Source: Theodoxus fluviatilis
Taxonomy: Eukaryota > Mollusca > Gastropoda > Cycloneritida > Neritidae
NCBI GenBank assembly: GCA_034096865.1
Contig: JAWQFJ010020171.1
Location: 12,501-76,500 of the forward strand
DNA: 64,000 bases
Direction of reading: 5' to 3'
Shown here: positions 1 to 64,000 of the stretch, piece by piece
Position numbering within the stretch: position 1 is the stretch's first letter
How the letters are laid out: each line of letters begins with the position of its first letter
Notes under the pieces: generated by a model
The model's database searches: none
Told to the model about the DNA's origin: nothing
The model's input: only the letters and a program-made list of their open reading frames with translations
Position numbers and translations under genes: made by a program

Positions 1-314
1 CCTGCCATGGATAACGTAGCGATTTAAATGAGGAATCGATGTGTTATGCATAGACGTTTGGGGAAACAATAGTGACATTTGGTTGTGGCTTCCTTGAATA
101 TGTGTTAGAAATTCTACAAAAACCTTGCTTCCGAACTGGAAAAAAGGCAGACAACATTGACTTGTGTGAGGGTAGAGAGCGGCGGTTGAAGACGGAGCGT
201 TCCCATTGGCTGACGGGCAGAAATACATGCATTTCAACTGAAACACTGGAAGAGTAGATCCGGTCCTAAAACATTAAATCATTTCTAGTGACTCAAAAGT
301 GCACTGATGTATCT

Positions 315-408
315 GCTGGCACACGAGGAAGCGTACCTGTCTGTCACGATCGTCAAGCTCTGCTGGCACGCGAGGAAGCGTACCTGTCTGTCACGATCGT
401 CAAGCTCT
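315..408. repeat. two-copy 47-bp tandem duplication
   Basis: Two nearly identical copies of a 47-bp unit beginning GCTGGCAC start at 315 and 362 (one visible A/G difference). The unit is not a multiple of three and no gene is recognised in 1-483. I see nothing else supportable in this stretch. Confidence 0.85.
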
Positions 409-490
409 GTGTGCACCGTGCGCGTCGGCCTTCCAAGGCGCATAACTAGACTTGCTTTTACTCTAACAAGATCTAGTGATTTTCGCGATC

Positions 491-533
491 AATGGCTTTA
501 CATAGTCTACAGAGGCTGAAAGACTGTAAAACT
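491..533 (+). mobile_element. LINE/SINE 3' tail copy A followed by microsatellite
   Basis: A ~40-bp segment reading roughly CTTACATAG..TACA.AGGCTGA.AG.CTGTAAA ends directly at the start of the ATC/CGT microsatellite. The same segment occurs at 58495-58533 and 60148-60184 (+) and 45215-45252 (-), in most cases followed by a different simple repeat. This is the pattern of a retroposon 3' end with a short-repeat tail. Confidence 0.55.
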
Positions 534-537
534 CCTT

Positions 538-571
538 TCTTCATCATCATTATCAACATCATCATCATTAG

Positions 572-638
<67 letters not shown>

Positions 639-663
639 GTCGTCGTCGTCGTCGTCTTCGTCT

Positions 664-701
<38 letters not shown>

Positions 702-747
702 ATCATCATCGTCGTCGTCGTCGTCGTCGTCATTGTCGTCGTCGTCG

Positions 748-787
<40 letters not shown>

Positions 788-831
788 TATCATCATCATT
801 ATCATCATCATCATTATCATCATCATCATCA
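538..831. repeat. (ATC)n/(CGT)n/(CAT)n microsatellite
   Basis: About 290 bp of almost pure trinucleotide repeat with interspersed ATC, CGT and TTC units. It opens long frames on both strands (poly-Met/Thr, poly-Ile/Val, poly-Ser) that are composition artefacts. Confidence 0.97.
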
Positions 832-835
832 ACTC

Positions 836-1320
836 TCTGCCCCTACCAGACATGGACTCACAGGAGCCAGGGCCACTGGAATCGCTGCTGTCAGGCTGAG
901 AGACGCGGAGACAGCTTCATTTCAGCCCGTCTGCCGCCAGGCAGCTATTTTTAGCCAGGGGCCCTTTCCCCATCGATCACCTCATCCGGGTCTCGGCAGA
1001 GCGCGGGAAAAAGCGAGCCAGGGGACATAACTCTTGATTACTGTACAAGGGGCATGCGCCAAGGGGATGAAGAGCAAGCAATGATAGAGACGTATCTGCT
1101 TTTGCCCATCAATCCCACCTCCCCCTATTCACCGCCATTCCCCCCTCAGGAAGGGCCTTCGTGCCGCTCTCCATACACACCACACACCACACCCCCTCCC
1201 CCTCCCTCACCCAAAGCCTTCGACCACCCGCTCCCCCAATGCAACATTTCATTCATGGCTGATCTTCACGCCTGTCTTCTCTGACTCCTATGTGGTCCCT
1301 GAAACCCCTTGGAGGGAAGG
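836..1320. other. non-coding stretch
   Basis: No supportable exon or RNA gene. 1110-1235 is C-rich and pyrimidine-biased. This lies upstream of the monooxygenase exons, but no earlier exon of that gene is recognisable here. Confidence 0.5.
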
Positions 1321-1321
1321 A

Positions 1322-1680
1322 GAGAACGAACGAACGAACGAATGGTTTATTTTTGTGAGGCCACCGGCCCATCACAACTCGGTTACAAATAATATGCCTC
1401 ATCGGCCACAGCAATACAAATCGCTTCTTGTCTTCTCTTAAACGCATAGTATAGAAACATAGCAACCGTGCGTACTGCTTTTGGCTCTTCCAGTGACAAG
1501 AGTGTCTTAAAATCACATGAATTGGTATTCGTCGCCAACTTGGAAAAGTACATTCGTCGCAGATCTTCATAGACAGGACATTCAAATAACAAATGCTTTT
1601 CACTTTCGTCATCTTCATAGCAAGCTGGACATAGATAAGCATTTTCAGATCGCTCTTTTGCAAATCTATACTTGTGAGGA
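1322..1680 (-). mobile_element. LINE 3' fragment (zf-RVT-like C-terminus) with TTCG-repeat tail
   Basis: On the - strand a frame from about 1680 down to 1383 contains a zinc-binding signature CPAC..(x)n..KHLLFECPVYEDLR typical of the region after the reverse transcriptase domain in many non-LTR retrotransposons. It ends with an AFKRRQEAI motif, a stop, then AATAAACC and a (TTCG)n tail at 1322-1342. The same motif order occurs in the fragment at 32069-32690, so both belong to one family. The 5' side is truncated and abuts a (CT)n tract (GA on +). No enzymatic core remains. Confidence 0.75.
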
Positions 1681-1698
1681 GGGAAGGAGAGAGAGAGC

Positions 1699-1731
<33 letters not shown>

Positions 1732-2283
1732 ATAGAGAGAAAGAGAATGAGAAAAAGAGAGAGAAAGAGAGAGAGACAGAGAGAGAGAGAAAGAGAAAGA
1801 GAGAAAAAGACAGAGAGAAACAGAGAGAGACAGAGATAGAGACAGAGATAGAGACAGAGAGACAGAGAGAAAGAGAGGGAGAGAAAGAAAGAGAGAGAGA
1901 GAAAGAAATAGAGAGAAAGAGAGAGAGAGAAAGAGAGAAAGAGAGAGAGACAGAGAGAAAGAGAGAAAGAGAAAGCGAGAGAAAGAAAGAGAGAAACAGA
2001 GAGAGAGACAGAGATAGAGACAGAGACAGAGACAGAGATAGAGACAGAGATAGAGACAAAGAGACACAGAGAGAAAGAGAGAGAGAGAAAGAAAGAAAGA
2101 GAGAGACAGAGACAGAAAGAGAGACAGAGCGAGAGACAGAGATAGAGATAGATATAGAGACAGAGAGAGAGCGAGAGATACAGAGAGACAGAGAGAGAGA
2201 GAGACAGAGAGAGACAGAGACAGAGAGAGACAGAGAGAGACAGAGACAGAGAGACAGACAGAGAGAGAGAGACAGAGAGAGAC

Positions 2284-2336
<53 letters not shown>
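1681..2336. repeat. (GA)n-rich homopurine tract
   Basis: More than 650 bp of nearly pure purine on the + strand: GAGA with interspersed AAAG, ACAG and ATAG units. Long Arg/Glu or Ser/Leu frames in it are artefacts. Mirror symmetry could allow triplex (H-DNA) formation. Confidence 0.97.
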
Positions 2337-2340
<4 letters not shown>

Positions 2341-2492
2341 ACTACACACAACGGAGAAGAAGTTTAATTTTCCACGAGTGAAAACTAGGGCTGTGTGTGG
2401 ATGAATGCAAGAACTACGAGTGGAAACTAGGGCTGTGTGTGGATGAATGCAAGAACTACGAGTGCAGAGCCTGGCTCCTGTTCCCGCTGCAG

Positions 2493-7642
<5,150 letters not shown>

Positions 7643-8059
7643 GACACCTGAGAAAGAAAGATAGAATACCGTAAAGGGTTTGTTTGTCAGACAATCAGGG
7701 TTTTGTTTCTCAGATGTGGCCTAGGAAAACTCATTCCCTCACCCCCATGAGATAGAGCTGTCAAATGGTGACTTAATTATGCCTAACCCCTTAGCATGCT
7801 TAGGGAGTGAATGAAGAAAAGATTTTCTGTGTAAGTGATCAAGCACTACAGAAAGATCTGTTGTAATTTAGCTGAAGTAGTTTTGCCATTGGCAAACTTG
7901 TTAAAAGTCAAAATGTTGACATGAGCTAATCAATGTCAGTGAGCTCTAAAAGGCCAGAGTTGTTTTGTTTTTGTGTGTGAGATTGTAATTGTTTTGGTGG
8001 TATTAGACTGTAACAAACAGTTCATTGTTCATTGGATCAAACTATGAGAGCATTGTTGG

Positions 8060-8464
8060 TGCAGTGTGGAGATGTCAAGCATCTAATAGACTACTGTTCC
8101 AAGAAGTTTTGCAGTATCAGAGATGTTATCCCATTGTGGAAGAAGAAGTTTTGGGTTTATTGAGTGTAAAGATTACATTTTGAGGTGTATCTGCATGAGA
8201 CACCCTGTACATGAGGTGATTGTATATAGTGATCACAATCTGTTGTTGTTTCCTAAATTACACGAAAAGGGAAGAACCAATGGTGGTTGAGATGGAGTGT
8301 AATTCTCCAGGAATTCCATTGTGTACTGAATATATCCCTGGTCAAGGGAATGTGTTGGTCGATGCTGTGTTCTGTGTACAATTTTGCTGAGTTCATATTA
8401 TTCTTTGCTTAGAGAAAATTTCTTATTAAAATCATAAGAAATTTTCCATTGAACAATGGGGGAG
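8060..8464 (+). pseudogene. degenerate Ty3/Gypsy RNase H relic
   Basis: In shifting frames the sequence shows the RNase H order of Ty3/Gypsy pol: a YCSKKF-like strand, HFEVYL, VYSDHNLLLF, NQWWLRWSVILQEF, and a YIPGQGNVLVDAV block. At least two frame shifts and internal stops break it. It is followed by a purine tract (AACAATGGGGGAG) and then the LTR, as expected of the 3' end of an LTR retrotransposon. Protease, RT and integrase are not seen. Confidence 0.75.
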
Positions 8465-9842
8465 TGTGACGGTCCTACCCAATGTTTTATATTTTTGTGC
8501 TGTTTCGAGACACTTATCTTACGCTATATTCTCTGTGCTATTTGAACGTGAAGTTTGGCGTTCTACTTTTCTGTTGTTTAAAATGCCAGAAGCGAGAGTT
8601 TGGCAGGGAGCGGCAGAAACCGTTAACAGGGCGAAGGAGAACGCCTAGGTGACGAGCTGGCGTCCTATTTTTGGGCTGTGGGAAGCTGGACGTCTGGCTG
8701 GCTCGCAGCTCGACCTCTGCTCTATTGTCTGGGCTGTTTTGAGATGCCAGACCGTTGTTCTCATTTTCTGTGCTCTATTTCCAATGTTGCTTAAAATATA
8801 AGGTCTGGCGGTAATGACCCTTTTGGCCTATTCGTCTGGGTGATTTTGAAATTACGAAGTTTGGCGCACTGCTAGAAGCCGTTGCTACGGTTAAATGGGA
8901 CAATGACGCTACTCCTGACGATTTGATTGGCTGGGGCTGATCAAGAGTAAGTTTGCTGTGGTTCTTTAGACGACGTGCGGGGAGGGGAAATTCAGTGTGC
9001 GCGTAACCTGCGGGTTGTGGAGACGTGAATGTCTAAAGAGTAGTAGCCACTCCGTGTGCAGTGAGAACACGTAAAAGAATCTCTCTAAAGAATCCTGTAC
9101 TAAGGACAGTAACCCCATGAGTGGGCGAGAAGGAACCTGTTGAAGAAAACCTGCAAGGCTTTCTCCCCAACCACCTGAAGTCTAGTGAAGGCGGTGTGTG
9201 AAGAGAAGAATCCATCTCACAGAGAAGGAACAATCTTCCCTGAAGTCCTAGACCAATATTCGTCGCAAGACGTTTTCCCTCAGCCAAAGAGGAAATTCTG
9301 GCTGAGTGATTTGTGCAAGTGTTGTGTCGAGTGTTGTGTGTGGATACACAACCAATGTTTATGGCCTGTTTAATCTCTCTCAAAGGATTAGCCTTGTGAG
9401 AGAGATTGTGTGTGATGGTCTGAGTGACCAGAATTCTGTGGATAGAATTTCATCAGTGACGCACTCCCGAAATAGCGTCGCACGTACGTCAGCGTGAAAA
9501 AGACTCGCTCGTAAGTACTGTTGTTCATTCAGAGGAAGCATATTCCTCTATGTTCAGTCTGAGAGTAGACTGACAAAGATAAGAGACTGAACTGATATGA
9601 TTTATCTACAGTGACATTATTTTCTTCAGTCAAGTAGTTGGGGTTAGAGGAAGCATTCCTCTACATTCAGTTTAAGATTATGTAGGCTGACCAGCCTAAT
9701 TGATTTAATCCATTTTGCCTTTCTATAGTATTCTCGTTTCTTTTGTCATGAATTAGTCATATTAAAGAATATCATTAATGCTCATGGTGTCATGTCAACT
9801 ATACGAGCCTTGAGTTGAGAGTGAGAGAATGAATTAGTGACA
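8465..9842 (+). mobile_element. long terminal repeat of a Ty3/Gypsy-like element
   Basis: Starts TGTGACGGTCC immediately after a polypurine tract and ends ..TTAGTGACA, giving TG...CA termini and about 1.38 kb. ATTAAAG near 9760 could be a polyadenylation signal. No second LTR is in the window, so this is the 3' end of a truncated element. Confidence 0.65.
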
Positions 9843-10116
9843 CCCTCCACGTATATACCCCTAGACCAAGAGTAAAAAAGAAGAATTTACAAATTGAGAA
9901 AATTAAAGTGGAAGATTGTGGAAGGTCAGTCACAGATACTGATACACTTCAGACGGTATAAGTGTCCAATTCATCAGGCCTAATTAGAGATCGAGCAGAA
10001 AACTTGTACTCTACAATGCTGCTCTGCGCCCGAAATCATGCCAGGCATCCTGCCAAGCTGAGCTCTTCCCTAAACTTTCATGGACTCAAGCACGGCTGCA
10101 GCTTCTGGTGCCATAC
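9843..10116. other. sequence between LTR and last visible DNAI3 exon
   Basis: No exon is recognised. If DNAI3 continues, this is its intron beginning at the donor GTATGG (- strand, 10111-10116). Confidence 0.5.
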
Positions 10117-13100
10117 CTGAGGGTGGATGGGGTCTGTGAAGCTCCAGATGAGGATGAGAGAGGGGGTCATGATGATCCGGGCTGCATTGTCTACTCTGTC
10201 GTCAAAGGTCATTCGCTCTGCCACCGACACCGCCACCACTCCTGCAGCAAAAAAGAGAAAGCCATATAATCAGAGTGCCTTGAAATTACTGTCAAGTCCC
10301 AGATGTTCGGATTTGGTCAACTCTGCCTTGAGAGGCAGGCTACATTCCAGAGACAACTGTGGAGGATGACTGGGTTGTCTCCCCTTGTCCATCTGCCAAT
10401 CTTAAGAATTTTCCCCTATCGAGTCTCTCTTTTTTATAAATAGGCAGTTGCAACATGACTAAAACATGCATTAGTGAACATAATTGTATGCCCTTGCATG
10501 AGCAGAAGAGGATGGGTGACACTGTATGCAGAGTGATGGGATGGGATGGTCTCTGAGTTGGTGGGAGTGAGTTGTGGATATAGGGTAGGTGGGTGGGAGT
10601 GAGGTGGTAGGTTGTAAATACAAGGTAGTTGGGTGGGAGTGGGGTGGTTGTGGATTAAGTTAGATGGGTGAGAGTGAGTTGTGGATATAGGGTAGATGGG
10701 TGGGAGTGGAGTTGGGGACGGCACTGAAGTTACGACTGGTTGAGCACAGTGATTTCCTTTCCCACCTTTGAGTGTGTGGTGCCACTGTATGCAGGTAATG
10801 GTCTTGTCTTTGCTGAACTGCAAATCTGTGAAGGACTGGTACTCCTGTAGGATAAAAACAGAGACGTTTGGCAATTAATACAGCAACAAGGTGAAAGTTC
10901 TCAGCACCGAACAAAAATTGCTTTAGCAAAAATTTCTGCAAATGTGGAGAATACTTCTTCAGACTGTTTAAACATTCATCTGAAAGACATGGTATCTTCA
11001 TGCAGTGACACAGAACTTCATAGGAAGTTGTGCTGTGTGTGCTGCATTAAGATAACCATGTCTGCTGTGTATAAGTAATGGCCTGTGGCTGTTGTTATTA
11101 CTCTTGTGAGTTGTGGAACCCTGTAGAAGGTAGGTGCTGTCACAACCCCCTCAAAAATGGAGCTGCAGATATGTTTATAAATACACACAAGAAGGGCAAA
11201 GCCAATACGACTCACATGATTGACCTTGACCTTTATATGACATTGACCTTCAGGTGACCTTCAAGGTCAAGGTCAAATAACTAAACCTACCAATGACATC
11301 ATACACTAAGAAATGCTTTACACATTTTTCCTACCAAAATACATGTGACCTTGACCCAAGGTCAAGGTCATCCAAGGTCATGCAACACAAAGCTGTTAAT
11401 TCAAGACATAGGAAGCACAATGGTGCTTATTGGCACTTTCTACCATGAGATATGGTCACTTTTAGTGGTTCACTACCCCATTTTGGTCACATTTCATAAG
11501 GGTCAAAGTAACCTTAACCTTGATGATATGTGACCAAATATGTCTCATGATAAAAGTATAACATGTGCCCCACATAATTCTTAAGTTTGAAACAGTTATC
11601 TTCCATAGTTCAGGGTCAAGGTCACTTCAAAATATGTATACAATCCAACTTTGAAGAGCTCCTGTGACCTTGACCTTGAAGCAAGGTCAACCAAACTGGT
11701 ATCAAAAGATAGAGATTACTTTGCCCTATATACCATATATAGGTCAGGTATCCAATCTCAAAAACTTCAGAGAAAATTGAGAAAATGTGAAAAATGACTG
11801 TTTTTAGACAACATTTATGGGCCCTGCGACCTTGACCTTGAAGCAAGGACAAGTCACTATGTATGTTTTTTGAGGCCTTGTCATCATACACCATCATGCC
11901 ACATTTGGTATTGATAGACTTAATAGTCTCTGAGAAAAATCCAACTTTAAAGTTTTTGGACGCCCGGACGCCCGGACGCCCGGACGCCCGGACGCCCGAA
12001 CGCCCGGACCGACGAAACGGGTGAGTACATAGACTCACTTTTGCTTCGCATGTGAGTCAAAAATCAGAACAGTACTAGAGTAGAAATAATCAATTAAACA
12101 AGAAGGGCAAAGCCCATACGACTCACATGCTTGACCTTGACCTTTATATGACCTTGACCTTCAGGTTACCTTCAAGGTCAAGGTCAAACAACTAAACCTA
12201 CCAATGACATCATACACAAAGAAATGCTTTACACATTTTTCCTACCAAAATACATGTGACCTTGACCCAAGGTCAAGGTCATCCAAGGTCACGCAACACA
12301 AAGCTGTTAATTCAAGACATAGGAAGCACAATGGTGCTTATTGGCACTTTCTACCATGAGATATGGTCACTTTTAGTGGTTCACTACCCCATTTTGGTCA
12401 CATTTCATAAGGGTCAAAGTGACCTTGACCTTGATGATATGTGAACAAATGTGTCTCATGATGAAAGTATAACATGTGCCCCACATAATTATTAAGTTTG
12501 AAACAGTTATCTGCCATAGTTCAGGGTCAAGGTCACTTCAAAATATGTATACAATCCAACTTTGAAGAGCTCCTGTGACCTTGACCTTGAAGCAAGGTCA
12601 ACCAAACTGGTATCAATAGATAGGGCTTGCTTTGACCTATATACCACTTGTAGCTGAGGTCGCCATTCTCAATAACGTGGGAGAAAATTGGGAAAATGTG
12701 AAAAATGACTGTTTTTGAGACCACATTTATGGCTCCTGTGACCTTGACCTTGAAGCAAGGTCAAGTCTCTATGTATGTTTTTTGAGGCCTTGTCATCATA
12801 CACCATCATGCCACATTTGGTGTTGATAGACTTAATAGTCTCCGAGAAAAATCCAACGTTTAAGTTTTTAACGGACGGACGGACGGACGCCCGCCCGGAC
12901 GCCCGGACGGACGGACGACACGGCTCAGTACATAGACTCACTTTTGCTTCGCATGTGAGTCAAAAAGTTACATTATGATACATGGTAGAGATCAATAAAC
13001 ACAAGTCCATGTTTATGTAGTTTAAGAATAAACAATAACCAGAGCCCAAGCTCTAACAACAGGCTGGAGAACAACCACCTAAAAAACATATGGAAAAAAG

Positions 13101-16100
13101 GGCAGGGTTCACAGGTCACCTATAGGCCCAAAGGGATCCAGGGGTAATGCTCTGATAGAAGGTTTAGGGGGGCAAGGCCCCTCAACCCACATCAAGCCCT
13201 GCTTATGCAGGAAAGCACAGAGTCACTCAAGGCAAAACCTTGATTTGTTACACGATTTTTGTTGGCTCAGATTTTTTTTTCATTGGAAAATTTTCCCCCC
13301 ATCATATATCAGAAATATTTTCTCAAGAAATTTGTGGAATCTCGGATTGAGAGTTCTCCAGCCTGAAAAAAACCTGAGAGAAGTCCCATAACCCAAAAAT
13401 AAATACCGTCCCCCCCTCTGGAGTTTCAACTCTACTCTGGAACCTGGTCCAAGCTCTAAACTGGAACCTAAAAAATGGAAGAGGAAAATCCAGTTGTACC
13501 AAACTGGACACAAGTAATTAGATTCACAACTACAAACACAAAAACATAACATGGTAATTTTGAATGGTGTGAAGTCAAATAACTATCAAACACTGCACAT
13601 ATACTCGTCATGTTCAAGACACATTTTTGTTGTTGCAACTTTTATGACCAAAGCCCACACCAGTCTGACATTCCATGTTTCTACGGGAAGCTGCATTGGT
13701 TTGACATGTATTTTGCTGTAATCTAAAAATGCCACTGAAGGCCAAAGAGAAGATGCTGACCTTCAGGTGGTTGTCTGTCTTGGTGCCAAACGTGCTGCTG
13801 GGATCTCCAAGGTGGAGCCAGTCAATGTGGAAGATGTTCATGATTTCATTCTGCTGTAGTGCCAGCTCAAACCTGTTGGTGACAAGTGAACATCAAATTA
13901 GCACTGATCGAATTACACAGGAAAATAGGGGCAAATTTCCCAGGCATACTGATGGCCCTCTACAATGTGATCTTTGCCATGCCTATTAAAAGACAGTCAA
14001 GAACCCTACAAATCTGACATTAAAGCAATACATTTTTCAGAAAAAATGCAATTATGTACATAACTGAGTATCCATTATACAGTGCTGTAAAAAGTCTCAT
14101 TCATTTCAAGCTACCTATTCCAAACACTTGTTTCTCTGTTCTATTATGGCAGTTAGTAATTCAGATATGATGTTAGCACTGGCCCTGAGCACCACTTCAC
14201 ACTGAAGCTACAGATCAAACTGAAGAAAACACTGCTCCTCATCATACTGCATGTATTGGCACCCCATCATTCACATACACCTGGTTCAGTCTCATTGGCA
14301 CAGAGGAGAAAGTGAAGGAACATTCATTTCTCCTTAGAAGGGATTGCAACTTCAAGCAGAACACACCACAAGAGGACAGAGGTGGCCGTGAGAAAAATAC
14401 TGACCTTGGAGTGACTGCAACAACAAAGTTATGGAGATCAGGTGAGTTGGCATGCTGCTCCTTCTCCCTCTCAGAGAACTCCCTGGGGTAGTACTGGGTG
14501 TTGTTGTTGCGGGGATAGCGCCAGTTGGTCTGGGCACCCCTGTCTGTGAAGTGTGGAATGGCCTGCAAGGAGAGAACACTTGATTGAGACTGAAGACGAG
14601 TCAGTCAGACGTCATCAATGGTTACTGATCCTTCACAAATCTTTATTCAAGGCAGACCTGTGTCTACTAGTGTTACAATTAGTAATATTAACAAGAAGGG
14701 CAAAGCCCATACAACTCACATGCTTGAACTTGACCTTTACATGACACTGACCTTCAGGTGACCTTCAAGGTCAAGGTCAAACAACTAAACATAGCAATGA
14801 CATCATGCGCTAAGAACTGCTTTAAACATTTTTCCTACCAAAATACACGTGACCTTGACCCCACCCAAGGTCAAGGTCATCCAAGGTCATTCAACACAAA
14901 GCTGTTAATTCAAGACATAGGAAGCACAATGGTGCCTATTGGCACTTTCTACCATGAGATATGGTCACTTTTAGTAGTTTACTACCCCATTTTGGTCACA
15001 TTTCATAAGGGTCAAAGGGTCAAAGTGACCTTGACCTAAATGATATGTGACCAAATGTGTCTCATGATGAAAGTATAACATGCCCCACATAATTATGTTT
15101 GAAACAGTTATCTTCCATAATTCAGGGTCAAGGTCACTTCTAATATGTATACAATCCAAAATTGAAGAGCTCCTGTGACCTTGACCTTGAAGCAAGGTCA
15201 ACCAAACTGGTATCAAAAGATAGGGCTTACTTTGCCCTATATACCATATATAGGTCATTTATCCAATCTCAAAAACTTCAGAGAAAATTGAGAAAATGTG
15301 AAAAATGGCTGTTTTTTAGACAATATTTATGGCCCCTGGGACCTTGACCTTGAAGCAAGGTCAAGTCACTATGTATGTTTTTTGAGGCCTTGTCATCATA
15401 CACCATCGTGCCACATTTGGTATTGATAGACTTAATAGTCTCCGAGAAAAATCCAACGTTAAAGTTTTCGGACGCCCGGACGCCCGGACACCCGGACGCC
15501 TGGACGGACGAAACGGGTGAGTACATAGACTCACTTTTGCTTCGCATGTGAGTAAAAAACTCTTAAGGTCCTGTAAGTCATACACGTGTTCCATTCCCCA
15601 GTCCTGCAAGGATTATGCGATTTGTAGAAAAAAATCAGTCAAGTAAGAGCCACTTGGGGTGGGCAGCTATGGGCAGTACAGGATTGAGCAGGGTGGATGG
15701 TAATGGGTGGTACAAGATCTTAAGAGTTAAGACATCTATTCTTCCACAATCAGTCTCATCTTCAGCACTGCTGATGTCCATACTGAAATCAATAGACTAT
15801 CATGCCATCCTTTCCACTGTCCTACAAGAAGAGTCAGATAGACGCACAAGATTATGCCAGATTTTCACAAGTGGATGTTACTCAGCTCTCAGTAATCATT
15901 CCCACTCTCTTACACCTCACACACTACACTAGAGACCGATACTATGCAGTCCAGCAGTGATATATTCAACATAAAGCACTGCGGTAAAATCACTTCCATC
16001 ATGAGGTACCCCAAATCTCACCTCCTGAATCAACAGATATTCGGATGACCCAATTTTGGTTTCACAGTCTTGAACGGATTTTTATCATGCACGTTGACCT

Positions 16101-16875
16101 AACTAATCAAAACCAGCCCACCCCAAGCTTGACAGTTCTCAAGATTGTACTTCACTTGTATTTGTGGTGAGAGTACATTGTGTTTGTACACATCAACTGA
16201 CAATGAATTTTCTGGCACCTGGCATAGATGCAAGGTTGAAGAATGAAGAAATTAGCTTCTAGAATTGATTCCCAGTGACAGACTTAGAAAGATTTATCAC
16301 TGCTACTTTTTTGTTGAATAGCACACAGTGACCAAGAGGTAATGCCTGAACATCCTTGCATAGCCAGACAAATAAACTTTTAATTAGAGTTCCTACATGC
16401 ATATAACCATAAAATTTCATGAGGTAAACAGAAGTTGAGGTTAAAGTAACATGGCCTAAAAAAATGGTGTGGTGGTGGTTTGGGGGGTGGGGTGGCAGTT
16501 TGGGGGGTGTGGTGGTGGTTTGCGGGGTGGGGTGGCAGTTTGGGGGGTGGGGTGGCAGTTTGGAGGGTGGGGTGGGGCCAGTAGGTAGACCTGACTTCTT
16601 TAAATCTATTTTATGAGGCCAGATTGAGACTGCAAACACACACACATGAGTGTGTGTGTTGTGTGTGTATATGTGTGTGTATGTCTGTGTGGATGTGTTT
16701 GTATGCGTGTGTGCATGCATGCATGTGTGTGCATGTATGTGTGTGTGCGCATGTGTGTTTTAAGAAGTGTCATGTATAGAGGAGATTCATCTGAACATAA
16801 ATTTCTCCTTTACGGAAAATTTTTACTCAAATAGTGCTCATGCAGATGATGGGACAAGCATGCAGTTTGTTGCAT

Positions 16876-16934
<59 letters not shown>

Positions 16935-17283
16935 CTCTCTCTCTACTTTGTTGTGTGTATTGTTCCATGATCAAAAAGAAAGTTTCGGGTTGGCAGGATC
17001 AATTGGGTTACTATAACCACTATTTTTTTTTTTGGTCTGCCTTAATGCCACTTAAATGTCTGTTCATTCTGCGGTGAGTGAGATGCAATGCCAGTATAGG
17101 AACCTGCGTGGCCTTGTCCAGTTCTATCCTATTCAGGGAGAAACTTGGGTCCTCAAACGAGGTGCACTCGATGAAGCCATCCTTGGCGTCCGCCACATTT
17201 CTGTCCTTGAACTTGTACGGGGCACCAAACTCCCGGCGCTTGCGCTTGCAGGAGACTTTGATCTGAAGTGAACTGATGCTTGT

Positions 17284-17378
<95 letters not shown>

Positions 17379-19664
17379 TATGTCAGATTAATCCACAGGG
17401 GAGATATAGAGAGGTATCATCATGACACCTAAGAACAAGAAGGGCAAAGCCCATACGACTCACATGCTTGACCTTGACCTTTACATGACCTTGACCTTCA
17501 GGTGACCTTCAAGGTCAAACAACTAAACCTACCAATGACATCATACACTAAGAACTGCTTTACACATTTTTCCTACCAAAATACATGCGACCTTGACCCA
17601 AGGTCAAGGTCATCCAAGGTCATGCAACACAAAGCTGTTAATTCAAGACATAGGAAGCACAATGGTGCTTATTGGCACTTTCTACCATGAGATATGGTCA
17701 CTTTTAGTGGTTCACTACCCCATTTTGGTCACATTTCATAAGGGTCAAAGTGACCTTGACCTTGATGATATGTGACCAAATGTGTCTCATGATGAAAGTA
17801 TAACATGTGCCCCACATAATTATTAAGTTTGAAACAGTTATCTGCCATAGTTCAGGGTCAAGGTCACTTCAAAATATGTATACGATCCAACTTTGAAGAG
17901 CTCCTGTGACCTTGACCTTGAAGCAAGGTCAACCAAACTGGTATCAATAAATAGGGCTTGCTTTGACCTATATACCACTTGTAGCTGAGGTCGCCATTCT
18001 CAATAACGTGGGAGAAAATTGGGAAAATGTGAAAAATGACTGTTTTTGAGACAACATTTATGGCTCCTGTGACCTTGACCTTGAAGCAAGGTCAAGTCAC
18101 TATGTATGTTTTTTGAGGCCTTGTCATCATTCACCATCATGCCACATTTGGTGTTGATAGACTTAATAGTCTCCGAGAAAAATTCAATGTTTAAGTTTTT
18201 TACGGACGCCCGGACGGACGGACGCCCGGACGGACGCCCGGACGGACGGACGACACGGCTCAGTACATAGACTCACTTTTGCTTCGCATGTGAGTCAAAA
18301 ATGAGGGTGACTGAGTTGGACGAAGACAGGGCAAGCTGCAACAACACTTAATGGTAAATGCATTATTATCTTAGATATTGTATTTACATTCAAGAAAATG
18401 TAATTTCATACACAGCAAAACAAATTACACTGTTATGGACACCTCTGTCAAACAAGCAGTGATTTACACATTGATATATTCTCAATTGATTTTCTGACTA
18501 TAAAATAGTGTAGATTTTGCTGTGGTTATGATATCGTTACACATCCCACCAGTTTTCTCAGTTTTACATGTGGCTAGAATTACACAGGATGCCTGACAGT
18601 TTGCTAAGAAAAACTTTATGAACAGTATACAAATCACATTGCCCCATGCATTGGACTTGAACAAACCACATGCACTTTCAACATTCGCAATTCTCATCAG
18701 CCACTTTCATTTCAAACTCTGTTTTGAGGGAGCTACATGTGTGCCAGAAGGAAAATTACACGCATCCATGGTGTAACTGAGTAAAAGCAGGGAGAGAATT
18801 TTCAAACAGACAATGATTAAATCTCCCTCGTGGAATTAGGAAAAATGAGCTGCTTAATTAAACCAAGACTCACATATAGCCTATTCTGCAGTGATATTTC
18901 CATCAGCAGCTGGATTGCTGTGGTCTTTGCATTCAACAAATATGTTGTAACCAAGTTTAAATTAAGCAAGATATCAAACACACCAAAGACACCCCAAACG
19001 AAAAAAAAGAGTTTATAAAGCATAAATATTGTACTTCTGTCCCTTTGACATACACCTATTGATTTGCTTTGTAAATGATCTGTCAGGGGGTCTGATAATT
19101 TCATATTTAAAAAAATTGTCCAATCATATAAAACATTCAGACACTTGGTTTCCTCATCCCTGGAGTTGTACAGGCAAGTGGCCATGCATGCACGCAAGGC
19201 AGGCTGAGGAACTGGCACCCACCTTTTGCCTGTTCTCAATGACAGACTCCTCCTCTATCTCCTTCTCACTGCCAAAAGTGACCCACTCTTTGGGCTCGGG
19301 AGGAATGTACTTGAAGATGATGATCTCCTCCTCCTCCTCCTCTGGTTGGCCCTCCTGGTCCTGCTCCGGGGGCTGTGCAAAGAAGTCAACAAATGGTCAG
19401 CACTGTTCACAGGACCACAGCACTTCTTCCTGTATTCATGAGGCTGAAAGAGTTGTATAAGAAAGTGTTCATGCCTCCTGAGTTTACTACTTGACAACTA
19501 TATCCAAGAGTCAAAAATACAATGACTGACATATATCCGTATAAGATCAACTTAAATTCAGATTGACAAAAAGTGAACTGTGGACATCACAACAGAACTT
19601 ACCGTGAGGTTGAGTTGGAAGAAAATGAAGTGCGTGTGTGTGTGTGTGTGTGTGCGTGTGTGTG

Positions 19665-19739
<75 letters not shown>

Positions 19740-19962
19740 ATACAAGCAAAACTGAATCATTAAGTTATGTATGACTGGGTTTCCTATTGAGAGGAAGTGA
19801 AAAGGGCATCACATAGAGAAGAAAGAATGAAACTGTAAGAACCCCCCTGGCAGGGCATGAGACACAGATCAGCAGACCAGTCATGTTTCAAACTGTTTTT
19901 CTATTTCTTCCAGTAAACAAAAAATGCTTCTGGAAGCTAAGCATCAAAATCATGTTCTAAGC

Positions 19963-20060
<98 letters not shown>

Positions 20061-20975
20061 TGAACTCTTTACTATAATAATTCTTCCATTTTTGATCCTC
20101 CCCAGTGGATCTTTTGACTTTGTATGTGACTGCAGGAAAGATGATGATGATGGCCAACACATTTTGTGCATGCGGGAGTATGATCTTGGTACTTTACAGG
20201 TGGGAGGATGTGTGGACTCATGGGGGTTCTAGACGGAGGCCTATGTGTGCATGAGAGTGTGTGTGGGTGCGTATGAGTACTGCTATATGAGTGCAGGCGA
20301 ACACAAACTGTGACTTATGCTATCTATGGCACTTATGAATGGTGGTACTCCTGTGAGAGGGGAGACGGGTGAAAGTGGGTCTCAGTGAGAGTGAGACCTG
20401 ATATGCCAGTATGGATGTGTGAATGTGTATGGGTATGAGTGTATGTGAAGCTGACCTCTTATGGAGAGGAGGCCTACTGGCATGACTCCCCGTCCACACG
20501 TTCCCGCTTCCCTCTCCCTCGCCCCCCTTCTTCCCTCCCCCCCCCTCCCCCTCCTCCCCAACCTCCCCCCATCAACCCCTTCCCCCCCCCCCCCCCCCCT
20601 TTGCCTATCACCTTGTTTTTTACTCATCTCCCATGCCTCGTGTTTTTTTGCTTGAGCTGTATTCACTCCTCAGTTATGTTTCCTCACCCGTGCCCTTGCG
20701 TTGTCTCGGTCAGATAAATACAACTTGCTCTTGTGATTGACCCTCAGGGCTTTGTACATGTACAATAGCAGACAGAATTCTGATCCAGCAAACCTGAATC
20801 ACCAATCACAGTCAAACAGTATGACAAGCCACGCCCACGTATGTCGTCATGTGTGACGTAGAAACTTAGGGTTAGATATGTGGTGAGTTGTCAAACCCTT
20901 CAGTATGCTCCTGAGGAAGGCATTCAGCTGAAAATTTGAAGCTGAGTAAAGGCTTGTTTGTTTGCTCGTTCGATC

Positions 20976-21024
<49 letters not shown>

Positions 21025-24000
21025 TAAAAAAAATCTGAAATGGTTTAAGATTTAGACAAATTCATTGAGCCCTGATATTAAATTATAAAAATTAAAGGGG
21101 AAAACAATTAAGCTTTGTGACTTGAGAAAGACAGCCCATTAAAGCAAACTTCTGAGAAAAAAAGTGCCCGAAGCATGCTTTCCATTTTCCATTTGTGAAA
21201 GAATTCCCGTTTTGATGAGAATGAAGAAAAATCTTTTTCATTCTTGGTGCCGCGTGCTTTCAATAAATGGCAGTACAGCAAAAAAAATGTCATTCATTCA
21301 TTAGCATTTTAACAAGAAAAGATAATCTCAATCTGGAAAAAACTTACAATTAAGTTATAAAAACAGACCTAGCTCATTCATGTTAAGTACCTGCACAAGC
21401 TATGTAATCAATTTTCTTTCAGCTGATCGATCTCTTCATGCTGAGAAATGTTTCTGCACAAGCATTCCTCGCTGCTGTATTAATTAATTCTCAGACATCT
21501 CCATCATTCATGTACTGGGAAGCAAGTGATGTTCGATAGTGAAGCTCATCAAGCAGGCATCAGTTTTACCGTGTGTTGGAACGAATAGTGTCTGTGTGAT
21601 ATTGTGAAGCAGTGCTACTATCATCATGGCAACTCAGTACTGTGGCCCCCTGGCATGCAGAGGCCCCTGATGCTGCCAGCATAGCGCACTGTCAAAGCAA
21701 GTGATCAATGCAGCAGGAATTCTGGGCTACATACTTACTGTGGAGTTGTTCAGCTCATTGAAATTCTTGCGTGAGGGGTGTTTAAGATAGGAGTTGACAG
21801 ATCACTCATGACAAGAATAAACAATATTATCTAAATTCAACAAACACATGTATCCAATTAATTCCACATTCTGATGAAGAACTGTTTGCAGTAAGATGTA
21901 TACAGAGATGATTCTTTGATCATACATTTTACCTAAAACAAATACATACAGGTTTTTTGTGCATCTGTAAATGTTTAAAGACTGGATTTTCCTCTACATC
22001 TTCCATTCTTATTTCAACAACTGTTACATTGGAAAATACAAAACAGATTAATGAATCAATATATCACAGCCTTTACATGCAAATCTTATGAAGCAGTCTT
22101 CAATATTTGAGTACGTATGTATAAACAATGTAAAGACAATTGCTCAATACTTACATTCAAGATATTTTCCTTGGCTTCAACAGTGAGGGCAATGTAGAAA
22201 TTCTGCCCATACTTGTAGTCAGGGTCATAAACAATCAGGATTTCGTCTTCAGGGAAGTCCTAAAAATAGACAAGATCCTATGTGATGCTGTGGGGTGATG
22301 ACAAGGATAACAAGACATAACAAACACAGAAGAGATGGAGCCTGAAAGTTTCCATTGATAGTATCAGATTGTTATCAAAATAATAAAAATAATAATAAAA
22401 GGAAGTTTATAGCACTTTGTTTTCATACAGTGACTTCTACATACATGTATTGTTCCTCTGAACAGGGATGAACAAGAAGGGCAAAGCCCATACGACTCAC
22501 ATGCTTGACCTTGACCTTTATATGACCTTGACCTTCAGGTGACCTTCAAGGTCAAGGTCAAACAACTGAACCTACCAATGACATCATACACTAAGAAATG
22601 CTTTACACATTTTTCCTACCAAAACACATGTGGCCTTGACCCATGGTCAAGGTCATCCAAGGTCATGCAACACAAAGCTGTTAATTCAAGACATAGGAAG
22701 CACAATGGTGCTTATTGGCACTTTCTACCATGAGATACGGTCACTTTTAGTGGTTCACTACCCCATTTTGGTCACATTTCATAAGGGTCAAAGTGACCTT
22801 GACCTTGATGATATGTGACCAAATGTGTCTCATGATGAAAGTATAACATGTGCCCCACATAATTATTAAGTTTGAAACAGTTATCTTCCAAAGTTCAGGG
22901 TCAAGGTCACTTCAAAATATGTATACAATCCAACTTTGAAGAGCTCCTGTGACCTTGACCTTGGAGCAAGGTCAACCAAACTGGTATCAAAAGATAGTGA
23001 TTACTTTGCCCTATATACCATACATAGGTGAGGTATCCAATCTCAAAAACTTCAGAGAAAATAGAGAAAATGTGAAAAATGGCTGTTTTTTAGACAACAT
23101 TTATGGCCCCTGCGACCTTGACCTTGAAGCAAGGTCAAGTCACTATGTATGTTTTTTGAGGCCTTGTCATCATACACCATCATGCCAAATTGGGTGTTGA
23201 TAGACTTAATAGTTTCCAAGAAAAATTCAACGTTAAAGTTTTAAACGGACGCCCGGACGCCCAGACGCCCGGACGGACGAAACGGGTGAGTACATAGACT
23301 CACTTTTGCTTCGCATGTGAGTCAAAAAACACAAAACCAAAGACAAAACCACTCAAAAAATAATAACCACCATCACCCAAAAAAAACAAACGGAAAAACA
23401 CACACACCAAAATAACAACAAGAAGGGCAAAGCCCATGCAACTCACATGCTTGACCTTGACCTTCAGGTGACCTTCAAGGTCAAGGTCAAACAACTAAAC
23501 CTACCAATGACATCATACACAAAGAAATGCTTTACACATTTTTCCTACCAAAATACATGTGACCTTGACCCAAGGTCAAGGTCATCCAAGGTCATGCAAC
23601 ACAAAGCTGTTAATTCAAGACATAGGAAGCACAATGGTGCTTATTGGCACTTTCTACCATGAGATATAGTCACTTTTAGTGGTTCACTACCCCATTTTGG
23701 TCACATTTCATAAGGGTCAAAGTGACCTTGACCTTGATGATATGTGACCAAATGTGTCTCATGATGAAAGTATAACATGTGCCCCATATAATTATTAAGT
23801 TTGAAACAGTTATCTGCCATAGTTCAGGGTCAAGGTCACTTCAAAATATGTATACAATCCAACTTTGAAGAGCTCCTGTGACCTTGAACTTGAAGCAAGG
23901 TCAACCAAACTGGTATCAAAAGATAGGGCTTGCTTTGACCTATATACCACTTGTAGCTAAGGTCGCCATTCTCAATAACGTGAGAGAAAATTGGGAAAAT

Positions 24001-27000
24001 GTGAAAAATGACTGTTTTTGAGACGACATTTATGGCTCCTGTGACCTTGACCTTGAAGCAAGGTCAAGTCACTATGTATGTTTTTTGAGGCCTTGTCATC
24101 ATACACCATCATGCCACATTTGGTGTTGATAGACTTAATAGTGTCCGAGAAAAATCCAACGTTTAAGTTTTTTACGCCCGGACGCCCGGACGCCCGGACG
24201 GACGGACGAAACGGCTCAGTACATAGACTCACTTTTGCTTCGCATGTGAGTCAACAAAAACCAACAAGGAAGAGAGCTACCAAACTTGCAGGCCAAAGAA
24301 CAACTCACAATAATCTGCTGCTTGAAAGGGTGGAAGTCACACACAGCAGCCCTGTTCTTCAAGTCCTCCAAGATTTCCTCCTTGGTGATGATCTTGATGA
24401 GGTTTTCAGACGTGACGTCCTCATCAGTGCGGCAGTTGAACAACTCTTGTGTCTTGGAGGCAAGGAAAATTGGAAACAGCCCCTCGGCTAGCCCTGCAAC
24501 AACCACGAGCCAGGAAACATGGTCAGACCAGGACTATCAAATCTCTTTGACATACTTATCCTGGAGTTGTATCCTAGAGCAAGATGCTTGAATTGCATTG
24601 CTTCTCCTCATCCTGGAGTAAAACCCTGTATCTGAGAGTGCAGTGATGGTAATTTGTGGTGCAGTTTACCCTAGTATGCAGCAGTGTGCCAGCATTGGGT
24701 TGGAATCCTCCCCAGGAAGTGAAGTTTGAGCTGGAACATGACTGTGTGGGTTTACTGTGTTTGTTGTCATGTACCAGTTAAGGACTGGTCAAATGGTCCA
24801 TTGATCAGGGAGTAAAGAGGAAAGCAGTTTGAGACATACACCTGGGTGAAAAGTCACTATATAAAACGACACCTTTCCCTTTCCCTATGGCTTCAATAAA
24901 TACCCAGCTGATAATGTTTAGATAATTTAAATCTAGTGTATCTGTATGATCATATTGATGTCTGGTGTAGATGTGCAACAATAATTCAGATATGCTGAGT
25001 GATTCATTCAACAGGTAGTGGTGTACATTTGCTCACAGCACTAATTTTCAGTAATTTTCACTTTGCCCAAATACTCAGGAACTGAACTTGGGAACTTTTA
25101 ATCTTGGAGGCAGCCATAACCCACCCAGTATATGGTGAATAGTGATGTGTTACTGTACAGGACCCACCTCTGGCTGCCTAGTTACTAGGCAAGAATGCAA
25201 CTGACTTGGCTGTGATTCTCTACATTTATATGTCAATTTTTGTTGCTGCTGCTATTAAAAAAACCTAACACTATCATCTACCTTCAGATCATTCATTGAG
25301 TTGGCATCAATCCAATAATAGAATACAATGGTGCATTATGCAAATCACAATTGGTAATATGCATGCATGTGAATTAAGCACTGCCACAATGCTTTTGGCA
25401 GCATGATGAAAAGAAGAAATGGCTGCAGATTTGGATATTCTACTTCATTTCTCTTACAGAAAGCTGCGACAAGAGCAGATAACTTACGTTCTTCCTCACG
25501 CTTTTCAGGCTCCTCGGGTTTGGGTTCTTCCACTGGTACCTCCTTCTTCTTCTCAGACCCTGAAGTAACAGCACAAATAGTGTCTTGTCACGCCATGAGC
25601 ATATTTATCATGATAATGGCGCAGTAAAAAATGAAAATACATACATACATACATACATATCAAATCACTTTATTGCAGAAAATGTACAAAGATCATACAT
25701 GGCTGCTAAAATCACAGCTATGTGAAGGAACACTAGTCCAACTGAAGCACCCGTCTGGACAGATTCGTCTTTTCAACGATGATTTAGTAAAGCTTCACAA
25801 GTCAGCCCATACAAAAGTTCATCTATCTAAGTTCCCTTTCCATTAAGAAATTTCTTCTGGCCCAAGCTCTCCTCGACCCTATCATGACTGAAAGACTGAG
25901 GTACTTAGCTAGATTCCTGCTTAAGCGTTTTGTTAGGCCCAACAACATGAGGCCTTTGACAAATCTGCGATGTACAGTACCAAGGGACCCAATCACCAGG
26001 ACTACTATTTTCATGGAAAAGCCAGCATCATTAAGCGAAAGACAGAGAGGCATGTACTTTTCAAATTTATGTTGGTAGCATCTTTTGATGAATGTGTCAA
26101 ACGGGCAGACCATTTTGATGATGAAGGCTGTTGAATTAAGATGATCTAAGATACACATATCAAAACACTTTATTGCAGGAAATTGATTACATTCATCAAG
26201 AGCAATATCAAAGGAATGCAAGCGTTACCACCTTCCACTTCGATGGCCTCATGGATAACTGAGCATGTTAGAGCTTTATGACGTTATTCTATTATACAAC
26301 ATTCGCCATGTATGATTGCATTTGGCCCTCTCTATATGTAACTATATCTCTTAAATTCTCTTCCACTCTCTCTGTATTTCTCTGATACATACATACATAC
26401 ATTACATACACACATACACACATACACACATACATACATACATACATACATACATACATACATACATACATACATACATACATACAAATAAGTTGAACAG
26501 GTGTAACTTGATCGGCAAACTGTTATTCTCTACTGTTTGTGATCTTATTCTTCAGTCATAGAAATCCTTGCCTGGATTTCACAAAGTACACAAAGATAAC
26601 AATTGGAAGTATAGATGTAATTGTCATCATGTAAAATTCTGGATATATATGGAGAATGTCATATAAACAGTGACATGAATGCTGGCATGTTTTTTAAGGA
26701 AAAAATTAATTCCTTATAAAGGACTGAAAACAACATTTCATAATAGTTAGTCCGGTTCCTTTGAAATCCAGAGAATTAACACAGTGTGTACAGATGATCA
26801 TAGTCAGATATACTCAAGGCTTCCCTTTTCAAACAGAACCAGAGGATGGTGGACTTTCAGAATCTATTTCAGCAGTTCAAGCAAGAGGACTCCAAACAGC
26901 TAATGAGGCTAGTGAAGGGTTCCTTGATTACCGTGACCCATTGGACTCCAAACAGCTAATGAGGCTAGTGAAGGGTTCCTTGATTACCGTGACCCATTGG

Positions 27001-27278
27001 ACTCCAAACAGCTAATGAGGCTAGTGAAGGGTTCCTTGATTACCGTGACCCATTGGACCGAAAAAAAACCAGGTTGTGGTTAAGATAGCATGGCCCCCAA
27101 AGAGGGGTCAATAGGTCCACCTGAACGTTTTTCTTTTTCTTTTCTTTTTAGAGGAGGCCAGAATGAACATAAACCAAACTTTATTTCACTGAAAACGCTT
27201 TTTAAAACCTAAATAGGGGATTCCCTGATTGTTCTCAGAGCAGGGAATATGAGACAGCATGCATTTGATTGATTGATT

Positions 27279-27333
<55 letters not shown>

Positions 27334-30300
27334 TGCGTGTGCGTGAGTGCGTGTGTGAAGAAAAAGTCATCTGTATGTTCATCTGAACATAAACAAAAAT
27401 GTCTTGTGATGAAAATGCTTTTTTTTTACTTAAACAGTGGATTCCCTAAGTGCTCATAAGGCTGGGAAGATGGAACAGCATACAGTTCATTGTTCACCTT
27501 CAATTCAATTTTTTTTCTTTTCTTTTTGTGCATGATCAAAAAAAGAAAAAGTTCAGGCAGAAAAAAGGGTCACAGTCAGGTAGGTTACTGTAACCACAGC
27601 TCTGTTTTTTCAATCTCCTTATTCTCTCACCTTTCTTGCCCTTCTTGCCTCCCTTGTCTGCAGGCGACTTCTTCTCTCCCTTGCCACTGCCCGCGACGCT
27701 CTTCTTCTTCTTGCCACTGCCCGGGGGGCTGGTACCTGCTGACCCTGGGCTCGCAGGGGAGGCGGTGTCCTGCAAGGGCAAATACAGAGTGCCTTAGTGA
27801 GAAAGCAGGATGCTGTGCAAGTACATGTATAGAGTGCCTTAGTGAGAAGGAAGGATGCTGGGCAAGTACAGAGCACCTTAGTGAGAAGGCAGGATGCTCA
27901 GCAAGTACAGAGTGCCTTAGTGAGAAGGAAGGATGCTGGGCAAGTACAGAGCGCCTTAGTGAGAAGGAAGGATGCTGTGCAAGTACAGAGTGCCTTAGTG
28001 AGAAGGCAAGATGCTGGGCAAGTATAGAGTGCCTTAGTGAGAAGGAAGGATGCTGGGCAAGTATAGAGTGCCTTAGTGAGAAGGAAGGATGCTGGGCAAG
28101 TACAGAGCGCCTTAGTGAGAAGGCAGGATGCTGGGCAAGTACAGAGTGCCTTAGTGAGAAGGCAGGATGCTGTGCAAGTACAGAGTGCCTTAGTGAGAAG
28201 GCAGGATGCTGTGCAAGTACAGAGTGCCTTAGTGAGAAGGCAGGATGCTGTGCAAGTATAGAGTGCCTTAGTGAGAAGGCAGGATGCTGTGCAAGTACAG
28301 AGTGCCTTAGTGAGAAGGCAGGATGCTGTGCAAGTACAGAGTGCCTTAGTGAGAAGGCAGGATGCTGGGCAAGTATAGAGTGCCTTAGTGAGAAGGAAGG
28401 ATGCTGTGCAAGTACAGAGTGCCTTAGTGAGAAGGAAGGATGCTGTGCAAGTACAGAGTGCCTTAGTGAGAAGGCAAGATGCTGGGCAAGTATAGAGTGC
28501 CTTAGTGAGAAGGAAGGATGCTGGGCAAGTATAGAGTGCCTTAGTGAGAAGGCAGGATGCTGTGCAAGTATAGAGTGCCTTAGTGAGAAGGCAGGATGCT
28601 GTGCAAGTACAGAGTGCCTTAGTGAGAAGGCAGGATGCTGGATAAGTATGGAGTGCCTTAGTGAGAAGGCAGGATGCTGGGCAAGTATAGAGTGCCTTAG
28701 TGAGAAAGCAGGATGCTGGATAAGTATGGAGTGCCTTAGTGAGAAGGCAGGATGCTGTGCAAGTATAGAGTGCCTTAGTGAGAAGGCAGGATGCTGTGCA
28801 AGTACAGAGTGCCTTAGTGAGAAGGCAAGATGCTGGGCAAGTATAGAGTGCCTTAGTGAGAAGGAAGGATGCTGGGCAAGTATAGAGTGCCTTAGTGAGA
28901 AGGCAGGATGCTGTGCAAGTACAGAGTGCCTTAGTGAGAAGGCAGGATGCTGTGCAAGTGTGTCGTGTTGCTGTTGTTGTTGTGTGCGTTTAGGCACAAG
29001 AACAACTAAGAGGTGTTAGGTTTGTCGAGCGCGCTTGCGACTCGCTTTCACCAAGGGGAGAGCACTCTTGTTTATTTGTAATGTAGCTCTACAGTTACAA
29101 GCTCACTGTCTACATCTCTCTTCTTTTAAAGTATAAAATGTACATACTATTGGGAGAGTGTGGAAAAGACCTTTGATTAAGCACATTAAATGCACTTTTG
29201 ACTAGCAGGATATTTTGACTGGACTTTCTTACAAATAGCATGCATTGACATATTAAAGTAATACTGATATATACATGAACGAGTTTTTGAGGTAGTTCTC
29301 TACTTTGGTTGAGAGTCCTCGGGAGGTGTTCTCAGTTTTGTTAGTGGAAGGTCTGTGGTGGTCGGTGGTAAGGTTGGAGTCAAGTACGACGCAGGGGCGA
29401 AGTCGAGTTACTTTCCCACACTTTATTGGCCGTTGGTACAAGCTCTTAGTAAGATGAACCTCTTGACCGGGTGGTGAATTGGTCTCTCTGGCTGTGTGCC
29501 GTCTCCCCCTTATCAAGCGGATGCACGGACCTCACAGGAGCCAGGGGATGGATTGTTCCACAGATCCTAACCCATGGCTCCCAAGTCGTGCTTGTATTTG
29601 GAAGAAAACAGGGATTACTTAATTGAACTCGCTTTGAAATTACTTCTTACATATGTTGCCTCATTCAGCATAACACAGTCTATTGAATGAATCATATGCC
29701 GTTGCAAGTGGTTGTCTTACTTGAGAGGAAACATTAGATTTATACTCAAAATGTTACAATTCAGATGCCAGAGTGGGAGGACGGCGCACTAGCCAGGGGT
29801 CACGCTAATGCAAGGAGTGATTGACAGGGCAGCTGCACTAACAATCAGACCACAGTAGAGGGGGGGTCACAGAGCGGTCAGCTGGTCAGCTTGCCTTACA
29901 GAAAGGATGGGGGAGGGGGGTTGGAGAGAGGTCTGACACACAGGATTGGGGGTGGGAAGAGACAGAAGAAGGGATATGTCAATAGAGGATGAACACAGCA
30001 GATGTACACTACACTTTGTGATAGGTGCACCTTATGACATGGACACAGTAGATGTACGATACACTCGGTGATAGGTGCACCTCATCACAGGTCTACAGGG
30101 CATGCAGAATTAGTACACAGTCTGGTCATTCTTGAGTGGGTCACTGATCACATGTCTTTTACACTGTCCACTCTTCTCCTCTGAACTTGGAATTGGGCTT
30201 GTGCACTCTTGCACTTCTTCTGGGAGGGGATGCATGGGAAGTTGGTGAGCTGTGAGGCATCTCTCTTGGTGCACTGGTATCGGTGGAGGTTGGAGTTGGT

Positions 30301-31399
30301 GGTGGCTGGGCAGTTGTGGTGTTCCTTGGCTGAATGGGTGGTGGTGGTGGTGGTACTTCATCACCTTCATCATGGTTGTGCTGCTCAGGAGTAGGTCGCA
30401 GGTGTCTTCGATTGCGCTCTATCTGCTGACCTTCTGACACAACGATGTAACTCCGAGGTCTGTCAGCTGATTTGAGAATGTGGCCAATCCGGTCAAAGCC
30501 GTGAGGGGTTTCAATCCTGACAGTCTGGCCAGGTGTGAGGGGCTTGAGGGTCTTTGAGCCCTTGTCGTACTGCTTCTTCTGCTTGGATCGCTGTGCTGAT
30601 AGCTTCTCCGTGACGTTGGTGATGATTGAGGGTTGGAGGAGCTTGTGTGAAATGTGAAGAGTTGTTCGAGTACGTCTGGACATGAGACGCTGTGCAGAGG
30701 AGCCGAGAGAGCCTCTTGGCACATTTCTGGCATGAAGAAGTGCGAGGGAGAAGTCAGTGTGATCTCTGTGGCATTTTTCCAGGAGGTGTTTTGCACTGCG
30801 AACAGCTCTTTCAGCCAGGCCGTTGGATTGAGGATATAGTTGGGACTGCTGGTCACGTGGGAGAACTGCCATTCTAATGCAAATTGTGCAAATTCATGGG
30901 ACTTGAACTGCATGGCGTTGGGCGTGGGTTCATATTCCACTTCTGACACCATGTGTCGTGTTGCTGTTGTTGTTGTGTGCGTTTAGGCACAAGAACAACT
31001 AAGAGGTGTTAGGTTTGTCGAGCGCGCTTGCGACTCGCTTTCACCAAGGGGAGAGCACTCTTGTTTATTTGTAATGTAGCTCTACAGTTACAAGCTCACT
31101 GTCTACAGCAAGTACAGAGTGCCTTAGTGAGAAGGCAAGATGCTGGGCAAGTATAGAGTGCCTTAGTGAGAAGGAAGGATGCTGGGCAAGTATAGAGTGC
31201 CTTAGTGAGAAGGCAGGATGCTGTGCAAGTATAGAGTGCCTTAGTGAGAAGGCAGGATGCTGTGCAAGTACAGAGTGCCTTAGTGAGAAGGCAGGATGCT
31301 GGCAAGTGGGTGTTTATTCTGCTACCAAAGAGGCAGCCACTACTACTACTTCTGTTACTAATACTAATGCAACTGTTACTACTACTACTACTAATACTT

Positions 31400-31453
<54 letters not shown>

Positions 31454-31897
31454 GCAGAAACAAATGTGGAGGGAGCAAAGGGAGAAAGAAGAGAGGGAGG
31501 GAGGAAGAAAGAAGAGAAGGAGGGAGAAAGAAGAGAAGGGGGGAGGGAGGGATGGAGAAAGAAGAGAGGGAAGGAGAAAGAAGAGAGGGAGGGAGAAAGA
31601 AGAGAGGGAGGAAGGGAGGGAAGGAGGGAGGGAGGGAGAGAGGGAGGGAGGGAGGGAGGGACGGAGGGAGGGAGGGAGGGAGGGAGGGAGGGAGGGAGGA
31701 AGGGAGAGAGGGAGGGAGGGAGGGAGGGAGGGAGGGAGGGAGGGAGGGGACAAAAATAAGTAGAGTAGAAGATGAAAAAAGAATCAGAATGAATCTATGA
31801 AAATAATAACAAATTCATTTTTCATAAATTGCAGGTATACCTCCTCTTTTTCTTCCTTCTGCTCTGCCTCTTTCACTGACACGTTTGAATCTGCCAT
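10117..31897 (-). CDS. DNAI3: dynein axonemal intermediate chain 3 (WDR63), 5' half
   Basis: Coding exons in transcript order: 31841-31897 (start [19 protein letters not shown]), 27631-27769, 25488-25559, 24309-24493, 22155-22259, possibly 21739-21765, 19223-19372, 17104-17262, 14405-14562, 13761-13872, 10766-10844, 10117-10241. All junctions keep frame, giving about 456 codons. Residues 20-90 are Lys/Glu/Pro-rich. The conserved part has [92 protein letters not shown] and, at the end, [19 protein letters not shown], which opens the WD-repeat part. DNAI3 is a cytoplasm-assembled intermediate chain of the inner dynein arm (I1/f) of motile cilia. Vertebrate proteins are about 890 residues, so the C-terminal half is missing here. 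The 17104 donor (GTTCCT) is weak, and most introns carry interspersed or simple repeats. Confidence 0.9.
10538..10715. repeat. degenerate GGTGGGAGTG repeat
   Basis: Imperfect repeats of GGGTGGGAGTG and GTTGTGGATATAGGGTAG in the DNAI3 intron next to the EYQSFTDL exon. Confidence 0.75.
11188..12058 (+). mobile_element. TCAAGGTCA-rich interspersed repeat, copy 1 (subfamily A)
   Basis: Begins CAAGAAGGGCAAAGCC and ends GCATGTGAGTC then A-rich. Near the left end lies CGACTCACATG and at the right end GCATGTGAGTC, an inverted pair. The right end also folds as GACTCAC..GTGAGTC. About eight TCAAGGTCA/TGACCTTGA motifs are scattered through it, and (GGACGCCC)n lies before the end. Subfamily A is marked by TATCCAATCTCAAAAACTTC. 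Confidence 0.92.
12099..12961 (+). mobile_element. TCAAGGTCA-rich interspersed repeat, copy 2 (subfamily B)
   Basis: Same termini and layout as copy 1 and only 40 bp from it, forming an A+B dimer. Subfamily B has TCGCCATTCTCAATAACGTG in place of the A-type block, and a GGACGGACG-type tail ending CACGGCTCAGTACATAG. Confidence 0.92.
14692..15553 (+). mobile_element. TCAAGGTCA-rich interspersed repeat, copy 3 (subfamily A)
   Basis: Full-length A-type copy in a DNAI3 intron. Its last base differs (GTGAGTAAAA). An extra GGTCAAAGGGTCAAAG duplication is present near 15010. Confidence 0.92.
16420..17040. repeat. interspersed sequence shared with 27040-27615
   Basis: Contains, in order, a GTAACATGGCC..segment, a GTGGTGGTTTGGGGGGTG repeat, (TG)n at 16640-16761, CATCTGAACATAAA, (TC)n at 16878-16945, TGATCAAAAAGAAAG and GGGTTACTATAACCAC. 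The same landmarks in the same order occur at 27040-27615. Both copies lie next to the donor end of a DNAI3 exon. Confidence 0.65.
17288..17376. repeat. (CA)n microsatellite
   Basis: Nearly 90 bp of CA dinucleotide just upstream, in transcript sense, of the acceptor of the RRREFG-type DNAI3 exon; the Cys/Val frames there are artefacts. Confidence 0.97.
17436..18296 (+). mobile_element. TCAAGGTCA-rich interspersed repeat, copy 4 (subfamily B)
   Basis: Full-length B-type copy with the GGACGGACGGACGCCC tail array, inside a DNAI3 intron. Flanks: AAGAA before and AAAAATGAGG after; no target-site duplication is obvious. Confidence 0.92.
19632..19739. repeat. (TG)n microsatellite
   Basis: Over 100 bp of TG with a few TGCG interruptions, in a DNAI3 intron. 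Confidence 0.97.
19965..20058. repeat. (TA)n microsatellite
   Basis: About 94 bp of TA dinucleotide in a DNAI3 intron. Shorter C-rich (20520-20600) and (AT)n(GT)n (20979-21024) tracts follow. No exon is recognised in 20060-21700. Confidence 0.97.
21739..21765 (-). CDS. DNAI3: possible 27-bp micro-exon of DNAI3
   Basis: Nine codons (NFNELNNST) lie between a CACGCAAG acceptor and a perfect GTAAGTAT donor. The length is a multiple of three, and both flanking exons end and begin in phase 0, so inclusion keeps frame. The acceptor has a weak pyrimidine tract. A longer exon would start with a stop codon. Transcript evidence is needed to confirm it. Confidence 0.35.
22473..23323 (+). mobile_element. 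TCAAGGTCA-rich interspersed repeat, copy 5 (subfamily A)
   Basis: Full-length A-type copy between two DNAI3 exons; starts CAAGAAGGGCAAAGCCC and ends GCATGTGAGTC. Confidence 0.92.
23419..24252 (+). mobile_element. TCAAGGTCA-rich interspersed repeat, copy 6 (subfamily B)
   Basis: B-type copy 95 bp after copy 5, the second A+B pair in the window. It has a short deletion near the left end relative to the others (one GACCTTGACC unit is missing). It ends 56 bp before the donor of a DNAI3 exon. Confidence 0.92.
25824..26221 (-). mobile_element. LINE ORF2 C-terminal fragment (REL-endonuclease-like tail)
   Basis: An uninterrupted ~130-residue - strand frame contains [33 protein letters not shown] and a CPFDTF block. 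I recognise these as the C-terminal region found after reverse transcriptase in one group of LINE-like elements, whose members carry a PD-(D/E)XK-type endonuclease. The usual acidic residue before the PFD block reads K (IIKMVCPFD), so activity is unlikely. A ~35-bp TTTATTGCAG-containing sequence occurs at 25660-25695 and again at 26155-26190. Family assignment is from memory of motif patterns. Confidence 0.6.
26380..26486. repeat. (CATA)n microsatellite
   Basis: Over 100 bp of CATA units with a few CACA changes, in a DNAI3 intron. Confidence 0.96.
26887..27055. repeat. 56-bp x3 tandem repeat
   Basis: Three virtually identical 56-bp units beginning GGACTCCAAACAGCTAATGA start at 26887, 26943 and 26999. 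No gene is recognised. Confidence 0.93.
27040..27615. repeat. interspersed sequence shared with 16420-17040
   Basis: Shares with 16420-17040 the ordered landmarks GGTTAAGATAGCATGGCC, AGGAGGCCAGA, (GT)n, TCATCTGAACATAAA, TGATCAAAAAAAG and GGTTACTGTAACCAC. It ends about 30 bp from the donor of the second coding DNAI3 exon. Confidence 0.65.
28959..29114 (-). repeat. 3' LTR (156 bp)
   Basis: Identical by eye to 30952-31107. In element orientation it begins TGTAGACAGTG after the polypurine tract and ends ACGACACA. Confidence 0.9.
30159..30951 (-). pseudogene. truncated, frame-shifted integrase C-terminus (Ty3/Gypsy)
   Basis: The - strand shows [19 protein letters not shown] in one frame, then [20 protein letters not shown] in the next, so a shift lies at about 30840. 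Downstream are the [16 protein letters not shown] block and a Pro/Thr/Ser-rich tail ending [12 protein letters not shown] before the stop. These are C-terminal integrase signatures of Ty3/Gypsy elements. The catalytic DDE core's first acidic residues are missing. Confidence 0.85.
30952..31107 (-). repeat. 5' LTR (156 bp)
   Basis: Identical by eye to 28959-29114. In element orientation it is followed directly by the primer-binding-site-like TGGTGTCAGAAGTGG. Confidence 0.9.
31337..31748. repeat. (TAC)n then (GGGA)n/(GAAGAGAGG)n simple repeats
   Basis: 31337-31453 is mainly CTA/TAC trinucleotide; 31480-31748 is purine-rich, becoming pure (GGGA)n. Long Gly/Arg/Glu and Pro/Ser frames are artefacts. 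Confidence 0.95.
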
Positions 31898-31978
31898 GAT
31901 GAATCACCTTAACTTTCTCAAGATCTCAATCTGGAAAAAAACAGTGCATATACACAATTGATTAACAGTATGAAGTGC

Positions 31979-32068
<90 letters not shown>
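31979..32068. repeat. (TC)n microsatellite 5' of a LINE fragment
   Basis: About 90 bp of CT; abuts the 5' truncation point of the LINE fragment. Confidence 0.97.
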
Positions 32069-32071
<3 letters not shown>

Positions 32072-32688
32072 AAGATCAAGGAAGTGTTGTATAGATATGA
32101 TTTTCAACATGTATGGGATAATCAGATGGTGCATAACGATAGAGAATTTTTCAAAGATTTGAAAGGGCGCTTAGTCCAAGAGTACTGTGGCTATTGGTCA
32201 CAAACTCTGTGGAATAGCGAAAGGTACTCATTCTACAGGAAGTTTAAAACGTGGACAAAAGAAAGCTATTTATTTGCTCTGGACAGAAAGTATTTGCGTG
32301 ACGTCTACATCCAGTTTAGAACTGGCTTCAGCGAGTTGTTCTGTCACAAGAATAGATATAAAGATAGAGCGGAAGATAATTTGTACATCTGTCCTGCTTG
32401 TAGGGAGACTTTTGAGTGTGAAATTCATTTCCTATTTGCTTGTCCATTGTATGAAGACATTAGACAGAAGTATTTTTCATTTGATTTCCCTTCGGGAATA
32501 AGAAGCGCAGATGTTCTATCAACACAGGATTGTACACAAATAAGAGCATTGGCAGTTTATCTGTACCACGCATTTAAGAGAAGACGGGAGGCGCTTGAGA
32601 CTGTACTGATTTTTCCTCTGCCGACGCAAAATGACCACTATGTATGTTGTGACAGGCTGGTGGCCTAACAAATAAACAGTTCAGTTCA

Positions 32689-32690
<2 letters not shown>
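32069..32690 (+). mobile_element. LINE C-terminal fragment with zf-RVT-like motif
   Basis: An open frame of about 200 residues ends at a stop near 32668. It contains SYLFALDRKYLRDVYIQFRTG, the zinc signature CPACRETFECEIHFLFACPLYEDIR, and YLYHAFKRRREALE, shown here only as landmarks. It shares the CPAC..FxCPxYED and AFKRR motifs with 1322-1680. The 3' end is AATAAACAGTTCAGTTCAGTT, running into (CT)n. It is 5'-truncated, with the frame intact. It lies between the first coding exon of DNAI3 and its putative promoter. Confidence 0.75.

Positions 32691-32774
<84 letters not shown>
32690..32774. repeat. (TC)n microsatellite 3' of the LINE fragment
   Basis: About 85 bp of CT directly after the TTCAG tail of the LINE fragment. 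Confidence 0.97.
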
Positions 32775-32776
<2 letters not shown>

Positions 32777-33450
32777 GTATGCACAACGCAGGTTCCTATA
32801 GATTATGTTTAACGTTACATCACTTCACTTTGCACAATGCATGCACACTGATGGAACTTGCTAATCTTTGCAAGAGGTCAGTCCTGCAACTCACTTTCTG
32901 CAGACTGCATGGTCTTCAGTATACGCTCACGTGACCCATCAGAGAAGAATTCACAACGTACACGCGGCGGGTACACGTACAGCTTTAACGCTTTTTCCAC
33001 TAAACAAAAAATCTCATCCGTCGAGCGTCGCAATCAACCTTCGTTCGACGCGTTCCACCACGCATTCTATTTCCATGCTTCTCTGAGCCTCGTGGTCACT
33101 AAATAGACACACACTATAAATCATAATCATAGGCTGGATCGACCGACCAGAGCAACAGTTCACACTACATAAACACATCCGTGCATCAACAGTAGAAGCG
33201 CGTGTGATTTCACATTAACTGTAAATATGTTGAAAAATCTGTTATCGTCTCTAGGCGACAATGTCCTGAATTCAGTTTAGAATTCGAAGAACGCTAATTT
33301 GGTCGAGATTCGACACAAAGACATGGGAGCACTCGGCAACTGAAAAGCGTCTATGCCAACCGTCTCCTAATCGCACAAGACTCATTATAGACGGTCAAAC
33401 AGACAACAAGACTCGATAACCCCGTAAAATAAAGCATCAGAATCACCTAC

Positions 33451-33580
33451 CAGTCGTGATTCTCTCAATAGTAATCGTGAACTCGCTTGTTTTTGTGGCT
33501 TCGAACGGCTAACAACAGGTGGCAGCCATCTTGCGTGTCCCGGATGCAAAGCAGTAAGCGTCGCCATTGGAAACGCACTG
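33451..33580 (-). promoter_or_regulatory. DNAI3: putative DNAI3 promoter and 5' UTR exon with X-box and YY1-like sites
   Basis: The coding start exon has an acceptor at 31930/31931 (CAG then 5' UTR), so an upstream untranslated exon is expected. A good donor (GTAGGTGA on -) at 33450 fits its end. GTCGCCATTGGAAAC at 33560-33574 matches the RFX X-box GTNRCC-N3-RGYAAC with one mismatch. GCCATCTTG at 33525-33533 is a YY1-type initiator-proximal site on the - strand. X-boxes are established regulators of ciliary genes. The position and transcription start are inferred, not shown. Confidence 0.5.
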
Positions 33581-33770
33581 AGCTGTCAAACTCAAAGCAG
33601 AAGATCGTTGCATGGTCGACGAGATGCACGAAGGTGCTCTTGGAGATTAATCTTAGATGAAGACTTTTTGATGTATGCCCCACCTTTGAACTATATCTAA
33701 CTTTAATCGTGAAGCATTTCAAATATATATATCTTTGATAACAATCTTACTTTTCGCTTCAAAGCGGTCA

Positions 33771-33842
33771 GGGGGTATAGCTCAGTGGTAGAGCATTCGA
33801 CTGCAGATCGAGAGGTCTCCGGTTCGATCCCGGATGCCCCCT
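33771..33842 (+). tRNA. tRNA-Cys (GCA)
   Basis: A 72-nt cloverleaf: acceptor stem GGGGGTA pairs with TGCCCCC, followed by discriminator T. The A-box is TAGCTCAGTGGTAGAGC, the anticodon loop CTGCAGA has GCA at 33803-33805, and the B-box is GGTTCGATCC. There is no intron or encoded CCA. A TTTTG and further T-run downstream (33846-33853) serve as Pol III terminator. All features are those of an intact eukaryotic tRNA-Cys. It lies about 200 bp upstream of the putative DNAI3 promoter. Confidence 0.97.
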
Positions 33843-33853
33843 CTGTTTTGTTT

Positions 33854-34404
33854 TACCTGTACCTGTAAGTATGTAATTCCTCCTCAAAATGAAAGTGCTG
33901 ACAATCCTCCGAATCTCACGCACATTCATCACGAAACATCGGAAAATGGTCTGCGTCAGCACGCCTGCATTCTCCTCAACAAGTAACGGCGGCATCCATT
34001 TTCACTGGCACTTTCTGAAGCTGCAGTACATTTTGTGAACCCGAGTCAGTATACTTTCGCCGGTAGGTAAAGTCTCTAGTGAACTAGAATGGTGGCAGTA
34101 TCGTCTGCAGTGGACGCCGCAGAGAAAACTGGCCAACTGACAGTGGTGATCATCGCTCTCAACTTTGGTCTTCTTTCTGGCCCTCCGTTCTTCATACCAC
34201 CCTTGCCTCGGTTCCCCAGTCCTTCATTTTCCCGTAAACTTCGCCCGACTACTGACTCGGGTTCACAGAATGCCTCCACACACGCATCTCACCCGAACCT
34301 CTCGTGGAGCCTGCATGAGGCGCGCTTCCTTTCGAAAAGAAAAAAAAAGGGGTGGGGGTGGGGGAATCAGAGATGAGCGCTTACAAGCGCCTGCGCGTAC
34401 TGCA
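33854..34404. other. no recognisable gene
   Basis: Small frames occur on both strands without family signatures; nothing supportable is seen. Confidence 0.5.
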
Positions 34405-34762
34405 GCTGAAATGGTCGTTGTCAACCACATTCGGGGACAGAGTACTCGGTCTTTGAAATTCGCCAGTTTCAAGATTATAATATGCAACAAATGTTTGGAC
34501 TAGTGATTTCAGAAAGAGAGAAAGAAAGAAAAAGTGAAACACTTATCGCCGAGTGAAGAACATGTCGCGATATATCACATGGTCATCGGTATGTTACGTG
34601 ACTGTAAGGACGAGATTTCAAAGACCGAGTACTCTGTCCCCGGGGACAGAGTACTCCGAGTACTCTGTCCCCGTGGACAGAGTACTCCGAGTACTCTGTC
34701 CCCGGGGACAGAGTACTCGGAGTACTCTGTCCCCGAATGTGGTTGACAACGACCATTTCAGC
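34405..34762. repeat. inverted repeat with three stacked 30-bp palindromes
   Basis: GAGTACTCTGTCCCC joined to its reverse complement makes perfect 30-bp palindromes at 34627-34656 and 34689-34718, and a near-perfect one at 34658-34687. A half unit lies at 34720-34734. The left arm 34405-34460 (GCTGAAATGGTCGTTGTCAA onward to ..TCTTTGAAAT) is the reverse complement of 34735-34762 plus 34616-34641. The whole can fold back on itself, with the palindromes amplified within the right arm. Confidence 0.9.
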
Positions 34763-35823
34763 CGTACTGCATGGTTCAATTAGGAGAGAAGCTTCGGAGT
34801 TTGCGAGTGCTTGCTGTGAGCGCTCATCTATGATCATGACACGCACGTACGCACGCACACACGCTCCAAATGAAACACGCCTCTGGTCCCGTGAGGGGAT
34901 CGCGTTTGATGCGGTGCTTCTGAGAATCCCGCCTCTGAGCTACTAGCTAAAGGTATCCTGGGTTGCGCTTATGCAATGCTGTCCTCAACTCAGCGCTCCC
35001 AGTCGTTGCGATTGACGTCTCTCCTGCACGTACGCATCCCTGTATGGAAGGCAAAGGTCGCCCCACTGGTCGCCGTCTCTCACTAACTCTCTGTAGAGCG
35101 ACTCCTGTGGTGTGCTGCAATGTAATAGGTGCATGGACCGCAGGCGACGTATACACCTGGACCAAAACAAAGGCGGTAAATGAATTGCTCTAATAGACAC
35201 ATTGAGGGACTGCAAACTTTCGAATGATAAATTCTTCATCAGGCATAAAAGTCTTTAGTTCAATTGTGTATTTTGTTGTTATGCCCGATACAGACTTTAA
35301 ACTAAAGTCGAAAATTTACATTTGTCCTCGCTGTGTATTTTAATAAGACTCCTCATTTACCGCCTTTCCTTTGGTGTGCGCCCATGTTTCATTCACAGCT
35401 GTCTGAGATGCCCTTCAATCAAACGATCAAACATGCACGCTGGGGATGTGAATTTGCCTCAGGACTTCCATGTTGGTCATCTTGTCGGGAAATTAAAAAG
35501 TAACCCACATTTATTCTCCACCAAAACCTGCTACCTTGGACCTCTTCAAATGGCCTTTCCTCTTTTACTAATCAAATTCAGTCGGTTTTCTTCCTCTCGT
35601 CCCTTCTTCATGATGTTTGCATGCAAATCCTCTTCTCCTATATAAGTCTCATGTCTTGGGTTAGATTCACATCCAGTAAATCAGACGGCAGACTGTCATT
35701 TTCCTTGTCTAAATCTCTAGTGGTTGGACTGAAACACAACCACCCAAGTTTTCACGCCATATTTCCAAATAGAAACATCACACCTCTCTTGCATTAGTTT
35801 TCTCGTAACCTGGGTTGTAATAG

Positions 35824-35880
<57 letters not shown>

Positions 35881-36363
35881 TGACAATTGTGTACCAGCCT
35901 GATAAACAACAACATAAATCATAACATTTATAGGTTTTTAATAAATTCTCTCTCTTGACCAAACATCTTAAAATGCAAGATGAAATCCACAGAGATACAA
36001 CTTATAAATATAGTGGACAAATTAAAATATTCAAACAGCATACAGAAGACAGTTGATTACATGGATGTAGGACTGCAAAATGTATAGAGAACTAATGAAC
36101 AGAATCATGGTTTTGCCATGTTGATCAAATTAATCAAGTTGAAAGAAGAAATGGAGAAAACGAATTCATGCTGGTAGTCTCTAAAACAAAAACATTGTGG
36201 AATGAAAAAAGTAACAGTGAATTTTTCCCAAGACACTAGTGAACCTCAGCAAGGCAAAAAATAAAACTGCAGTCAGAAATGTACAAATGTTATGACAGGA
36301 TTGTTTCATTTCAAGGAAATATTAATATGATGGATAACAACTTTAAGTGAAAGTATCCCCATC

Positions 36364-36365
<2 letters not shown>
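34763..36365. other. gene-poor stretch with (CA)n
   Basis: No recognisable exon. A (CA)n microsatellite lies at 35826-35877. A 107-residue frame at 35322-35645 has no family features. Confidence 0.5.
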
Positions 36366-36405
<40 letters not shown>

Positions 36406-36422
36406 GGAGAGAGAGAGAGATG

Positions 36423-36483
<61 letters not shown>
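36366..36483. repeat. (GA)n microsatellite
   Basis: About 118 bp of GA with GATGGAGG interruptions. A second (GA)n tract lies at 37925-37993. Confidence 0.96.
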
Positions 36484-36488
<5 letters not shown>

Positions 36489-37922
36489 GGGTGGGTGTGT
36501 GGTCAGAAATGTGTTAGCACATTAACACTAAGAAAGTGCAAAAAAGGAAGTTCAATATTTCATATTACACGCACACACACAGACACACATACAGAATTGG
36601 TTTGCACAAATTCTTAGTAGCTAGCTACCCCCTCACACCCATTCTACTTTCCCCACCCACGTCAGTAATTGGTCATGCTGTGTGTTGGCTACTATCACCA
36701 GATGGCTTTTTGGTCTTCATCTGGCTAATGGAGTCTGTGGTGTTTTTCTAACTGCAGACAATGATGCCACTCTAATTCTATGTTGTGATGGGCTAGATGA
36801 TAATCCTGTCTGGTGACTTCTTTGACACTCAGGAATGCCAGCTCCGTCTTCAACTTCAGCATCACATCAGAAGTGGCTTCCAGTATATAGACTTGGGTTG
36901 GCACCAGTGAGCATTTCCCCTTAACTTTGAGTGCAAGCATCTATAGTGATGTTACAACAGTAGGACACCCTTATCAATAATTAGTTATTAATGATGCCAT
37001 GTCATAAAACTGCTTGAGAAAAGACTGGGTGAAGAGTGTTGTTGCATACACTGTCTGCTGACAAAGGTGTTGGAAACATGAACCTATCTGCAAATGACTG
37101 AGCGAAAGCGCGCGCTCCAACAGTAAGCCTCATCGTCTGTGTTGGATAATATGGTAGAATGAGGTTTTACAGCCTCTCTGTTACTGTGTATATAAGGGCA
37201 CTCACCACAAAAATCACTGGGGCTAGTTAGTCGGAGCAAGAACAAGGTTGCCTTGGAGGAAAATATACAGTATGTACACAGTTGTGCCTTGAACACAATG
37301 TCCAGCTGAATATAGTTCATTGCATTTGTTAGAGCTTGCTCATGAGAATGGTGTCAATCCAATTTGATAGGTGGTGGAGCCACGTAATTGCTTTTATTAC
37401 AAGGCTTGTATTACAAGGCTTGCATTACACAGGTACACGTCAGAGAAGAATTCTGTCATAGTTGGAAAAGTGGATCTTTATGCAGATCTTGGCATCTTGT
37501 GAAGTGTTGTCTAGAATTTAACAAAATACTGTCAAAGAGTTTGTTTTGGAAAATCTCTAATCAACAATCTTATTTGCTCAGATGCAGTCCAGGCACCACA
37601 CTGAACATGTTTACACACCGAATGGCAATGTTGTATGTGTGTGTATATAAATGATGAATACGAAAGACAAAGGGAGATTATTAGAGCTGCCTGCATTGAA
37701 TTCATCAGAGCTGAAAAATGCTTCAACTTGAGAAGAAGTGGCAATTATCTTTCAGGGAGAGGTTTCAGCATGTAAATGTGTTTAGTTTCTGCAATCAAGT
37801 GCATATGAATATTTGCTTTCAAGCATCTTTCATTTGTGTGTGCGTGTCCGTGTGCATTTATTTGTGTGAATACCTGTCCGTTTAACTTTTGCACAGCATC
37901 AATGCAAAATGTAATTAAAATT

Positions 37923-37995
<73 letters not shown>

Positions 37996-38599
37996 CACGT
38001 TCTTAGTATCTTACTCTACAAATGTAGCAAAGCAAAGAGGCAAACAAAATCAAGAGCAACACTCAACAACGGAACAGAGTGTTATTAGCACATCAAAATA
38101 CAAGCTGTTCAGTGGAGGTCAAAGTCGGCATTGCTTCTACTGCAACAACACAGTTGGACGTACATGTACTAGAAAATCACCACTGCCACGACCTTGCTAA
38201 ACAGAACTGGATCACCAGACAGCAGTGAAGAGCAAACTTCATGCATAACTGAATACAAACATGAACTGGACACATGTATAAATGAATCAGTCTTGTACAT
38301 GAAAATGAAACATCAAAGTTGCTGGGACTAATTCCAGCATACACATCCACAAGAATTTGAAATTGTTTCAATACCAATTAGAAAGCTATTCAAAACTTAC
38401 CTTACAAAGTTAAAAATCTTGAGCGTTCTAACTCTACTATTTCATCTGCGACAATGTTAAAATCAACTCCAGATATGGGAACAACCATACAGCAAGTAAT
38501 AGTCAGTTCAGAGCTGCTTGGTCATGTTTTCATAAAACTGACCTCAACTACAGGAGTGATGGCGACATGGCATGCAGTTTCTGAATTTGTCCTGAACAG
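36484..38599. other. gene-poor stretch
   Basis: No gene is recognised. A 71-residue - strand frame (36725-36940) looks less random than its neighbours, but I cannot assign it. Confidence 0.4.
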
Positions 38600-38818
38600 C
38601 ATTCCCCTCTCCATCATCTGTGGAAAATGAAATGAATGAAAACAGTCCACATGACTCGAGGGCCAAATCAGAGAATTCAGATTCAAGTAGAGGTGTGCCA
38701 ACTATCCCTGAAGTGGTGGTGGAGGGCACTTCACATGAAGCGAAGGAACCTTTGAGTTTCTTAGCCTTTCTCAGTGTACATTGGCTATGCCAATGGAGGC
38801 AGGAAACTCTTGCCGCAG
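38600..38818 (+). CDS. possible internal exon of an unknown gene
   Basis: An open frame flanked by a CTGAACAG acceptor and a CCGCAG/GTAAGTG donor encodes a Ser/Glu/Asn-rich stretch (VENEMNENSPHDSR..GVPTIPEVVVEG). It ends in a hydrophobic LSFLAFLSVHWLC segment. No family is recognised and no partner exon was found nearby. It may be chance or part of a gene extending through 38-40 kb. Confidence 0.2.
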
Positions 38819-40177
38819 GTAAGTGTATATGGACAGTGATTAATTTAACTACCATTAATCAGAAACCTGCTAACAAGTGCCCGATCAAGTATTTCTGGTC
38901 AACTCTCTCCGGACTGCAACGAAGCGCTAGTCTCAAAATAAACTGCCTCCAGAGCATGACAAGGACATCACACGGGTAATCTGTCAATGAAGTCAAAGCT
39001 AGGGACTCCAGGCAAAGCGTTTCAGTGATGCCACAGAGCTATAGAGTCGGGGCAAACTATCTCAGTGGTGCCACAGAGCTATAGACTCGGGGCAAACTAT
39101 CTCAGTGGACCTCTAGGCTCCAGGGATGTTTACAACCTGTAGGTCTCAACAAAACGCCACTGGACGATGGGATACTGGTGCTGCACTTGTGAAGAACAAG
39201 CTCTGGGGAGACCATTGCGAAGAGCTAATCCCAAGGCAAACCGACTCTCAATGGTCCAGAGCTGAAGGCTCAAGGCAAACTTTGGTGATGACTTTTGTTG
39301 TTGGCACGCCATTCCAAGGCTGTCATAGGCGTCCACTTAGTAGACAATTTTGGAATGCCAGACTTCAAGCCTGGAGGCCGAATCCTCTCTGCATCGCCAT
39401 GCAGTCTTTGTCTCTGAACACTTTGTATGAGAATTTCAGACAAGAGAAAGTACTAGTCAGGGCTGCTGCATCACAAGCCATCCATCCAGGAAGGCAAAAA
39501 GTGTTATTGGAATAACCTATAGCAATGCTTAGCTATTTGAGTGACTGATGTATTTTGGCAGAGTGCATGCAAATTCTGACAGTAAAATCTTGATTTTATT
39601 TTGTACTTAATGCTCCTAACATATGGAACACAAATTTGGCAGTCAAAACACATTTGTCGCCATTGGTCTTGAGAGCTTACTGTCAATTACTTTTTGCTGT
39701 GCTGCATGACATACAAATCCTTGCAGAAGTGGACTGGACATAAAGCAACATTTCACAAGGATCTGAGTGCCTGACCAATCTCTAAGGCACATTTCCTACT
39801 GTTTTCCTGCAAGGATCATTTCCTACTGTTTTCCTGCAAGGATTCTTTGAGCCTCCATGAAACATGAACACATTTAATTCTATGACCAATGAAGCACATA
39901 TACATAGTATCCAATAATCCATTTCAGAGTTAAAAGCAATGTACAAAGACACACAAATTATGAAGAACATTTTCCTTCACATTTCGCAGTTACACAAAAA
40001 TCTGCAGAGATCTCCGACAACAGAGATGTACTAATAATATCCCTAAAAATCAAATTTTCTATTCATTTGCATGGGCTGGCATCAAGTCGCACTAGCTGTT
40101 GAAGAGATCATATTGATAAACACCAAGACAAAACATAAATATTTCTTCCTGCACAAAGAGTATAGGTTAAATTTTAA

Positions 40178-40180
<3 letters not shown>
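38819..40180. other. no recognisable gene; short duplications
   Basis: A ~54-bp unit (GCCACAGAGCTATAGA.TCGG and neighbours) is repeated around 39029-39112. Another ~36-bp unit (TTTCCTACTGTTTTCCTGCA) is repeated at 39791-39842. A 129-residue frame at 39126-39515 has no family signature. A poly-G run lies at 40181-40209. Confidence 0.5.
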
Positions 40181-40210
<30 letters not shown>

Positions 40211-40337
40211 AGAGATGATGGGTGGGTTGAGGAGGTTAGAGAAAAGAAGGGATTGAAAATTTACTCAAGGAGGCAGTTTTGATGAGAGCTCTTCATCGGC
40301 CATTTTGTTTAACATGTGGTGTAACTGCAAAATCGCG

Positions 40338-42975
40338 ATGCCGAAGCGGAAAGCGTCTACTCGACCTGAAGCAGAAAATGGTTGCTCAAAAAAAAGGAAA
40401 GAGAGACATCAAAACCTCAAACTTATATTTCCAAATACAACAAGTACCCAGGAATTGGACAATCTGAGCGCCCTTGGTATGCATACTGTTCCTACTGCAA
40501 GACCGAATTCTCTGTTGGGCACTCTGGCAGCTACGATATCGAAAAACCTTATTTGAACCAAGACTCATCAAGATCGGATTCATTGAAAAGGGCAGCTGCC
40601 TTGAGCCAGAGCATAACCAGTTTCATGCCATCAGCAACAGTTCTGCCAAATGAACAAGCCACCATTCGTGTGGAAGCAATGTTTTCAGAGATGATTGTGA
40701 AACTGAACTTGCCGTTGAGCGCAGCAGATACAATTTATTTTCTTGTGCAAAGTGCTTTTCCTGACTCCAAGATTGCGAAAGACTATCAGTGCTGCAGAAA
40801 TAAAACCACAGCTATTGTCCACCAGTTGGCTAGCGACATTTAAGTGACACTGAAAGATGAACTAAAGAGTGGTCCATTCTGCGTTGCAACTGATGGTTCC
40901 AATGATCAACGGTCCAAACAGTACCCAGTTGTTATCACAAGGATTGGAGAGAGCGGAGTTGTCACCGAACTGTTGTCAGTTCCAACATTGAACCTTGAGA
41001 AAGCCTCTACAGGTAAGCAAGTGATTTCAGTCATGAATGTCTTGAAATTATTTGATTAAAGAAGGCAAAAGAAAAATAGGTGTGGTTACTGTTACCTGAC
41101 CTACACTATTCTGAGACACCGACCCTGCAAATTTTAATTTTATTGAAAATGTTGAGAAATTGTTCTTTTAATGAAAGTTTGGGGAAAAGGAAGATATTGA
41201 TCTCAGAAAACAGCCCTGTGCAGTTGCAGACGACAAAAAGAGAATTCAATTTCAAAATTATTCACAAAGAATATCAATAGTCTGTCCTCACACTTGTTTC
41301 CAAGTTGAGTAGATTTCATTTTGTTTTCACAAGAAAAAAAGGTTATGGCCTACCTACCTACCATAATTTTTTTGGCTATGTAGCCTTAACCACATCTTTT
41401 TGTGGGAGGGGGGTGGGGGGGAGGGGGGTGGGGATGGGGATAACTACAAAGTTTTTGAATTTGATTAACAATTTATATGAAAATTAAAATTGGCATATAA
41501 ATTTACCTTTGATTTTGGCATCTTTTCAAATGTGTTTACTTTGGGGGGTAGTGACACATATATATTTGATTGATTTCAGGAGAGAATATCTTCAAGCTTT
41601 TGGAGAAAGAGCTGAGCGTGCCTCCACCTGAAAATGCTCCACTGCAGGATGATCCACCACAACAGCCCCAACCCTCTGTTCCCTGGAAGAACTGCTTGGC
41701 ATTGGGGTGTGACAATGTGCCAGTAATGACAGGCTACATCAACGGAACGTATGGACACATGAAAAAGAAGCAAGAAAACCTGTACCTATAAGGCTGTCCT
41801 TGCCACCTCCTTCGCAGAGCTGCCCAGAACGCTGCATCAGAGCTTCCTTTCAATATTGATGATATTCTTGTGCATGTCTACTACTACTTTGAACACTCGT
41901 CAAAGAGGCTGGCAGCACTGGAGTCTTTTCAGGAGGAAGTTTTGCACCACAAAATCCTGAAACACGTTTCGACTCGATGGCTCAGCATCAGATGTTTGGA
42001 TAGGCTCATAGAAAACTGGCAGGCTCTCAAGGCCTTCTTCAGACAGGAGACGGGCAGTACATCAAGGATTGAAGTTTTTCCAGTCTCCGACAAACCTGCT
42101 GCACTGCCAGTTCTTGACATTTGCTCTGGAGCCCTTTGACACTTTGAACCAAACAGCTGCAAAATGAGGCCCCTCACATCCACATTCTGCAACGATTGTT
42201 GCATGAATTCATGAGAAAGCTGCTTGTTTGTTTGGTCAAGCCAGTTGTCATGGCAGAGAAGATCCACGACAATCGCCAGTCACGAGAAAAGACAGTGCTG
42301 GAGATTGACTTTACCAAGGCAACACACCACAAGCCACAAGTTCTTCTGAGTGAAGAAACTGAATCATGCCGAGACGAAAGGATGAACTTCACCTGCGAGA
42401 AGAAAGGATCGTTGAGTTTCATCAAAGGACCAAGAAATTAGAACTATGTTGCTGCGTGCACTTACATCAAGACCAAATTTCCCATGAAAGAAGAACTCCT
42501 CCTGAATGCTCAGGTGGCTGATGTCGATCGCCGAGTTGAGGTCACAGACAAGGAGCTGTCATACTTCCTCCAGAGGTTTCCATGCATGCTTCCCTCAGGT
42601 TCCACTATTGACACAGTTAAGTTGGAGTTTGCCTCATACCAGTCACATGCCATCATTCCCAAGCTGAAGAAGGAAACCATTGATGCAACATGGGCTGCAA
42701 TTGGGCAGACAAAAGATGCAGCAGGCGTGCCCATGTTTTCCAACTTGGCCAGAGTCATGCTCGGCATTTTGATCATCCCACACTGCAATGCGGGTTGAGA
42801 ACGCATCTTCTCTTGTGCTCGCAAGAACAAGACGGATCAGAGAGCTTCTCTCAGTGACAAGACAGTAGACAGTTTGATAGTAATGAAGTCTAGACCCGGC
42901 ATGCCTGATACACGGACGTATTCGGTTGGTCAGCTGACCAGGCTTAAGTCGGCGTACAACAAATCTTTGCAGTAA
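40338..42975 (+). pseudogene. decayed hAT-superfamily transposase with an intron
   Basis: The start is ATG at 40338 with basic PKRK and KKRK clusters. A BED-like segment (WYAYCSYCKTEFSVGHSGSY) and KTTAIVHQLASDI follow. An intron 41013-41579 (CAG/GTAAGC..TTTCAG) joins STG to ENIFKLLEKEL. Then come WKNCLALGCDNVPVMTG, HLLRRAAQNAASELPF, KHVSTRWLS and the C-terminal dimerisation block MLGILIIPHCNAG..ERIFSCARKNKTD. Lesions: a frame shift around the A8 run near 40388, stops at 40841-40843, 41789-41791, 42439-42441 and 42796-42798, and shifts around 42110-42165. An AATAAA lies at 43154. hAT transposases cut and paste DNA in the nucleus; this copy cannot. Terminal inverted repeats were not located. 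Confidence 0.85.
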
Positions 42976-43893
42976 ATCTAGCCAAACTTTCTTTTGTACA
43001 AAGTTAGCTGTGTACATATATTTACAGTGTGTGTCTAAACCTGATGTGCCAAGACAAATTGGAACTCTCAGGAGTGAACAGAACTGTACAGTCTCATTCT
43101 TAGCGACCTGCAGTCCATTCCTCTTTTGCTGAGCTTGTTACACTGAAAAGTAAAATAAAAAAATATCACACATCATTGCTGTGATCTGTGTTCAACTTCA
43201 AGTCGTCGCATCAGTGAAGAAGGTAATTGCATGATTTCTTCCCCCACCAATTATATTACAAACTACATTTCATGGAAGTGCTCAGGAGCTGTGGCATAAT
43301 ATTGTGAAAATACACTTTTTAAATGGAAAATACACTTACTTTTGAGGAATTGTACTACCAATGCAAAATGAGGGTAAACAGGTCTGGAGGCAGGTCTTTG
43401 CAGTGAGGGCACTTCATGCATAGCTGCAAACAGGCCATGTGTAGACGCACATCATTGCTTCATGTCTCCATCACCAATTTCTAATCAGCAGCATTTCACC
43501 CAAGTTGGTATTCACATCATGACAAGCAACCACAACATGGCATACCTTCTCCAAATGTAAAAATCCTACAAAAGTTTACATCTGAAGGCAAGGATGAATC
43601 ACATGAAATATTGATGAGTTTTAATGAGAAGCTACAGGGTTGCTGTGCCATATATAGAACCTTAAGAGAGGAAAAAGAAGAAAGGGCAACATAATTCAAC
43701 AAAGATTGGTTCTACGAGAGCCGTCTTGTGATGACCAAAACCAGAGAAAAACTGCTGCCTGGTGTAAAGATGCTTCCGCTGCTAGTCTTGCTCTCACGCT
43801 TGCAAGCATGATGCACGTTCTCTTAACAACACTATGAGTTCAGACAGTCTGGTGATGCAGGCACACAAATGACACAGTACTCTGCACATCACA
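42976..43893. other. 3' flank of hAT and ASF1 3' UTR region
   Basis: No coding feature is recognised. The right-hand part is expected to hold the ASF1 3' UTR (- strand). Confidence 0.5.
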
Positions 43894-46800
43894 TCACTGC
43901 TTCTTGAGCGGCGCCCAGACGTCTGTGAGTTCTTTGTTCATTTCAATGGGCTTCAGGATGTGCGGATTGGAGTCACAGAAGTTGCTGTCGGTGCCGTTGT
44001 CCCCTTCAGGCGGCATGTTTTCAGTCTCCATGTGTGAATCGTCCCAGTCGATTTTGAACTTGGTCACTCGAGGACAGGTGGCCAGGATGTTTCTCGTCAG
44101 CTGAAAGACAGAAGAAAGAAAAGGCAATCACAATGACTTCACTGTGCAGATTACAAAATCCCTTTTCTGTAGAGAACAGGCTACGAGGGAGGAGGATCCT
44201 AGCCAAAATTCTAATAATGTTATCCAGTTTTCTCGACTCCCTCTCTCACTCTCTCATGTTCCATGAATGATACTGAGCCATGTAATTGTAATTCAATGTG
44301 TTGGCATGACTACAGCAACTTGACTGAAGTGTGTAAAATCCCCAAGCTAAAATTAAAATCTTTTGGTCAAAGACCAAATTCTCATACACCAATCTTCTGT
44401 GTGTAAGACAACAATACTGTGAAAGAATCCTCTTCCTAAAAAAATCAAATTTACACATTTCATGCAGTCTTTCCTTCAGGTGACTCATAAGTTGGCCCCA
44501 ACTTTAACCCCTTCCCTGCTTCGCCCGAAACTATCTCGGGCCTCGACTGCTCCCGCTGTGCTATGTCCCGAGACTCTCGGGTCTTTATTCCAAGGGAGGA
44601 AACTAAATACTTTGAACCAGTGTCTGTAGCTGTTAGAGTTACGTCCCTTAGGGCTTCCTAGGCGTTCTCGCCGAGTTTGATTGACTTACATGGATTTGAA
44701 GTATTTTTCTTGCAATTTTGATTGATTTGATTATGAAATGGCTTCTGAGAGAACCAATAAAGCTTGTTTGTCAGCACTGGAAGTGCTGAATGAACTTTTC
44801 AATGATCCTGACAGCTGTGAGGAGGATTTTTATGAATGAGTTTGATTATTAATGTCTTCTGTGTCTTTGTGCAAAATTTCAAAGCAGTTCTCTGGAAAAC
44901 AAATATACTATAACTACACAAAGACAGGAACAGTAAAACACAAAAACCGTTCCTGGCATATGGCGTGTAATGTCTACGGCAGTGAAGAGGTTAAGCTGCA
45001 AAATCCACTAAGTGATTATGACATTAGGTAATAATCAGTACCTATTAGAAAAGGCGGGTAGCTTTAAATTTCACTAAGAATACATTTACTTGTACATGTC
45101 TGTATCTAGCAATGGTATGTGGCGTCATGCTGCCTCATGGAAAAAGCTGGGAATTATAACTTCTTGGCTCAAATGCAGAAGACAAGGAGGGAGAGAGGTG
45201 GATGGATTGAGTTTTTGGCCTATCAGCCTTTGTGGGCTATTTAAGGCCATTGATCACAAAATATCATGAGTTGGTCAGAATAAGAGCCAGTGATGATTTC
45301 CATTGTTATTCGCTTCTTACAAAATGTGCAGGGAGATGCATAGAGTGAGAGCGAGCGAGAGCGAGAGAGAGGGAGGGGCATCTTATGTACCCTAGAAACT
45401 ATAATGCCTACTCACCTTATCATACTGGGGTACTGATGGAGGATTTTCCCGAAGCTCAGGGAACTGATCGCTGTACTCAACATTGACATAGTAGCCAACC
45501 CGCACGAACTCCATGCCTTTGTAGGAACAGGTGAGCAGCACCACCGTAACCCCCACAGCATCCTCCACTGGAATCTTGTTGGTCTTCGGAGGGTCAGCCT
45601 GTCAAAGGTACCAAAAGCATGTCATGCAGCTGGCATCAGCAAGCCTGAAGATGTCTTCAGGAAGACCTCCAGGAAAAGTCTCTAGTACATCTGACAAAAA
45701 CAAACCTCAAAATATGATCACAGTTTTCCAATTGCATCAATCCATGTCAACTTTTTCTGGTAACCTTGGTCTAAATCCTTATACTTGCATTTTCAATATA
45801 GGCAATGCCCCTTTGATTTTGTGGAAGGCATGAGTTTGAAGGTACGAATCAAACCAATTTAAAATTTCACTGTATGAAATAGCAACAGATAAGAGCTGGA
45901 AGACAGCCAGTCACACGATGACATTGCACAACGGCTCTCCTTGTACATTTTCAACTAGCTGTCAGTCTGCCTGTCAAGAGGCAGGAGTGAGCCATCAGCA
46001 AAGGAAACTTATCTGTCAGCTCCAGTCATGGATGGAAAGTCGAATTATACGATAAGCACCTTTTACCTTACATGAAAGCTCCACTGATAAGTCAACTCGT
46101 TCACAGGGAAGAAATGCTAGAGTGGCACACAAGGAAGTATACATCCTGCACACAGAGTCCTTTACTGACAGATGTTTATGTGGAAGTGAGAGCAGAACAA
46201 GTGGACAGCTTCCCTTGCAGAATGCCAATGCAAATCCTACCTCAAAGACAAACATGTGACGGCCACCTGGTACTGGACCAACCAGGACCGTGTCCAGGAC
46301 CTGGTCGTAATCCTCGCTTTCGGCAGACCCGACGTAGATGATGCGCCATTCCAGGTCTGCAAGACAAATCCGTTCACTGTTCATGTCCAATGCACCCACC
46401 CAAAAGTGAAATGGGTACCTGTGAGGGCTGAGCTGGAAAATTGTGAAAGCTAACTTGGGCTCGCTCATCCACAGCCTGGTTGCATGCTCCCCAGGGAGTT
46501 GAGATGGTGTTGGGGTGAATAAATGAGGTGGCCCGATGACTAGAGGGTAAATGTGTGCGGTTTGAGCACCCATCAATGGGTGGAAAAGTTGCAATATAAA
46601 AAAGAGCACCTTTACCTTCACAAAAGAAAGAGCTCACTGGTAACCTCAGTTCCAGGCGGATGGATTGGATGAGCTTTGACATGCAGCTGTGCATCACAAA
46701 AGAGACTGCTACTCCTTAGTTTTTGGTTCTACATCACGGAGGCTGTTAAACATAAGGAAGCCTGCAGCAACATACCATGAAGTCTTTTTAAGAGCTCTAC

Positions 46801-47837
46801 AGACTCCCATCGCTACTTCTATTATCACTACTCCTGAAACAATGTTTAATTACTATATTTTTTATCATTAACCACTAATATAGCTGTGGATAAAATCATG
46901 CATATTCTGAGATGTTACAAGAAATTATAAACTCAAGGATTAGTCAATTATTTGGTGAATTCGGACTTGATAAAGCTACACTTAACACAAAGACTTGTTC
47001 CATAATATCTTCAAAGTATCACATGAAAAGCATGGCCAAGTTAACCCAAGATTAAAAAGCATTCAAAATCCAGAGATGTGATGTAGCAATTTAAGAAGCC
47101 AATATGTACAATCATAACAATGCTACAACTTCCTTAGATCCCGTCTATAGAATAGCCACATTCATAACGGACTGTTCAATGCCTCAACCATTTATCAGAG
47201 AAGGGCGAGAGGTTAAAACAAATGCAGATTCCAGGGCAACATCGCATTGCTGAGGAGGGATTCCTTCTATCGTATCATCTTGGAGTATCGACGCGTACTA
47301 CTAGTAGTAGCACTACAGGCTTTCAAACATGCGACCGTATGGTTTTATTTTAAAACTTCATTCACAGCTACTCTGGCAGAAAAAGATATATGCACCATAG
47401 CGTGTTCGTTTGTACCTCGGTGAAAACTAGGGCAACATCATTCATCACCAATTTTCGCGCCTTCTCACGTTGGGATCAGTCACTTTTCAATGTCAATGGT
47501 GAACGGTTGACGAAAATTAAACTATTTAGAATCGAGCGGAAACGTTTTAACGTCAAAATACACATTTTATACTGATAAAAATATAAATAACATATAATAA
47601 GCATGATCTAACAATTAAAAGTATATGGAAACACACTAACTGTGAAAAAGATCATAGAATTTGACACAACAGGAGAGAAACATAACATGATAACTGCATA
47701 TTACTGAGAGTGAAAATGTCTATCTTACCTTCTGGCAAATCTTCACTGCACTCAAACGTTATTTCAAACTGAAATTGATTGAAAAAAGGGCATGGGTTGC
47801 CTAAGACGACAACGTTCATGATGTTGACTTTCGACAT
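43894..47837 (-). CDS. ASF1: histone H3-H4 chaperone ASF1
   Basis: Four exons: 47729-47837 (ATG at 47835-47837, [18 protein letters not shown]), 46241-46356, 45416-45598 and 43894-44100 (stop at 43894-43896). They join in frame to 204 residues, the length of vertebrate ASF1A. The Ig-like core (about 1-155) contains [48 protein letters not shown] and [11 protein letters not shown]. Asp54, Val94 and Arg108, known H3-contact positions in this family, are all present. The C-terminal ~50 residues are acidic and variable. ASF1 hands H3-H4 dimers to CAF-1 and HIRA in replication-coupled and independent nucleosome assembly. The introns contain a piggyBac-type MITE (44508-44990). The gene is head-to-head with a coiled-coil gene and appears intact. 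Confidence 0.97.
44508..44990 (+). mobile_element. piggyBac-type MITE with remnant transposase start
   Basis: TTAA at 44504-44507 and 44991-44994 flank a 483-bp element. The ends are CCCCTTCCCTGC and GCAGTGAAGAGG, which are inverted repeats at 10 of 12 positions. TTAA duplication and CC(C/T)-type termini are diagnostic of the piggyBac superfamily. It lies in the last intron of ASF1. Confidence 0.8.
44738..44839 (+). pseudogene. 33-codon piggyBac transposase N-terminal remnant
   Basis: The ATG opens [20 protein letters not shown], continues to a DSCEEDFYE end and stops. An acidic N-terminus starting MAS is usual for piggyBac transposases. The rest is deleted in this MITE. Confidence 0.5.
45215..45252 (-). 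mobile_element. LINE/SINE 3' tail copy D
   Basis: The reverse complement reads GGCCTTAAATAGCCCACAAA then GGCTGATAGGCC. It has the AGCC..GGCT hairpin shared with copies at 491, 58495 and 60148. It lies in an ASF1 intron. Confidence 0.6.
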
Positions 47838-48142
47838 AGTTGAAGAGTTTGATGAATTTTCAGTAGAACTTCTCCACGATGCCAGGAAAACGCGGGAGTC
47901 TAAATTCAGCGCCAACTGTTGTGAAATATACCAATCGTCGCAAGCAAAAGGAAATTTGATTGGTTCAAGGGGTTGAGCGGAAATGTGTGAGTAGATTTCA
48001 TTGGTTAAAATTATGTTGGCCTCTTTCGACTCTGCACCTTTGCATCTTCCTTCTTCCGCTTCCGGCGTTTGGTGGCCAGTGAGGATTTCAGCAGTTATCA
48101 GTGACATTAACAGAGCTCAGTGGTTTTGTTGCTTTTGTAAGA
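47838..48142. promoter_or_regulatory. bidirectional promoter between ASF1 and the coiled-coil gene
   Basis: Only 305 bp separate the two start codons. CCAAT occurs at 47931-47935, and its complement ATTGG at 47959-47963 and 48000-48004. E2F-like motifs are CGCGGGAG (47891-47898) and GCGCCAA (47909-47915). An ETS-like CTTCCGG lies at 48059-48065. No TATA box is obvious. These are typical of S-phase/housekeeping CCAAT/E2F promoters; function is inferred. Confidence 0.55.
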
Positions 48143-48712
48143 ATGCTGTCCCGCGTAAGCATCGAAGAGGCTAACAGACATCTGCAAGCACTGCATAAGA
48201 GAGTGCAAGAGCTTGAAAGTGTTGTTTCCGAGCAGCACGACGCTTTGCTTGCGAAGGACGAACATTTGAAAACAAAAGTTGCCGAATTATCGTCTGCTCG
48301 GGATGCTGACGCGAAAGCGTACCACGCACGTTTAGAAGAATGTCACAACAAAATCATTCACCTTGAAGACGAGCTGAACTCGAAAAACAATCAGATCGAC
48401 AGTTTGCAGAAGAACAGCAAGGTTCTCCACAGGCTTGTGTTGTTTAAAACTGGGCTGAAAGATTTGTTGAGGTGCATTGAAGATGGAGAAAGCGAACTGG
48501 CCGTGAGTCATCGTCAAAACTACCTTGGTTTCCCCATTTCTCCACCAGGTGCGACGAATAATCGTCGACAGGGAAACGAGGGTGAGGTTGTTGCTAATGG
48601 TGACAGACTAGTGAGTCCAGGAGACAGTCCAAGGCACGTCGTGAAGACTGCCAACTCAAATCCAGGCAGCCCCTCCAAGGGAAAGCGTGGCGGACGAGAG
48701 TACTATCTGTGA
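48143..48712 (+). CDS. coiled-coil protein, VMAC-like
   Basis: A single-exon frame from ATG at 48143 to TGA at 48710-48712 gives 189 residues. The upstream in-frame extension to 48101 begins with GTG and is not used. Residues ~5-105 form a heptad-rich coiled coil (EEANRHLQALHKRVQELE, LKTKVAELSSARDADAKAY, NKIIHLEDELNSKNNQIDSL). A short LHRLVLFKTGLKDLLRCIED segment and a polar, basic tail ending GKRGGREYYL follow. The start resembles vimentin-type intermediate filament-associated coiled-coil protein (VMAC) in its EAN-HL-A-H-R--ELE pattern; this match is from memory and moderate. Role unknown beyond probable cytoskeletal association. It shares a promoter region with ASF1. Confidence 0.75.
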   Translation: MLSRVSIEEANRHLQALHKRVQELESVVSEQHDALLAKDEHLKTKVAELSSARDADAKAYHARLEECHNKIIHLEDELNSKNNQIDSLQKNSKVLHRLVLFKTGLKDLLRCIEDGESELAVSHRQNYLGFPISPPGATNNRRQGNEGEVVANGDRLVSPGDSPRHVVKTANSNPGSPSKGKRGGREYYL

Positions 48713-49199
48713 GGCCTGGGATAGTCCTGTGAACATTCCTGCACTCATATACAATGATCATTTGATGACATATTTCTCAGCTGACCCTTTCAAACTGCTG
48801 GTATTTGACAAAGACTCTGACTCCCTGACTGGCCTTACATGACATACTTCTGTAATGATTTTTGCAATCAGATGTGTGTGTGAGTGAACAGATGTTATCT
48901 GTTGGGTTGTTGTGCAATGTACAATCCTTCTTTTGAATTGATGCTCTGCATCGATCTTACTGCAGATGTGTTAAATTTTTAAAAATTTACATTCATTCTT
49001 AATGGGTTTTGAAAAATCATTTTAGCAGATTTTACATTTCATTTGATCTAATTCTGGGAGATGCTGTTGGATCTTCTTCTTTCCGTTCCTGCCCACGATC
49101 ATCAATAGTGATTACTTTGGCACGTGAATTTTTTACAGGTTGGGGAGTCTGGGGAGGTGGGGGGGGGGGGGGGGGGGGGAAGAGTCACAGTGGTCCCGT
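48713..49199. other. 3' UTR region of the coiled-coil gene
   Basis: AT-rich with no frame of note; ends in a poly-G run at 49158-49178 next to a LINE fragment. Confidence 0.5.
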
Positions 49200-49585
49200 C
49201 CTAGCGGGAGGCACGCGACACGAACGTGTCGACAGTGCTGGCCTCAACCACGGCTAGAGGTAGGGCATTCCAGTCCTTTATTGTTCTGGGGAGGAAGGCT
49301 GCACTCCGGTACTGCGTTCGGCAGGTGATGAGGCTGAACTGCTGGCTATGACATCGTCGCTGGCGTGGTGGTGGGGGAACCAGCTTTGACTTGATGCCAG
49401 GACAGTGGACGATGCTGTCTTTGATCTTATACAGCATCGACAGGCGAGCAAGCTTCCTGCGTTCCTCCAGGGACTGCCACCCAAGGGAGTCCAGCATCTG
49501 GCTGACACTTGAAGTGTTATGGTAGCGGTTGCAGACAAAACGGGCAGCACGTCTCTGGACAGCCTCGATCTTTGTTGTTTGAGCC
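49200..49585 (-). mobile_element. LINE reverse-transcriptase ORF 3' end
   Basis: The - strand frame reads IEAVQRRAARFVCNRY, SVSQMLDSLGWQSLEERR, ARLSMLYKI, RSAAFLPRTIKDWNALP and ends VDTFVSRASR then stop. This is the well-known C-terminal signature of CR1/jockey/RTE-type LINE ORF2 proteins. The catalytic RT core is missing (5' truncation). Confidence 0.88.
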
Positions 49586-50640
49586 TGTGCTGATCTGTTA
49601 TATCCATTGTATATAGATTATATACACACACAAACACACACAAATTGGCTATAGCTGTTTAACAGGTGTTCCACAATGTTCCTAGTATGGATGAAAGAAT
49701 GTTTCTCTGTACATTATTGCCAAACCACAGCAGATAACTGTTAAAATTCCCAGAGTATTTCTTCACTATTTTCCCAGATTTGTTTTGGAAATCAACAAAA
49801 CTCTGACCTCGGGGCCAACTATGGACACTATGCAAAATCTTCATGGCGGACAGTCTCGTCTGTACCAGATCTAGTCAGGAGATGAAATGGTTCCAATGTG
49901 ATATTTGCAGCAGTACTGAACTGATTGTAAAATGATTTAAATTTGGGAGAGTGAATCTGTATTGTCTGAGTGAATGGACATGAGGCCTGTTCAGGAGGGC
50001 AAGTGCTCGTGGGATGACTCATCCAGGAGGCAAGCACAGTGAACACTTGTGAGCTCTTGCCCTCATGAACATCCCTGAGGGTTGCCATGTACATTTTGTG
50101 CATTCTTACTTTTTCTTTATGCACTGCACATAAACTGTTACTAGTGACAGTGTTAGCTGCACCTGATGTTGCTCTTCATTCCACAAATCTTACACAGCTG
50201 CCTCAATCTGTTACTTTTAGTCTATTATTTTGAAAATGTTTATTCATAACATATTTCTTTAATTTATGTATGATTTGCTCATGATGTGTTTACTTTGTAC
50301 TGATATACTGAAGGATATGACATCAATACAGTCTGTTCAGCCCTTCTCAGCAAAGACATTCTCTGTGGATTTTTTTCCTCTGCTGATTTTGGCACTAAAG
50401 GTCAGGTATGATGAGTGCAAACACAAATTAATGTATTTGCCCATTTGCCTAACACTACAATGTGCCAAGTTGTTTATGAATGTAACTAGCTTAGAATGGT
50501 GGCCCAAAACACCCATGATGTGCATTGCTGTACTTTGTAAAGGCCTCCATTGCGGTCGTGAAATTTATGTAAGGCACAATGATTTTTGTCAGCCCCATGT
50601 TTGTCTGGAACCTCCATACAAAAAAGTGACAACTCTTCTC
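49586..50640. other. no recognisable gene
   Basis: The longest frame is 140 residues at 50266-50688, rich in Cys/Leu with no family signature; probably chance. Confidence 0.5.
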
Positions 50641-51950
50641 ATCTTTGGTGGCTTGAATGGAAGCTGCTCATGCCATCATTTCAAGTGACAACTTTTTAAC
50701 ATTTGGCTATTGGAATGGAAGCTGTAACTGGCATAATATCAAGAGACAATTATCTCATCTTTGGCCATTAGAATGGAAGCTGTTACTGCCATGATATAAA
50801 GTGACAATTCTCTCATCTTTGGCCATTAGAATGGAAGCTGTTACTGCCATGATATAAAGTGACAATTCTCTCATCTTTGGCCATTAGAATGGAAGCTGTA
50901 ACTGGCATATCAAGTGACAATTCTCTCATCTTTGGCCAATTGTAATTATTATCCTATGTTATGTGTGATTGTTGTGTGCATGTTTGTATTTGCCATAATG
51001 TTTGTATTAGGGTGTGCATTCTTTTCTTTATGGGTGTGAATGTGTGTGTGTGCGCGCCTTGAGTCGCCTAAGTGGTGAGATATGTGCGCATGATAAATTA
51101 TCGTATTATTATTGACTCACATGCGAAGCAAAAGTGAGTCTATGTACTCACCTGTTTCGTCCGTCCGGGCGTCTGGGCGTCCGAAAACTTTAACGTTGGA
51201 TTTTTCTCGGAGACTATTAAGTCTATCAATACCCAATGTGGCATGATGGTGTATGATGACAAGGCCTCAAAAAACATACATAGTGACTTATCCTTGCTTC
51301 AAGGTCAACGTCGCAGGGGCCATAAATGTTGTCTAAAAAACAGTCATTTTTCACATTTTCTCAATTTTCTCTGAAGTTTTTGAGATTGGATACCTGACCT
51401 ATATATGGTATTTAGGGCAAAGTAAGCCCTATCTTTTGATACCAGTTTGGTTGACCTTGCTTCAAGGTCAAGGTCACAGGAGCTCTTCAAAGTTGGATTG
51501 TATACATATTTTGAAGTGACCTTGACCCTGAACTTTGGAAGATAACTGTTTCAAACTTAATAATTATGTGGGGCACATGTTATACCTTCATCATGAGACA
51601 CATTTGGTCACATATCATCAAGGTTAAGGTCACTTTGACCCTTATGAAATGTGACCAAAATGGGGTAGTGAACCACTAAAAGAGACCATATCTCATGGTA
51701 GAAAGTGCCAATAATCACCATTGTGCTTCCTATGTCTTGAATTAACAGCTTTGTGTTGCATGACCTTGGATGACCTTAACCTTGGGTCAAGGTCACATGT
51801 ATTTTGGTAGGGAAAAAGTGTAAAGCATTTCTTAGTGTATGATGTCATTGGTAGGTTTAGTTGTTTGACCTTGACCTTGAAGGTCATCTGAAGGTCAAGG
51901 TCATGTAAAGGTCAAGGTCAAGCATGTGAGTCGTATGGGCTTTGCCCTTC

Positions 51951-51983
<33 letters not shown>

Positions 51984-52830
51984 GAATGGAAACTGTAACT
52001 GGCATAATATCAAGTGACAACATTCTTCATCTTTGGCCATTAGAATGGAAACAGTAACTGGCATACTATCAAGTAACAACTCTCTCATCATAAGCCTTTA
52101 AAATGCCAGTTGTATTTGGCATGATATCAAGTAACTTTCTTATCTTTGGCTGCAAGCTGCAACTACTGTAATGTCAAGTGACAACTTTTCATGGTAAGCC
52201 CTCTGAGTGCCAGTTGTTTGCAATATCATGTGACTTTCCTATATTTGACCATAAGATGCCAGCCGCAATTGCCATAATATCACGTGGCAACTTGAACTTC
52301 CTCATCATGAGCCTTAGAGTGCCAGTTGTATTTGCCATAATACCAAGTGACAACTTTCTCATCGTAAGCCTTGAGAGTTTCAGTTCTATTTGCCTTAATA
52401 TCAAGTGACAACTTTCTCATCTTTGACTCTACGATGCAAGCTGGAACTACCATAATATCAAATGACAACTCTTCTCATTATGAGCCTTCAAAGTGCCAGC
52501 TGTATTTGCCATAATATCAAATGACAACTCTTCTCATTATGAGCCTTCAAAGTGCCAGCTGTATTTGCCATAATATCAAATGACAACTCTTCTCATTATG
52601 AGCCTTCAAAGTGCCAGTTGTATTTGCCATAATCTCTAGTGACAACTTTACCATTTGGCTGCTAGAATGGAAACTGCAACTGGGGTAATATGCTGTGACA
52701 ACTTTCTTATCTTAGGCAGTAAGATGCAAGCTGCAGCTGGCATTTTATCAAGTGACAACTTTTTCATCATAAGCCTTAAAATGCCACCTGTGACTGCCAT
52801 GATATCAAGTGCTCTTGCATCATTGCTGAT
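50641..52830. repeat. ~57-bp degenerate minisatellite split by repeat copy 7
   Basis: Units such as CATTAGAATGGAAGCTGTTA with GATATAAAGTGACAATTCTC and CATCTTTGGC recur at 50641-50935. More diverged units (CATAATATCAAGTGACAACT, GCCAGTTGTATTTGCC) lie at 51983-52830. The ~840-bp interspersed repeat and a (TTA)n tract lie between. Confidence 0.8.
51114..51953 (-). mobile_element. TCAAGGTCA-rich interspersed repeat, copy 7 (subfamily A)
   Basis: Inverted relative to the six copies in DNAI3, with the same termini (starts GACTCACATGCG, ends GGGCTTTGCCCTTCTTG). It lies within a TTATTATT tract: TATTATTATT precedes and TTATTATTATT follows. Confidence 0.92.
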
Positions 52831-53540
52831 TTATGGAAGCATCAGACATTTGTTGCTATGATAGCTTTCCAAACTGGCATGCACTTATCCATTACATAGT
52901 GTTAGTTCCTGTATGAAGTGAATGTTATAAGTGTTTGCCATGAGATGAATGGATTATCAAGGGAAAGAGTAGTGCTTAAACATACTGGGTTGTTGAGAAA
53001 CTCCAATGAAAAATTATAATGTAGCAGGTGCAGAGAGGGACAAAACGAATTTACAAATGGCTATTAACAACATCAGTGCTGTCAAAGGATTTTTAAAAAT
53101 GTGCATTCATTTGTAACATTGTAAAAGCAATGGTGAAGCCAAAAGGCTAATCATAGAAATGTAACAAGTTGAAATGTTGGCCATATTTCCAGATCAGCAG
53201 TCACTCTGGCCTCCAAAGTATTATTCTGTTCTATCAAGCACTTGTCCAGTCTGAACCTTCAACAGTTCACAGCAGAGATGGTTCACAACAATTCAGCCAG
53301 TGCAACTGCAGAACAGAAATCTATTTGAAATTTCTGCACTGTAACAGTCTTGGAACTGAATTTTGGTACTGGTACATGTAAGCACTGCATGCCATGATGG
53401 ACTTCATCTAACTGTTTTTGTGTTTCAAGCTGCTCCTCAAAACTCGAGTTAAATCTAGTCCTTCTTGAAGCTCCAACCCAAATGAAAAACTCCGTGCCTG
53501 CTCTCTCACTGGAGATACATGACATTATTGATTGCTCTCA

Positions 53541-53599
<59 letters not shown>

Positions 53600-55519
53600 C
53601 CTCCCTCTCTTCAAGTTCTCTTTGGCCAGCATTTGCGAAAATTGTATCTGTCACATGGTTGTAACAAGAAATGTTAGTGTATGTGTTCACCTGTTATACA
53701 GTTCATGGATCCGATGTCCATGTACAGTTGAATACATTATGTATTGTTCTGTTGAAGTGAGCACTCTACCATATATACAGTTGTTACTTTATGTCAACAT
53801 TGAACTTGGTATCTTGACACAATATTTGGTTGTTCTTGAAACTTACATTCCAGTAACTGGCTGACTGTAGTCAGTGATATTAATGTATATCCAACATGTA
53901 TCTCATATAGGCATTGTGCTTGTTTTGGATTATTGTCAGATGGTAGCGAAATAAGTGTTTGATAATCTGAATCTTGGCAAATATAATTGTAATTTCTATG
54001 CTACTTTCTTGAATAGATGATTTTAAAAAAAAACTATTATTTTGTGTCAGTTTGTATATTAAAAATCAGCATTATAAGATAGTATGAGATTATATGAAAA
54101 CTGAGTGAATCATGATGGATTCACTCAAGCTGAGTGATTTTGTTGTGAACCATACCTTGGACTGAGATTATACTGATAACTGTGTTCATAAGTGGGCCAT
54201 GTGACACACTGGCCAAGTATGTTTAGGACAGCTTATTTGTTATTCTCTTTGCCATGGACTGTATGAACATAATCAGTAATGAAAGTTTAATGTACATGTA
54301 TTAGGAACATATATACAAGATAGTTCAGGCATAACATAATATGTCTACAGTGTGACATAAGCCTTGGCCCACATCAGTGACTGTCATGCACATTACATCG
54401 ACAACCATTCCAGTATTTTTTGTTTATTTATCTGGATGCATCGGTGTTGTGATCTATCAGTCAACTAGTGTGGAGAAGAGTTTATTTCAGAGAGCAGTCA
54501 CAATTTTTTACAGCACTAACATTAAATACCAAACTTGTACGTTATTTACAGTCCTGTTGGGTTGATGGGACCAGGTTGTACTTATTTCAGGGTGCAGGTT
54601 ACTTTGTATAACTGGTGCTGGTACTGAAACATTTCTGTGTGTCTATTGTGGTTACAAGGCATAATCTCTTGCATATTGGAATATAATAATAGCACTTTGT
54701 CTTGTGTGTGGTGTAAGTGCTATTCCAAATTTTTTTATGCATTCTCTAATGAAGGGACCCTCTTCAACCATTCCAAATATTGTTATGCACTCTCTAATGG
54801 CATAAGGAGAAGAGACAGTACCTTTGAGATCAGTGGAAATACTACATGGGAAATGCCTTGCCATTCAGGTATACAGTGCTGGTTGTGGTGACTTTCATCA
54901 CAGCCAGGCTTCTTGAGTAATGTACAGTTGGTGGGTAAGAATTAGAAACTGACGGCTAAGGACAAGTGTTTCTGGTGAAGTTAAGTGCTACTGGAGTTCA
55001 CTGTTTTGGTTGTTGCAGGGGGCTGGAGGATGCAGTGATGTTACAGCAGGCATGAAATGGCCCTTTTACTGTTAGACTTGCTTGTCATAGTCAGAGGAGG
55101 TGCTTGTCATTGAACTGGACAGGTCTGGGCACTGCATGTCATTGGATGTTTACTTGGCCTGGAAAATGAGAGCATTCCCCCATTTGTTACATGACATTTT
55201 ATGATTTGCCACAGGGACATTAATCCTGCCTTGATGTACATTACGTCCAAGTCCCCTTACTTTTTGTGTTGGTATATTGATTTTGGTAAACGGGAACAAT
55301 TTAAGAAAAAAATCAGTTTATTTGTGCATATTCCAAATTTTGTTGAATCTCATTATATAACAATAGATTTATAGTTTGATGCAAGGCTTTCTTTATTTAC
55401 TGCATGCATTATTTCCCAGTATTATATTTATTCTAATTCTCTTTTAAGGTTTCATGGAATAAAAATCATGGTCTGCCTCTTGTTCTGTGTTACTTGTTGT
55501 CAACTTGGCTAATCAAGGG

Positions 55520-55585
<66 letters not shown>

Positions 55586-55995
55586 GAAACTATTTTCCAT
55601 CAAAATACATAGCACCCTCTGAAACTTCATTGTACATTGCTAGTAGTAGATTTTATGGAAAGAGAGCCAGAGGTAAGCATTGTGCCATAAAGCAGGAGTG
55701 AAACTGCAAGTTTGCCTGGGCAAAGTCTTCCACATATTCCACAATTTCGCTTTATGTCCTTCATCCTCAGAACTCTTCAGTGCTGGTGTAGTTGTACCCA
55801 AGCAGTATCTACAGATGCTACTAAGAACTATACACTTTGCAGCATGTAAATTCGACCCAAAGAAGCCTTTAGCCTCGGGCCAAAATATATTGCTGCACAT
55901 CAATAAGGGCTTCAGGAGTTGCTACGGGTCTAAAAACTAAACAAATATACCTCCATTTTGATGTGCGTGGGCTGACAGGGAAGTAAGAAGTAAGA
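52831..55995. other. no recognisable gene; AT-rich with microsatellites
   Basis: Contains (TC)n at 53539-53594 and (GT)n at 55520-55582. No exon with a recognised family was found. An AATAAA at 55458-55463 could be a polyadenylation signal, but no gene is assigned to it. Confidence 0.5.
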
Positions 55996-56239
55996 AACTC
56001 CTGAGAGGAGCTATACCAAGAGGACGGTCTTCAGAAGAAGAATCCCCATCAACAAGTGTTTCAGCCCTTTAACTTCCTTACACTCTCGGGGGGTGGGCCA
56101 TGGTCATAATTCCAGGTGGCTGCCTGTTGGTTGATGATGCTCTGTTTGTTGGGATCTAAGCCCACATTTTGTGAGCAATGGTGGGGTGATTATGTGTGTG
56201 TGAGACAGGCTGTAAAGCTTGGCTTGGAGTGCCTAGACC

Positions 56240-56735
56240 GTTGTCCCCGGTGCAGCATTTTGGTCGTCACAATTCCTCTTCGTCCAAATCCAGCAGGACG
56301 CCCGTTAGCTGCTTCTGCAATCAGTCTGAGGGAGTTGGAAGTTGGTCTTGATGCCATACCTAGGGGTTGCAGGCTGAAGCAGCCACGAAGCCTCTCGCTC
56401 CCACCTCCACGGTAAAGATGGTGACTTTGTAGCCGGTGGAATGAAGTTCTTTGGTCAATGGTTCGTACTTGGCAGTCTTTAACTGGTGCCATTCTTCCAT
56501 CTTCTCCACCATGGGCACTGTCAGTTCAAGGAGAACAACTCTTTTCCCACTGGCAGAGTGGATGACTGCATCGGGACGTTGACAAGTCTTCCTCACTGCT
56601 TCTGGGTGTGGATGTGTGCTGCTTTTGAGGTCTGACTAGAGGTTCCAGTCCACGCAGCCGTCCAAAAGGCTCTGGAGAGCCGTGCCCTGCTTTCTGGTTT
56701 CTCTGGCCTGCATGACAGGACCTCCAGCACTCCAT
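56240..56735 (-). mobile_element. LINE fragment with PD-(D/E)XK-like endonuclease tail
   Basis: The - strand shows a DGCVDWNL block interrupted by a stop, then RPDAVIHSASGKRVVLLELT, EEWHQLKTAKYEPLTKELHS and VTIFTVEVGARGFVA. After a frame shift, SNSLRLIAEAANGRPAGFGRRG follows. RPD..(x)n..ELT is consistent with a restriction-like endonuclease fold at the C-terminus of certain non-LTR retrotransposons. It is broken by at least one stop and one shift, and 5'-truncated. Confidence 0.7.
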
Positions 56736-57049
56736 TCACTATTGTGACGCCACGTATAAAGAAAGTCTCAGGAAAATGACTTTAGCCATATATTTTCAGA
56801 TTTGTCATCAGTTCATTAATAAATTCTTGCATCTTTGGAAACAAATGTTTGAATTTATGTCCGGTACAATGGCTCAAATGCCATGCAACAACAAACATAC
56901 ATGAGGTTATTTTTCGCGGCTGCAAAAGACAGGGGAGATCATCCTTCTTTACTAGGGGAGACAACTCTACTTCCTTTATTGGTTGTGGGTCTTGGAAGCG
57001 ACTTGCCGCATCTGCGACCGCGGAGTGCTGTAAATGCGTCGCAGACAAG

Positions 57050-60000
57050 ATGAAGCATCTAACTGGCTTTAGTGCATGCTTGTCATGCTGCCGCCGGAAC
57101 GCTGAGATCCTGGTATCACAGTGTCGTCTGAGATCACATAATGCTGGAACAAACGTCACCTACCAGTTCACTCAACCTTCAGCACGATACCGGCGTTATG
57201 TCTCCAGAATGTTTCAGAATCTGGGCCAAGTACAGCCGAAGGACCTGCCTCTTATGACTTGCATCAGTCAGAAGGTAATGCCAAAAGCAATAGAATGAAA
57301 GATTCATTTTGTTTCAGGCTCGCTTTTCGTGGAGCTTGCGCAACATGTCGCTCGTCACCATTAATTCATTTATTTGATCACAGTTCACACCGGGTTTGAG
57401 TCGCTGTGAGCCATCTGCCATGTGATGCCAGTGCCAGCCGTATCAGTTACCAGCGTTACCTGTGCTGCATAATCCCGAGCGAGGATGATCAAACACAAAT
57501 TAGCACACTGCTGGTATTGCCCCATATTTTCTCACGGGCCTGTCGTGTCGATGCCATCGGTTGACACCACACAAATACAATTTATCTTTTATTTGTTCAT
57601 GGGGAAACGCTCTGAGTACGGCTGACTGAGAATATTTATGTGCTGTTAGTAACTGAAAAATGCCGCCAAAGTTTAGGATCACAGAGAGATATCCCAAGAA
57701 AATGATAATGTTTGATTATAATCGTCGAGGCCTTGCTTTGACCTTGGGGTTTGGGTAACTGTTTGAAAAGAGATTTAATTATAAATGAAAAAAGGAGATC
57801 TGAAGATTTCCCCCCTTAAGTTAATCGTGACCTGGCATTCTTACCCAGTGGCCTATTAATGTTATTCACAGTCACACCAAAGTCTGAGGAAATATTGGTT
57901 TTCATGTCTTATCAATGTTCCTTTCATTTTACATGGTGGTGTTACCATAACCGACTAATTATACCAATGTAATTTACAAACAGATTACATAAAATTTTAC
58001 ATAAATGGTAATGAATGTCCTGTGAAAAGGTACCCCCATTTAATGGAAGGGTCTCTTTAATGCACCCATTTTGTAGATGACATAAAAATGAGGAACACCT
58101 TTTCATTGCGTGCTCAAAATGTAGCACTAACACACTAACAGAGACAGGCACTACTTGAAGTGTGGTAAAGAAATGTTCAGTGTGAAATCTCCTCATGTTT
58201 GTGGTGTGTACAAAAAATTGTGTTTGTCCAAGCACAGTTTGTAATTAAACCATAAATTATGGAGAGAAATTATGCTGCTTTGTGAACCAGTCCATGGGGT
58301 TGAAGGTTAACTTGGTGGAATTGATTCTTTCCTTCGAATACTTTTGTACTTGTCCCTTTGTAAGCCCCCTGTGGGTTGGGGGTCAGAATAGACCCACCAT
58401 GTCTCCCAATGTTATTCATAAGAGACAAAAAACTAGGGACATCATGACTTGATTTACACTTAGTCTAAACCCTTCATGCGATTTTCTTGCTTAATGACCT
58501 TACATAGCCTACAAAGGCTGATAGGCTGTAAACCTCTCTCCCTCCCTCCCACCCACCCTCCCTCCCTCCCTCCCTCCCTCCCTCCCTCCCTCCCTCCCTC
58601 CCTCCCTCCCTCCCTCCCTCCCTCCCTCCCTCCCTCCCTCCCTCCCTCCCTCCCTCCCTCCCTCCCTCCCTCCCTCCCTCCCTCCCTCCCTCCCTCCCTC
58701 CCTTTCTTTGAGGGGCAAATAGTCATTGGTAAACTATTACTGTTTTGATCAAATGTTATTACCATTTATATCATTCCTGTGGAAATTTCCTCCATTGCAG
58801 TGCTGTAAGATCATCACTGCAGTAGCTTTTTACTCTTCTGTTTTCATATTGCAAATTATTTTGGAAATCATAACTTGTTCCTGTTGGCTGCATTCTTGTC
58901 ATAAGTGCAAGTTGCTCTCAGTGTCATTCTTTTGAAAATTTCCCTGCAGTTGCTGCTGTGCAATGATGTCATAAGTTGCTGTAAGTGTCATTCGTTTCAT
59001 AATTTCCCTGCAGTTGCTGCTGTGCAATGATGTCATAGCAGGTTGCTCTCATTGTCATTCTTTTCATAATTTCCCCATCAGTTGCTGCTGTGCAATGATG
59101 TCATAGCAGGTTGCTCTCATTGTCATTCTTTTGAAAATTTCTCTGCAGTTGCTGCTGTGCAATGATGTCATAAGTTGCTGTAAGTGTCATTCTTTTCATA
59201 ATTTCCCCTTCAGTTGCTGCTGTATAATGATGTCATAGCAAGTTGCTACCCTGGAGCTTTCCACTTGCTGCCACTGGGAGTTCGTGCCTTGGACAAGCTG
59301 GTCCGACTGATAGACAGAGAGATGGACGCCATCGGTGGACAGAAGCTGTCCATGCCCTCCCTCTCGCCTCGCCAGCTCTGGGAGAAGACCGGTAACTTTT
59401 CTCTCTTCACCAGCACAAGCAGCTGTTTGCAATGGGCACACAGTCCTGCAGGGATCTTGTAATACTAATAGTCTGTTTGAGTGCTCAAGGTGCTTTACTT
59501 GTGTTGTTACATAGCAATGGATGATCACTCATTTAAGCCTTTGAGTTTAGGAATGAAGTGATCATTAACTATCACCACCACCATCACCACCATCACCACC
59601 ACCACCACCACCACCACAACCACCACCACCACCATCACCACCATCACCACCACCACCACCACCACCACCACCACCACCACCACCACCACCACCACTGCCA
59701 CCGCCACTGCCACTGCCACTGCCACTGCCACTGCCACCACCACCACCACCACCACCACCACCACCACCACCACCACCACCACCACCACTACCACCACCAC
59801 TACCACTACTCACGAAACAAACAAACAAACAAACAAACAAAGCCCCCACCCCAAAATGTTTGTAAGTGCATGTGTGTGTGTTTTTGGGGAACCCCCAAGT
59901 TTAAGAAATATCATGCATAATAATCTTGTCTGTTGGTAGGTGCACAGTATATTGATTTTAGTGTACAAGTGACTTCATAATCTCATCTGTGATGAGTTTT

Positions 60001-60514
60001 TATTTTTAATGTCTGATTATTATAGTAATATTACAAATTATAGATTTGTTCTGTTACTTAATATTTAAGATATATATGTATATTTCTGCCCCCTGAGTAT
60101 TTTCTTGTTTTTAATTTACTTTAAACTTTTTTTAAATATACAGGCTTGGCCTTAAATAGCTTTTAAAGGCTGATAGGTTATAAAGCCTCATTCATTCTAT
60201 TGATTGAATGATTGATTAATTGATTGCTTACTCACTCACTTGCTTGCGCGGGCATGCGCACACTCACTCACGCATGCATTCACTCACGCGCTCGCTCACT
60301 CACTCACTCACTCACTCACTCACTCACTCACTCACTCACTCACTCACTCACTCACTCACTCACTCACTCACTCACTCACTCACTCACTCACTCACTCACT
60401 CACTCACTCACTCACTCACTCACTCACTCACTCACTCACTCACTCACTCACTCACTCACTCACTCACTCACTCACTCACTCACTCACTCACTCACTCACT
60501 CACGCACGCACGCA

Positions 60515-60603
<89 letters not shown>

Positions 60604-60752
60604 TGAAACAATCAACCAATCAAATCAGTCAATCAATCAATCAAGGTTTTGATGACTTCTGCCCCGGCTGACTTGCAGGACGCTGGAAAGCTGCTGGAGC
60701 GGAGCTGTTTACCCTCAAAGACAGACATGGCCATGAGTTTTGCCTCAGTCCA
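57050..60752 (+). CDS. PARS2: mitochondrial prolyl-tRNA synthetase, first three exons
   Basis: Exons 57050-57274, 59214-59391 and 60679-60752 join in frame (75 codons, 59 codons +1, 74 bp). The N-terminus MKHLTGFSACLSCCRRNAE is basic, Cys/Ser-rich and acid-poor, as a mitochondrial presequence. SRMFQNLGQ precedes the catalytic part. Exon 2 has SCYPGAFHLLPLGVRALDKL and IGGQKLSMPSLSPRQLW, which holds class II motif 1. Exon 3 has LFTLKDRHGHEFCLSP and ends at a GTAAGT donor just before the expected THEE. The enzyme charges mitochondrial tRNA-Pro with proline. The rest of the catalytic and anticodon-binding domains must lie beyond 64 kb, or are lost. The exon 2 acceptor lies in a run of decoy copies. 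Confidence 0.93.
58495..58533 (+). mobile_element. LINE/SINE 3' tail copy B followed by (CCCT)n
   Basis: CTTACATAGCCTACAAAGGC then TGATAGGCTGTAAAC, with perfect AGCC/GGCT hairpin arms, runs straight into CTCTCTCCCTCC repeats. Confidence 0.65.
58541..58703. repeat. (CCCT)n microsatellite
   Basis: About 160 bp of uninterrupted CCCT after a CCCACCCACC lead-in, in PARS2 intron 1. Confidence 0.97.
58935..59240 (+). repeat. ~65-bp tandem copies of the PARS2 exon 2 acceptor and exon start
   Basis: Four degenerate units precede the true exon 2 start at 59214. Each has AATTTCCC..CAG followed by TTGCTGCTGTGCAATGATGT. Units 1 and 4 also have TTGCT/GTAAGTG, making 31-nt exon-like segments at 58950-58980 and 59149-59179 with both splice signals. 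The real exon reads TTGCTGCTGTATAATGATGT. Confidence 0.88.
59569..59815. repeat. (CCA)n microsatellite
   Basis: About 250 bp of CCA/CAC with TGC-containing interruptions, followed by (ACAA)n. Poly-His, poly-Val and poly-Gly frames are artefacts. Confidence 0.97.
60148..60184 (+). mobile_element. LINE/SINE 3' tail copy C followed by (ATTG)/(CTCA) repeats
   Basis: GGCCTTAAATAGCTTTTAAA then GGCTGATAGGTTATAAA is followed by short ATTGATTG units and then by the CTCA array. Confidence 0.55.
60229..60597. repeat. (CTCA)n then (CT)n microsatellite
   Basis: About 275 bp of CTCA tetranucleotide followed by CACG units and 80 bp of CT. It ends about 80 bp upstream of the PARS2 exon 3 acceptor. Confidence 0.97.
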
Positions 60753-61240
60753 GTAAGTCAGGGAATTCTCCCTGTTTGCATGTCTGAATTTCACAGTATG
60801 GGAGTCTAGTGCCAAGTTCCATTTCATATTCAGCTGCAAAGCGCTTGATTTTGGAGCTAAAATTGTCTGTTGGTTACAAATTCACTGATAACTTGTTTAT
60901 TATGTGGCTAGACAGCTATTGTAATTACACTGTGAATATTCAGCATGGCTGAAGTTGAAGTGTATGGAGTTCTAGTGTTATGCTGGTTCAGATATTCTGA
61001 GTCATAAGATTTCAGGGCAGTAACCTCACTAACTGTTATCCAGGATAAATTTCTCAGAATAGTTGGGTAATTCTGACTAAGGAAGAGAAATGCTGCTGAT
61101 TTTGGTAATAGTAGACTTGGGATTTCTTGCAGCTGCCTCACTTGTAGGTTAAATGGATTCAAATCAATCTTTGTTTTTTTGTTATTTTGAGAGCATAATG
61201 CTTTAAGCCTTTCACTCCCAGAACTATTTTGAGCCATTAA

Positions 61241-61950
61241 CCCATTAGACACTATGACGGTATACACAAAAGGGTCCTGAAAACCTGAGCCTTTTTCAGA
61301 AAAACTGAAGAAGTCGGGTACGTTTACAAAAAATTTATTAACTCCACTTGTAACAATCACAGAGACACAAAATAAGCATTGTCTTAAAGCTGACATCCAT
61401 TGCTACAAGCTCATACAATCAAATACAACACACTACAAGTCAAAATTTAGGAATTAATTTTTAAAATTAGAAAATAGTGCAAAAACGGACACATTCACCT
61501 TGATTTTCAGTTCAAAATTATGGTTTTTAGAAAGAAAACCTCCCAAATAAGCTCAAAACAGACTCTTAATGGATAATTTACTCATTTAGCTATCTGCTGA
61601 AACAAAATGCAAAGTCCTAAATCAATTTGTTCATGAGATACAGCAAATATGGTACATGACATGAAATCGCAAAAAAAAATTTTTTTTTTACATGATCACA
61701 AAGTAATTTTCACCATGCCTTTTTTCACTCAGATAAAGGTAAACATGAAGCACATGCATGACATGACAGATAATATAAAGAGAAAAGGTGCAAGACATGC
61801 ATTTGCAAGTGATAAAGTCTTTCAAAAATAGGCATGCATTAATTAGCAAGTGATAAAGTCTTTCAAAAATAGGCATGCATTAGCAAGTGATAAAGTCTTT
61901 CAAAAATCATGATTTTTTTACATTACTTGGAGCTGGCAGGAGGTGGATTC

Positions 61951-61986
<36 letters not shown>

Positions 61987-62577
61987 ATCGATTTGTCTCT
62001 GTCACAAGTCGTTTTCCCACATCGCGTGTGTGAAGATCAGAGAGAAGACATGAAGAGGCTTTGCGTCCGAGGGGATGCCAATCTTCACTCCTTGAGCGCG
62101 TCGAAAGGCGTGTCGTGTGCGAGAACGAAAATTTTCTGTCTGCCACGATCCTTGGAAGCCTAGAAACTCTTCCTCCGACGATTCCTCCTCCAACATCTCT
62201 CGCATCCACTGGTCCTATTGAAGCGGATCTTCCGGCGCATCGACATCGTCGAAATCAGAATTAAAATCGGCATCAATGTCGCTTCCTTCGCACTTATCCG
62301 ATGCGGAGTCGGCGATGACGCGAAAAAAGTCAGAACATCAGTCGAAATCTCGACAAAAATCGCCACAACACAGCTAAAACTTGTCCGATTTCGATCAAAC
62401 TTTCACTAGCGTAGTGCGCAGTCACTCTGCTTCCCAGCAGGCATTGCGATAAGTCGGCCATTACCGTTGCTAATTTTAGATCTCGACGTAAACACCGCGA
62501 GGGTAAGATGAGACGCGTGCGTCGCTCCCGAAGCGAAGGGGGGATGCAACGTGCGCGTTCCATCCGAAGCGAGTGGG
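61241..62577 (-). mobile_element. inner piggyBac-like element, nested
   Basis: TTAA at 61237-61240 and 62578-62581 flank CCCATTAGACAC and GAAGCGAGTGGG, matching only partly as inverted repeats. The - strand carries pieces of a piggyBac N-terminal region (MLEEESSEEEFLGF, then in another frame LVTETNRYAER) interrupted by a (GA)n expansion at about 61950-61980. It is internally deleted. Confidence 0.6.
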
Positions 62578-63020
62578 TTAAAAAAATTGTGTCCAGGAAA
62601 ATAAAAATATGAGAAAAACAAAAGCATATAGATAGTCAAAAGTATTATATATTCTTGAAGGAAAATGATTAAAAAATCAAACTAGGACAATGGCAAGGTC
62701 AACAAGAGCAGATAACTATTTATTCAGGGGGAATAACTCACTTTTTGACATTTTTTAACCAAAAGAGAACAAAAAAGTGTATCATAATTTACAGCATTAC
62801 TCAAAGTGGATCAAAATGTTGCAGGAACATATCTGAACATATATTACGCACTCTCAATAGGTTCATCGTGATAACATGCATCCAAAATGACAAATGCAAT
62901 TTTTTTATAACAAGTTGTCTATTTACTGTTTCTCATTCAAAACAAACCTCTGCAACTATAAATCCCCCCCCAAAAAAATAAAATAAAAAAAAATGATAGA
63001 CTATAAAGTAATGAAACTAT

Positions 63021-63580
63021 TAATATGTGCAGCCTGTGATGCCAACAAAGAACAACATTCCGTTGAATGCTCGAATTTCCACACTGTCAGTGTCATAGTC
63101 CCATTCACCTCCACGCTGATGTGCATACATATTTGTTTGTTGCACGATCAAGTCAATGGCATCTTGAGGGAACAACAAGCTGAAAAAGTCAACAATGTCT
63201 GCATCAGGGGGCAGTGTCTGCTTTGGTCCATGTTGTCCATGGAATGGAGGATAGTCCTTTGGAATGGCCGTGTCGAAAGTACGGTCGCCCGTCTCAGCAA
63301 CACGTTGTGGTGTTGATAGCTGCCTACCTCTTGATCGAAATCCAGCACCTCTCCCTCGCAAAGTGGCACGACCATGCCCCCTTCCTCTTGATGTGTTCGG
63401 TAGATCTGTGACAGCTTCTTCCTCCTCACTGTCGGAGCTGCTCTCAACCGCAGTATCCAAAATGATGTCGCCTTCGGATGCGTCTTCGACTTCAGTTTCA
63501 TCGTCGCTAATGTCGCAGTTTAGCTGTAAATATATCAAAAGTATACCTTCGTCGTCCGTGGTAGAGCGTCAGGAAGCCAT
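63021..63580 (-). pseudogene. piggyBac transposase N-terminal fragment
   Basis: The ATG complement at 63578-63580 opens MAS followed directly by a TGA, then an open frame to about 63021. An acidic stretch (DISDDETEVEDASEGD) and an Arg/Gly run (RGRGAGFRSRGRQ) are followed by DADIVDFFSLLFPQDAIDLI and QQTNMYA. The last is the conserved start of the piggyBac transposase domain. The frame ends shortly after (MLFFVGITG) with no catalytic DDD core. Confidence 0.75.
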
Positions 63581-64000
63581 TTTGCCAAACTGCATCACTT
63601 CAAGATAAACATATTGCAAAAAACCCGATCAAAATCGGCCAAGTACGAAGCACAAAACGTAAACATTTGCAGACGTGCGGTCTGGGTCACGTGACCTCGA
63701 GTCATGTGATTCCCGCTGGAAGGGGTATTTTAAAACTAGCTTGAAAGAGGCTGACCCTTGGACCTCGGATAGATCCGCTGTTGGGAGAGAAAGGCTTAAT
63801 ATGGATTAAGTCTTGATTAAAAAAGAAAAGAAAAGAAGGCCAGGTCTACCAAAACAGTATTTCTTTTTGCATTTTGGAATTTTATTGATACTCATGACCT
63901 ACTACACATTTTCAGGAATGCCTGAACTGGTAGACGTACTGAACTGGGGCTGCATTGTTTGCTTAAAAAAACCAACACAAACATTTATCTTCTTACTTTT

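Follow-up and report, generated by a model that had tools for sequence, protein, structure and literature searches.

Non-autonomous Helentrons have been described in bivalves, where the Cg_HINE and Pearl elements carry a 5' subTIR, a complementary inverted repeat, a GTCY/GTCC microsatellite, central repeats of about 140 to 180 bp, a 3' subTIR, and a 3' palindrome; they enter T-rich targets, with no target duplication reported in the available part of that account (PMC7492417). DINE-1 of Drosophila and HINE-Mo of a mite share with them the subTIRs, the palindrome, the microsatellite, and a preference for TT, and no target modification was found for these elements, as far as the accessible portion of the source goes (PMC4067079). 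The repeat family that we analyzed in a 64-kb stretch of DNA (here, the window) resembles all of these. Its likeness to Cg_HINE and Pearl is one of described anatomy, and its putative central repeats have diverged except for an AGGTCA box. Some elements of the DINE-1/HINE-Mo type, which live in different hosts, have known autonomous partners (PMC4067079); none was identified with the ends of the present element. Cg_HINE and Pearl are stated to integrate in both orientations, and the available part of the account describes no orientation lock (PMC7492417), whereas the copies studied here are locked locally. The element is a HINE of known anatomy, and its unlooked-for feature is this local orientation lock.

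All 72 exact occurrences of TCAAGGTCA/TGACCTTGA in the window fall inside seven copies of the repeat (Table 1), against 1.07 expected and with none of 100 shuffles reaching 72, which bears out the earlier note's claim of a motif density beyond chance. The same note had described six copies in one orientation in the introns of DNAI3 and an inverted seventh, and the element ends, the alignment, and the coding stretches agree with this description: five collinear stretches match solved DNAI3/WDR63 chains, identifying the host gene as DNAI3 on the minus strand, and c1 to c6 are located between them. Its figure of about eight motifs per copy was an undercount, since c1 to c7 hold 9, 13, 9, 11, 10, 11, and 9 exact motifs, respectively, and its picture of a repeat that had colonized one gene is true within the window but too narrow, because the family is found genome-wide. 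The seven copies are 833 to 870 bp long and 92 to 98% identical in pairwise comparison; the aligned elements span 11189-12058 (c1), 12100-12961 (c2), 14693-15554 (c3), 17437-18296 (c4), 22474-23323 (c5), 23420-24252 (c6), and 51114-51952 (c7). Copy c5 was the query sequence in the genome search. A count of the exact 5' end over the genome (965 Mb) gave 12,858 occurrences, so that the family has at least this number of exact 5' ends.

Table 1. Coding stretches of DNAI3, HINE copies, and parts of copy c5 in the window
Feature	Position	Strand	Remarks
DNAI3 coding stretch	24318-24479	-	residues 39-92 of solved chain
DNAI3 coding stretch	22152-22259	-	residues 96-131 of solved chain
DNAI3 coding stretch	17101-17274	-	residues 177-234 of solved chain
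DNAI3 coding stretch	13758-13871	-	residues 287-324 of solved chain
DNAI3 coding stretch	10111-10242	-	residues 350-393 of solved chain
HINE copy c1	~11187-12060	-	subfamily A; DNAI3 intron; from ends, alignment, and motif counts
HINE copy c2	~12098-12963	-	subfamily B; ~40 bp from c1; from ends and alignment
HINE copy c3	~14691-15556	-	subfamily A; from ends and alignment
HINE copy c4	~17435-18298	-	subfamily B; from ends and alignment
HINE copy c5	~22472-23325	-	subfamily A; from ends and alignment
HINE copy c6	~23418-24254	-	subfamily B; 17-bp deletion within one cluster
HINE copy c7	~51112-51954	+	subfamily A; adjoins (TAA)n tract; inverted relative to c1-c6
5' subTIR GACTCACATG of c5	23314-23323	-	T run precedes
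Complementary inverted repeat AAAGTGAGTC of c5	23297-23306	-	7 bp downstream of 5' subTIR
GTCC/GGGCGTCC microsatellite segment of c5	23243-23281 (approximate ends)	-	length varies among copies
Central region of c5 with AGGTCA clusters	22504-23242 (approximate ends)	-	recurrence 156-163 bp
3' subTIR CATGTGAGTC of c5	22494-22503	-	
3' palindrome GGGCTTTGCCC of c5	22479-22489	-	4-bp stem; then TTCTTGT/T

We are highly confident that the repeat is a high-copy HINE, that is, a non-autonomous Helentron, which decays neutrally after insertion. The HINE identity rests on the ends, the microsatellite, the 3' palindrome, and insertion at T^T. This anatomy is present in all seven window copies, each of which has the end words GACTCACATG and CATGTGAGTC with at most two mismatches. 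Of 39 fetched copies, 38 had both ends paired; the remaining one (L040) is a tandem that the script mis-paired, in which the 3' end of one copy meets, with TT between them, the 5' part of a second. In most of 44 flank pairs, a T run precedes the 5' end and the 3' end is followed by a T, and another copy (L026) is nested in a further copy at CACATTT^TCTC, a position at which the consensus holds the unfilled sequence, that is, the empty site. A canonical Helitron (5' TC, 3' CTRR, and insertion at A/T) was rejected, as this element has the sequence TTGACTC...CTTCTTGT and sits in T runs; a cut-and-paste MITE was likewise rejected, as the inverted repeats are subterminal and L026 shows no duplication beyond a possible single T. 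Flank words were shared in 2 cases versus 2.3 in shuffled pairs at the bare ends, and five other boundary choices gave 19/16.2, 11/9.3, 4/1.4, 4/1.3, and 6/2.7 (observed/shuffled); given this slight excess at five of six boundaries, some copies may carry a short target duplication. The four open frames scanned (from c1, c2, c5, and c7) had no Pfam match, and the genome contains 18 Helitron_like_N loci; the element would be moved by a Rep/helicase/endonuclease presumably supplied in trans.

The orientation counts refer to listed copies of this HINE family alone. Pairs less than 10 kb apart had the same orientation in 63 of 63 listed cases, and pairs more than 100 kb apart in 8 of 19. On one contig (C7), all 16 listed copies were co-oriented over 134 kb; with this contig excluded, agreement between 50 and 100 kb was 29/63. 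Where the gene strand was readable, every copy (16/16, at four of four loci) lay in gene sense: six of six in DNAI3, four of four in PMCA, five of five in CNOT3, and the single copy at an EGF_CA locus. The gene-sense rule rests on these four loci. The strand was unreadable at L057, L063, L077, L007 to L013, and c7; no readable gene strand emerged from the open frames of L007 to L013 inspected by eye or from the frames scanned at L007 and L011 (one each) and L077 (three).

The leading explanation of the lock, which we put forward tentatively, is transcription-coupled insertion. We propose that the transposition machinery would join its strand to whichever DNA strand transcription lays bare and that intronic copies would lie in gene sense for this reason. 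If this is true, the copies, in their thousands, would show for each gene the strand that was transcribed in the germ line.

It is possible, if doubtful, that orientation instead tracks the direction of the replication fork, with insertion into the lagging-strand template and the gene strand merely correlated. The precedent would be IS608 and ISDra2, members of the IS200/IS605 family. These elements transpose as single strands, their orientation being set by a strand-asymmetric host process, and both are bacterial and tied to replication, according to the available portion of the source (PMC5371812). The uniform orientation along contig C7 is consistent with such a process, but the agreement at 50 to 100 kb outside that contig points to a scale more gene-like than replicon-like, and the four readable loci are all gene-sense. 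Alternatively, insertion might be random with respect to strand, with selection then removing antisense intronic copies through premature polyadenylation, splicing, or antisense pairing, an explanation that we consider about equally doubtful. The genome-wide balance of exact 5' ends between the strands (6422 versus 6436) favors it, as does a single acceptor-like site on the antisense strand of the consensus, the sense strand having none; however, AATAAA and ATTAAA are absent from both strands of the consensus, and removal must be nearly complete to leave no discordant pair among the 63 listed at less than 10 kb.

That the same-orientation clusters arose by local duplication of one founder is very improbable: three neighboring pairs at L077 and one at L059 reach 98% identity and L040 is a head-to-tail pair, but copies from one locus do not, on average, resemble each other more closely than copies from different loci (mean identities of 94.9% within and 94.7% between loci; permutation p of 0.33 for 23 copies), flanks differ between copies, and successive copies in DNAI3 belong alternately to subfamilies A and B. 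A bias in T runs was rejected as the cause of the orientation, since 268 runs of four or more Ts versus 225 of four or more As over four regions is too small an excess to account for 63/63. Given the number of exact 5' ends and the full agreement in listed close pairs, the question is testable by ordinary annotation, and the choice of target strand by eukaryotic rolling-circle transposons, whether through transcription, replication, or selection, becomes addressable.

With regard to the motif, the alternative already offered in the earlier note, an internal repeat, is better supported. Motif clusters recur at 156 to 163 bp within the element, and we infer that the AGGTCA motif is the box of degenerate or ancient central tandem repeats of about 160 bp, whose bodies are mostly unalignable (one of ten pairs gave a p of 0.008 and two gave 0.03 to 0.04, uncorrected). 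The predicted fold of the central region is -124.5 kcal/mol versus -78.8 kcal/mol for shuffles (z of -8.2), compared with a z of -2.7 for the bodies without motifs; scrambling the motif sites gives -89.8 kcal/mol, and turning the hexamers one way gives -94.1 kcal/mol. If kept at all, the boxes would be kept for the benefit of the element and not of the host; for example, inverted box copies could pair in a single-stranded intermediate.

The motif word is, we assume, a binding site for nuclear receptors of the ERR, NR5A, or NR6A1 type. That TCAAGGTCA/DR0 clusters are bound by such a receptor and provide regulatory input to host genes would, judging from the sequence, be quite improbable. This reading draws on the density of exact motifs, on four to seven occurrences of AGGTCAAGGTCA per copy, on the concentration of the motif word in this HINE family (122 of 125 in 200 kb sampled), and on the lower overall variability of nonamer sites, which differ in 0.014 of cells versus 0.026 elsewhere (61 copies; shift fraction of 0.039). 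Divergence was also lower at motif sites in six of six comparisons among 23 copies (ratios of 0.47 to 0.74 and shift fractions of 0.027 to 0.27). In the 61 copies, however, variants common to at least three copies numbered 4 at motif sites versus 8.5 expected, and private changes numbered 26 versus 29.6; because the deficit lies in shared variants and not in private, postinsertion ones, retention by the host is unsupported. Hexamers were kept no better than control 6-mers (0.866 versus 0.887 of cells in 45 copies), and motif and other sites did not differ clearly in the seven window copies (shift fractions of 0.44 to 0.66). The comparison of motif retention with neutral decay was divided, with overall nonamer divergence in favor of retention and private changes, hexamers, and window copies against it. 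Host selection on the motif is not supported, and selection on the element is possible. In the openly licensed literature, we found no paper joining receptor and transposon terms, and the matches to the motif appear unrelated. Where dense receptor-like words occur in a transposon, private changes should be separated from shared ones before host regulation is claimed.

A broader proposal, that animal Helentron insertion is strand-locked by transcription and that the AGGTCA boxes, shared among independent HINE families, serve this cycle at the level of the element, is at present speculative and somewhat unlikely. One search for relatives in viral contigs gave no match; a second gave L004 and L005, which we read as chance matches to phage coding sequence. 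A bacterial hit (L001) was likewise read as coding sequence. A Bathymodiolus symbiont genome bin contains a Helentron-like element (L003) with a palindromic 5' subTIR, an inverted 3' end, and two 158-bp units carrying TGACCTTGACCTTTGACC or a one-base variant, so that the same box recurs every 158 bp; it differs in its termini and aligns with the HINE only around the box. We read this element as host (mussel) contamination in the symbiont bin.

Our analysis indicates that the repeat in the introns of DNAI3 is very probably a non-autonomous Helentron (HINE) that decays neutrally after insertion, identity and decay being taken jointly; HINEs are a kind already known, and this element is new within it. 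In element sense, the repeat starts just after a T run with GACTCACATG, followed by its inverted partner AAAGTGAGTC and a GTCC-type microsatellite, and the central region is followed on the 3' side by CATGTGAGTC, the palindrome GGGCTTTGCCC and TTCTTGT. Both the parts and their order match the descriptions of HINEs from Drosophila, from a mite and from the Pacific oyster (PMC4067079, PMC7492417). We fetched from the T. fluviatilis genome the 39 further copies nearest to window copy c5, and flanks were compared in 44 pairs (from all seven window copies and from the fetched copies except L040 and the contig-end copy L021, 37 in number): the five bases 5' of GACTC were T in 39 to 44 of the pairs, and the 3' end was followed by GT in all 44 and by an additional T in 39. 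The flanks were also tested for target duplication: with bare ends, two flank words were shared, against 2.3 in shuffled pairs; five other boundary choices gave small excesses, proportionally the largest being 4 against 1.3. One copy, L026, sits inside another copy, the uninterrupted site exists in the consensus, and the duplication is at most a possible single T. In L040 the 3' end of one copy is followed by TT and the 5' part of another, as could arise by rolling-circle concatenation or if one copy had inserted at another's end. None of the four open frames tested inside copies had a Pfam match. Helitron_like_N occurs at 18 loci in the genome (on contigs C6145, C306, C15793, C10001, C13754, C2402 and others), and at several of these the open frames are 1,400 to 2,268 residues long; the loci are candidates for an autonomous partner.

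The earlier note had described a motif density unlikely by chance and six copies in one orientation with a seventh inverted, and both observations held. On both strands, the window contains 72 exact TCAAGGTCA nonamers against 1.07 expected, all 72 within the seven copies, each of which holds 9 to 13 of them, 16 to 20 AGGTCA hexamers and 4 to 7 occurrences of AGGTCAAGGTCA. Five translated stretches on the minus strand match solved DNAI3/WDR63 chains in the correct order, and the six copies sit between coding stretches, their element sense agreeing with the gene's own direction.

Coordinates of the repeat copies and of other features observed
Sequence	Position	Strand or orientation	Feature
Window	2447-2677	plus	Cu2_monooxygen (PF01082) match; adjoining copper monooxygenase gene
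Window	7328-7582		84-bp unit with acceptor-like and exon-like stretch, three times at 98%; looks like a recently triplicated exon
Window	11187-24254	one strand	Six repeat copies
Window	27776-28959 and 31108-31307		Two tandem arrays of a nearly identical 39-bp unit, ~2 kb apart
Window	51112-51954	inverted relative to the other six	Seventh repeat copy
Window	63023-63568	minus	DDE_Tnp_1_7 match, piggyBac-type transposase fragment
L059 (T. fluviatilis locus)	6589-8178	same orientation	Complete copy with a second one immediately after it that lacks its first 98 bases
L003 (Bathymodiolus symbiont bin contig)	4900-5380		DNA of animal appearance that includes a Helentron-like element

The family is abundant in this 965-Mb genome. 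Exact matches to its 27-base 5' end number 6422 on the forward and 6436 on the reverse strand (reversed-word control, 0). A 42-base end typical of subfamily B is present 2715 and 2705 times on the two strands, and TCAAGGTCAAGGTCA 56,100 times against 22 for its control. Twenty 10-kb pieces of large contigs also holding a close copy (200 kb, 36,773 N) contained 8,916 bases of the family, with 122 of 125 TCAAGGTCA and all 31 occurrences of the 15-mer inside it; at 31 15-mers per 8,916 bases, the genome would hold very roughly 19,000 copy equivalents. The family's share of the known bases sampled, 5.5%, is not a genome estimate, because the 15-mer is about three times as frequent in these pieces as in the genome.

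The suggestion that the repeat could spread receptor-binding sites is not supported. Among 61 copies, some partial (the seven window copies, 38 of those fetched as nearest to c5, and 16 from the sampled pieces and locus L077; the tandem L040 was dropped), non-CpG singletons at TCAAGGTCA sites numbered 26, where base composition predicts 29.6; being about as frequent as expected, they argue that the motif mutates like other sites after insertion. Non-CpG variants common to at least three copies numbered 4 against 8.5 expected. With CpG included, values inside and outside TCAAGGTCA were 0.414 and 0.373 for singletons per site, 0.051 and 0.114 for shared variants (shift fraction, 0.042) and 0.014 and 0.026 for all differing cells (shift fraction, 0.039). 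Hexamer sites did not differ in variation from other sites in the 61 copies, hexamer retention in 45 copies was 0.866 against 0.887 for other 6-mers, and in the window copies alone the variable fraction was 0.121 inside the motif against a shift mean of 0.134. All six comparisons among 23 copies (window and sampled pieces) leaned to lower motif divergence, the strongest being 0.0135 against 0.0285 (shift fraction, 0.027). A modest sign remains of constraint on the motif before insertion, acting on the element.

Motif clusters recur within the element at lags of 163 and 156 bases, a spacing also visible in the genome-wide motif list. The bodies between clusters barely align (of ten pairs, one had p 0.008 and two 0.03 to 0.04, uncorrected and from simple shuffles). 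They are most simply explained by an old tandem array whose units, at ~160 bp, match HINE central repeats in size and now resemble one another at the motif box alone. The element in the Bathymodiolus contig, probably contamination from the mussel host, has different ends and two units 158 bp apart, each with TGACCTTGACCTTTGACC or a one-base variant; its box is like that of the T. fluviatilis element, and the box may have been kept through element-level selection or be common via descent or convergence.

The one-way orientation of the DNAI3 copies is a property of the family, and this local lock is the unexpected, testable part of the finding. For 150 places of exact 5' ends among the matches listed (contigs C1 to C89), orientation agreed in 63/63 pairs within 10 kb, 55/60 at 10-20 kb, 122/137 at 20-50 kb, 57/91 at 50-100 kb and 8/19 beyond; without contig C7, the counts were 47/47, 34/39, 71/86, 29/63 and 4/15. 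Adjacent pairs among the first 100 listed places agreed in 69 of 74 cases (permutation mean, 43.2; maximum in 20,000, 59), and the 51 places of the second list alone gave, in small numbers, 6/6, 4/8 and 5/11 for the three shortest distances, agreement there being weaker at longer range. Average identity among 23 copies was 94.9% within a locus and 94.7% between loci (p 0.33). This lack, on average, of extra similarity between copies sharing a locus argues for separate insertions, although the L077 neighbors and one L059 pair, at 98% identity, run counter to this.

The gene strand was readable at four copy-bearing loci and unreadable for loci L057, L063, L077 and L007-L013 and for the seventh window copy. 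Copies were gene-sense in DNAI3 (6/6), a plasma-membrane calcium ATPase locus (4/4), CNOT3 (5/5) and a locus whose single copy lies 2.5 kb from a frame bearing EGF_CA (1/1); by locus this is 4/4 (one-sided p 0.06), weak taken alone. Because agreement extends over a gene-like scale and the copies are gene-sense, we tentatively raise the possibility that transcription sets orientation, in which case a strand choice made at insertion would leave gene-sense copies. Replication is a real rival: it sets the orientation of IS608 and ISDra2, single-strand elements of bacteria whose strand choice is similar in kind (PMC5371812). Selection on orientation is likewise a real rival, and the lock may be a general trait of intronic repeats in this genome. 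Helentrons are considered to transpose through a single-stranded intermediate, with a preference for poly-T (PMC4067079). As single-stranded DNA, the central region has a predicted fold far better than those of shuffles, resting largely on opposed motifs, and the predicted fold of the whole window copy c2 has a z of -7.1 (20 shuffles).
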